From Gemmatimonadota bacterium (GTDB taxonomy: Bacteria > Gemmatimonadota > Gemmatimonadetes > Palauibacterales > Palauibacteraceae), in NCBI GenBank assembly GCA_022825725.1, contig JAJDWE010000060.1, forward strand, positions 1 through 36,621: a stretch of 36,621 bases of DNA, given 5' to 3'. The notes beneath the pieces were generated by a model. The model saw only the letters and a program-made list of their open reading frames with translations. It had not been told where the DNA came from and searched no databases. Positions 1 to 36,621 of this stretch are shown here, one piece after another (the stretch's first letter is position 1; the number at the start of each line of letters is the position of its first letter). The translations under genes were made by a program, and so were the position numbers.

Positions 1-351
1 CCGCCACGGTCCCTCAAGTTCGTAGAAATACCACCACGGGAGACCGTTCGTCGCCATGACGACGGCGGTGTCGGGCCCGAGCAGCGGCTGCATCGGTTCC
101 ACGATCCAGGGGACGGAATGTGCCTTGAGCGTGACGATCACATAGTCCTGAGGCCCCGCCTTCGACGGATCGTCCGTGCAGACCGGGTGCGCGACGCGCT
201 CCTCGCCGTCGATCAGTAGCCGCACGCCGTCTCGCTGCATCGCTTCCAGGTGGGGGCCGCGCGCGATGAGGGTGACGTCCCGACCCGCGAGGGAAAGCTG
301 CGCGCCGAGGTATCCCCCGATCGCGCCCGCCCCGTAGATGCAGATCCGCAT
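1..351 (-). CDS. 2-dehydropantoate 2-reductase-like protein (ApbA/PanE family), 3' part outside window
   Basis: The 117 visible N-terminal residues begin MRICIYGAGAIGGYLGAQLS, the Rossmann nucleotide-binding signature (GxGxxG) of ketopantoate reductases. A beta-alpha-beta pattern follows, including TLIARGPHLEAMQRDGVRL and VIVTLKAHSVPWIVEPMQP, as usual for PanE/ApbA. Members reduce ketopantoate with NADPH in pantothenate synthesis, but many paralogues act on other 2-oxo or 3-oxo acids, and the catalytic C-terminal domain is not visible here. The ATG lies 13 bases after the stop of the acyl-CoA synthetase gene upstream, so the two are probably cotranscribed. A panB-family gene lies about 16 kb away on the same strand in a different operon, so a link to pantothenate is possible but not shown. 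Family assignment is firm; the substrate is open. Confidence 0.85.
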   Translation of the reverse strand, partial: MRICIYGAGAIGGYLGAQLSLAGRDVTLIARGPHLEAMQRDGVRLLIDGEERVAHPVCTDDPSKAGPQDYVIVTLKAHSVPWIVEPMQPLLGPDTAVVMATNGLPWWYFYELEGPWR

Positions 352-364
352 CAGCCGCCGGCGG

Positions 365-1936
365 TCAGGCCAGGCCGAGCTTCTCGGCCATGCCGATGCG
401 CTGGAGCTTGCCGGTGGGGCCCTTGGGGATGTCGTCCATGATGAGAATCTTCCGCGGCACCTTGAAGTCGGCGAGGCGGTCCGCCGCGAACGCCCGGATC
501 TCCTCCGGCGTCGCCGTCATGCCCAGGCGGAGTACCGCCGCGGCCGCGATCTCCTCGCCCAGCTTGGGGTGCGGCATCGCAAACGCCACCACCTGGCGGA
601 TCGCGGGATGGTCGAGGATCGCCTCGTCGATCTCGCGCGGCGAGATCTTCTCCCCGCCGCGGTTGATGATCTCCTTCAGACGACCCGTGATCCTCAGGTA
701 TCCCTCGGCATCCATCACGCCCTGGTCGCCCGTGCGCAACCACCCGTCCGTGAAGGTCTCGGCGTTCGCGTCGGGGTTGTTCTCGTATCCCCGCGTGACG
801 TTCGCGCCGCGGATCACGATCTCGCCCACTTCGCCCGCCGGCAGGAGCTGCGGGCCCGCCTCGGCCATCACCGACACCTCGGGGCCGGCCGCGACGCCCA
901 CCGTCCCCGGCTTGCGCACCGCGGGGGGGAGCGGGTTGCTCGTCATCTGGTGTGCGGCCTCGGTCATGGCGTACGACTCGATGACCGGGACGCCGAACGT
1001 CGCCTCGAGTTCCGCCATCACCTGCGGCAGGAGGGGAGCCGAGGCCGAGCGGATGAAGCGGAGGCCGGCCCGTTCGATCACGTCCTGATTCCTTGGCGCA
1101 CGCACGAGGATCGCCTGGTGCATGGTGGGAACGGCCGAGTAGTAGGTCGGCCGCGCCTCATCGAGCCACGCATAGAAACGAAGCGCGTTGAAACCGGGCG
1201 TGGCGAAGATCGAGGCACCGACGCGGAGCGGGGCGAGGACCGCGGCGATCAGCCCGTGGATGTGGAACAGCGGCATCACGTTCAGACAACGGTCGTCGGC
1301 CGTGAGGCGCATCGTGTGCGCGACGTTGTCCGCCGATGCGCACACGTTCCGGTGGGAGAGCGGCACGATCTTGGGCCGGGACGTCGTCCCCGATGTATGG
1401 AGGATGAGGGCGACATCGTCCTCTTCCGCGAGCCCGCCCCGGAGGGCGTTCGCCGGCGGATTCCCATTCCCGGAGCCCTCGCTGCCCGACCCGTCCCCGC
1501 CGGTGCGCGACCGCGCCAGGTGGAAGGTCCCGGCCGGCGCCTCCGGGTCGACACACAGCTCGAGAATCGCGATCCCCCGTTCCACGGCCGCGGCCCGCGC
1601 CGACGAGTCGCTCCCGAATTCCAGGATGACCGCCTTCGCGTCGAGATCCGAGAGATAGAACTCGTATTCCGTCTGCCGGTAGACGGGGTTCAGCGGCGCA
1701 GCCGTGGCCGCGCACGCCACGGAGACGAAGGCGGAGGCCATCTCGGGCCCGTTCGGGAGGACGATCGCCACGCGGTCGTTTCGCCCGATGCCGAACCGAT
1801 TGAGGGCGCTCACGGTCGTTTCGATCTGTCGGCGCAGGCCCGCGAAGTCGAGCGGATCGCGGCCGGGGGCGTCGATGGCGGGACTCTCCCCCGAACCGCC
1901 CGCGAGCAGTTCCCAGACGGTGACGGTATCCGGCAT
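365..1936 (-). CDS. AMP-dependent acyl-CoA synthetase (Pcs60/oxalyl-CoA synthetase-like)
   Basis: A 523-residue adenylate-forming ligase that would activate a carboxylic acid to its acyl-AMP and then the CoA thioester. The nucleotide-binding loop is visible as ILHTSGTTSRPKIVPLSHRN (about residues 178-197). Also visible are the A5-type motif ESYAMTEAAHQM, the hinge region GWLRTGDQGVMDAEGYLRIT followed by GRLKEIINRGGEKISP, and the C-terminal catalytic lysine in PKGPTGKLQR. The N-terminal text (LNRFGIGRNDRVAIVLPNG, PLNPVYRQTEYEFYLSDL) and the VMPLFHIHGL stretch resemble the Pcs60/AAE3 group, which includes oxalyl-CoA synthetases, but I cannot fix the substrate. Length is normal and the protein has no signal peptide, so it is cytoplasmic. 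It is the first gene before the PanE-like gene at the window edge. Confidence 0.9.
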   Translation of the reverse strand: MPDTVTVWELLAGGSGESPAIDAPGRDPLDFAGLRRQIETTVSALNRFGIGRNDRVAIVLPNGPEMASAFVSVACAATAAPLNPVYRQTEYEFYLSDLDAKAVILEFGSDSSARAAAVERGIAILELCVDPEAPAGTFHLARSRTGGDGSGSEGSGNGNPPANALRGGLAEEDDVALILHTSGTTSRPKIVPLSHRNVCASADNVAHTMRLTADDRCLNVMPLFHIHGLIAAVLAPLRVGASIFATPGFNALRFYAWLDEARPTYYSAVPTMHQAILVRAPRNQDVIERAGLRFIRSASAPLLPQVMAELEATFGVPVIESYAMTEAAHQMTSNPLPPAVRKPGTVGVAAGPEVSVMAEAGPQLLPAGEVGEIVIRGANVTRGYENNPDANAETFTDGWLRTGDQGVMDAEGYLRITGRLKEIINRGGEKISPREIDEAILDHPAIRQVVAFAMPHPKLGEEIAAAAVLRLGMTATPEEIRAFAADRLADFKVPRKILIMDDIPKGPTGKLQRIGMAEKLGLA

Positions 1937-2009
1937 GGTCAGGTCAGGCCGGCCTGATGTCGCCGGTCTTGGTTGAGGGTTCTCGGCACGGGCAGCCGAC
2001 CGCGTGTCG

Positions 2010-3770
2010 TCAGCAGGAGACGCAGCGGTGGTTGTTCTTCGCCCCCAGACTCTCGAGGAGGGCGATCGTCTCGGGGAACGGCTGCACCCGCTGCACCGGC
2101 CCGTTGGCCAGGTCCACCGTCGTCTGGCCGTTGCGGGCCACGAGCGTCACGTCAGCGCCCTGTTCGACGAGATAGAGGATCATCTCGTTGTCGCCGCGCG
2201 AGGCGGCGTGGTGGGCCGGCGTGTAGCCGTTGTGGTCGCGCGCGTTCACGTCGGCGCCGAGTTCCTCGACGAGGAACTTCATCGCCGGAAGCCAGCCGTC
2301 CGGCACGTGGCGGTGCGAGTTGCCGGCGAAGCCCTGCCCGTAGCCGACGCCGGCCGCCGCATGGATGGGGTGGACGGCGGGTCCGCCGACGGGGATCGGG
2401 TCGAGGCCGGAGTGATCGATGTTGTCTCCGCCACGGCCGTAACGCCTCGCCGGCACCTTCGCCGTCGGCGTCGCGGGATCTGCCCCGTACTCCAGGAGCA
2501 GCTTCATGGCTTCGATGTCGAGCGCGTGCGCGGCCCTCCAGAAGGGCGTGGCGCCGGTGCGGTCGACGCCGAGCAGGTCCCGGTTATACGTCGTGAACCA
2601 GAGAGACTTCTTCAGCCGCGGATTCGGGTCGACGCCCGCTTCGAGCAGCGTGCGCATCACGTCGAGGTACGACCACTGCTGCTGGTGGACATCCGTGGGC
2701 TGCGGATGCCGCGCCTTCGGCGCCCAGTGCATGTTGAGCGCCGCGTAGAGCGGCGTGGCGCCGGCGTCGCTCGCCAGGTTGGGGTCGGCGCCGCGCGCGA
2801 AGAGTTCCATCGCGAGATCGAAATGTCCGTTGATCATCGCGATGAGCAGCGGGGTCGTGTCGTCCGCGGCGCTCCGCTGGTCGATGTCCGCGCCCTTGTC
2901 GAGCAGGATCAGCGCCGCGTCGCGGTGGCCTTCGCGGGCCGCGAGCAGGAGCGCAGTCAGCCCCCCGTGCGTGCCGACGAGGTCGGCGTAGTTGCCCAGG
3001 CAGCCGGAACAGGTGGGCTCCTCGGGGTCCTCGAGCCGCACGGCCTGGAGGCCGGGGCCGGGCCCGGCGGTCGGCCTGGGGGCGGCTTCGCGCTGCGACG
3101 GGACCGGCGGCGCGCGGCCCGCCCGGAGCGCGGCCACGCGGGCATTGCGTTCGCGGCGGTCGAGCTGGTCCCACGCGTCCCGGGCGACGATGTCGAGCAC
3201 GTACGCCGTGAGCGAGGCGTCGGCCCCCGCGTCGATGAGGGCACTCACCGAGCCGGCCCGGCCCGCCGCCGCGGCGAACATGAGTGGCGTCTGGCCCCAT
3301 TCGGGCTCACGGGCGTCCGCATCGGCACCGTGGCGCAGCAGCGCCTCGACCGCCTCCGGCGACCCGGCCGAGGCCGCGAAGTGCAGCGCGGTCGCGCCGG
3401 TCGAGGTCGCCGCGTCCGCGTCCGCTCCCGCTTTCAGCAGCGCCCCTACAAGCAGACCGTGCGCCGCCCGGCTCGCCACGTGGAGCGGCGTGTGCCCGCC
3501 CAGCCGCGTGCCCGCCTCGAGGTCCGCGCCCGCGTCGATCAGCACCCCGGCCACGTCGAGCCGCCCCTTCATCGCGGCCCAGTGGAGTGCCGTCATGCCG
3601 TCGCCCAGGGCGCCGTTCACGTCCTCGCCCGCGGCGATCAGCGACCGCACGGCGTCCAGATCGCCGCGCATGGCCGCGTCGGCCACCGGAGCATCCGGCC
3701 CGGCCGGCGGCGCCGCCCCGAGCGCGAGCAGCGCCGCGCCCGCGAAGACGATCGATCGCGCGCGCCGCAT
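2010..3770 (-). CDS. Exported ankyrin-repeat protein
   Basis: A 586-residue protein starting MRRARSIVFAGAALLALGAA, a Sec-type signal peptide. It is followed by ankyrin repeats across most of its length, for example DGMTALHWAAMKGRLDVAGV, GATALHFAASAGSPEAVEAL, TPLLIAMINGHFDLAMELF and GYTPAHHAASRGDNEMILYL. A less regular middle section (about residues 185-250) holds a CSGC pair. Ankyrin repeats mediate protein-protein contacts; no catalytic domain is seen. The start is taken at 3770 because the frame upstream is only the shadow of the neighbouring DUF1552 gene, and because its ATG shares one base with that gene's TGA (TGATG), which implies translational coupling. It is the last gene of the DUF1592-DUF1552-ankyrin operon, so it probably works with them in the periplasm. 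The stop is preceded by a cysteine (RCVSC). Confidence 0.88.
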   Translation of the reverse strand: MRRARSIVFAGAALLALGAAPPAGPDAPVADAAMRGDLDAVRSLIAAGEDVNGALGDGMTALHWAAMKGRLDVAGVLIDAGADLEAGTRLGGHTPLHVASRAAHGLLVGALLKAGADADAATSTGATALHFAASAGSPEAVEALLRHGADADAREPEWGQTPLMFAAAAGRAGSVSALIDAGADASLTAYVLDIVARDAWDQLDRRERNARVAALRAGRAPPVPSQREAAPRPTAGPGPGLQAVRLEDPEEPTCSGCLGNYADLVGTHGGLTALLLAAREGHRDAALILLDKGADIDQRSAADDTTPLLIAMINGHFDLAMELFARGADPNLASDAGATPLYAALNMHWAPKARHPQPTDVHQQQWSYLDVMRTLLEAGVDPNPRLKKSLWFTTYNRDLLGVDRTGATPFWRAAHALDIEAMKLLLEYGADPATPTAKVPARRYGRGGDNIDHSGLDPIPVGGPAVHPIHAAAGVGYGQGFAGNSHRHVPDGWLPAMKFLVEELGADVNARDHNGYTPAHHAASRGDNEMILYLVEQGADVTLVARNGQTTVDLANGPVQRVQPFPETIALLESLGAKNNHRCVSC

Positions 3771-5161
3771 CAGTCCGCCGCCTCGGCGAAGGAGAACGAC
3801 CCGGTGCTGTTCCCGAAGCTCGTCATGTCGTCCATCCCGAGCCGGTGCATGAGGCTCAGCATCACGTTCGCCATCGGCGTCCCCGGCGCGGCCCGCAGGT
3901 GCAGGTTGCCCTCCATCCTCCCGTGTGCGCCGCCCACCACGAAGAGCGGGCACCGCTTGTGGTTGTGCACGTTCGGATCCCCCATCGGCGACCCGTAGAC
4001 GATCATCGTCTTGTCGAGCAGGTGCGTGTCCCCCTCCATCGACTCCTTCAGCCGGTCGAGGAAGTACGGGACGAGCCCGACGTGGTAGCGGTTGATCTGC
4101 GCGAAGTCCGTGATGTTGTTCTCGTTGTCGCCGTGGTGCGACGCCGGGTGGAAGCCGTTGTCGATCCCGCTCTCCGGGTAGACCCGCCCCGACGCGTCCC
4201 GTCCCATCTTGAACGAGAACACGCGCGTCATGTCCGCCTGGAAGGCGAGCGCCTGCAGGTCGAACATCAGCTTCACGTGCTCGTCGAACGAATCGGGCAC
4301 GCCCGCCGGCGCCTCCGGAAGATCCCGGTTCTCGCCGGACTCGTTGCGCGCCACGACCCGCTGGATGCGGCGCTCGATCTCCCGCACGTTCTCCAGGTAG
4401 CGGTCCATGCGCTGCCGGTCGGACGGATCGAGCCGCCCCTTGAGGCTCGCGACCTCGCCGGTGAGGAAGTCGAGGATGCTGACGCTCGAGCGCTGCCGCG
4501 CCGCGCGCGCCTCCGGCGTTCCGCCCGCTCCGAAGAGCTGGTCGAACGCGACCCGCGGATCCCGGATCATCGGAAGCGGCTGCGTCGGCGACGACCAGCT
4601 GATCGTGTCCGTGTAGACGCACGCGTACCCGTATGCGCAGCCCCCCGCCTGGTCGACGTTCTCGATGCAGAGCTGCATCGACGGGATCGGCGTGTCCTGC
4701 CCGAACCGGTTCGCGTACAGCTGGTCCATCGAGGTTCCCACAAAGACGTCCGAACTCTCGGTCTGTTTCGGATGCGCCTGCGTGAGGAACGTCGCGCTCG
4801 ACCGGAAGTGGTCGCCCCCGATTTCCTTCGGCTGCCTGGCTTCGGCCGGCTCGACGTCCGTATCGCTGATGATCGTGAGAAGATCCCGGTACGGCTCGAG
4901 CGAACTCAACGCGGTCGGCGACAGGTCGAACGCCCGGCCCGTCGCCGCGGGAGACCAGTAGTTCTGCGCCGCCCCGAACCCGCTGCTCCCCGCCGAGCCA
5001 TGCACCATCTCGATGCAGACGAGCCGCGTCGGATCCGCGACCTCGCGCGCCCACAGCCGGCCCGCCGGCACCATCGCATCGAGCAGCGGCAGAGCGACGG
5101 TCGCCCCCGCGCCCCGAAGGAACGTGCGGCGAGAGAGGTGTTTCCCTGTGATGAACTCCAT
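3770..5161 (-). CDS. DUF1552 protein, Tat-exported
   Basis: A 463-residue protein starting MEFITGKHLSRRTFLRGAGA, with a clear twin-arginine export motif (RRTFLRG) followed by a hydrophobic stretch ending near AMVPAGRLWA. The body matches the DUF1552 family seen in Planctomycetes, Acidobacteria and Gemmatimonadota: SPTALSSLEPYRDLLTIISD, a HPKQTESSDVFVGTSMDQLYA-type segment, and near the end FHPASHHGDNENN and LLDKTMIVYGSPMGDPN. The biochemical function of DUF1552 is not established; the histidine-rich parts resemble alkaline-phosphatase-fold (DUF1501-like) proteins, which is inference. The ATG at 5161 overlaps the upstream TGA by one base (TGATG), and the stop does the same with the ankyrin gene, so the three are translationally coupled. 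The longer open frame upstream of 5161 is shadow of the DUF1592 gene. Confidence 0.9.
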   Translation of the reverse strand: MEFITGKHLSRRTFLRGAGATVALPLLDAMVPAGRLWAREVADPTRLVCIEMVHGSAGSSGFGAAQNYWSPAATGRAFDLSPTALSSLEPYRDLLTIISDTDVEPAEARQPKEIGGDHFRSSATFLTQAHPKQTESSDVFVGTSMDQLYANRFGQDTPIPSMQLCIENVDQAGGCAYGYACVYTDTISWSSPTQPLPMIRDPRVAFDQLFGAGGTPEARAARQRSSVSILDFLTGEVASLKGRLDPSDRQRMDRYLENVREIERRIQRVVARNESGENRDLPEAPAGVPDSFDEHVKLMFDLQALAFQADMTRVFSFKMGRDASGRVYPESGIDNGFHPASHHGDNENNITDFAQINRYHVGLVPYFLDRLKESMEGDTHLLDKTMIVYGSPMGDPNVHNHKRCPLFVVGGAHGRMEGNLHLRAAPGTPMANVMLSLMHRLGMDDMTSFGNSTGSFSFAEAAD

Positions 5162-7665
5162 CAGTCCTCCCGGGATTCCGCTTGCATGTCGTCGACCACG
5201 GCCTCGGTCCCCTTCAACCGGAAGGCCGGGCTGTTGACCACGCCGAGGATGAACGCGGACATGCGGTGGTCCTGTTCGGCGGCCTGCCGCGCGATGGACC
5301 GCACGGTCGGCATGTCGTAGTACTCGACCCGCCGGCCCAGCGCGTAGGCGAGCAGGTTCTCCGTGAACGCGCGCACGAGCGGCACCGGCCGGGCGAGAAG
5401 CGCCGCGCGCAGATCCGCCGCGCTCGTCACCGGCGTGCCATCGTAGAGTTCGCCCTGCGCCTCGATCGGGCTCCCGCTGTCCTTGATGCGCCGCGCCCCC
5501 GTCCCGTCGAAGTACTCCAGCGCGAGACCGATCGGGTCGATCACGCGGTGGCACGAACGGCAGGCCGGGCTCGCGCGGTGCATCTCCAGCCGCTCCCGCA
5601 CCGTGAGCAGGCGGCCCTCCTCGGCCTCCGGCGTCGCCTCCAGATCGGAGACATCCGGCGGGGGCGGAGGCGGGGGCGTCCCCAGCAGCACCTCCATCAC
5701 CCACTTCCCTCGCAGCACCGGAGACGTCCGGCTCGCGTGCGAGGTGAGGGTGAGGACGCTGCCGTGCCCCAGCACGCCGCGGCGCTCCGGTTCAAGGATC
5801 TCGATCCTGCGGAAATCCGTTCCCGTCACGCCGGGAATCCCGTAGTGCCGCGCCAGGCGCTCGTTCACGAACGTGTAATCGGCCGTCAGGAGTTCGAGCA
5901 GGCTCCGGTCTTCCTGCACCAGCGTGTGGAAGAGCAGTTCCGTCTCGCGGTGCATCGCCTCCTTGAGCTGCTGGTCGAAGTCCGGATAGAGGCGGACATC
6001 GGGGTTCATGCCCTCGAGGTCCTGCAGCCGGAACCACTGTCCCGCGAAACGCGTGGCCAGCGCCTCGGCGCGCGGATCCGCCAGCATGCGGCGCACCTGC
6101 GCGTCGAGCACCGCCGGGGCGGAGAGCCGGCCCTCCGCGGCGACCTCAAGCAGTTCGTCGTCGGGGCCCGTGGCCCAGAGGAAGAAGGAGAGCCGCGAGG
6201 CTAGATCGTAGTCGTCCAGCGCGTACACCCCGTCCGCTTCGCGCGCGGGACGTTCCTCGAACCGGAAGACGAAGTGCGGGCTGGCGAGAATCCCCTCGAG
6301 CGCGAGCCGGATCCCCTCCTCGAACCCGCCCGCTCCCGCCCCGGCGCCGTACAGATTCATGAGCGCGGCGAGGTTGTCGTCCGTCAGCGGCCGGCGGTAG
6401 GCCCTCGTCCCCAGCCGCGAGAGGATCGTTTCCGCGCACCGGGCCTCTTCCTCCGGCGTTGAGGGGCGGCACGAGAACACGCGCTCGCGGCTCGGCGTGG
6501 ACGAGACCCCCGCCGGAGCGAAGGGCCCCGTCACCGCGAGGTCCCGCAGGTGCGGCAGCGTCGTGAACCCGTATGCGTCCGTGATGCTCGTGCTCGCGAT
6601 CGACCAGTCGTGCGGCGACATCAGGTCCTGCGACGGCCCCTCGAAGGTGCGGATGAAGGCGGCCGCCACCCGGTGGGGCCCCGCCTCGATGAAGACGGGA
6701 TCCGTCCGGAGGTTCACGCCGTCGGGATCGGAGACGTGCATCCAGCGGTCGATGTCGAGGAGCGCGACCCGTTCGCCGTCGATCGAGATCTCGATCCGTT
6801 CGGGCTCATCGGTCGTGTGCAGGGCGCCCTTCCCGTTCCCGAACAGGGCGCCGGTCGTCTCGTGATGGAAGGAGACGCGGAAGGCGTACTCCCCGTCGGC
6901 CGGGAAGTTGTGGTCCACTGCGACGCCGCCCCGGCTCCCGTACGGCGTGCCCTCGACGTGCTCCGCCTGGGAGGTCCAGCGCGACACCCGGAACGTCGCC
7001 TCGCTCGGCGTGACCTCCGGGTCGCCGACCGCGAGTCGGCTGATCTCGCTCGCCGCGCGCAGATACCCGTCCATGAGCGTCGGGGAGAGCAACTGGACGT
7101 CGGCGATGTTGTCGAAGTTCGCGCTCTTCGTATCCAGCGGCAGATAGTCGCCGGCGTCGATGTCCAGGTCGAGGAGATCGTAGATGGAGCGCGAATACTC
7201 GGCCCGGTTCAGCCGCTGGAAGGTCCGCCGTCCCGGGTTCGGGCTCGCCTCCCACGCCGCGTCGAGGCGGGACTCGAGGACGGCCGCGAGCGTCCGCAGG
7301 CTGTCGGGAGTCGGCCGGCGCACGCCGACGGGCGGCATCATCCCGGCCCGCAGCTTCCGCACCATCCGCTCCGCGATCACCGCGTTGTCGGAGGCCGAGG
7401 TCACCTCGAAGGTCTCGAGCGACATGCCCCCGCTGACCCGCCGCGGGTTGTGGCAGCGCATGCACGTCCCGGCGACGACGCTCTGCGCGACTTCGACGGA
7501 GAGCGTGTCGACGGCGGGGGCCGATGTCGGTGCCGTCAGCCGTGGGATCGGCTCGGGCCAACTGGCCGGGGGATGCGCGGCTCCCCGTACGCCGTCGGCC
7601 TCTTGACCGACGGCTGGACTCGGGAGAACACCCGCTGCGACCAGCAGCAGAAGCGATGTTCGCAT
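5161..7665 (-). CDS. Secreted DUF1592-type multidomain protein with c-type haem motifs (PSD1/DUF1587/1595/1592/1588/1585)
   Basis: An 834-residue protein beginning MRTSLLLLVAAGVLPSPAVG, a Sec signal peptide. A haem-binding CMRCH motif sits at residues 68-72 (planctomycete cytochrome C-like). A DUF1587 stretch follows (RRTFQRLNRAEYSRSIYDLL), then a carbohydrate-binding-like middle part, the DUF1595/1592 region (RRPLTDDNLAALMNLYG, ASRLSFFLWATGPDDELL), DUF1588 (SHASRTSPVLRGKWVMEVLL and a run of prolines) and C-terminal DUF1585 with a second CRSCH motif (SPACRSCHRVIDPIG). The start at 7665 has a good ribosome site (GGAAGAGG, 8 bases before) and removes 11 residues of non-signal sequence. It heads the operon with the DUF1552 and ankyrin genes. 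Known family context suggests periplasmic redox or polymer-related work; the exact reaction is unknown. Confidence 0.93.
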   Translation of the reverse strand: MRTSLLLLVAAGVLPSPAVGQEADGVRGAAHPPASWPEPIPRLTAPTSAPAVDTLSVEVAQSVVAGTCMRCHNPRRVSGGMSLETFEVTSASDNAVIAERMVRKLRAGMMPPVGVRRPTPDSLRTLAAVLESRLDAAWEASPNPGRRTFQRLNRAEYSRSIYDLLDLDIDAGDYLPLDTKSANFDNIADVQLLSPTLMDGYLRAASEISRLAVGDPEVTPSEATFRVSRWTSQAEHVEGTPYGSRGGVAVDHNFPADGEYAFRVSFHHETTGALFGNGKGALHTTDEPERIEISIDGERVALLDIDRWMHVSDPDGVNLRTDPVFIEAGPHRVAAAFIRTFEGPSQDLMSPHDWSIASTSITDAYGFTTLPHLRDLAVTGPFAPAGVSSTPSRERVFSCRPSTPEEEARCAETILSRLGTRAYRRPLTDDNLAALMNLYGAGAGAGGFEEGIRLALEGILASPHFVFRFEERPAREADGVYALDDYDLASRLSFFLWATGPDDELLEVAAEGRLSAPAVLDAQVRRMLADPRAEALATRFAGQWFRLQDLEGMNPDVRLYPDFDQQLKEAMHRETELLFHTLVQEDRSLLELLTADYTFVNERLARHYGIPGVTGTDFRRIEILEPERRGVLGHGSVLTLTSHASRTSPVLRGKWVMEVLLGTPPPPPPPDVSDLEATPEAEEGRLLTVRERLEMHRASPACRSCHRVIDPIGLALEYFDGTGARRIKDSGSPIEAQGELYDGTPVTSAADLRAALLARPVPLVRAFTENLLAYALGRRVEYYDMPTVRSIARQAAEQDHRMSAFILGVVNSPAFRLKGTEAVVDDMQAESRED

Positions 7666-7771
7666 GGCCGAAGCCTCTTCCAGGCAGCCGCGTCGCACCC
7701 CGCAGGGCGCAAGAATACACCAACTGGAAAATGTACCATCGACGCAGATCGCCCGGCCAGCCGCAGTCCTC

Positions 7772-8428
7772 TCAGCTCCCGATCCGGAGGAGCAGCCAGA
7801 GGACGTCCGCCAGGAGGGAGAGCCCGATCCCCCACGCCGCCCCCACGATCAGGCGCTTCGCGCCGCGGATGCGGCAGTAGGCGACGCCGAGCAGCGCGTG
7901 GAAGGCCGTATCGAACACTCCCACCGATAGCACGTCGGCGGGGGAGTCCGGGAACTCGGAAAAAGCGATCGTCGTCGCGTCGGCCTCCGGCGAGAACATT
8001 GCGCCGGGATCCGGCAGCAGGGTCGCCATGGCCCCGGAGGGCTCCACTCCACCCGCAGCGAGGGCGATTCGAAGTGCGTGCCCGGCGAGCAGGATGTACC
8101 CGGCGTGGACCGTGAGGCTGAAGAACTGCCGGAACGACGCCGGTCTCCCCGGGGTGAGTCGGGACACCACCAGGAGTACGCCCGCCAGCGCCACGAAGTA
8201 CGGGGTGGTGACAAGAAGCTCCCGCGCCAGGGCAACGACGACGTGCCCTGCAACGATCAAGGGGACGGCGAAGGCCGGCGCGTACACCAGCGCGGCAATG
8301 CCGTGCTCATGGTGGGCCAGCCCGGCCCCCACCCACAGGCACGCACTCATAAGGGCGTACGCGAGCAGCGGGCGCTTCCACACCGGCTCTTCCGCCAAGG
8401 CATCGAACAGGGACAGAATACGGGTCAC
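7772..8428 (-). CDS. Polytopic membrane protein, YIP1-like
   Basis: A 218-residue protein starting with GTG (VTRILSLFDALAEEPVWKRP) and containing about five hydrophobic segments, for example LIVAGHVVVALARELLVTTP, YFVALAGVLLVVSRL, AGYILLAGHALRIALAAGG and LIVGAAWGIGLSLLADVLWL. The layout, an amphipathic N-terminus followed by five membrane helices, resembles bacterial YIP1 (Yip1 domain) proteins, whose role is poorly known. The GTG shares GTGA with the stop of the propeller lipoprotein gene upstream, so it is translationally coupled to it and is the last gene of the PadR module 1 operon. Longer starts up to 8662 would lie inside the propeller gene and encode low-complexity shadow sequence. Family confidence is moderate. 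Confidence 0.7.
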   Translation of the reverse strand: MTRILSLFDALAEEPVWKRPLLAYALMSACLWVGAGLAHHEHGIAALVYAPAFAVPLIVAGHVVVALARELLVTTPYFVALAGVLLVVSRLTPGRPASFRQFFSLTVHAGYILLAGHALRIALAAGGVEPSGAMATLLPDPGAMFSPEADATTIAFSEFPDSPADVLSVGVFDTAFHALLGVAYCRIRGAKRLIVGAAWGIGLSLLADVLWLLLRIGS

Positions 8429-9606
8429 ATCGGACCGGTGGTGAAGGGCAGCAGGTCGGGCGTGCCGGGAAGCAGCTCGTACACCCGGACCTGGTCCAGA
8501 CAAAGCACAAAGAGCCGCTCTCCCACCACCGCCAAGTCCACCTCGAAACAATCGGATCCCCATTCTCGCGTGCGGTGCGCCACGACAGTAGCCGAGTCGC
8601 CCGCCACCAGGGGGATCGTTGTCGTGAGAGCGAAATGGCCGGTCGGATGTGGCTTCACCCATAGACCATCCAGCGACGACCGCACACCCCGTGAGAAGGG
8701 GATCACCGAACGTGTTGCGCCGGGCCGGCGGCCTTCGGGGCCGGCTTCGCGGGCCTCGCGCTCAACCGTTTCGGCCTGTGCGGCGATGGCTTCGGTGAGC
8801 CAGGCCGGGAAGGCGAGCGGCGCGATGTCCGCGATCCTGGCCGACGGGATGTCCAGCGCGATGCGCCACGCCCCGTAGGCCCTGACATCGGTGTTCCGAA
8901 ACACGACAACGGTGTCGCGTGCGACGACCGCAAACTCGAGATCGTACTCCGCCCACAACGACCGGACGTCGTCAGGCGCCAGTTCGGGCGGAAGCTCGCC
9001 GGCGAGATCCACGACATCGTCACCGGACTGTATCGCAAGGGAAGCTCTCCGCCCCTCGAACTTCCGGTACAGCACGGCTCCGTTGGGCAGCACGCCGAAG
9101 CCGCGCGTCAGCGGCGGAATCCGCAACTCCTCCAGCATGTGCCCATCCGGATCGAACCGCGATAGCCGGCCAGCCTGCAGGTCGGCCACCCACACACCGC
9201 CACGGGGATCGGTTTCGATCGAATAGGGGTCCTCGAACTCTCCGGGCCCACCGCCGGGTCCCCCGATGACGGCTCGCAGCGTCCCCTCCCGGTCGAGACG
9301 CAGAACATGTTTCGCGAAGGTGTCGAGGACGTAGATCTCATCCCCACCATCCTCCGCCGTGGCGCCGACGGCGAGATCCCACCCGCGCTCGACGAGGAGG
9401 TCCGACTGCATGTCCAGCGGGTCGGCCGGGAATCCTCCGATGAACGCGCCGGGTTGGAGGACGCGATAGCCAGCCACCGATTCCAGGTCAGGGGCCGCCG
9501 ACGGAGCGGGTGTGGCTCCGCTCGACGGGCCACCCACCCAACTGCACCCGGCCGCCAGGCCCATGACTGTCGCCGCCAAGGCGTAGCGCGCGAGGAGCAG
9601 CTTCAC
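8425..9606 (-). CDS. Six-bladed beta-propeller (NHL-like) lipoprotein
   Basis: About 393 residues. The GTG start at 9606 gives VKLLLARYALAATVMGLAAG followed by Cys, a lipoprotein signal with a good lipobox (LAAGC). An in-frame ATG at 9645 would add 13 residues and overlap the previous gene by 14 bases; neither start has a strong ribosome site. The body has propeller-type repeats: GDEIYVLDTFAKHVLRLDRE, GGPGGGPGEFEDPYSIETDP, GGVWVADLQAGRLSRFDPDG and PNGAVLYRKFEG. Such proteins are common in Gemmatimonadota and Bacteroidota; their function is mostly unknown (6-bladed beta-propeller family). It sits after three HAAS-type genes in the PadR module 1 operon and ends in a GTGA overlap with the YIP1-like gene. 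Predicted to be anchored to a membrane and to face the periplasm or the outside. Confidence 0.8.
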   Translation of the reverse strand: MKLLLARYALAATVMGLAAGCSWVGGPSSGATPAPSAAPDLESVAGYRVLQPGAFIGGFPADPLDMQSDLLVERGWDLAVGATAEDGGDEIYVLDTFAKHVLRLDREGTLRAVIGGPGGGPGEFEDPYSIETDPRGGVWVADLQAGRLSRFDPDGHMLEELRIPPLTRGFGVLPNGAVLYRKFEGRRASLAIQSGDDVVDLAGELPPELAPDDVRSLWAEYDLEFAVVARDTVVVFRNTDVRAYGAWRIALDIPSARIADIAPLAFPAWLTEAIAAQAETVEREAREAGPEGRRPGATRSVIPFSRGVRSSLDGLWVKPHPTGHFALTTTIPLVAGDSATVVAHRTREWGSDCFEVDLAVVGERLFVLCLDQVRVYELLPGTPDLLPFTTGPM

Positions 9607-9631
9607 GCCGGACCCGAACCTGCACACCGTT

Positions 9632-10366
9632 TCAGGTCGAAACATGACTCGGACCGGGGATCCGCGGTCTCCGAACCACGCTGATCCGCCTCCTCCGGTT
9701 TGCGCGTGCCCATTCGCGCTTGCGCAGGAGAAGAGCGGCGGCCACCCAGACGAACGACATAGACCACACCCAGTACCCGGAACCGAAATGCACACCGCTT
9801 CCCACGGCTCCGGCCGTCGTCCATGGAGGCCAGCCCTGCGTGAGCACGCCAAGGGCAAGGGTCAGGGCGCCCACCATCCCGAGGATTCGCCACGACCCGC
9901 GAGGGCGACGCGAGTGCCGGAAGATCGGTAGCGTCAGCAGCATCGGGAGGTTGACAAGCAGAATCAGGAGGAGCGACCCGAGTTCGCCTTCCTGGAAGGG
10001 GCCGACAAGAAAGTGGTAGCCGTACACCGTCCTGCCGATGCCGGCAGGAGCCGGTCCCGACCCCGACCTGACCAGGACCGGGAGGAGAAACGACGTGGCG
10101 TAGACCACCCATCCGACCAGCACGAGGCGTTGCCACCGCGACTGTCCCGCCCGGGCGAACTCCCGCAGGAGTGCAGCCGGTTCACCGAGTGCGCGGCGGG
10201 CAGCCGCGTACGCTTCCGCCGGTGCCAGCGAGGCATCCGACTCAAGCTCCAGATCGACGCGGGCGCGGAGGTGATCCTCGAGTTCATCGAGTTCGCGGGA
10301 AGAGAGCGTCGACCGGCGTCTCAGCCGCCTTCGCCAGTTGCGGATTTCCCTGTCCAGTTCGCGCAT
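9632..10366 (-). CDS. HAAS-type (permease prefix domain) membrane protein, copy 1
   Basis: A 244-residue protein. The N-terminal 60 residues carry the permease-prefix/HAAS pattern (MRELDREIRNWRRRL, LSSRELDELEDHLRARVDLE, ARRALGEPAALLREFARAG). Four hydrophobic segments follow (VLVGWVVYATSFLLPVLV, LLLILLVNLPMLLTLPIF, ILGMVGALTLALGVL, YWVWSMSFVWVAAALLLR). I chose the ATG at 10366 because GGGAG stands 6 bases before it and the product then aligns with its paralogues at residue 1; the ATG at 10387 has no ribosome site. It is the third of three tandem paralogues behind the first PadR gene. The family is thought to be a signalling or regulatory partner of PadR-controlled permeases, but here no FtsX-type permease is attached, and the role is unknown. 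Confidence 0.78.
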   Translation of the reverse strand: MRELDREIRNWRRRLRRRSTLSSRELDELEDHLRARVDLELESDASLAPAEAYAAARRALGEPAALLREFARAGQSRWQRLVLVGWVVYATSFLLPVLVRSGSGPAPAGIGRTVYGYHFLVGPFQEGELGSLLLILLVNLPMLLTLPIFRHSRRPRGSWRILGMVGALTLALGVLTQGWPPWTTAGAVGSGVHFGSGYWVWSMSFVWVAAALLLRKREWARANRRRRISVVRRPRIPGPSHVST

Positions 10367-10399
10367 CCCGGGCTCCCGAGTATCCATGTGCGTTCGCGA

Positions 10400-11137
10400 C
10401 TACGCGATGCTCGTTTTCGGGCGGGCGGTTGCCCAGTCGCGTCGGCGGAGCCAGAGGGCGGCAGCCGCGAAGGCGAACGAACCGGACCACAGCCAGTAAC
10501 CGGCGCCCGGGTATTGGAGGGCGACGGCAGCCCCCTCGTACGGGAAAGGTGCCGGACTGAAGACACGGAGCATCCCCAGCCCCAGTTGCACGACGCCCAT
10601 GCCGCCGAGGACCCAGCGGAGCCACCGCCGGTCGGGTCGCCGGGAGCCCAGGAGCGTCGGGAGGGTCATGAGCAGCGGCAGATTCGGGAGTAGCACCGCG
10701 GCGCCGAACCACACCATCGACGGCGCGTCCCCCATCGTGACCAGCGCCGTCGTCAGGTCCCCTAGAAACTCGTATGGGCGTTGCGACGCATACGCCAGGA
10801 CGGCCAGGGCGTCAGAGTCGAGCAGCCCGGTTTCAACCCAGGTCGAGATGGGGAGGAAGAAGGAGGTCGCGAACATCGCCCAGGCGGCCAACAGCAGCGG
10901 CCGCCACCTGCGTCGCCCGGCCTTCGCGAACTCCCTCGAGAGCGCGGCCGCTTCACCCAGTTCATCACAGACGGTGTTGAAGACTCGGGACGGCGACCGC
11001 TCGGGCGTCATCCCGAGTTCCAGATCGAAGCGGGCCCGGAGGTGGTCCTCCAGCTCATCGACCTCGCGCGGGGAAAGCGATGAACCGCGCTCCACCCTCC
11101 GGCGCCACGTCGTGATTTCGGCCTCCAGTTCAAACAC
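10400..11137 (-). CDS. HAAS-type (permease prefix domain) membrane protein, copy 2
   Basis: A 245-residue paralogue of its neighbours. It starts with GTG (read as MFELEAEITTWRRRVERGSS) and has the ribosome site AGGAG 7 bases upstream. The N-terminal helical prefix contains SPREVDELEDHLRARFDLEL and DELGEAAALSREFAKAG. It is followed by hydrophobic segments such as LLLAAWAMFATSFFLPI, MVWFGAAVLLPNLPLLMTL, WVLGGMGVVQLGLGMLRVF and YWLWSGSFAFAAAALWLRR. The conserved ends (YWxWSxSFxxxAAALxLRxRxWAxA) are shared by all four copies in the window. It lies 27 bases downstream of copy 3 and 33 bases upstream of copy 1, in one operon under the PadR gene. Role unknown beyond the family's association with PadR regulators. 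Confidence 0.78.
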   Translation of the reverse strand: MFELEAEITTWRRRVERGSSLSPREVDELEDHLRARFDLELGMTPERSPSRVFNTVCDELGEAAALSREFAKAGRRRWRPLLLAAWAMFATSFFLPISTWVETGLLDSDALAVLAYASQRPYEFLGDLTTALVTMGDAPSMVWFGAAVLLPNLPLLMTLPTLLGSRRPDRRWLRWVLGGMGVVQLGLGMLRVFSPAPFPYEGAAVALQYPGAGYWLWSGSFAFAAAALWLRRRDWATARPKTSIA

Positions 11138-11164
11138 GATTTGACTCCTGAGATACGCCGAAAT

Positions 11165-11815
11165 TCAGACCGGGAGAGCTGTCTTCCTGGAGCGGGCCGA
11201 TGCCCAGTTTCGCCTGCGGACCCACAGGGCGACCGAGGCGAGCACAAGCGAGGCGGACCACGCAAAAAGGCCGATACGGGGTGTGACCCACCCCTCCGAA
11301 CCGGCCGCGACAACACCGATACCGAAGGACGATACGCCGATGGCCCCGAGGATCACCGCGAGCCAAGTGCCCTTTAGTCGATGCTTGCGCCAAACGAGAG
11401 GAAGAACCAGGAGCATCGGCAGATTGAGCAGGATGGGCACCAGCCCGTCATCGACGAGCAATTCCCACCCTCGCTGCGTGTAAGCGGAATCGAGGTTCAG
11501 CGGCAGGATCGCCGAAAAGTGGAGCACCGGCAGCAGGAATGACGCCGCGTACAACGCCGAAGCGACGGCAAGCAGTGGCTTCCAACGGGGCCGACCGGCC
11601 CGGGCGAACTCCCGGGAGAGCGCCTTCGGTTCACCGAGTGCATGCCGTGCGATGGCAAACGCCCGTCGCGGCGCGAGTGAGGCGTCCAACTCGAGTTCCA
11701 GATCGACCAGGGCGCGCAGGTGGTCTTCGAGTTCATCCAGCTCGCGAGGCGAGAGCGACGACCCGCGTTCCACGCGCGTCCGCCAGTTTCGAACTTCGCT
11801 TTCCAGTTCAAACAT
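11165..11815 (-). CDS. HAAS-type (permease prefix domain) membrane protein, copy 3
   Basis: A 216-residue paralogue, the first HAAS gene after PadR copy 1. It starts MFELESEVRNWRTRVERGSS, then SPRELDELEDHLRALVDLEL and the short-helix stretch HALGEPKALSREFARAG. Four hydrophobic segments follow, including LLAVASALYAASFLLPVL, GLVPILLNLPMLLVLPLVW, AVILGAIGVSSFGIGVV and LFAWSASLVLASVALWVRRR. Its ATG lies inside the end of the PadR gene (8-base overlap, ATGTTTGA) and has GGGGAGG 5 bases upstream, so it is translationally coupled to the repressor. The same 8-base overlap is found in module 2, which shows that the gene pair was duplicated as a unit. Exact function unknown. Confidence 0.8.
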   Translation of the reverse strand: MFELESEVRNWRTRVERGSSLSPRELDELEDHLRALVDLELELDASLAPRRAFAIARHALGEPKALSREFARAGRPRWKPLLAVASALYAASFLLPVLHFSAILPLNLDSAYTQRGWELLVDDGLVPILLNLPMLLVLPLVWRKHRLKGTWLAVILGAIGVSSFGIGVVAAGSEGWVTPRIGLFAWSASLVLASVALWVRRRNWASARSRKTALPV

Positions 11816-12149
11816 GGCTGCCTCCCCATGACATCTGGAGGGCTCCGTACACGGCGCGCCAACTCTCGCGGTCGGTGGCCAACTGGCGCTTCCCGCGGGC
11901 CGTCAGCCGGTAGTACTTGCGGCGGCGCCCTTCGTCGGTGAGTTGCCAGCGGCCCTTGATGAGGCCGTCACGCTCGAGCCGGTGGAGGACCGGGTAGAGC
12001 ATCCCGTCGGACCACTCGAGTTCGCCGCCGGAGAGCAACTGGACCTGTTTGAGGATCTCGTAGCCGTACGTCTCGCCGCCGGCCAGGATGGAGAGCACCA
12101 TCGGGCGGGACGACGCGGCGACCAACTCCTTGTAGACCGGCTTCTTCAT
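11808..12149 (-). CDS. PadR-family transcriptional regulator, copy 1
   Basis: A 113-residue winged-helix regulator, normal length for short PadR proteins. Visible parts: MKKPVYKELVAASSRPMVLS, the helix-turn-helix GGETYGYEILKQVQLLSGG, the conserved DGMLYPVLHRLERDGLIKG and the wing WQLTDEGRRRKYYRLTARGK. The C-terminal dimerisation helix follows (RQLATDRESWRAVYGAL). It differs from the PadR protein at 14261-14602 at only 14 of 113 positions by my count. Members usually repress their own operon by binding an inverted repeat in the promoter; such a dyad is present at 12176-12213, just upstream. It controls, by position, three HAAS-type membrane genes, a propeller lipoprotein gene and a YIP1-like gene. 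The inducer is not known. Confidence 0.92.
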   Translation of the reverse strand: MKKPVYKELVAASSRPMVLSILAGGETYGYEILKQVQLLSGGELEWSDGMLYPVLHRLERDGLIKGRWQLTDEGRRRKYYRLTARGKRQLATDRESWRAVYGALQMSWGGSHV

Positions 12150-12175
12150 CCGGAGACCCCTGTGCCGGAGATCTT

Positions 12176-12213
12176 ATACCATGAGATGCAATGTACCTTG
12201 TACTACATGGTAT
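12176..12213 (-). promoter_or_regulatory. Probable PadR operator and promoter, module 1
   Basis: A dyad with outer arms ATACC and GGTAT (ATACCATG ... CATGGTAT) encloses the core CAATGTACCTTG. The operator before PadR copy 2 has the same arms, the same 12-base core and the same spacing, while much of the remaining sequence differs, which indicates selection on the site. On the minus strand a possible -10 (TATAAG) overlaps the distal arm, so binding would block the promoter. The distance from the inner arm to the padR ATG is 26 bases. Confidence 0.65.
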
Positions 12214-12279
12214 AGGGCCGAATGGTTCCATGCAAGCGCTCAGCCGCACCTTTTCGCGGGAGCCCTCCCGCGGGTTCCT

Positions 12280-13580
12280 TCAGCGCGCCGGCAGCGGGAT
12301 GGACGCGACGGAGGGGCGATCGAACTCGTCGCGGGACACGCCCCAGATCCGGGAGGCGGTGAAGCGAAGCGCGTCGAACCGCTCCGGCAGTCGCACGTCG
12401 CGGGCGGCGCCATCGGCCTCGATGCGCAGCCAAAGGGGACCGCCGCTCAATCCGCCCGTATCGAGGTCGAGCGGCTGCAGCCATATCGTGCCGTTCTCGT
12501 CGCAACGGAAGTCCACGTAGCGGGGCAGGTAACTCGCGAGTTCGTGCGGCGCCCCCTGCACCATGTCGGCCATCTGATTCAGGAGGCGCAGGCTGTCCTC
12601 GCGGGTGAGCCGGCTGCGACGTCCCCGGTGACCTCCGCCTGCCTCAGCGCGAATACCGCTCCCGCGAACTGCCGGGGGCTGACCTCCGTGAACGGCACGG
12701 GGGGAAGGTCGATGGGATCCACCTCGGTGCCAGCGCCGTCGAAGCCGCGCAGCCGGTTCGTGACCCGATCGTATACGCGCACGAGATTCTCGCCGCAGGA
12801 AGCCCACAGCCGGTACCACAGGGGAAAACCGCCCTCGCTCGCGCTAAAGTCTCCAGACGGGTCCTCCAGGACATCGCCGAGCGCCACGAGGGTTCGCGTT
12901 CCGCCGGTCTCCGGATCCACGGCGATGAGGTCGGCGCCCAGAAGCCCGAAACGGAACTGCAGCACACCCCCCTGCATCGTCGCGGTCGAGTGGGGCACGA
13001 CGATCTCACGGCCGAGCCTTGCCGTCCGCACCGACGAATCCAGCATGCTCATGCCGCTTCGCACGCTGCCGCGCGGGACGGACGTCGACGCGAGAGAGAA
13101 CTGCTCCGAGTCGGCGTCGGGTCGCGAGATCCGGATCAGGGCGTGGTGCAGAAGGTCCAGGACCCACGCCTCACCCTCCCAACCTCCCGCGACGAAAGCC
13201 GAGGGCATCGGGAATTCGTCAGGTCCGCCTCCGGCCGATCCGTGAGCGCCGAGGGACGCGCCATCCGCGCCGAATCCCACGAAGTACGGCTCCTGTGAGT
13301 TCAGGACCCAGACGGAGCCGTCGGCCAGAACTTCGAGGTCCCGGACCACCGCGAGGGATTCCGACGTGCCCAACACCTCGATGGCCGATGCGGGCAGTTC
13401 GATCGAGGGGAGCGGGTCGTCGTCTACGGATGCACTGTCGGCGCACGCCACGAACGCCGTGACGAACAGCAACACCGCAACGCGTCGAGACCTTCGGGTG
13501 ATCGACCCAGGCTCGGCGAAGCGGGACCGCTCGCATGCCCTCGCTCGCCAGTTCGGCAACTCGAACCCCAGCTCAAGCAT
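12280..13580 (-). pseudogene. Six-bladed beta-propeller lipoprotein gene, frameshifted, with HAAS-like N-terminal remnant
   Basis: The first frame runs from ATG 13580 to a stop at 12579-12581. It shows a propeller protein: FVTAFVACADSA lipobox region, VRDLEVLADGSVWVLNSQEP, GSAGGGPDEFPMPSAFVAGG and VLDLLHHALIRISRPD. From about 12630 the coding sense moves to another frame that stays open to 12280 and reads LTREDSLRLLNQMADMVQ, VDFRCDENGTIWLQPLDL and IWGVSRDEFDRPSVASIPLP, a typical propeller C-terminus. One missing base near 12600-12660 explains this. Before the signal peptide, the first 20 residues (MLELGFELPNWRARACERSR) resemble the start of the HAAS paralogues. The ATG overlaps the HAAS copy 4 stop by 8 bases. 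It may be a true pseudogene or a sequencing/assembly error. Confidence 0.7.
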
Positions 13581-14268
13581 TCCGTGCTCGCCGTGTCCTT
13601 GAGCGGGCGGAGGTCCACTCGCGGCTGCGAAGCAGAAGGGCTGCAGCCACCAGTACGTGCGCCCCGGACCACGTCCAGTACCCGAGGCCGAGATACGGGT
13701 AAACTGCGATCTCACCAGCGATGGCGACGGCCGATCGATCCAGGAGATTCGCAACGCCGAATCCCAGGGCCGAGACGCCAAACGCGCCGATGGTCCAGGT
13801 GAGCCATCGCGCTCTCGATCGCCATGAACACAAGAGGGCCGGCAGGGTCATGGCCATGGCCAGATTGGGGATTAGAGGGAGAATCCAGCCGTCTGCGAGC
13901 GCCTGCTGGGGCCAGTGGTGTGCGGGAGCCGACCACGGGACTTCAGCGTACACGGTTTGAAGCGCGGCAGGCCCGGCGACCGGTAGAAGAAGCGACGCCC
14001 CGTACATCGCCCATCCTGCCAGCAGGAGATATCGCCACCTGGGCCGTCCGGCCTTGGTGAACTCCTTCGCGAGCGCCGTTGACGCACCCAGACGCTCCCG
14101 AGCGACCAGCAGCGCACGGTGCGGGGCAAGGGCCGGGTTCAGTTCCAATTCCAGGTCGACGCGTGCACGCAGGTGGTCCTCGAGTTCATCCAGTTCGCGG
14201 GGAGAGAGAGACGACCTGCCTTCGAGGCGCCTGCGCCAACTCGTGATCCCGGTCTCCAGCTCAAACAC
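13573..14268 (-). CDS. HAAS-type (permease prefix domain) membrane protein, copy 4
   Basis: A 231-residue paralogue of the three proteins in module 1. It starts with GTG (VFELETGITSWRRRLEGRSS), overlapping the PadR copy 2 stop by 8 bases (GTGTTTGA), exactly as copy 3 does in module 1. The prefix has SPRELDELEDHLRARVDLEL and ERLGASTALAKEFTKAG. Hydrophobic segments include LLLAGWAMYGASLLLPVAG, WILPLIPNLAMAMTLPALL, TIGAFGVSALGFGVANLL and YWTWSGAHVLVAAALLLRSR. The longer in-frame start at 14310 would run through the PadR gene and is rejected. It is the only HAAS copy in module 2 before the broken propeller gene. Confidence 0.8.
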   Translation of the reverse strand: MFELETGITSWRRRLEGRSSLSPRELDELEDHLRARVDLELELNPALAPHRALLVARERLGASTALAKEFTKAGRPRWRYLLLAGWAMYGASLLLPVAGPAALQTVYAEVPWSAPAHHWPQQALADGWILPLIPNLAMAMTLPALLCSWRSRARWLTWTIGAFGVSALGFGVANLLDRSAVAIAGEIAVYPYLGLGYWTWSGAHVLVAAALLLRSREWTSARSRTRRARNA

Positions 14269-14602
14269 GACTGCTTCCCCACGACAACTCGAGGGCGCCA
14301 TACACCGCACGCCAGCTTTCGCGGTCGGTCGCTAGCCGCCGCTTCCCGCGGACCGTGAGCCGGTAGTATTTGCGGCGCCGTCCCGCCTCGGTGAGCTCCC
14401 AGCGGCCGGCGATCAACCCATCGCGCTCCAGCCGGTGGAGGACGGGGTAGAGCATCCCATCGGACCACTCAAGTTCACCTCCCGAGAGCAACCTCACCTT
14501 GTTGAGGATCTCGTAGCCGTAACTTTCACCACCAGCAAGAATGGAAAGCACCATCGGGCGTGACGACGCAGCCACGAGCTCTTTGTAGACCGGCTTCTTC
14601 AT
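14261..14602 (-). CDS. PadR-family transcriptional regulator, copy 2
   Basis: A 113-residue winged-helix protein, near-identical to PadR copy 1 (14 differences by my count, including H to R next to the C-terminus and KQVQ to NKVR in the recognition region). Visible parts: GGESYGYEILNKVRLLSGG, DGMLYPVLHRLERDGLIAG, WELTEAGRRRKYYRLTVRGK and the C-terminal helix RRLATDRESWRAVYGALEL. The ATG at 14602 is chosen by alignment with copy 1; the longer frame to 14656 runs through the operator. It stands first in an operon with HAAS copy 4 and the frameshifted propeller gene. The nearly identical operators suggest that the two repressors may cross-regulate both modules. Confidence 0.92.
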   Translation of the reverse strand: MKKPVYKELVAASSRPMVLSILAGGESYGYEILNKVRLLSGGELEWSDGMLYPVLHRLERDGLIAGRWELTEAGRRRKYYRLTVRGKRRLATDRESWRAVYGALELSWGSSRV

Positions 14603-14625
14603 TCGATCCCCGACTTCGGTGACGC

Positions 14626-14663
14626 ATACCACGAAGTACAATGTACCTTGCGACACAAGGTAT
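14626..14663 (-). promoter_or_regulatory. Probable PadR operator and promoter, module 2
   Basis: Outer arms ATACC and GGTAT enclose the core CAATGTACCTTG, in the same register and with the same total length as the site at 12176-12213. The flanks are otherwise diverged. The site lies 23 bases upstream of the PadR copy 2 ATG, consistent with autoregulation. An inner dyad (GTAC AATGTAC) is also present. Confidence 0.65.
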
Positions 14664-14724
14664 ACGGATTGGAGAATCCGTCAAGAGCGTCCCGCCTATC
14701 ATGCCCGTGAACTGTCGTCCCGGC

Positions 14725-15708
14725 TCAGAGACCGAGGTCGAGCAGGACCTTGCCGAGGGGACCGGCTTCCACGGCCTCGTGGGCGGCCACGATGTTCTCG
14801 AGCGCGAACCGCTCGGCGACCGTGTGGCGCAGTTCACCCTCGGCCAGCCACTTCGTGAGATCTTCCACCGCCTTCTGCTTCGCGTCCTCCGGCATGAGGA
14901 AGACGAGTTCGAAGCGCACGGTGAGGTTCTTGTAGAGGAGCGTGTAGAACGGGACGGACGGCTCGGGTTCGCCCTCCGAGGCGTAGGCGGAGATCACCCC
15001 GTTCGCCTTCAGCATCTCGATGGAGGCGTCGAGATTCCCGCCCATCTCGACCTCGACGATCCGGTCGACGCCCTCTCCGTCGGTCAGTTCCGCGACGCGG
15101 GCCGCGACATCCTCCTCGCGATAGTTGATGACGGTGTCCGCGCCCGCCGCTCGCGCGACCCTCGCCTTCTCGTCCGCGCTCACGGTGGAGAGGACGCGCG
15201 CGCCTCCCAGCCGGGCGCACTGGATCGCATAGGCGCCGACGGCGCCCGCGCCGCCGGTCACGAGCACCGTCTGCCCCTCGACGGGCCCGTCGCCGTACAC
15301 GCAGCGATGCGCGGTAAGGGCCGGGATGCCGAGACACGCGCCGTCCGTGAACGTCGCGTTCGGGGGGAGCGGGACGGCCCGGGACTCGGGGACGGTGGCG
15401 AACTCCGCCGCGGTACCGAGATCGCGCCCCCACTGCGCCTCGTAGATCCACACGCGGTTGCCGAGCCTTCCGGAATCGACGTCTTCCCCCACCTGGTCGA
15501 TGACCCCGGCGCCGTCGAAGTGCGGCACCACGAGCGTGGAGGCGAGCGCGCCGCGGCCCCCGGCACGCCGCTTCACATCGACGGGATTGATTCCGGAAGC
15601 GCGTACGCGGACCCGAACCTCGCCGGGACCCGGCGCCGGCGTTTCCTGCTCACCTACCTCCAGCACGTCGCCCGCGGATCCCGGTTTCGTGTACCATGCT
15701 GCTCGCAT
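14725..15708 (-). CDS. Zinc-less quinone oxidoreductase (QOR/MDR family)
   Basis: A 327-residue medium-chain dehydrogenase/reductase. It has the GroES-like N-terminal half (MRAAWYTKPGSAGDVLEVGE, VRVRASGINPVDVKRRAGG, VPHFDGAGVIDQVGEDVDSG) and a Rossmann half (GQTVLVTGGAGAVGAYAIQC, followed by RLGGARVLSTVSADEKA). It lacks the zinc-binding cysteines and histidine of alcohol dehydrogenases, as in NADPH:quinone reductases. It probably reduces a quinone or an enone with NADPH in the cytoplasm. It is the last gene of the P450 operon, 15 bases after the short-chain dehydrogenase. Together these could process an oxidised intermediate; substrate unknown. Confidence 0.9.
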   Translation of the reverse strand: MRAAWYTKPGSAGDVLEVGEQETPAPGPGEVRVRVRASGINPVDVKRRAGGRGALASTLVVPHFDGAGVIDQVGEDVDSGRLGNRVWIYEAQWGRDLGTAAEFATVPESRAVPLPPNATFTDGACLGIPALTAHRCVYGDGPVEGQTVLVTGGAGAVGAYAIQCARLGGARVLSTVSADEKARVARAAGADTVINYREEDVAARVAELTDGEGVDRIVEVEMGGNLDASIEMLKANGVISAYASEGEPEPSVPFYTLLYKNLTVRFELVFLMPEDAKQKAVEDLTKWLAEGELRHTVAERFALENIVAAHEAVEAGPLGKVLLDLGL

Positions 15709-15723
15709 GTCGTCGTTCTCCCG

Positions 15724-16536
15724 CTATTCGCCGCTGGGGTCGCTGCTCACGTCCACGCTGGAACTCAGGCCCTCGGTGTGTCCGTCCACCGGGAGCGCCT
15801 GCCCGGATATCTTCGCTCCCGCGTCCGACGTAAGGAAGAGGACGAGCGCGGCCACGTCCTCGGCGTCGACGAAGCGCCGGAGCGAAATCTGCCGCTGCCA
15901 GTTCCGGCGGACCGCCTCTTCGGACACCCCCCGGGTCGCTGCCTGGGCGGCGATCACCCGGTCGATGCGGTCGCCGCGGACGCTGCCCGGGCAGATCGCG
16001 TTCACGCGGATCCCGGCCGGACCGAGTTCCATGGCGAGGGTGCGGGTGAAGCCGATCACGCCCCACTTCGCCGTGGCGTAGGGGCTCCGCAGCGGATAGC
16101 CGTGCAGTCCGGCGGTCGAGGAGAGGTTCACGATCGATCCGCCCCCCGTCCGCCGCAGGGCCGGGACGGCGCCCCGGGCGCAGAGGAACATGCCGTCGAG
16201 GTTGACCGCCAGCGTCTGCCGCCAGCCGTCGAGATCGAGCGTCTCGACGGGTCCGGTGGGGCCGGCCGTCCCGGCGTTGTTCACGAGCACGTCGAGGCCC
16301 CCGAGCCGCGCGAGCCCCTCCGCGAACAGCCGCTCCACGTCGGCCTCGACGCTGACGTCCGCCACCGTCCCCGCGACGTCGCCCTCCGCCGAGCGCAGCA
16401 AGTCTTCGAGCGCGCCGGCATCCCGGTCGCAGGCGTGCACCCGCGCCCCCTCGCCGAGCCAGGCCGATGCGATCGCCCGGCCGATTCCCGCCCCGGCGCC
16501 GGTGACAACGACCCGCCGGCCCTGATGCGCGGACAC
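15724..16536 (-). CDS. Short-chain dehydrogenase/reductase (SDR)
   Basis: A 270-residue classical SDR. The cofactor motif TGAGAGIGRA lies near residue 13, NNAG follows in DVLVNNAGTAGPTG, the catalytic Ser is in IVNLSSTAGLHGYPL, and YATAK supplies Tyr and Lys. PGSVRGDRIDRVI and a C-terminal SGQALPVDGH are typical. An Asp after the second strand (ACDRDAG) points to NAD rather than NADP. The start is uncertain: GTG 16536 has a G-rich ribosome site 9 bases upstream and gives a compact protein, while TTG 16545 would overlap the panB stop. It is 5 bases after panB and 15 before the quinone oxidoreductase gene, so it is part of the P450 operon. Confidence 0.9.
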   Translation of the reverse strand: MSAHQGRRVVVTGAGAGIGRAIASAWLGEGARVHACDRDAGALEDLLRSAEGDVAGTVADVSVEADVERLFAEGLARLGGLDVLVNNAGTAGPTGPVETLDLDGWRQTLAVNLDGMFLCARGAVPALRRTGGGSIVNLSSTAGLHGYPLRSPYATAKWGVIGFTRTLAMELGPAGIRVNAICPGSVRGDRIDRVIAAQAATRGVSEEAVRRNWQRQISLRRFVDAEDVAALVLFLTSDAGAKISGQALPVDGHTEGLSSSVDVSSDPSGE

Positions 16537-16541
16537 TTCGC

Positions 16542-17399
16542 TCAACCCCCGTCCCCGGCCGCTTCGTAGCCGTGTTCCGCCGCGGGGTAGCTTCCCGCCC
16601 GCACCTCCTCGGCGTAGCACGCGACGGCCTCCCGCGTGGCCTTCCCGAGTTCGGCGTACCGTTTCAGGAAGCGCGGGTTGAACCCTTCGTTCAGGCCGAG
16701 CATGTCGTGCAGCACGAGCACCTGCCCGTCGCAGTCCGGTCCGGCGCCGATCCCGATCGTCGGCACGGAGACGGCCTCCGTCGCCCGCCGCGCCAACGGG
16801 GTCGGTATCAGTTCGAGAACGATGGCGAAGGCGCCCACTTCCTCCAGGGAGACGGCGTCCTCCTCCAGAAACATCGCCGCATCCTCATCCATCCCCTGAA
16901 TCCGGGGTCCCCCCAGCGCGTGCACGGCCTGCGGCGTGAACCCGAGATGACCTACGACGGGGATCCCCGCCCCGACGATCGCCTCCACCGTGTCGAGGAC
17001 CTCGGACCCACCCTCGAGCTTCACGGCTCCGGCCCCGGTGTGCTTGAGGATGTTCCCCGCGTTCCGCACCGCCTCCTCGATCGAGACCTGGTAGCTGAGG
17101 AAGGGCATGTCGACGACGACGAGGGCGCGGGATGCGCCCCGCGCGACGATGCGGCCGTGGTACGTCATCTGCTCCATCGTGGCGGAGAGCGTCGTCTCCT
17201 CTCCGCACAGGACGCTAGCCAGGGAGTCGCCGACGAGAATCAGGTCCGCGCCCGCCGCGTCCACGAGCGATGCGAAGAGCGCGTCGTAGGCGGTGATGGC
17301 GACGATCTTCTCCCCGCGCGACTTCATCGCTACGAGGTCGAACGTCGTCAGCTTCCGTGCCACGGAGCCTCCGCCCGGCACGCCGATGGTTTGCGTCAT
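16542..17399 (-). CDS. panB: 3-methyl-2-oxobutanoate hydroxymethyltransferase
   Basis: A 285-residue PanB homologue, normal length. Diagnostic stretches: ITAYDALFASLVDAAGAD, ILVGDSLASVLCGEETTLSA, VVVDMPFLSYQVSIEEAVRN, VVGHLGFTPQAVHALGG and IGIGAGPDCDGQVLVLHDML. The metal-binding Asp residues in VGDS and VVDMP are present. PanB adds a hydroxymethyl group from methylene-tetrahydrofolate to 2-oxoisovalerate, the first step of pantothenate synthesis. Its place between a P450-ferredoxin pair and an SDR is unusual for a housekeeping panB, so action on another 2-oxo acid is possible. The region before the ATG contains a tandem TGTCATCCTC (17402-17421) that doubles the GAGGATG ribosome-binding stretch. 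Confidence 0.92.
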   Translation of the reverse strand: MTQTIGVPGGGSVARKLTTFDLVAMKSRGEKIVAITAYDALFASLVDAAGADLILVGDSLASVLCGEETTLSATMEQMTYHGRIVARGASRALVVVDMPFLSYQVSIEEAVRNAGNILKHTGAGAVKLEGGSEVLDTVEAIVGAGIPVVGHLGFTPQAVHALGGPRIQGMDEDAAMFLEEDAVSLEEVGAFAIVLELIPTPLARRATEAVSVPTIGIGAGPDCDGQVLVLHDMLGLNEGFNPRFLKRYAELGKATREAVACYAEEVRAGSYPAAEHGYEAAGDGG

Positions 17400-17425
17400 T
17401 GTGTCATCCTCGTGTCATCCTCCGG

Positions 17426-17662
17426 TCAGCTTGTTGCGCCGGGCTCGGGCGGAAAGAGCGTCCGGCCGGTCTCGGCATCCGTGACCCGGATCGCGCTCAC
17501 GGGACAGTTCGCCGCCGCCTCGAGGACGAGCGCGGCCGGGTCGCCCCCCGCATCGACGACCGTCGACTGGCGGTGCTCGTTGTGCACGAACACGCCCGGC
17601 GCGGTGGCCACGCACATCGCGTTGCCGACGCAGAGCCCATGGTCGACCTCGACCTTCACCAT
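17426..17662 (-). CDS. Ferredoxin, 3Fe-4S type (P450 partner)
   Basis: A 78-residue protein beginning MVKVEVDHGLCVGNAMCVAT. The cysteine spacing (Cys, five residues, Cys, then Cys-Pro in LEAAANCPVSAIRVTD) is that of the small 3Fe-4S ferredoxins that reduce bacterial cytochromes P450. The ATG is 7 bases after the P450 stop, so the two are cotranscribed and very probably form an electron-transfer pair. A ferredoxin reductase gene is not in the operon. The start is chosen because the frame upstream is the shadow of the P450 gene. Confidence 0.92.
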   Translation of the reverse strand: MVKVEVDHGLCVGNAMCVATAPGVFVHNEHRQSTVVDAGGDPAALVLEAAANCPVSAIRVTDAETGRTLFPPEPGATS

Positions 17663-17669
17663 GCAGCTG

Positions 17670-18980
17670 TCACGCCGGGACGCTCCATGCGACGGGCATG
17701 GATTCGATGGAGCGGAACTGGATGCTCGGCTGGTAGCGCAGTTCATCCGTCTCGAGTGCGAACCGCTCGAAGCGGCGCGCCAGCCCGCGGAAGATCTCCT
17801 GTCCCTCGATGCGCGCGAGCGCGACCCCGAGGCAGTAGTGGATCCCGGAGCCGAAGGAGAGATGCGGGTTCGGCTGGCGCCCGATATCGAACCGGTCCGG
17901 GTCCTCGAACACGGACGGGTCCCGGTTCGCCGCCGCGATGATCCAGCGGATCCGCTCGCCGGGTGAGAGCGTCTTTCCACACAGTTCGGCCTCCTGCGCG
18001 ACGATGCGCTGGGTCGACTTCACCGGCGGGTCGAAGCGGAGACACTCCTCGGTCGCCGTCCGCGCGAAGCGGTCGGGGTCCGCCCTGAGCCTGTCCCACT
18101 GCGCCGGATGCTCGATGAAGGCGCGGAGACCGTTACATATCAGGTTCATCGTCGTCTCGTGTCCCGCGAACAGCATCAGTCCGGTGTTCACGAGCACCTG
18201 GTGCCGCGTGAAGACGCCGTCGGTCTCCCCCTGCGCCAGCGCCGAGATCAGGTCATCGCCCGGATTCCCGATCCGCTCCTCGACGAAGGGGCGGGCGTAC
18301 TCGACGATTCCGCGGATTCCCTCCGTCAGGGGCCGCAGCCGGTCGGGTTCCCCGCGATTCAGGTGGAGGATGCTGTCCGCGAGCCCCCGTAGCGTGTCCA
18401 TGTCCTCGCGGGGGACGCCCATCAGCCGCGCGATGATCCGCACGGGGAGCGGCGCCGCGAGATCGGTGACGACGTTCATCCGTCCCCTGGGCCACAACTC
18501 ATCCAGGAGTTCGTCGACCGCCCGGCGCACGAAGGGGCGCCAGCCCTCCATCGCCGTCGGGGTGAAGAAGGAGTGAACCGTCTTCCGCTGTTCGAGGTGT
18601 TCGGGCCGGTCCTGTTCCACGAGTTGATCCGCGCGGAACGCCTTGACCTCGTCGAACAGGGGCGCGTCCTCGGTCAGCACCGGCGGGTACGGCGGCCCCT
18701 CCACGCCCCGGATCACCGCGGAGGAGAAGAGTTCGTGGTGTCGGAGGATCCAGACGACGGGATCGTACCCCGTCACGACCCACAGCCCGAACTTCTCGTT
18801 CCAGTGGACGGGATCCCGCTCCCGAAGCCGGGCGAACGAGGCGTACGGGCGCGCGATCACCTCCTCCGCGAAGAGGTCGTCGAGATCCGTTCCCGAAGCG
18901 GCAGCCCGTGACGGACTGTCAGCAGCCCCTGACGGGCTGCTACGGGGTGAACCGATAGGCGACGCGCAGCCGCTCGACAT
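17670..18980 (-). CDS. Cytochrome P450
   Basis: A 436-residue soluble class I bacterial P450. The I-helix oxygen-activating motif is AGHETTMNL, the K-helix ExxR is in TEECLRFDPPVKSTQR, and the haem ligand loop is FGSGIHYCLG with Cys near residue 383. Other P450 features: RPEHLEQRKTVHSFFTPTAM, NRDPSVFEDPDRFDIGRQPN. The start is uncertain. The family normally begins shortly before DLDDLFAEEVIARPYASFAR; the nearest ATG in frame is 18980, which overlaps the upstream binding-protein gene by 41 bases and makes the first 30 residues repeat-encoded. GTG at 18860 is an alternative. Monooxygenase acting with the adjacent ferredoxin; substrate unknown. Confidence 0.92.
   Translation of the reverse strand: MSSGCASPIGSPRSSPSGAADSPSRAAASGTDLDDLFAEEVIARPYASFARLRERDPVHWNEKFGLWVVTGYDPVVWILRHHELFSSAVIRGVEGPPYPPVLTEDAPLFDEVKAFRADQLVEQDRPEHLEQRKTVHSFFTPTAMEGWRPFVRRAVDELLDELWPRGRMNVVTDLAAPLPVRIIARLMGVPREDMDTLRGLADSILHLNRGEPDRLRPLTEGIRGIVEYARPFVEERIGNPGDDLISALAQGETDGVFTRHQVLVNTGLMLFAGHETTMNLICNGLRAFIEHPAQWDRLRADPDRFARTATEECLRFDPPVKSTQRIVAQEAELCGKTLSPGERIRWIIAAANRDPSVFEDPDRFDIGRQPNPHLSFGSGIHYCLGVALARIEGQEIFRGLARRFERFALETDELRYQPSIQFRSIESMPVAWSVPA
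18901..18941 (-). repeat. Duplicated hairpin-forming element between binding-protein and P450 genes
   Basis: Two imperfect tandem copies of a GCAGCCCSTGACGGRCTG unit (18901-18918 and 18922-18939). The second forms a perfect 8-bp hairpin, AGCAGCCC (18921-18928) and GGGCTGCT (18934-18941), with a 5-base loop. It overlaps the stop codon of the binding-protein gene. It could attenuate transcription into the P450 genes or have been added by slippage; there is no U-run, so it is not a standard terminator. Confidence 0.55.
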
Positions 18981-20223
18981 CGGTGACGCTCGAGTCCGTG
19001 TGGTGGTAGATGAGCTGACGTCCGGTGCCGCAGTCCCCGAAGGCGTCGCAGGAGATCGTGCCGATGAGACCCTCGATGCCAACGGCTCCGATCCGCGCGC
19101 GCAGCGCGGCGCGGTCGATGTAGAGCCGCCCTCCCTCCTCCACCGCCACGGCGCGGATGGCGTCGAGCAGAAACGTCGTCGCGTCGTAGGCGAGCGCCCA
19201 GTAGGGGGTCGTGGGATGCTGGCCGTACTCGGCCTCGAACGCGGCCATGACGGCCTCGGCGCGCTTTCCGGTCACCGCGTTGACGTTGCCTCGAAAATCC
19301 GACGCGGGCCCGGCGAAGTAGATCCCTTCGGACTGCGGCTCCGCCAGGAACTCGGAGACGAGGAGGGCCGCGCCGGAGATCAGCGTTACGCCCTCGAGGC
19401 CGTCGAACGCGCGCGTCTGCGCCGCGAACGGCGAGCCCTCGGGGGGGAAGAGGGGGAAGAAGATCCCGTCCGGACCGGCGGCCGCGAACTCCGCCAAGGC
19501 GGACGTCATGTCCGTTTGACCCTTCGCGATCCCCGAGGCGACCGGGATCTCCCCGCCGACCGCGCGGAACGCATCCCCGAAGGCGTTCGTCAGCGCCGTG
19601 GTGTAGGGATCCCCGTCGTGCAGCGTGACGATCCGCCGGAGGCCCAGCTGGTTGTAGGCGAAGTCCGCCACGGCCCGCGCCTGGTAGAGATCGTTGTTGG
19701 CGACGCGGAAATAGCCGGGGTGGTGGTCAGGGCTCGGATTTCCCGCCAGATCCGAGGTGAGCACCGGCGACGTGGTACTCGGCGCGATCATCACGTACCC
19801 CCCCTGGCTGATCACCGGGGAGGCGGCCACCGCGGCGGCGGAGCACGAGGTCCCGACGATGCCCAGGATCTGCGGATCGGCGACGACCTCCCGGGCACCG
19901 GCTCGCCCGCCATCGGGGGAGCACCCGGAGTCCAGCGGGTCGCCCAGGTCGACGCCGCGGCCGAGGACGGTGCCCACATCGCGGACGGCAAGCTCCACAC
20001 CGCGCCGCGCGGCGGTCCCGAGCGACGGCGCCCCCGTCATCGCCAACAGGGAGCGGATCCGCACCGACTCACCGCGCGGAATCGTCACCGTTCCCAGCGG
20101 TCCCGGCTCGAAGCTCGATGGCCCGGTGCTTCCATCGCACGAGACCGCGAGTACCGAGACCGCGAGTACTGCCGCCGGAACCACAATCCGCGTCCGTCGA
20201 ACGGTTCCCCACCCTTTATTCAT
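18940..20223 (-). CDS. ABC transporter substrate-binding lipoprotein (Liv/branched-chain amino acid type)
   Basis: A 427-residue type I periplasmic binding protein. The start MNKGWGTVRRTRIVVPAAVL leads to a lipobox LAVSC at about residues 25-29, and the ATG has GAGGGGAG 5 bases upstream. The fold is visible in RIRSLLAMTGAPSLGTAARR, GVELAVRDVG, ILGIVGTSCSAAAVAASPVI, MIAPSTTSPVLT, RVANNDLYQARAVADF and ALAYDATTFLLDAIRAV. Such proteins (LivJ/Peripla_BP_6) capture amino acids, amides or aromatic acids. No permease or ATPase gene is nearby, so it depends on a transporter elsewhere or acts as a sensor. It is first in the operon that continues with P450, which suggests that its ligand may be related to the P450 substrate (inference). 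Confidence 0.9.
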   Translation of the reverse strand: MNKGWGTVRRTRIVVPAAVLAVSVLAVSCDGSTGPSSFEPGPLGTVTIPRGESVRIRSLLAMTGAPSLGTAARRGVELAVRDVGTVLGRGVDLGDPLDSGCSPDGGRAGAREVVADPQILGIVGTSCSAAAVAASPVISQGGYVMIAPSTTSPVLTSDLAGNPSPDHHPGYFRVANNDLYQARAVADFAYNQLGLRRIVTLHDGDPYTTALTNAFGDAFRAVGGEIPVASGIAKGQTDMTSALAEFAAAGPDGIFFPLFPPEGSPFAAQTRAFDGLEGVTLISGAALLVSEFLAEPQSEGIYFAGPASDFRGNVNAVTGKRAEAVMAAFEAEYGQHPTTPYWALAYDATTFLLDAIRAVAVEEGGRLYIDRAALRARIGAVGIEGLIGTISCDAFGDCGTGRQLIYHHTDSSVTDVERLRVAYRFTP

Positions 20224-20365
20224 GTTCACTCCCCTCGTGACAGGTCGTACGCTCTGCCGCAAGCTACGCACACGCATCGGCCCCTCCAAGACGCCTCGGC
20301 GGCGTCGACGAAGGGGTTCGCCGAAGGATGACGGATGTGACGGTCGACGCCCGGAGGGGATCGCG

Positions 20366-22129
20366 ATGACTCGAAACCGGCTTCCGCCGATGGCCGCGCT
20401 TCTGCTCGCATGCGCCTGCGGAGAAGCGGGAGTTCCCGGCGCTTCCGTTCCGATCCCCCTCGAGGAGTTGACCCTCGGGGCCTGGTCTCCACCCGCCATG
20501 CTCCCGAACGACCGCTTTCTTCCCTCGTCCGAGGCGGAGCCCGCCCGACATCCCTTCTCCGGCACCATCACCTTCGCGGGGGCCGAGATCGGGACGGAGC
20601 CGGCGGAACTCGACCCGCGCCGGTTCATGGGCCGCGACACGAAGCGCTTCCCCGACGTGACGCTCGGATTCGTGGCGGATGGCGGCGACCTGATCCCGTG
20701 GAATCGCAACCTCGTCGTGTCCGGCACGCGCACCGAAGCGGGGAGTTACTGGGATCTTCTGGTCGGACCCGGAACCGTCTGGTCCGAACCGGGCGAAGCA
20801 TGGTCGCGGGCGGCGTTCCCGCTGCAGCTCGCGAGCTCCGTCGAGAACGAGACGTACAACGGGGTCGCGACCTTCGCCTTCAACGACCGGGAGGTGTCGG
20901 GCGTCCGCTTCCAGACCGTGACCCAGGGGCGGCCCTACTTCCTCGTGCAGCGGCGGCTGATGCGGGGCCAGCTCGCGGCGGAGTACACGCCGGGCCCGGC
21001 GCCCGGGGAGGTGATCGAGGCCTTCGCCGCCGAGAAGGCGGGGCGCCTGCCCCTGCGCCCGATCTCCGACCTGCGCCCGCGGGCGGGGGACGCCGTGTTC
21101 GACGCCATGCACGGGGAGATGAATGTCGAGAACATGGTCACCGCGGCTTTCCTCGTGCGCGACACGCTCTACGTCGCGGATTGCCCCACGCCGTTCGGGG
21201 ACCTTCCCTTCTGCCGGGAGCAGCGCTTCGGGATCTGGTCCGTCACGAAGTCCACCGGCAACACGGTGGCCGCGCTCCGTCTCGCGCAGCGCTACGGGCG
21301 CGGCGTCCTCGACGAACGGGTCGCCGACCACCTCGATGTGACGGCGGACCACGACGGCTGGGACGACGTGCGCTTCCGCGATGTCCTCGACATGGCCACC
21401 GGCGTGGGCGAGGGATCGACGCGGACCGAGCCCAACAGCACGGGCGACGGCTACCTCATCGGCTACGACGACTGGTACACGGCGATCTCGAGGGACGCCC
21501 GGATCCGCCAGGTGTTCCGCGCCTCGAACCATCCGTGGGGGCCGGGGGAGGTCGTCCGCTACCGCGACCAGGACGCGTTCCTCATCGGCGCGGCGATGGA
21601 TGCCTACCTCAAGCATCGGGCCGGGCCGGAGGCGGACCTGTGGGAGATGCTGGAGGATGAGGTCTACCGCCCCATCGGCGTGCCGCACGCGCCGACGAAC
21701 CGGCTCGTCGAGGCGGACGGCTCGCTCACGCTGCCGCAGATGTCGCAGGGCACCTACCCGACGGTGGACGACCTCGCGAAGATCGCGCGCCTCCTCCAGA
21801 ACGGCGGCGTGCACGAGGGCGAGCCGCTGCTGCACCCCGGGCTGACCGCCGAGGTGCTGTACCGGACGGACGTGCGCGGGATCACCTTCGGCCCGCCCGT
21901 CGATATCGGGCAGCCGAGTTACTACCTCGCGCTCTGGCACCAGAACTACGCTGGCGAAGGGGGCTGCGTCGTCGACCTCACGCGCATGTCGGGCTGGGGC
22001 GGACACCGGGTCGTCCTCTTCCCCAACGGGATCGTCGCGATCCGGATCTCGAAGGTGACGGGAAGCGAAGCCTCGCCTGTGGAGGGACTCGCCGCCGTAG
22101 CCGACCGCCTGGACCCGTTCTGCCCCTGA
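20366..22129 (+). CDS. Exported serine hydrolase (beta-lactamase/penicillin-binding-like)
   Basis: A 587-residue protein. The ATG at 20366 is preceded by GGAGGGG, and the N-terminus MTRNRLPPMAALLLACACGE is a short lipoprotein-type signal. The first half (to about residue 230) is a non-catalytic domain of unknown type. The second half is the class C beta-lactamase fold: the SxxK motif is SVTK (Ser292, Lys295) in GIWSVTKSTGNTVAALRLAQ, followed by RDVLDMATGVGEGS and a YRDQDAFLIG stretch in the position of the Tyr motif, and GWGGHRVVLFPNGIVAIRIS near the end. It may be a peptidase, esterase or beta-lactamase-like enzyme acting outside the cytoplasm. Divergently transcribed from the binding-protein gene, 142 bases apart. 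Confidence 0.87.
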   Translation: MTRNRLPPMAALLLACACGEAGVPGASVPIPLEELTLGAWSPPAMLPNDRFLPSSEAEPARHPFSGTITFAGAEIGTEPAELDPRRFMGRDTKRFPDVTLGFVADGGDLIPWNRNLVVSGTRTEAGSYWDLLVGPGTVWSEPGEAWSRAAFPLQLASSVENETYNGVATFAFNDREVSGVRFQTVTQGRPYFLVQRRLMRGQLAAEYTPGPAPGEVIEAFAAEKAGRLPLRPISDLRPRAGDAVFDAMHGEMNVENMVTAAFLVRDTLYVADCPTPFGDLPFCREQRFGIWSVTKSTGNTVAALRLAQRYGRGVLDERVADHLDVTADHDGWDDVRFRDVLDMATGVGEGSTRTEPNSTGDGYLIGYDDWYTAISRDARIRQVFRASNHPWGPGEVVRYRDQDAFLIGAAMDAYLKHRAGPEADLWEMLEDEVYRPIGVPHAPTNRLVEADGSLTLPQMSQGTYPTVDDLAKIARLLQNGGVHEGEPLLHPGLTAEVLYRTDVRGITFGPPVDIGQPSYYLALWHQNYAGEGGCVVDLTRMSGWGGHRVVLFPNGIVAIRISKVTGSEASPVEGLAAVADRLDPFCP

Positions 22130-22180
22130 CCGCGCAGAGTCCGCGACCGGGCGGAGTCCGCAGGCGAGCGGCGTCCGCGG

Positions 22181-22600
22181 CTACGCCGGGTCCATCTCCG
22201 GGTCGGCGGAGGCGTGGGACTTTTCCTCGAGGATCCCTGAGCCGTAGTCCTCGCTGAGGGCGCGCTTGAGGCGGTGGCGTTCATCGTTGAGGCGATACAC
22301 CTGGCGGGCGGCTTCGGTGAAGCGGGGACCGAAGTCGTTCGCGCGTTCCAGGCGACGCAGTTCGTCCTCGACGTCCCAGATTCCCCGGTTCACCTCCGCC
22401 AGAGCGGCGGCGCGCTCCCGGACGCGGGACGGCGCGGCCTCGAGCGGCCCGATCGTCCGCGCGCACACGGCCTCGACGTTCGCCAGTTCGGAGTTCACAT
22501 TCGCGAGCTTCCGGCGATCGCGGATCCGGGCCTGCTTCAGTCGCAGGATGGTGATGCGGTCGATGAGTTCGCCGGCGGACACAGGGATCTCGATATTCAC
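22181..22600 (-). CDS. DUF6165-like small protein
   Basis: A 139-residue protein of mostly helical, charged sequence: MNIEIPVSAGELIDRITILR, LKQARIRDRRKLANVNSEL, VRERAAALAEVNRGIWDVED, FTEAARQVYRLNDERHRLKR. The opening (IPVSxGELIDxITIL) is the hallmark of the DUF6165 family, whose members have this length and no known function; some lie near polysaccharide or glycosyltransferase genes, which is not the case here. Divergent from the YchF-like gene with 32 bases between the starts, so both promoters must overlap or lie inside the genes. Cytoplasmic; no membrane segment. Confidence 0.72.
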   Translation of the reverse strand: MNIEIPVSAGELIDRITILRLKQARIRDRRKLANVNSELANVEAVCARTIGPLEAAPSRVRERAAALAEVNRGIWDVEDELRRLERANDFGPRFTEAARQVYRLNDERHRLKRALSEDYGSGILEEKSHASADPEMDPA

Positions 22601-22632
22601 GCTCCGAACATAATGGGGAGGGAGGGGACGCG

Positions 22633-23673
22633 GTGAGGATTGGACTCGTGGGGTTCGCGGGTTCCGGGAAGACGACGGTGTTCAACGCGATGACGGGGCT
22701 CGGCGTGCCGGTCGGGTTCGGCGGCGAGGTGCGGCTGGGCACGGTGCGGGTTCCGGATGCGCGAATCGATGCGCTCAGCGCCCGCCTCTCCCCGCGCCGA
22801 ACGACGTACGCCGAGATGCGGTTCTGCGACATCCCGGGCGAGCACGGCGCGGCGAGCAAGGGCTTGTCGCCGCGCGGGCTCCAGCAGATCCGCGATCAGG
22901 AGGCGCTCTGCCTTGTCCTGCGCGACTTCGACAATCCCGCGCTTGCGGAGCCGCCGGACGCGGAGGGCGAACTCGAGGCCTTCGCCACGGAATGTCTGCT
23001 CTCCGATCTCGACCTCGTCGAGCGGCGGCTGGACCGGGCACGTCGGGAGGGAGCGGACGCGGTCGAGATCGCCGCCTTCGAACGGGCGCTCGAAACGCTG
23101 GAACGCGAACAGCCGCTCCGGACCGTGCCGCGGGCGGAACTGGATCGCGCGCCGTTCCGCGGCTACGGCCTCCTGACGGACCGTCCGCTGCTCGCCGTGC
23201 TGAACCGCAGCGAGGACCGCGCCGGGGAGGCGCTGCCGCCGGCGCTCGCCTCGCGACTCGCCGCGATGGGAGCCGGCGGTCTCGCGCTGTCCGCCCCCGT
23301 CGAGGCGGAGATCGCGGACCTCGACCCGGAGGACCGCGCCGCCTTCGTGGAGGCGCTCGGCCTGCGCGAACCGGCGCTCGCCCGCTTCATCCGCTCGGCC
23401 TACGGGCTCCTCGATCTCATCTCTTTCTTCACCGCCGCCCCGGCCGAGGTCCGGGCATGGACGATCCGGCGCGGCACGCGCGCCCGGCGGGCGGCGGGCC
23501 GGGTCCATTCCGACATGGAACGAGGCTTCATCCGCGCGGAGGTCATCCCCTACGAGGTGTTCGCGGAGTACGGCTCCGAGCAGGCGGTGAAGGAGGCGGG
23601 ACTGCTGCAGGTCGAGGGCAGGGACTACGTCGTCGCCGACGGCGACATCCTCCACATCCGCTTCAACGTCTGA
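22633..23673 (+). CDS. YchF-like P-loop NTPase (Obg-related, C-terminal DUF933/TGS-like domain)
   Basis: A 346-residue protein starting with GTG (MRIGLVGFAGSGKTTVFNAM) 7 bases after GGAGGGG. The P-loop is GFAGSGKTT and the G3 motif is in MRFCDIPGEHGAASKG. The G4 position reads LNRSED, the NxxE of YchF rather than the NKxD of GTPases, which in YchF changes specificity to ATP. The C-terminal part (ISFFTAAPAEVRAWTIRRGT, AGRVHSDMERGFIRAEVIPY, LQVEGRDYVVADGDILHIRF) is the DUF933/TGS-like domain. Compared with true YchF the P-loop (usually NVGKS) is altered and the coiled-coil part has diverged, so this is likely a paralogue. It ends 3 bases from the convergent amidohydrolase gene. Confidence 0.87.
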   Translation: MRIGLVGFAGSGKTTVFNAMTGLGVPVGFGGEVRLGTVRVPDARIDALSARLSPRRTTYAEMRFCDIPGEHGAASKGLSPRGLQQIRDQEALCLVLRDFDNPALAEPPDAEGELEAFATECLLSDLDLVERRLDRARREGADAVEIAAFERALETLEREQPLRTVPRAELDRAPFRGYGLLTDRPLLAVLNRSEDRAGEALPPALASRLAAMGAGGLALSAPVEAEIADLDPEDRAAFVEALGLREPALARFIRSAYGLLDLISFFTAAPAEVRAWTIRRGTRARRAAGRVHSDMERGFIRAEVIPYEVFAEYGSEQAVKEAGLLQVEGRDYVVADGDILHIRFNV

Positions 23674-23676
23674 CCC

Positions 23677-24732
23677 CTACCCTTCGAGGAGGGTCTCGAT
23701 GTGGGCGGCGGTGGCGAGCGCCGTGCCGTCGAGGTTGTAGCCGCCCTCCAGCAGCGAGACGACGCGCCCCTCGCAGCAGGCGTCCGCGTAGTCCATCGCC
23801 ATCCGCGTCATGCGCCGGAAGGCGTCGTCCGTGAGCGCGAAACAGCCCAGGAGGTCGTCTACCCGGCTGTCGAAGCCCGCCGAGAGGATGACGAAGTCGG
23901 GGTCGAAGTCCGCGACGGCCGGGGAGAGCGTGTCGTCCCAGCGGCGCAGCATGTCGTCGTCGGTGGCACCGCAGTCGAGGTGGACGTTGATGTTGAGTCC
24001 CGTCCCCTCGCCCTCGCCGGTGAGGGCCGGGTCGCCCGTTTGCGGGTAGGCGGCCCAGTCGTGGGCGGAGAAGAAGAGCACGGACGGATCATCGTAGAAG
24101 GCGTTCTGCGTCGCGTTCCCGTGGTGGTAGTCCCAGTCGATGACGAGCACCCGCTCGAACCCGTGCACCTGCTGCGCATACCTCGCGGCCACGCCGGCGT
24201 TGCTGTAGTAGCAGAACCCCTCCTCGGCGCCCGTGTTGTTCGCGTGGTGACCCGGAGGCCGGATCGCGCAGAACGCGTTCCGTACCTGTCCCGCGACGAC
24301 CGCATCGATCGCGGTCAGCGCGCCCGAGACGGCGAGTTCCGCGACCGGGCCCGAGACCTCGATGTCACGGATCGACGCGACGTGCTCCGGCGTGTGGAGC
24401 CCCTCGATGTGCGGCATCGCCTCGGCGGCCGGCGCGAGCGGCACCGTGGCTTCGTCCAGCCCTCGCGCGACGAGTTCCTCCCGGATGCGCACGAGGCGGT
24501 CGGGAATCTCCGGCGGGCGCCCGCCGTCGGGCCGGATCAGGACGTGGTCCAGGTAGCGCGGATCGGAGAGGAGGCCGGTGCCCGTCGCGGGAACGGAGGA
24601 CGCGCCGCCCGAGTCGGGTGCGTCCCGGCAGGACCAGGCGGCGGCCGGGAGCAGGCCGAGGCCCGCGACGCCCAGAGCGGCCTCTTCGACAAACTTCCTT
24701 CGCGTGCGGGCGAAATCTCTCGGCGTGCGCAT
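23677..24732 (-). CDS. Exported histone-deacetylase-family amidohydrolase
   Basis: A 351-residue HDAC-fold enzyme. Catalytic parts are all present: the His-His pair in IRPPGHHANNTGAEEGFCYY, the zinc ligands Asp and His in VLVIDWDYHHGNATQNAFY, the Asp of LSAGFDSRVDDLLG and the Tyr of LLEGGYNLDG. Unusually, it begins MRTPRDFARTRRKFVEEAAL, an RRKF twin-arginine-like motif, then GVAGLGLLPAAAWSC, a hydrophobic stretch ending in a possible lipobox (AWSC). It therefore seems to be exported folded and perhaps lipid-anchored. Bacterial members deacetylate polyamines or other small amides; the target here must be extracytoplasmic if the signal works. Convergent with the YchF-like gene. Confidence 0.9.
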   Translation of the reverse strand: MRTPRDFARTRRKFVEEAALGVAGLGLLPAAAWSCRDAPDSGGASSVPATGTGLLSDPRYLDHVLIRPDGGRPPEIPDRLVRIREELVARGLDEATVPLAPAAEAMPHIEGLHTPEHVASIRDIEVSGPVAELAVSGALTAIDAVVAGQVRNAFCAIRPPGHHANNTGAEEGFCYYSNAGVAARYAQQVHGFERVLVIDWDYHHGNATQNAFYDDPSVLFFSAHDWAAYPQTGDPALTGEGEGTGLNINVHLDCGATDDDMLRRWDDTLSPAVADFDPDFVILSAGFDSRVDDLLGCFALTDDAFRRMTRMAMDYADACCEGRVVSLLEGGYNLDGTALATAAHIETLLEG

Positions 24733-24847
24733 GGCGGGACCCCCTTTCCTGAAACTAGACTAACCCGAGGCTGACGAGGGCCGCGAGACCTGTCGCGAGA
24801 GCTTGTCGCGGTGGCGGAAACCGGCCTTCCCGACCCCGAGGTGTCTC

Positions 24848-25696
24848 ATGGCTGCCAGGAACACGCGCAGGAATCCGTCGCTCCGAACTCTGTGGCTCGC
24901 GGGGAGTGTCGCGGGGGGCATCGCTCTCTTCCATGGTTGCGGCGGCGCGCCGGGAGAGGAGGAAACGGACGCCATGGCGGAACCCGAGGAGGCCGCCGAC
25001 ACCCGGATCGTGGACCAACTCGCCGCCGGGGACGCCGTCTTCGGACTCTTCTCCGGGGAGCACACGCCCGAGGCCGGGGCGGCCATGGCCGCGAACCGTC
25101 CCCTCGATTTCGTGTTCTACTCGCTGGAGTCCGGTCCCTTCGACATCCCCGCGCTCGAGAGTTACGCCGCCGGGATGGCCGAGGCTTCGGGCCACGACGC
25201 GCCACACCCCATGCTGCTGCGGATCCCCCCGATCCGGGACGGGCACGACGAAGCGCGGGACCAAGCGGCACAGGGACTGGCGGCCGGCATCTCCGGGATC
25301 GTCTACCCGCACGTCGAGACCGCGGAAGAGGCCGCCCTCGCGGTGGACGCGCTCGGCGACGCCGCCTGGCCGGGCAATCCGGACGGCCACCTCATCAGCT
25401 TCCTCCTCATCGAGGACCAGGTCGGGATCGACAACGTGCGCGAGATCGTCTCCACCCCCGGCGTCAGCGCCGTCTCCCCGGGGCCGGGCGATCTCCGGCG
25501 CGTCTACGATGGAGACATGGAGAAGGTGGAGGAGGCGATCCAGATCGTGCTCGCCGCCTGTCTCGAGTTCGATGTGCCGTGCGGGGTCACGGCGGGAGTG
25601 GACGACATCGCGATGCGGATCGAGCAGGGGTTCCGCGTGATCATCGTCACCCAGCCGGAAGCCGTCGCCCTCGGAATGGCCGCCGCCGGCCGCTGA
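24848..25696 (+). CDS. HpcH/HpaI aldolase-family lipoprotein
   Basis: A 282-residue protein. The ATG at 24848 follows GAGGTG; the N-terminus has arginines, then LWLAGSVAGGIALFHGC, a lipoprotein signal with lipobox FHGC. The mature part follows the TIM-barrel of HpaI-type aldolases: GLFSGEHTPEAGAAMA, FVFYSLESGPFDIPALESYA, MLLRIPPI (substrate Arg), GIVYPHVETAEEAALAVDAL, LLIEDQVGIDNVREIVSTPG (metal Glu) and VSPGPGDLRRVYDG (metal Asp). The catalytic His of the DGEHxP motif is replaced by Ser (SLESGPF). Family members cleave or form 2-oxo acid aldol bonds in the cytoplasm, so both the export and the missing His are odd. Function may be binding or altered catalysis. Confidence 0.82.
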   Translation: MAARNTRRNPSLRTLWLAGSVAGGIALFHGCGGAPGEEETDAMAEPEEAADTRIVDQLAAGDAVFGLFSGEHTPEAGAAMAANRPLDFVFYSLESGPFDIPALESYAAGMAEASGHDAPHPMLLRIPPIRDGHDEARDQAAQGLAAGISGIVYPHVETAEEAALAVDALGDAAWPGNPDGHLISFLLIEDQVGIDNVREIVSTPGVSAVSPGPGDLRRVYDGDMEKVEEAIQIVLAACLEFDVPCGVTAGVDDIAMRIEQGFRVIIVTQPEAVALGMAAAGR

Positions 25697-25744
25697 CGAT
25701 CAACCCGCGACGCCGCGGATCGTTTTTATGCAGCAGGAGGAAAG

Positions 25745-27283
25745 ATGAAGCCGCTCAGTCTGATCACACCGGTCCTCGCACTCGGCCTTCTGCCCGCGAG
25801 CGCCCTCGCGCAGGACGAACCCGGCGCCAGCGGGAACGGTTCCGAGCCTCAGCCCGCCCGCTGGGCGTCGAACCACTCCATCGTCGTGAACGGGGAGACC
25901 GTCGAATACGAGGCGGTCGTCGGCAGCGTCATCCTCCGGGACAACGAGGAGAACGCGACGGGAGAACTCTTCTACACGGGGTACTTCCGGACGAACGGCG
26001 GCGACCCCTCCACGCGCCCCATCGTCTTCGCCTACAACGGGGGACCCGGGTCCGCCTCCTTCTGGCTCCACATGGGGATCATGGGACCGCGCCGCGTCGT
26101 CACGCCCAACGTGGGCCAGCAGGCGCCGCCTCCGTACCCGCTGGTCGATAACGGGTACACCGTGCTCGACATCGCGGACGTCGTGATGGTGGACCCGATC
26201 GGGACGGGGTTCAGCCGCCCCGCGGGCGACGCCGACGGGACCCATTTCTGGGGGATGGACGAGGACGCCGCCTCCCTCACCCAGTTCATCCGCCGCTTCC
26301 TGAGCGAGAAGAACCGGTGGAACTCGCCCCGCTACATCCTCGGCGAGAGCTACGGCACGACGCGGTCCGTGCTCCTGGCCCGACACCTGCAGAACGCGAA
26401 CATCGACCTCAACGGGGTCGTGCTCGTCTCCGCCGTCATCGACTTCAACACGCTCCAGTTCCCGGATGGCTCCCACATCGGCTTCATCACGAACGTCCCG
26501 TCGTTCGCGGTCGCGGCCGAGTACCACGACATGCTGCCGGGCGGGCGCCCCGACGACCTCGAGGCGTTCATGAAGGAGGTCGAGGCGTGGGCGCTGACCG
26601 ACTACGCGCAGGCGCTGCTGGCCGGCACCGCCGTGGATCCCGAGCTGCGCGCGCGGGTGCTGCGGCAGATGCACGAGTACACGGGGCTCAGCATGGAGTA
26701 TCTGGACAAGGCCGATCTGCGCGTCTCCGCCCCCGCGTTCGAGAAGGAACTGCTGCGGGACCGGCGGCTCACGCTGGCGCGGCTCGACACGCGGTTCACG
26801 GGGCCCACGGGAGACGTGCTCGACCTGACGCCCGACCACGATGCGCAATCCTCGGCCATCAGTTCGGCCTACACGTCTCTCTTCAATACGTACGTGCGGG
26901 ATGAACTCGGGTACGACGGCGACCGGGAGTACTGGCCCAGCGGGATGGCGCGCCCCTGGAACTGGGAGCGGGAGGGGGGCCGGCGCGGACCGTTCGGCGG
27001 TTCGGCGCTCAACGTGGGACCCGACCTCGCGCACGCGATCGAACGCAACCCGCGCCTCGAGGTCCTGCTCATCAACGGGATCTACGACTTCGCGACGCCG
27101 TACTTCCCCATCGTGTGGTCGCTGGAGCAACTCGGGCTGCCGCCGGATCTGCGCGACAACATCACGCGCGACGATTTCGCCGCCGGACACATGATGTACG
27201 TGGAGGAGAGCCTCCTCCCGCAGTGGCGTGAGACGCTGGCGGGCTTCATCACGCGCACGTCGGCTGCGGCACTGGTGCCGTGA
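25745..27283 (+). CDS. Secreted S10 serine carboxypeptidase
   Basis: A 512-residue protein with the Sec signal peptide MKPLSLITPVLALGLLPASA ending at LAQ. The alpha/beta-hydrolase S10 motifs are clear: FAYNGGPGSASFWLHMGIMG (oxyanion loop), VMVDPIGTGFSRPAGDADG, the nucleophile elbow YILGESYGTTRSVLLARHL (Ser of GESYG), the acid in LLINGIYDFATPYFPIVWSL and the His in FAAGHMMYVEES. It should remove C-terminal residues from peptides outside the cytoplasm. A ribosome site AGGAGG precedes the ATG by 6 bases. It is 48 bases after the HpcH/HpaI gene and may share its transcript. It is the last ordinary chromosomal gene before the accessory island; the convergent recombinase gene ends 47 bases away. 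Confidence 0.93.
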   Translation: MKPLSLITPVLALGLLPASALAQDEPGASGNGSEPQPARWASNHSIVVNGETVEYEAVVGSVILRDNEENATGELFYTGYFRTNGGDPSTRPIVFAYNGGPGSASFWLHMGIMGPRRVVTPNVGQQAPPPYPLVDNGYTVLDIADVVMVDPIGTGFSRPAGDADGTHFWGMDEDAASLTQFIRRFLSEKNRWNSPRYILGESYGTTRSVLLARHLQNANIDLNGVVLVSAVIDFNTLQFPDGSHIGFITNVPSFAVAAEYHDMLPGGRPDDLEAFMKEVEAWALTDYAQALLAGTAVDPELRARVLRQMHEYTGLSMEYLDKADLRVSAPAFEKELLRDRRLTLARLDTRFTGPTGDVLDLTPDHDAQSSAISSAYTSLFNTYVRDELGYDGDREYWPSGMARPWNWEREGGRRGPFGGSALNVGPDLAHAIERNPRLEVLLINGIYDFATPYFPIVWSLEQLGLPPDLRDNITRDDFAAGHMMYVEESLLPQWRETLAGFITRTSAAALVP

Positions 27284-27329
27284 GTTCAATGGCCAGGAAG
27301 CGCTGCCGATTCCACGCCGTGCCCCTCAC

Positions 27330-28277
27330 CTACAGGAAGTGCGCGCCGGCGTGGTCCGCGAAACACTCGGCGTCGCGTATATAGCCCAATACGGTTGCCG
27401 GATTCTTATGGCGGGTGACCTCCATGATCTTGTCCAACCGGGCGCGGTGTGCCGCCGCGCTGGTGACGAACCCCGCACGAAGCGAGTGTGCCGAGTAGTC
27501 GGCCGGGTCGAGGCCGATCTTCGCCGCATAGCGCTTGACCAAGCGCGCCACCTCCCCCGGGTTCAGGGGTCTTCCGGTAGGCACACCCCCTTTTCTCATC
27601 GTTTGGAACACGTAGCCATCCGTAATCCCGACGCCGTCAAGCCACGCCAACAACCGGCTCATCGCCCGCACGACTCTTCCCTCTGGAACCGCAATCCGAT
27701 GCCCCATCCCGCTTTGATCCGTCTTTGAGCGCCGGATGTGTACGATCATGCCATCGGTCCGCTCCATCGCGATATCCCCTACGGTGAGACCACACAGTTC
27801 GGATCGCCGTAGTGCCGCCGCGAAGCCGAGCGCGAGCATTGCCGCATCTCGCCGACCATGTCGCGTCTGCGGGCACGCCTCCAGCATCGCCGTGATCCGA
27901 TCCTCCCGGAGAGCTTTTACCTGTCGAGGCGAGTTCTCCTGGAGCCGTGCCAGACCCCGAAGCGTCACCCCCACCTCGTAGCTCGCCGCCGGTGAGGGCA
28001 TCCCCATCTCGCGATACCGCCAGTTCAGAGCACTCCGGTAGATTCGCAGTGTCGCCAGGGACAATCCATGTCCTGTTGCTCCACTCGTTCCCGAACTCAG
28101 CGCCAACAAAAATGCCACTACGTCCCTCTCCGTGGCGCCCGCTGGCTGAATGCGCGCCTCTTCGCAGAACCCCACGAAGCACCGCCACCCCTTCTCGTAC
28201 GCCACCCGGGTGTTCCTCGCTTGAGACGCCCTTCGTACCTGATCCGCTGTCCTCCCCTCACACCAATCCGCTCCCAC
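27330..28277 (-). CDS. Tyrosine recombinase/integrase, likely invertase of the specificity switch
   Basis: A 315-residue tyrosine recombinase from GTG 28277, which has GGAGGGGG 6 bases upstream; a longer frame starts at 28391 but adds atypical sequence. The N-terminal core-binding domain includes RNTRVAYEKGWRCFVGFCEE and LSLATLRIYRSALNWRYREM. The catalytic domain has Arg in ALRRSELCGLTVGDI, Lys in IRRSKTDQSG, HxxR in HSLRAGFVTSAA, His in VTRHKNPATVLGY and the nucleophile Tyr in LGYIRDAECF. All residues needed for strand exchange are present and the frame is intact. Its nearest neighbour is the silent specificity cassette, with one 32-bp inverted repeat about 490 bases away. No phage or transposon genes accompany it, so a dedicated inversion function is the best reading (inference). 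Confidence 0.88.
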   Translation of the reverse strand: MGADWCEGRTADQVRRASQARNTRVAYEKGWRCFVGFCEEARIQPAGATERDVVAFLLALSSGTSGATGHGLSLATLRIYRSALNWRYREMGMPSPAASYEVGVTLRGLARLQENSPRQVKALREDRITAMLEACPQTRHGRRDAAMLALGFAAALRRSELCGLTVGDIAMERTDGMIVHIRRSKTDQSGMGHRIAVPEGRVVRAMSRLLAWLDGVGITDGYVFQTMRKGGVPTGRPLNPGEVARLVKRYAAKIGLDPADYSAHSLRAGFVTSAAAHRARLDKIMEVTRHKNPATVLGYIRDAECFADHAGAHFL

Positions 28278-28642
28278 TTCGTCCCCCTCCCCTCGTGGTT
28301 CGCCCCTCCACTCCCCCGTCTGCTTCCCCGCTATCCACAACCACCGATGAACCCCTCCCCCGGCGTCCCAAAATATGATCCCAAGCGCCACTGACGACCA
28401 TCGAACTCACGTATCCTGCTTCGCCGCGTTATGGTGCTCGTACACCCTCTTGACTCAGTCGCTCTGACGCACCGCCTCAGCAGTAGCGCTATCACTTCTC
28501 CAGTACATCAGTTTCGTCCGATGCGTCCGCCCTCGGTGACCGACCCTCATCCTCTGTCAGACCCATCTCCCCTGGCGTAGCCAACCGCCATCGTTCGTCC
28601 TCGTGATACCGCTCCTCCGGCATCGATTTCCGTCCTCATAAT
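28278..28642 (+). other. Non-coding stretch between recombinase and silent cassette
   Basis: I see no convincing gene here. It must hold the recombinase promoter on the minus strand. At its right edge a perfect 7-bp inverted repeat, ATTCCAT (28641-28647) and ATGGAAT (28653-28659) with a 5-base spacer, marks the place where similarity to the methyltransferase begins. No tRNA end or obvious attachment-site duplication was found. Confidence 0.5.
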
Positions 28643-29404
28643 TCCATTTATTATGGAATCAAGACTGGCTACAACCGTGCGTTCATCATCGACACGTCGA
28701 CACGAGACCAACTTGTCACGCACGATCCGCAGTCTGTTGATATCCTCAAGCCCATATTGAGAGGTCGCGATATTCAACGTTACCGCGCACAATGGGCCGG
28801 CCTGTGGTTAGTCGCCACTCTTCCTTCGCTCCACATCGATATCGACGAGTATCCAGCAATAAAGCGGCACCTGCTTTCCTATGGTAAGGAAAGGCTGTCG
28901 CAAACCGGCCGAGTCCTACCCAATGGACAGAAAGCGCGAAAAAAGACATCGCACGCCTGGTTTGAACTACAGGATACCTGTGCTTATCATGATGAATTTG
29001 CAGTCCCGAAGCTCCTCTGGATCGAACTCGCTGAGCGCGGGCGATTCGCCTACGACGAGACCGGAGTTTTCGTCGAAGCCACGGCGTTCATGATGACGGG
29101 CGCTCCCACGAAGTACCTGTGTGCAATCCTCAATTCTCGGCTGATCCAGTGGTTCCTTCACCACTATGCACCGACGTCTGGCTTGGGTGCGCTCCGGTGG
29201 AAGAAAGTCTACCTTGAGCGTGCACCGATCGTCCAGGTAGATCTCGGTGACCCCCTTGCCGATCTTGTCGACGATATCCTTCGCGCGACGGACGCCGATG
29301 CCAATGCGGACGTATCCGAGATCGAAACGGAGATCGATCGGTACGTATACAAGCTGTATGACCTGAGTGCCACCGAGATACGGGCCATCACCTCCCTAGT
29401 CTAA
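28643..29404 (+). CDS. Silent cassette: alternative C-terminal specificity domain of the methyltransferase
   Basis: An open frame without plausible start or ribosome site. It reads SIYYGIKTGYNRAFIIDTST, then VDILKPILRGRDIQRYRAQW, then FAVPKLLWIELAERGRFAYD, YLCAILNSRLIQWFLHHYAP, WKKVYLERAPIVQVDL and ends EIRAITSLV. It is a diverged copy of the last 240 or so residues of the methyltransferase at 29476-33036 (which has SIYRGILTGYNTAFLVDDEC, ILRGRDIQRYRAQWAGLWL, IPKLFWMDMSPQGRFAYSD, WLCAILNSNLVTWMVNRT), the TaqI-like target-recognition domain. It has no methylase motifs. It is oriented tail to tail with the active copy, 71 bases between stops. The intact frame and shared repeat argue that it is a reserve cassette and not decay. 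The TTG at 28757 is the only weak start candidate. Confidence 0.82.
   Translation, partial: SIYYGIKTGYNRAFIIDTSTRDQLVTHDPQSVDILKPILRGRDIQRYRAQWAGLWLVATLPSLHIDIDEYPAIKRHLLSYGKERLSQTGRVLPNGQKARKKTSHAWFELQDTCAYHDEFAVPKLLWIELAERGRFAYDETGVFVEATAFMMTGAPTKYLCAILNSRLIQWFLHHYAPTSGLGALRWKKVYLERAPIVQVDLGDPLADLVDDILRATDADANADVSEIETEIDRYVYKLYDLSATEIRAITSLV
28766..28797 (+). repeat. Inverted repeat, silent-cassette arm (32 bp, perfect)
   Basis: Identical on the opposite strand to 30068-30099. It begins CGCGATATTCAACGTTACCG and ends AATGGGC, and in both copies encodes RDIQRYRAQWA plus the first two bases of a Gly codon, in the same frame. The flanking homologous sequence differs at many positions, so the sharp block of identity marks a recombination crossover. 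Confidence 0.9.
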
Positions 29405-30067
29405 GGCTCGCACTCGTTCTCTGGCTCTAGCGTGCGACGCATTGCGCTTCGCACGCTTACGCCCGTGTGGTACCGCTAGCACGTGTTCGACTTCAGCACC
29501 ATTTCGATTTCCTTGTTCCGTAGGCCATACAGGTCGTAGACCAAATGATCTAGGTGGTTCTCTAGCTCGGACGTATCGGCAGCTACGTCTGCCTTTTTCA
29601 TCTTGAGTACTCTGTCGAGCGTGCGAAGGATCGGTCGTCGCTGTTCTGTTGAGACGATCGGAATGGGAATGGTTTCAACAACGAACTTTTGCCATTGAAC
29701 GAGACCGGCGCCAGTAGTTCTAGCCGTTCTGTTGACCATCCACGTCACGAGGTTACTGTTAAGAATTGCACAGAGCCATTTCAGTGATTCACCAGTTATG
29801 AAGTACGCCTTATCGTTACAGAATATGTTTGCATCAGAATACGCGAAGCGCCCTTGCGGAGACATGTCCATCCAAAAGAGTTTCGGAATTGTGAATTTGT
29901 CATGATAAGCACAGTTACGTAGATTGTATGGTGTGCTTCCTTTGTCGTAACGTGTGGCCAATCTATCGTAGAACTGATCGAGGTGACGTTTGACAGCCGG
30001 GTAATTGTCGATGTGAACGGCGGGAATATCATTGTAACCGTTGTGGGTAGCAATCAGCCATAGCCCT
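28798..30067. other. Predicted invertible segment (1270 bp) carrying two alternative specificity domains
   Basis: The DNA between the two 32-bp inverted repeats contains the two specificity-domain tails facing each other and a hairpin between their stops. The distance from repeat to stop is 592 bases in the active arm and 607 in the silent arm; both leave one base to complete the shared Gly codon, so inversion keeps the methyltransferase frame. The switch would replace 196 C-terminal residues with 201 others (protein of 1186 or 1191 residues). Inference from sequence; the orientation given here is one of the two expected states. Confidence 0.75.
29429..29457. terminator. Hairpin between convergent specificity tails, possible bidirectional terminator
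   Basis: AGCGTGCGA (29429-29437) and TCGCACGCT (29449-29457) form a perfect 9-bp stem with an 11-base loop, in the 71-base gap between the two converging stop codons. It would serve whichever specificity domain is expressed. There is no long U-run on either side. Confidence 0.5.
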
Positions 30068-33036
30068 GCCCATTGTGCGCGGTAACGTTGAATATCGCGG
30101 CCGCGCAAGATCGGAGTGAGGATGTCAGCGGATGTCGGATCTTCGGCAATCAGCTGCTGACGACACTCGTCGTCAACAAGAAATGCCGTATTGTACCCGG
30201 TGAGAATACCACGGTAAATGGAAATATCATCCCAATCGCCGAGAGGCTTACCCCTGGCAAGCATTTTCTCCATCACGCTCCACTCAACGTCCGTGAGAAT
30301 GCTCCACGGCTCGGTCCGGTTGGGACGGACCTGCGCCCATTCCGTAGCGGGAGGGGGGAACTCCCGAGGGTCTTGGACACGGTCGATGTCGACTCCGGGA
30401 AAAGGCTCGGCGGTGCCTCCGGCCCGGAGCACGAGGACACTCGCGTCTACCACTGCATCGAAGACATCCTTCCCCATGTCGATGAGGCGGAGCGGTGTGT
30501 GGCGGCGGTCGAAGTACTCTCGCAACGGCTCACCGTATTTTGCTCTCAACCAGCTGTTGGACGTGATGTACGCCAAGGCGCCCCGCGGGCGAAGAAGCCG
30601 ACAGCCTTTCTCCAAGAAGAGCCCGTAGATGTCGCCGGTGGAGGCGTACGTAGCGAACCCGGCATCTCCATATCGCCTTCTGAGTGTTCCCCCGTCCCTC
30701 TGCAACTGGATGTAGGGTGGATTGCCTATCACGACATCGAAACCGCGCTTGACGCCGAACATGTACTCCGCGTCGAACCACGGGGCGACTTTGTTCTGAT
30801 CGTATGGATCCCAACGGGCGACCTGTTCGGCGGTGTCGGTGGGAAAACCGAGGGCCCCGAGTTCGCCGGCGAGCTGCGTGCGGAGCCGTCGGTCCTCGGT
30901 CATACAGTCGAGCTTGGCTTGTCGTTGGTTGGCGTGGAAGTGCCGCTCCCGGTTCGTCAGGAGTTGACCTTCCAGTTCGCGTACGCGCTGGCTCTCGCTG
31001 GAGAGCGTCCGTTCACGCTGAAGCTCGAGGAGCGCGTCGGCGGCCACGAAACGGGTCTCCAGATTCGGGAGGGGCCTGATGCCTTGGTTTGGAAGCTGCG
31101 GGTCAGGCTCCTGTTCAATCGCAAGAGAGATGAAGAAACGGAGCTTGGCGATCTGACATGCGATGGCTTGGATGTCAGCTCCATAGATGCTGTTCTGGAT
31201 CAAGTAGAGCTTTCGCCCGAAATCATCGGAATAGCGCTGGAACGTACGGCTGATCTCGATCAGATCATCTTCGCGTTCGACCGGATCTCTCGTCTCGTAG
31301 GCGGCAGTTGATCGTTGCGTCGCAGCTTCCTTCTGTAGTTTGAGCCAGAGTTGGTTTTCGGGATCGAGTCTACGCAGTGCAAGGGTGAGCTTGTTGAGAA
31401 CGGCCATCGGAAATGCGCCTGAGCCAACGGCGGGATCCAACACCTTGAGGTCGGCAATTCCTCGAACCACGGCCTCCGTGTCCTCTGGCGCGAACAAGTC
31501 GCCAGCGTCTTCATAGTCGAGGAGATAACGTAGGCGAGCACGCCAGAAGTCCGCATCCCCGTCTTCCGGTTGCGCCTTCTCCGCCAGCGCGATGATGAGA
31601 GCCTCATCCACCATGTAGTCGACGACAGGGCGGGGTGTGTAGTAGGAGCCTGTTTGCCTGCGGGCCGTCTCACGCGTCTCTGGGTTGTACGCCGCGAGGA
31701 GGTGTTCGAACACCTTCCCGAGGAGTTCCGGATCGAGAGCCACCTCGGTTTCCACGGGCGTGTTCTCCTTCACCGTGAACTTGAATCGCTGGAGGAGTGT
31801 GAACAGCCCCGCGTCGTCGAAGAAGAGTGCATCGGGCACGTTCAGGAATTTCCAAGCTCGGCGTCGCGCGCGTTGCGCGTTGGGGCCGTCGGCCGGGTCG
31901 GGGTCGCTGAACATGTCCACCCGCTTGCCGCCGCTGCCCTCGGACTCTTCATCATCCAGGCAGTCAAACAGACCTCCGTTGATGAAGGGCGTCCGCGCCA
32001 TCAACGCTTCGAACCCCTCGATGTCTCGGATGAGGGAACGGTAGCGCCATCGGCTGAACACGCGGTGGCTATCGCGGGTTCGCGTGCTCCAAGCCCGCTG
32101 TTCCGATGGGGCGTTCAACGTGGCGAAGAAGAGGTTCTGCAGGACAGCCCGGTAGTAGTCGGAGCCGCCGAACTCGCGAAGAAGCTCTTCCATCCGCTCT
32201 CGCTTGAACCAATCGTCCGAGACCAGCCCCTTCTCCTTGATGAACCAGACGAACAGCACGCGTGTAATGCACCGGATGACCTGCTGCTCCGAGGGCGCAT
32301 CGGGCGGCCACTCCCCTTCTCGGCAGGCCCGCTCGAACCAGTCGAACAACTGGCGATAAAACCGACGGTTCAAGGGCTCGGTGTCCAAGGCGTTTTCCCA
32401 CGCCGCGTGTAGCTCGTCAAAGCTCCAGCGCTCGTGCTCCCGTGAGAGTTTCTCAAGCGCCAGGCCCGCCAAGATGTCAATGTGAGCGCGATGCGGATCT
32501 TCCGCCCGGACATCCTTCACGAGGGTGACCCTCTCCAACACGTCCCGCGTGGGGTCTCTCTTGTGTGCCCGCCGGTGGACCACGGCCACCGTGAACACAT
32601 TGGCGCCGGCAGGCCTTCGGTAGCGGTATATCACGATGACCGGCATCGCGAAGATGCGATTAACGTTGCGGGTCATGTCCGCCAAGCGACCCCTCGCGTA
32701 TTCCCCTTCCCTCAGTTGGACAGCCATGAAGAGGAAGGACTCGGCCCGACTCTTCTCGAACCCCACCACACCGGAGAGAGCGTCCGAGGCACGAAGTTCG
32801 TCTTCGGTGAACTGGAACACGGCCTGCACATCGGACCAGGCATTGAACGACGCGAGCTGGGTCTCGGTCAGCTCCGCCTCTTTGCACAGATCCAGGAACT
32901 CCGGCACGCCATCAACGGATGGCACTCGGTTGCTACTGTAACCGAGAACGCCGAGGAGGCCAGCTGCGCTCTCTTGGAGTGACCGGTCGGAGAAGGTGCG
33001 GACTTCGTCGCGAATACGGCTCAGAAGATCAGGCAT
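29476..33036 (-). CDS. Eco57I-like N6-adenine DNA methyltransferase with switchable C-terminal specificity domain
   Basis: An 1186-residue protein. An N-terminal helical region of about 480 residues (FLFMAVQLREGEYARGRLAD, ITRVLFVWFIKEKGLVSD) precedes the methylase core: RQTGSYYTPRPVVDYMVDEA, motif I LKVLDPAVGSGAFPMAVLNK, NSIYGADIQAIACQIAKLRF, and motif IV DVVIGNPPYIQLQRDGG, the NPPY of adenine-N6 methylases. GALAYITSNSWLRAKYGEPL follows. From about residue 930 a TaqI-like target-recognition domain runs to the end. The perfect 32-bp repeat falls at codons for RDIQRYRAQW in this domain. The ATG directly follows the helicase TAA with no gap, so expression is coupled. It should set the DNA sequence modified, and probably attacked, by the pair. 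GC content is visibly lower than in the flanking chromosome. Confidence 0.9.
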   Translation of the reverse strand: MPDLLSRIRDEVRTFSDRSLQESAAGLLGVLGYSSNRVPSVDGVPEFLDLCKEAELTETQLASFNAWSDVQAVFQFTEDELRASDALSGVVGFEKSRAESFLFMAVQLREGEYARGRLADMTRNVNRIFAMPVIVIYRYRRPAGANVFTVAVVHRRAHKRDPTRDVLERVTLVKDVRAEDPHRAHIDILAGLALEKLSREHERWSFDELHAAWENALDTEPLNRRFYRQLFDWFERACREGEWPPDAPSEQQVIRCITRVLFVWFIKEKGLVSDDWFKRERMEELLREFGGSDYYRAVLQNLFFATLNAPSEQRAWSTRTRDSHRVFSRWRYRSLIRDIEGFEALMARTPFINGGLFDCLDDEESEGSGGKRVDMFSDPDPADGPNAQRARRRAWKFLNVPDALFFDDAGLFTLLQRFKFTVKENTPVETEVALDPELLGKVFEHLLAAYNPETRETARRQTGSYYTPRPVVDYMVDEALIIALAEKAQPEDGDADFWRARLRYLLDYEDAGDLFAPEDTEAVVRGIADLKVLDPAVGSGAFPMAVLNKLTLALRRLDPENQLWLKLQKEAATQRSTAAYETRDPVEREDDLIEISRTFQRYSDDFGRKLYLIQNSIYGADIQAIACQIAKLRFFISLAIEQEPDPQLPNQGIRPLPNLETRFVAADALLELQRERTLSSESQRVRELEGQLLTNRERHFHANQRQAKLDCMTEDRRLRTQLAGELGALGFPTDTAEQVARWDPYDQNKVAPWFDAEYMFGVKRGFDVVIGNPPYIQLQRDGGTLRRRYGDAGFATYASTGDIYGLFLEKGCRLLRPRGALAYITSNSWLRAKYGEPLREYFDRRHTPLRLIDMGKDVFDAVVDASVLVLRAGGTAEPFPGVDIDRVQDPREFPPPATEWAQVRPNRTEPWSILTDVEWSVMEKMLARGKPLGDWDDISIYRGILTGYNTAFLVDDECRQQLIAEDPTSADILTPILRGRDIQRYRAQWAGLWLIATHNGYNDIPAVHIDNYPAVKRHLDQFYDRLATRYDKGSTPYNLRNCAYHDKFTIPKLFWMDMSPQGRFAYSDANIFCNDKAYFITGESLKWLCAILNSNLVTWMVNRTARTTGAGLVQWQKFVVETIPIPIVSTEQRRPILRTLDRVLKMKKADVAADTSELENHLDHLVYDLYGLRNKEIEMVLKSNTC
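30068..30099 (-). repeat. Inverted repeat, expressed arm inside the methyltransferase gene (32 bp, perfect)
   Basis: The reverse complement of 28766-28797 without mismatch. It lies within the methyltransferase's specificity domain, codons for RDIQRYRAQW. Just outside it the two homologous copies differ (for example GGC against GGT before, AGGGC against CGGCC after), so identity is limited to this block. Confidence 0.9.
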
Positions 33037-36000
33037 TTAAGTGGGATCCGTGATGGCGAGCCAAGTGATCAACTCGAACGCTTCGGCTCCGTGCGGGCTC
33101 TCTGATTGTTTGGTCACCTTGGCCCCACGACTCTTAGTCAGTTCCTTCAGCTCGGCGCTTCGGAACTTCCCGCGAATCCGCCGCACCGCCTGCGCCAGCA
33201 TCTTCTCGTACCGGGCCATCTCCTGCCCATGCCCAGTGTCTCGATCAAAAGCATTCACGAGGTCGGCGAGAGCGTCCTCGCGACCTGCCGCTAGTGCCCG
33301 GCACAGCGACAGGATCTGCTTCGCTTGCTGGAACGAATAGCGCACGGTTCCGTCTTCCCTTACGTACGCAAGGAAGTAGGGGTGGAGGCGGTTTGGAGTT
33401 CGCTCTGCAGCTGCGGTGCGTAGCTTGAGGCAGAATACCACTCCCGGGCGAATCTTTTTTGAATCGCCGACGGCAGTGGCTGGCTCCGGCGGCACCACCG
33501 CGCAGATACCGAATGGCGCGGCTTCGATTTCGGCCCGTCGGGACTGAAGGTATTGCATCAACTCGGCTAGGAAATCATCGAGGGTAAAGTCGCTCATGGA
33601 AACCCCATCGTCCACATCCTCGATGTCGAGGCTCTCCTCCCGTATTCGCCGGAGCTGACGCTCACGGAATCCGAGTTCGTATTGGGCAGCTTGTTCCAAG
33701 GCTTCGACCGAATCGGCGGCGAGCAAGTCGTCCTGTCCGGTCGCCGCCGCAGCGACGAGCGCCATACGAGCCTCGACTCGGTTCTTCAAATCCAGGTAGC
33801 GGTCCAGATCCTGGGTGGGCCAGAAATTGGCCATGGCAACGCGGTGATTGCGGCTGCCGATCCGGTCGATACGTCCGAAACGCTGCATCAGCCGTACCGG
33901 GTTCCAATGAATGTCGTAGTTCACCACAAGATCGCAGTCCTGGAGGTTCTGCCCTTCGGACAGGCAGTCGGTAGCAATCAGGATGTCGATCTGCTCCGCC
34001 CCGCGCGCAGCATCCTGCGCCTTCGGCGCAAATCCTCCGAGAATCTCGGCGAACTTCTTAGACCCGAGCGTGCTCTGATTGCCGCCGCTTCCGGTGACCA
34101 CGGCGATGTGAACTCCGAGCACAGATTGCGCCCACTCGTGGAGATTCTCATAGAGGTATTGGGCTGTGTCCGAGAACGTAGTGAAAACCAACGCTTTCCG
34201 ATTGCGCTCTCCATCCTTGGTAACAGGTGCCTTCCTGACCTTCTGCTCCAGGAGCTCTCGCAGTTTCCTCAGTTTCGCGTCGCGCTCAACCCCGACCTGC
34301 TTCGCCTGACGAAATATCTCGTAGAACATCCGTCGGTCACTCCGCAGATCTTCTTGCCAAGCTCCAAGGTTTAGGTCGATGAGCGGATACCTCCGCCCCT
34401 TTCCAAACGTGAACTCCTCATCTTCTTCGTCCTCATCCGCGAGGAGCGTAACTTGGTGTTTCCCCGGATCCTCCAAGCAACGTTCTATTCGCTGATTCAG
34501 TTCGTCCATCTTACCGAGAATGCGCTCCATCGTGAGCGTGAACGAGTGGACGGAACTCTCCAGTCTCTTGAGAAGGTTCACGCGCATCATGCCGACCAGC
34601 CAATGCTCTCGGTCCCGCTGGTCGAAGTTCAGTTTCGCCTTCTCCTCCTCCAGCTTCGACTTATCCCTCAGGTATTGCGAGGGCATGTAGACGGCGAGCC
34701 GAAACTTGCTAATCCGCTCGTATAGGCTGTCGTATGAGAGTCGGCCCTCGCTATCCGTGGGCGGATGCAGGTTCGTCGGGACATCTCGCTCCGGAAAACC
34801 TCCGATCTTTCGCTCAACCTCGGGATAGGCACGACGGATGTGCTTCCGAGAGCGTGCGATCGTTACGGCGTCGAGGACTGCGAGAAAATCCGCTCCAAGC
34901 CGTTCGAGCAGGGCGCCCTTGTTCCTTTCATTACTCTCCGAAGACTCCTTCTCCCACTTTTGGAATTCCTTTTGCGCCAACCTAAACACGTTTCGGATGT
35001 CGTCGATCCCGACAGTATCCTGGAACGCGTCCTGCTGTTTCTCCGTCATCAGATATATCTGGTTTCGGAGATCGCGGAGGCTTGTGTTCACGGGGGTCGC
35101 CGAGAGCATGAGTACCTTAGTGTGCCCGCCTTCCTTGATTACTTCCTCTAGAAGACGGTTGTAACGACTCCGTGCGATCAGGCTCCCCTCGTCGTCCTTC
35201 CTATCCCGGCCCTCGTTACGGAAATTGTGAGACTCGTCGATCACGATGAGATTGAACGCACTCCAGTTGAAGCCTGCGAGATCGATTCCTCCGGCCATCC
35301 CGCCAGTGCGGCTCAGGTCCGTATGAGCGAGAACGGTGTAGCCCAAGCGGTCCTCGGCGAGCGGGTTGTTTGCTTGGCCAGCCCAGGACGTATAGCGAAT
35401 CCAGTTCTGCTCAAGTTTCTTGGGGCAGAGAACCAGCACTCTGTCGTTATTGATTTCGAAGAACTTGATGACGGCGAGTGCTGTCCACGTTTTTCCGAGT
35501 CCCACGCTGTCGGCGATGATGCAACCGTTGTGCCGCATGAGCCGATTGATCGCACTGACGGCCCCATCCTTCTGGAACGAGAACAAGGCGTTCCAGACCT
35601 TAGTGTCGTGCAAGTGAACGTCTCGGATCAGCCCGTCGCGTTCAGCCTGATCCGCGAGTTTCTCTTCAAGCACGTGGAACAGCGTCTTGTAGTAGACGAA
35701 CTCGGGCGCGTAGTCTTTGCCCAACTTCGCCAAGGCCGTCAGTACGTCCTCCTTTGCATCCCGCGTAAGGTCCTGATCGTTCCAGAGCGCGTCGAACCAA
35801 CGCAGGAGAGGCTCCCGATCCGCTTCCCTACGAAGCTCGATATTCAACTCGATGTTCGGGCTGGCGCCGAGGCCGAGGCCACCCCGCGTGAAGTTGGAAC
35901 TGCCTAGAACTGCCGAGCTGTCCCCGTTTCGCTGAGCCAAGTGGTAGAGCTTCCCGTGCAGAAAGTTGCTCTCCTTGATGGTGCGGATATCGACCTTGCT

Positions 36001-36315
36001 TTGGATCCACGCTTCGCACGCCCGTGCCAGCGGTTTCTGCGCTAGAACGCGCTTGAGCTTGATTCCACCGTCGGCCGTCAACCGGAACGCCTTGTCCGCA
36101 TCCCCTCCAGGGTCCACCACGCCGACGCCCCGCGGCTCACCGTAGAGAAAGCGCATCCCTCGAATCGATTCGAGTTCCGCACGCAAATCGTCGTAGGCGT
36201 AGATCGTGAAGTATGCAGACACGACTGACAGCAGTGTCTCGTCCGTGATCCGATGTCGCAGGAAGTCGCCGACCCTGCGATCGCGGTTGTCGATGATCGC
36301 GTCACGCCTCGTCAT
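33037..36315 (-). CDS. SNF2-family helicase with N-terminal PLD-type nuclease domain
   Basis: About 1092 residues from ATG 36315 (a GTG at 36339 is also possible; neither has a strong ribosome site). The N-terminal 190 residues are a phospholipase-D-like nuclease domain with FLHGKLYHLAQRNGD and GSSNFTRGGLG (HxK and GSxN). The SF2/SNF2 helicase follows: Walker A IADSVGLGKTWTALAVIKFF, DExH-type LIVIDESHNFRNEGRD, motif III MLSATPVNTSLRDLRNQIYL, then an inserted helical region, and the second RecA lobe KALVFTTFSDTAQYLYEN, IATDCLSEGQNLQDCDLVV and the arginine finger QRFGRIDRIGSRNHR. It probably translocates on and cuts DNA at sites chosen by the methyltransferase encoded immediately downstream (TAA then ATG). 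Together they resemble a split version of single-chain translocating restriction enzymes. Confidence 0.9.
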   Translation of the reverse strand: MTRRDAIIDNRDRRVGDFLRHRITDETLLSVVSAYFTIYAYDDLRAELESIRGMRFLYGEPRGVGVVDPGGDADKAFRLTADGGIKLKRVLAQKPLARACEAWIQSKVDIRTIKESNFLHGKLYHLAQRNGDSSAVLGSSNFTRGGLGLGASPNIELNIELRREADREPLLRWFDALWNDQDLTRDAKEDVLTALAKLGKDYAPEFVYYKTLFHVLEEKLADQAERDGLIRDVHLHDTKVWNALFSFQKDGAVSAINRLMRHNGCIIADSVGLGKTWTALAVIKFFEINNDRVLVLCPKKLEQNWIRYTSWAGQANNPLAEDRLGYTVLAHTDLSRTGGMAGGIDLAGFNWSAFNLIVIDESHNFRNEGRDRKDDEGSLIARSRYNRLLEEVIKEGGHTKVLMLSATPVNTSLRDLRNQIYLMTEKQQDAFQDTVGIDDIRNVFRLAQKEFQKWEKESSESNERNKGALLERLGADFLAVLDAVTIARSRKHIRRAYPEVERKIGGFPERDVPTNLHPPTDSEGRLSYDSLYERISKFRLAVYMPSQYLRDKSKLEEEKAKLNFDQRDREHWLVGMMRVNLLKRLESSVHSFTLTMERILGKMDELNQRIERCLEDPGKHQVTLLADEDEEDEEFTFGKGRRYPLIDLNLGAWQEDLRSDRRMFYEIFRQAKQVGVERDAKLRKLRELLEQKVRKAPVTKDGERNRKALVFTTFSDTAQYLYENLHEWAQSVLGVHIAVVTGSGGNQSTLGSKKFAEILGGFAPKAQDAARGAEQIDILIATDCLSEGQNLQDCDLVVNYDIHWNPVRLMQRFGRIDRIGSRNHRVAMANFWPTQDLDRYLDLKNRVEARMALVAAAATGQDDLLAADSVEALEQAAQYELGFRERQLRRIREESLDIEDVDDGVSMSDFTLDDFLAELMQYLQSRRAEIEAAPFGICAVVPPEPATAVGDSKKIRPGVVFCLKLRTAAAERTPNRLHPYFLAYVREDGTVRYSFQQAKQILSLCRALAAGREDALADLVNAFDRDTGHGQEMARYEKMLAQAVRRIRGKFRSAELKELTKSRGAKVTKQSESPHGAEAFELITWLAITDPT

Positions 36316-36477
36316 AACCGGAGAGCCCAATGTTATCACCTATGTTCGCGTCGATGTTGAATGGAGACGCCACAATCCACGGCATCGACGTGTCCGTCAA
36401 CCCAGGTCGCTACCGGAACGTCTCCTGGGAAGTTTGGCACAGATATCTGCCGTTCCAGCCGATTCGAAACGCTCGCG
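36316..36477. other. Island boundary, intergenic
   Basis: 162 bases between the sigma-factor stop and the helicase start. It must contain the helicase-methyltransferase promoter on the minus strand, but I cannot point to convincing -35 and -10 boxes. No coding signal and no clear repeat with the other end of the island (27284-27330) were seen. Confidence 0.35.
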
Positions 36478-36621
36478 TCACCAGAACCCTTCCAGCGCCT
36501 CTCCGTCCGGCGAGGCGCGCAGCTTGTCGAAGGCCCGGTTCCGGATCTGCCGGATGCGCTCGCGGGTCACGCCGAGGAGCGAGCCGATCTCCTCCAGCGT
36601 CATCTCCTCGCCGTCGTCGAG
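36478..36621 (-). CDS. Sigma-70 family RNA polymerase sigma factor, C-terminal end (region 4); 5' part outside window
   Basis: The last 47 residues are visible: LDDGEEMTLEEIGSLLGVTR, then ERIRQIRNRAFDKLRASPDG and the end EALEGFW. This is the region 4.2 helix-turn-helix that reads the -35 box, with the TLEEIGxxLGVTRERIRQI signature of RpoD/RpoS-type factors. The sequence is GC-rich chromosomal DNA, in contrast to the adjoining island. Which sigma factor (primary or alternative) cannot be decided from this fragment. The acidic and tryptophan-ended tail replaces the usual LRxYL of RpoD, which favours a secondary factor. Confidence 0.9.
   Translation of the reverse strand, partial: LDDGEEMTLEEIGSLLGVTRERIRQIRNRAFDKLRASPDGEALEGFW

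What the first reader, a model, noticed from the sequence alone, without database searches (positions are those of the whole stretch)
28766..30099. Invertible specificity switch in a PLD-helicase/adenine-methyltransferase defence locus
A silent second copy of the methyltransferase's C-terminal target-recognition domain lies tail to tail with the active one, and both carry the same 32-bp block at homologous codons in inverted orientation. Recombination there would swap 196 residues for 201 others in frame. Recombinase-driven domain switching is established for Type I hsdS genes and has been reported for the BREX methylase PglX. I do not know of a description for this PLD-SNF2 plus Eco57I-like pair in this kind of organism, so it may be new.
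Basis: partly seen in the sequence, partly recalled or inferred. Interest (0 to 1): 0.93.

Follow-up and report, generated by a model that had tools for sequence, protein, structure and literature searches.

The report
Invertible DNA-target switch in methylase defence
A DNA-methylating enzyme that probably protects a bacterium while a partner nuclease attacks phages carries a spare, back-to-front copy of its DNA-reading end beside a recombinase, and the same layout in unrelated bacteria indicates that the segment is flipped to change which DNA sequence the system recognises.

Summary
Observation confirmed. A 32-bp exact inverted repeat (28766-28797 / 30068-30099) lies at homologous codons of an active Eco57I/TaqI_C-type adenine methyltransferase and of a silent, intact, tail-to-tail copy of its target-recognition domain (TRD). 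In-silico inversion stays in frame (1186 to 1191 aa; 192 residues replaced by 197). The same layout (PLD-SNF2 helicase, methyltransferase, inverted silent TRD, recombinase) occurs across distant bacteria. In the methyltransferase-based locus set all 5 loci with an inverted TRD have a recombinase next to it, and none of the 59 others has such a recombinase there (p=1.3e-7). One of the five has an unrelated serine recombinase. Two TRD N-half classes occur once each per locus, active in either order, and silent copies are as conserved as active ones. In other genomes, contigs end exactly at the repeats, as expected if both orientations coexist. A second short identity in mid-TRD suggests up to four states, as in inverting Type I hsdS. 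Best reading: a programmed specificity switch, a new variant of a known kind. Inversion in this organism, the methylation motifs and phage defence are not shown.

The parts
33037..36339 (-). PLD (HKD)-SNF2 helicase, 1100 aa, putative restriction effector
   Evidence: Pfam Helicase_C 4.3e-15, SNF2-rel_dom 2.6e-08, PLDc_2 4.9e-06 (just under its cut-off); PADLOC C3a139 'HKD+Snf2' 1.3e-121
29476..33036 (-). Adenine-N6 methyltransferase with the active C-terminal TRD, 1186 aa; adjoins the helicase gene
   Evidence: Pfam Eco57I 2.3e-31, TaqI_C 4.6e-11; NPPY motif invariant or nearly so in 29 homologues; fold matches M.BseCI, CamA, M.TaqI, PglX, MmeI
29476..30067 (-). Active TRD part exchanged by inversion (N-half class a, C-half class alpha)
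28643..29404 (+). Silent TRD cassette: intact frame, no N-terminal methyltransferase part (N-half class s, C-half class gamma)
   Evidence: Pfam TaqI_C 8e-16
28766..28797 (+). Inverted repeat, left copy (site B), in the silent TRD
30068..30099 (-). Inverted repeat, right copy (site B), in the active TRD
28978..28992 (+). Second short inverted identity (site C, CTGTGCTTATCATGA), silent copy
   Evidence: same codons as 18-49 bp exact pairs in L008, L010, L117, L148, L167
29900..29914 (-). Site C, active copy
28766..30099 (.). Predicted invertible segment
   Evidence: In-silico inversion keeps the methyltransferase frame
27330..28391 (-). Tyrosine recombinase, 353 aa, predicted invertase
   Evidence: Pfam Phage_integrase 1.2e-17; R195/R196, K223, H302, R305, H328, Y337 invariant in 13 loci; one clade with the recombinases of the other switch loci

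Best explanation
The locus is a two-gene, restriction-modification-like system, a PLD-SNF2 helicase/nuclease plus an adenine methyltransferase, with a recombinase-driven specificity switch. The tyrosine recombinase at 27330-28391 is proposed to recombine the 32-bp inverted repeats. This flips 28766-30099 and exchanges the active TRD for the silent one in frame, so that methylation and self/non-self recognition change together. A second short site in mid-TRD (site C) may allow the C-half to be exchanged separately, giving up to four specificities. Shown: anatomy, in-frame product, conservation of the whole unit, mosaic TRD halves, constraint on silent copies, contig breaks at the sites in other genomes. 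Inferred: that this recombinase does it, that it happens in this organism, that the TRDs read different motifs, and that the outcome is phage defence.
For: (1) Exact repeat in diverged surroundings, in-frame product. (2) Layout recurs in L008, L010, L022, L074, L167, L168, and partly in L117, L148, L011. (3) Of 64 loci from the methyltransferase scan with at least 2 kb downstream, 5 have an inverted TRD and all 5 have a recombinase beside it; none of the other 59 has such a recombinase there, p=1.3e-7. (4) In L049 the recombinase is a serine Resolvase-family protein. (5) N-half TRDs fall into two classes, 66% identical within and 26% between; each of the seven loci with both halves known has one of each, active a in WIN, L008, L010, L074 and active s in L022, L167, L168. 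C-halves form three classes and all six pairings occur. (6) Silent copies are as conserved within class (0.667) as active ones (0.652), and their frames are intact in the tyrosine-recombinase loci. (7) Exact-repeat position follows recombinase phylogeny: site B in WIN, L008, L168, site A in the other clade, split support 100/99. (8) Contigs end at the sites: L019 and L149 both end on the last base of the same 24-bp repeat; L016 ends on the last base of a 39-bp repeat; L165 and L117 begin at repeat boundaries; p=1.4e-6 for four of seven truncated contigs ending in one 51-bp stretch.
Against: No reads were available and the window's own contig shows one orientation. Site C in the window is only 15 bp. 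One P0003-like recombinase (L169, G618) has no such methyltransferase beside it and an apparent transposase upstream. Contig breaks are indirect; the assembler's k was not known. The site-type correlation rests on one evolutionary change.
Confidence: 0.83

Rival explanations
1. The silent TRD is a slow evolutionary reservoir: rare RecA-type recombination or gene conversion occasionally swaps TRDs, with no programmed inversion, and the recombinase has another role.
For: Sites A, B and C lie in conserved protein motifs that would keep some DNA similarity in any case. No reads show both orientations.
Against: Identity is confined to short blocks, too short for efficient homologous recombination (established knowledge), in otherwise diverged copies. 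A recombinase is present in 5 of 5 loci with an inverted TRD found through the methyltransferase. A serine recombinase occupies the same place in L049. Contig ends fall exactly at the repeats.
Confidence: 0.1
2. The recombinase is a remnant of a mobile element that landed by chance, and the inverted TRD is a duplication artefact.
For: P0003 belongs to a wide integrase family common on plasmids, at most about 42% identical in the rows listed; L169 has a relative next to an apparent transposase.
Against: Conserved position and orientation across distant bacteria; a supported clade of switch-linked recombinases; no relative confirmed in IMG/VR and only weak phage hits; silent frames intact and constrained.
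Confidence: 0.03
3. The inversion is real, but its main purpose is changing host gene expression by methylation (a phasevarion) rather than varying phage defence.
For: Inverting Type I systems are discussed as phasevarions (PMC7394358).
Against: The methyltransferase gene adjoins a PLD-SNF2 helicase gene, a putative restriction effector; by PMC12839542 an HKD-Swi2/Snf2 helicase with an N6-methyltransferase is taken as RM-like.
Confidence: 0.2

Closest known systems
Inverting Type I restriction-modification (duplicated hsdS with inverted repeats, e.g. SpnD39III; PMC7394358)
   Same: Inverted silent TRD copy downstream, repeats before and between TRD halves, locus-encoded recombinase, predicted four alleles from two pairs of repeats.
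   Different: Here the TRD is fused to a single-chain Eco57I/TaqI_C methyltransferase; no separate HsdS in the pair; the partner is a PLD-SNF2 helicase; repeats are short (about 15-49 bp); hosts are uncultured bacteria, many probably sponge symbionts.
DUF499-centred BREX-related Type-2 systems (PMC12839542)
   Same: HKD nuclease fused to a Swi2/Snf2 helicase plus an N6-methyltransferase, considered RM-like.
   Different: DUF499 ATPase is absent from this genome; DUF3780 not seen in the locus; the words recombinase, integrase and inversion do not occur in that paper.
BREX PglX/BrxX
   Same: Single-chain adenine methyltransferase of similar size; fold match 8c45, E 1.2e-15.
   Different: Score 71.9 against a cut-off of 500 for the BREX-1 PglX model; no BREX partner genes recognised around it.
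Type IIG enzymes / MmeI
   Same: PADLOC REase_MTase_IIG 1.7e-135; MmeI among the fold matches.
   Different: No nuclease domain identified by Pfam in the methyltransferase.

Membership tests
Inverting Type I RM system | Inverted repeats pairing the expressed TRD with a silent variant copy | tested here: met
Inverting Type I RM system | Separate HsdS subunit with HsdM and HsdR | tested here: not met
   TRD is fused to the methyltransferase; no HsdR or HsdS family in these proteins
Inverting Type I RM system | Locus-encoded site-specific recombinase | tested here: met
DUF499-centred BREX-related Type-2 system | DUF499 ATPase | tested here: not met
   PF04465 not found in G000, 97.7% complete
DUF499-centred BREX-related Type-2 system | HKD-Swi2/Snf2 helicase plus N6-methyltransferase | tested here: met
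DUF499-centred BREX-related Type-2 system | DUF3780 gene | not tested
   Not seen next to the pair; no genome-wide search was left
BREX | PglX at the NCBIfam cut-off | tested here: not met
   71.9 against 500 bits
DISARM class 1 | DrmD at the NCBIfam cut-off | tested here: not met
   159.2 against 610 bits
Type IIG RM enzyme | Endonuclease domain in the same chain | tested here: inconclusive
   No nuclease domain by Pfam; PADLOC IIG models match
Invertible DNA element | Both orientations present in a population | tested here: inconclusive
   Contig ends at repeats in other genomes; no reads available

The most novel reading that the evidence does not exclude
A widespread, hitherto undescribed shufflon-like defence system: PLD-SNF2/adenine-methyltransferase loci in distant bacteria that independently acquired tyrosine and serine invertases to exchange both TRD halves, giving up to four specificities per genome.
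Probability: 0.55. Interest if true: 0.82.

Novelty: new variant of a known kind. Interest (0 to 1): 0.72.

Why it matters
If right, programmed specificity switching is not confined to Type I hsdS subunits but has arisen in a single-chain methyltransferase paired with a PLD-SNF2 helicase, with two unrelated recombinase families in the same position. It would make a testable case of bacteria hedging against phages by changing the self/non-self code of a defence system, in uncultured symbionts where long-read metagenomes could show orientation and methylome together.

Tried and rejected
Chance repeat: rejected (conservation in relatives). Phage or plasmid integrase: only distant relatives in the plasmid and phage records and none confirmed in IMG/VR. 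The 20-bp site-B pattern gave no match in viral contigs. BREX, DISARM and DUF499 membership: cut-offs or components not met. The 16-row recombinase tree with distant outgroups left the inner branches unresolved; without them the split is 100/99. Clustering of whole C-halves was dominated by outliers; the variable core gave three classes. A shared core motif linking sites A, B and C was looked at by eye only and is not claimed. No strain-level comparison was possible (one genome per species).

Full report
Observation. The window is the whole contig C71 (36621 bases) of a 3.49-Mb assembly in 84 contigs. A 32-bp exact inverted repeat lies at 28766-28797 and 30068-30099. One copy is in the C-terminal part of a 1186-aa methyltransferase (29476-33036, minus strand); the other is at the homologous codons of a tail-to-tail copy of that part (28643-29404, plus strand) that lacks the methyltransferase body. 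The copies are otherwise diverged (47% amino-acid identity), and codons are identical over the block with P about 1.2e-4 given the same residues. The segment occurs only here in the genome. Inverting 28766-30099 in silico yields an open 1191-aa protein with 192 residues replaced by 197.

Genes. The methyltransferase carries Eco57I and TaqI_C domains; the silent copy carries TaqI_C alone. NPPY is invariant or nearly so in 29 homologues. The AlphaFold model is confident in the TRD (about 90 pLDDT), and the model's best PDB matches are the DNA-reading adenine methyltransferases M.BseCI and CamA, with PglX and MmeI lower. The adjoining gene encodes a PLD (HKD)-SNF2 helicase. Beyond the silent TRD lies a tyrosine recombinase with all catalytic residues, which are invariant in 13 loci.

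Relatives. A scan with the methyltransferase gave 80 loci, many with titles naming lineages known from sponges (the sponge link is my inference from the names). Of these, 64 have at least 2 kb downstream. Five have an inverted TRD (L008, L010, L022, L074, L049), and all five have a recombinase beside it; none of the 59 others has a P0003-like or L049-like recombinase downstream (a weak serine-type hit in L073 and two weak integrase hits in L068 and L070 are not in that arrangement). Recombinases of other families were not searched for. Four of the five recombinases are P0003-like; the fifth, in L049, is a serine recombinase (PF00239 1.7e-34), an unrelated enzyme in the same place. Searching whole genomes with the recombinase found further switch loci or their fragments: L117 in the window's genus, L148, L149, L165, L166, L167, L168, and one orphan, L169.

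Evidence for switching. The N-half of the TRD comes in two classes, 66% identical within and 26% between. In each of the seven loci where both are known there is one of each, and either can be in the active position. The C-half comes in three classes, and all six pairings occur, so the halves have been exchanged separately. Silent copies are as well conserved within class as active ones (0.667 and 0.652), and the tyrosine-recombinase loci have intact silent frames, which suggests that they are expressed at times. The position of the longest exact repeat is site B (RDIQRY codons) in WIN and L168, with a 20-bp match there in L008, and site A (about 25 codons upstream) in the loci of the sister recombinase clade; that split has support 100/99. 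It reflects one evolutionary change, so it is supportive, not conclusive. Site C (CAYH codons) gives exact matches of 18-49 bp in several loci and 15 bp in the window.

Contig breaks. In G212 the methyltransferase contig (L019) and the recombinase contig (L149) end on the same last base of a 24-bp repeat. L016 ends on the last base of a 39-bp repeat; L165 and L117 begin at repeat boundaries; L164, L166 and L148 end or begin within about 6-31 bp of one. A repeat shorter than the assembler's word should break a contig only if reads support both continuations, so both orientations probably coexist. The assembler settings were not known. The window's own contig is unbroken.

Mechanism and limits. 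I conclude that the locus is a recombinase-driven specificity switch of an RM-like system. Inversion in this organism, the catalyst, the two motifs and phage defence are inferred. The anatomy parallels inverting Type I hsdS systems (PMC7394358), but the TRD is fused to a single-chain methyltransferase with a PLD-SNF2 partner. It is not a DUF499-centred BREX-related system as defined in PMC12839542, since DUF499 is absent. I found no description of such a switch in the held library, which lacks most subscription journals.

Noticed in passing
L049:12616-13221 (+), L049:11561-12451 (-): In a Planctomycetaceae MAG a Resolvase-family serine recombinase sits beside the inverted silent TRD. The silent copy carries an early stop and a partial duplication at its repeat.
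   Followed up: partly
L010:8227-8967, L016:10001-10750, L018:7509-8255, L019:5959-6705, L023:6025-6717: A separate stretch similar to part of the methyltransferase body lies between helicase and methyltransferase in several relatives.
   Followed up: no
G000:C9:45567-46202: A second stretch in this genome resembles methyltransferase residues 3-217 (46% identity) near a contig end, perhaps part of another such system.
   Followed up: no
L169:2735-3661: An orphan P0003-like recombinase (G618) with an apparent transposase upstream and a distant helicase (28%) downstream.
   Followed up: partly
L047: The closest methyltransferase and helicase (67% and 70% identity) are in a Vicinamibacteraceae MAG without the switch, which suggests horizontal transfer.
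   Followed up: no
L039:15071-15348: A TRD tail fragment repeated in direct orientation downstream of the methyltransferase, in an assembled chromosome without the recombinase.
   Followed up: no
window 2010-5054 (-) and 5161-7698 (-): An ankyrin-repeat protein of 1014 aa next to a protein with DUF1592/1588/1585/1595/1587 domains.
   Followed up: no
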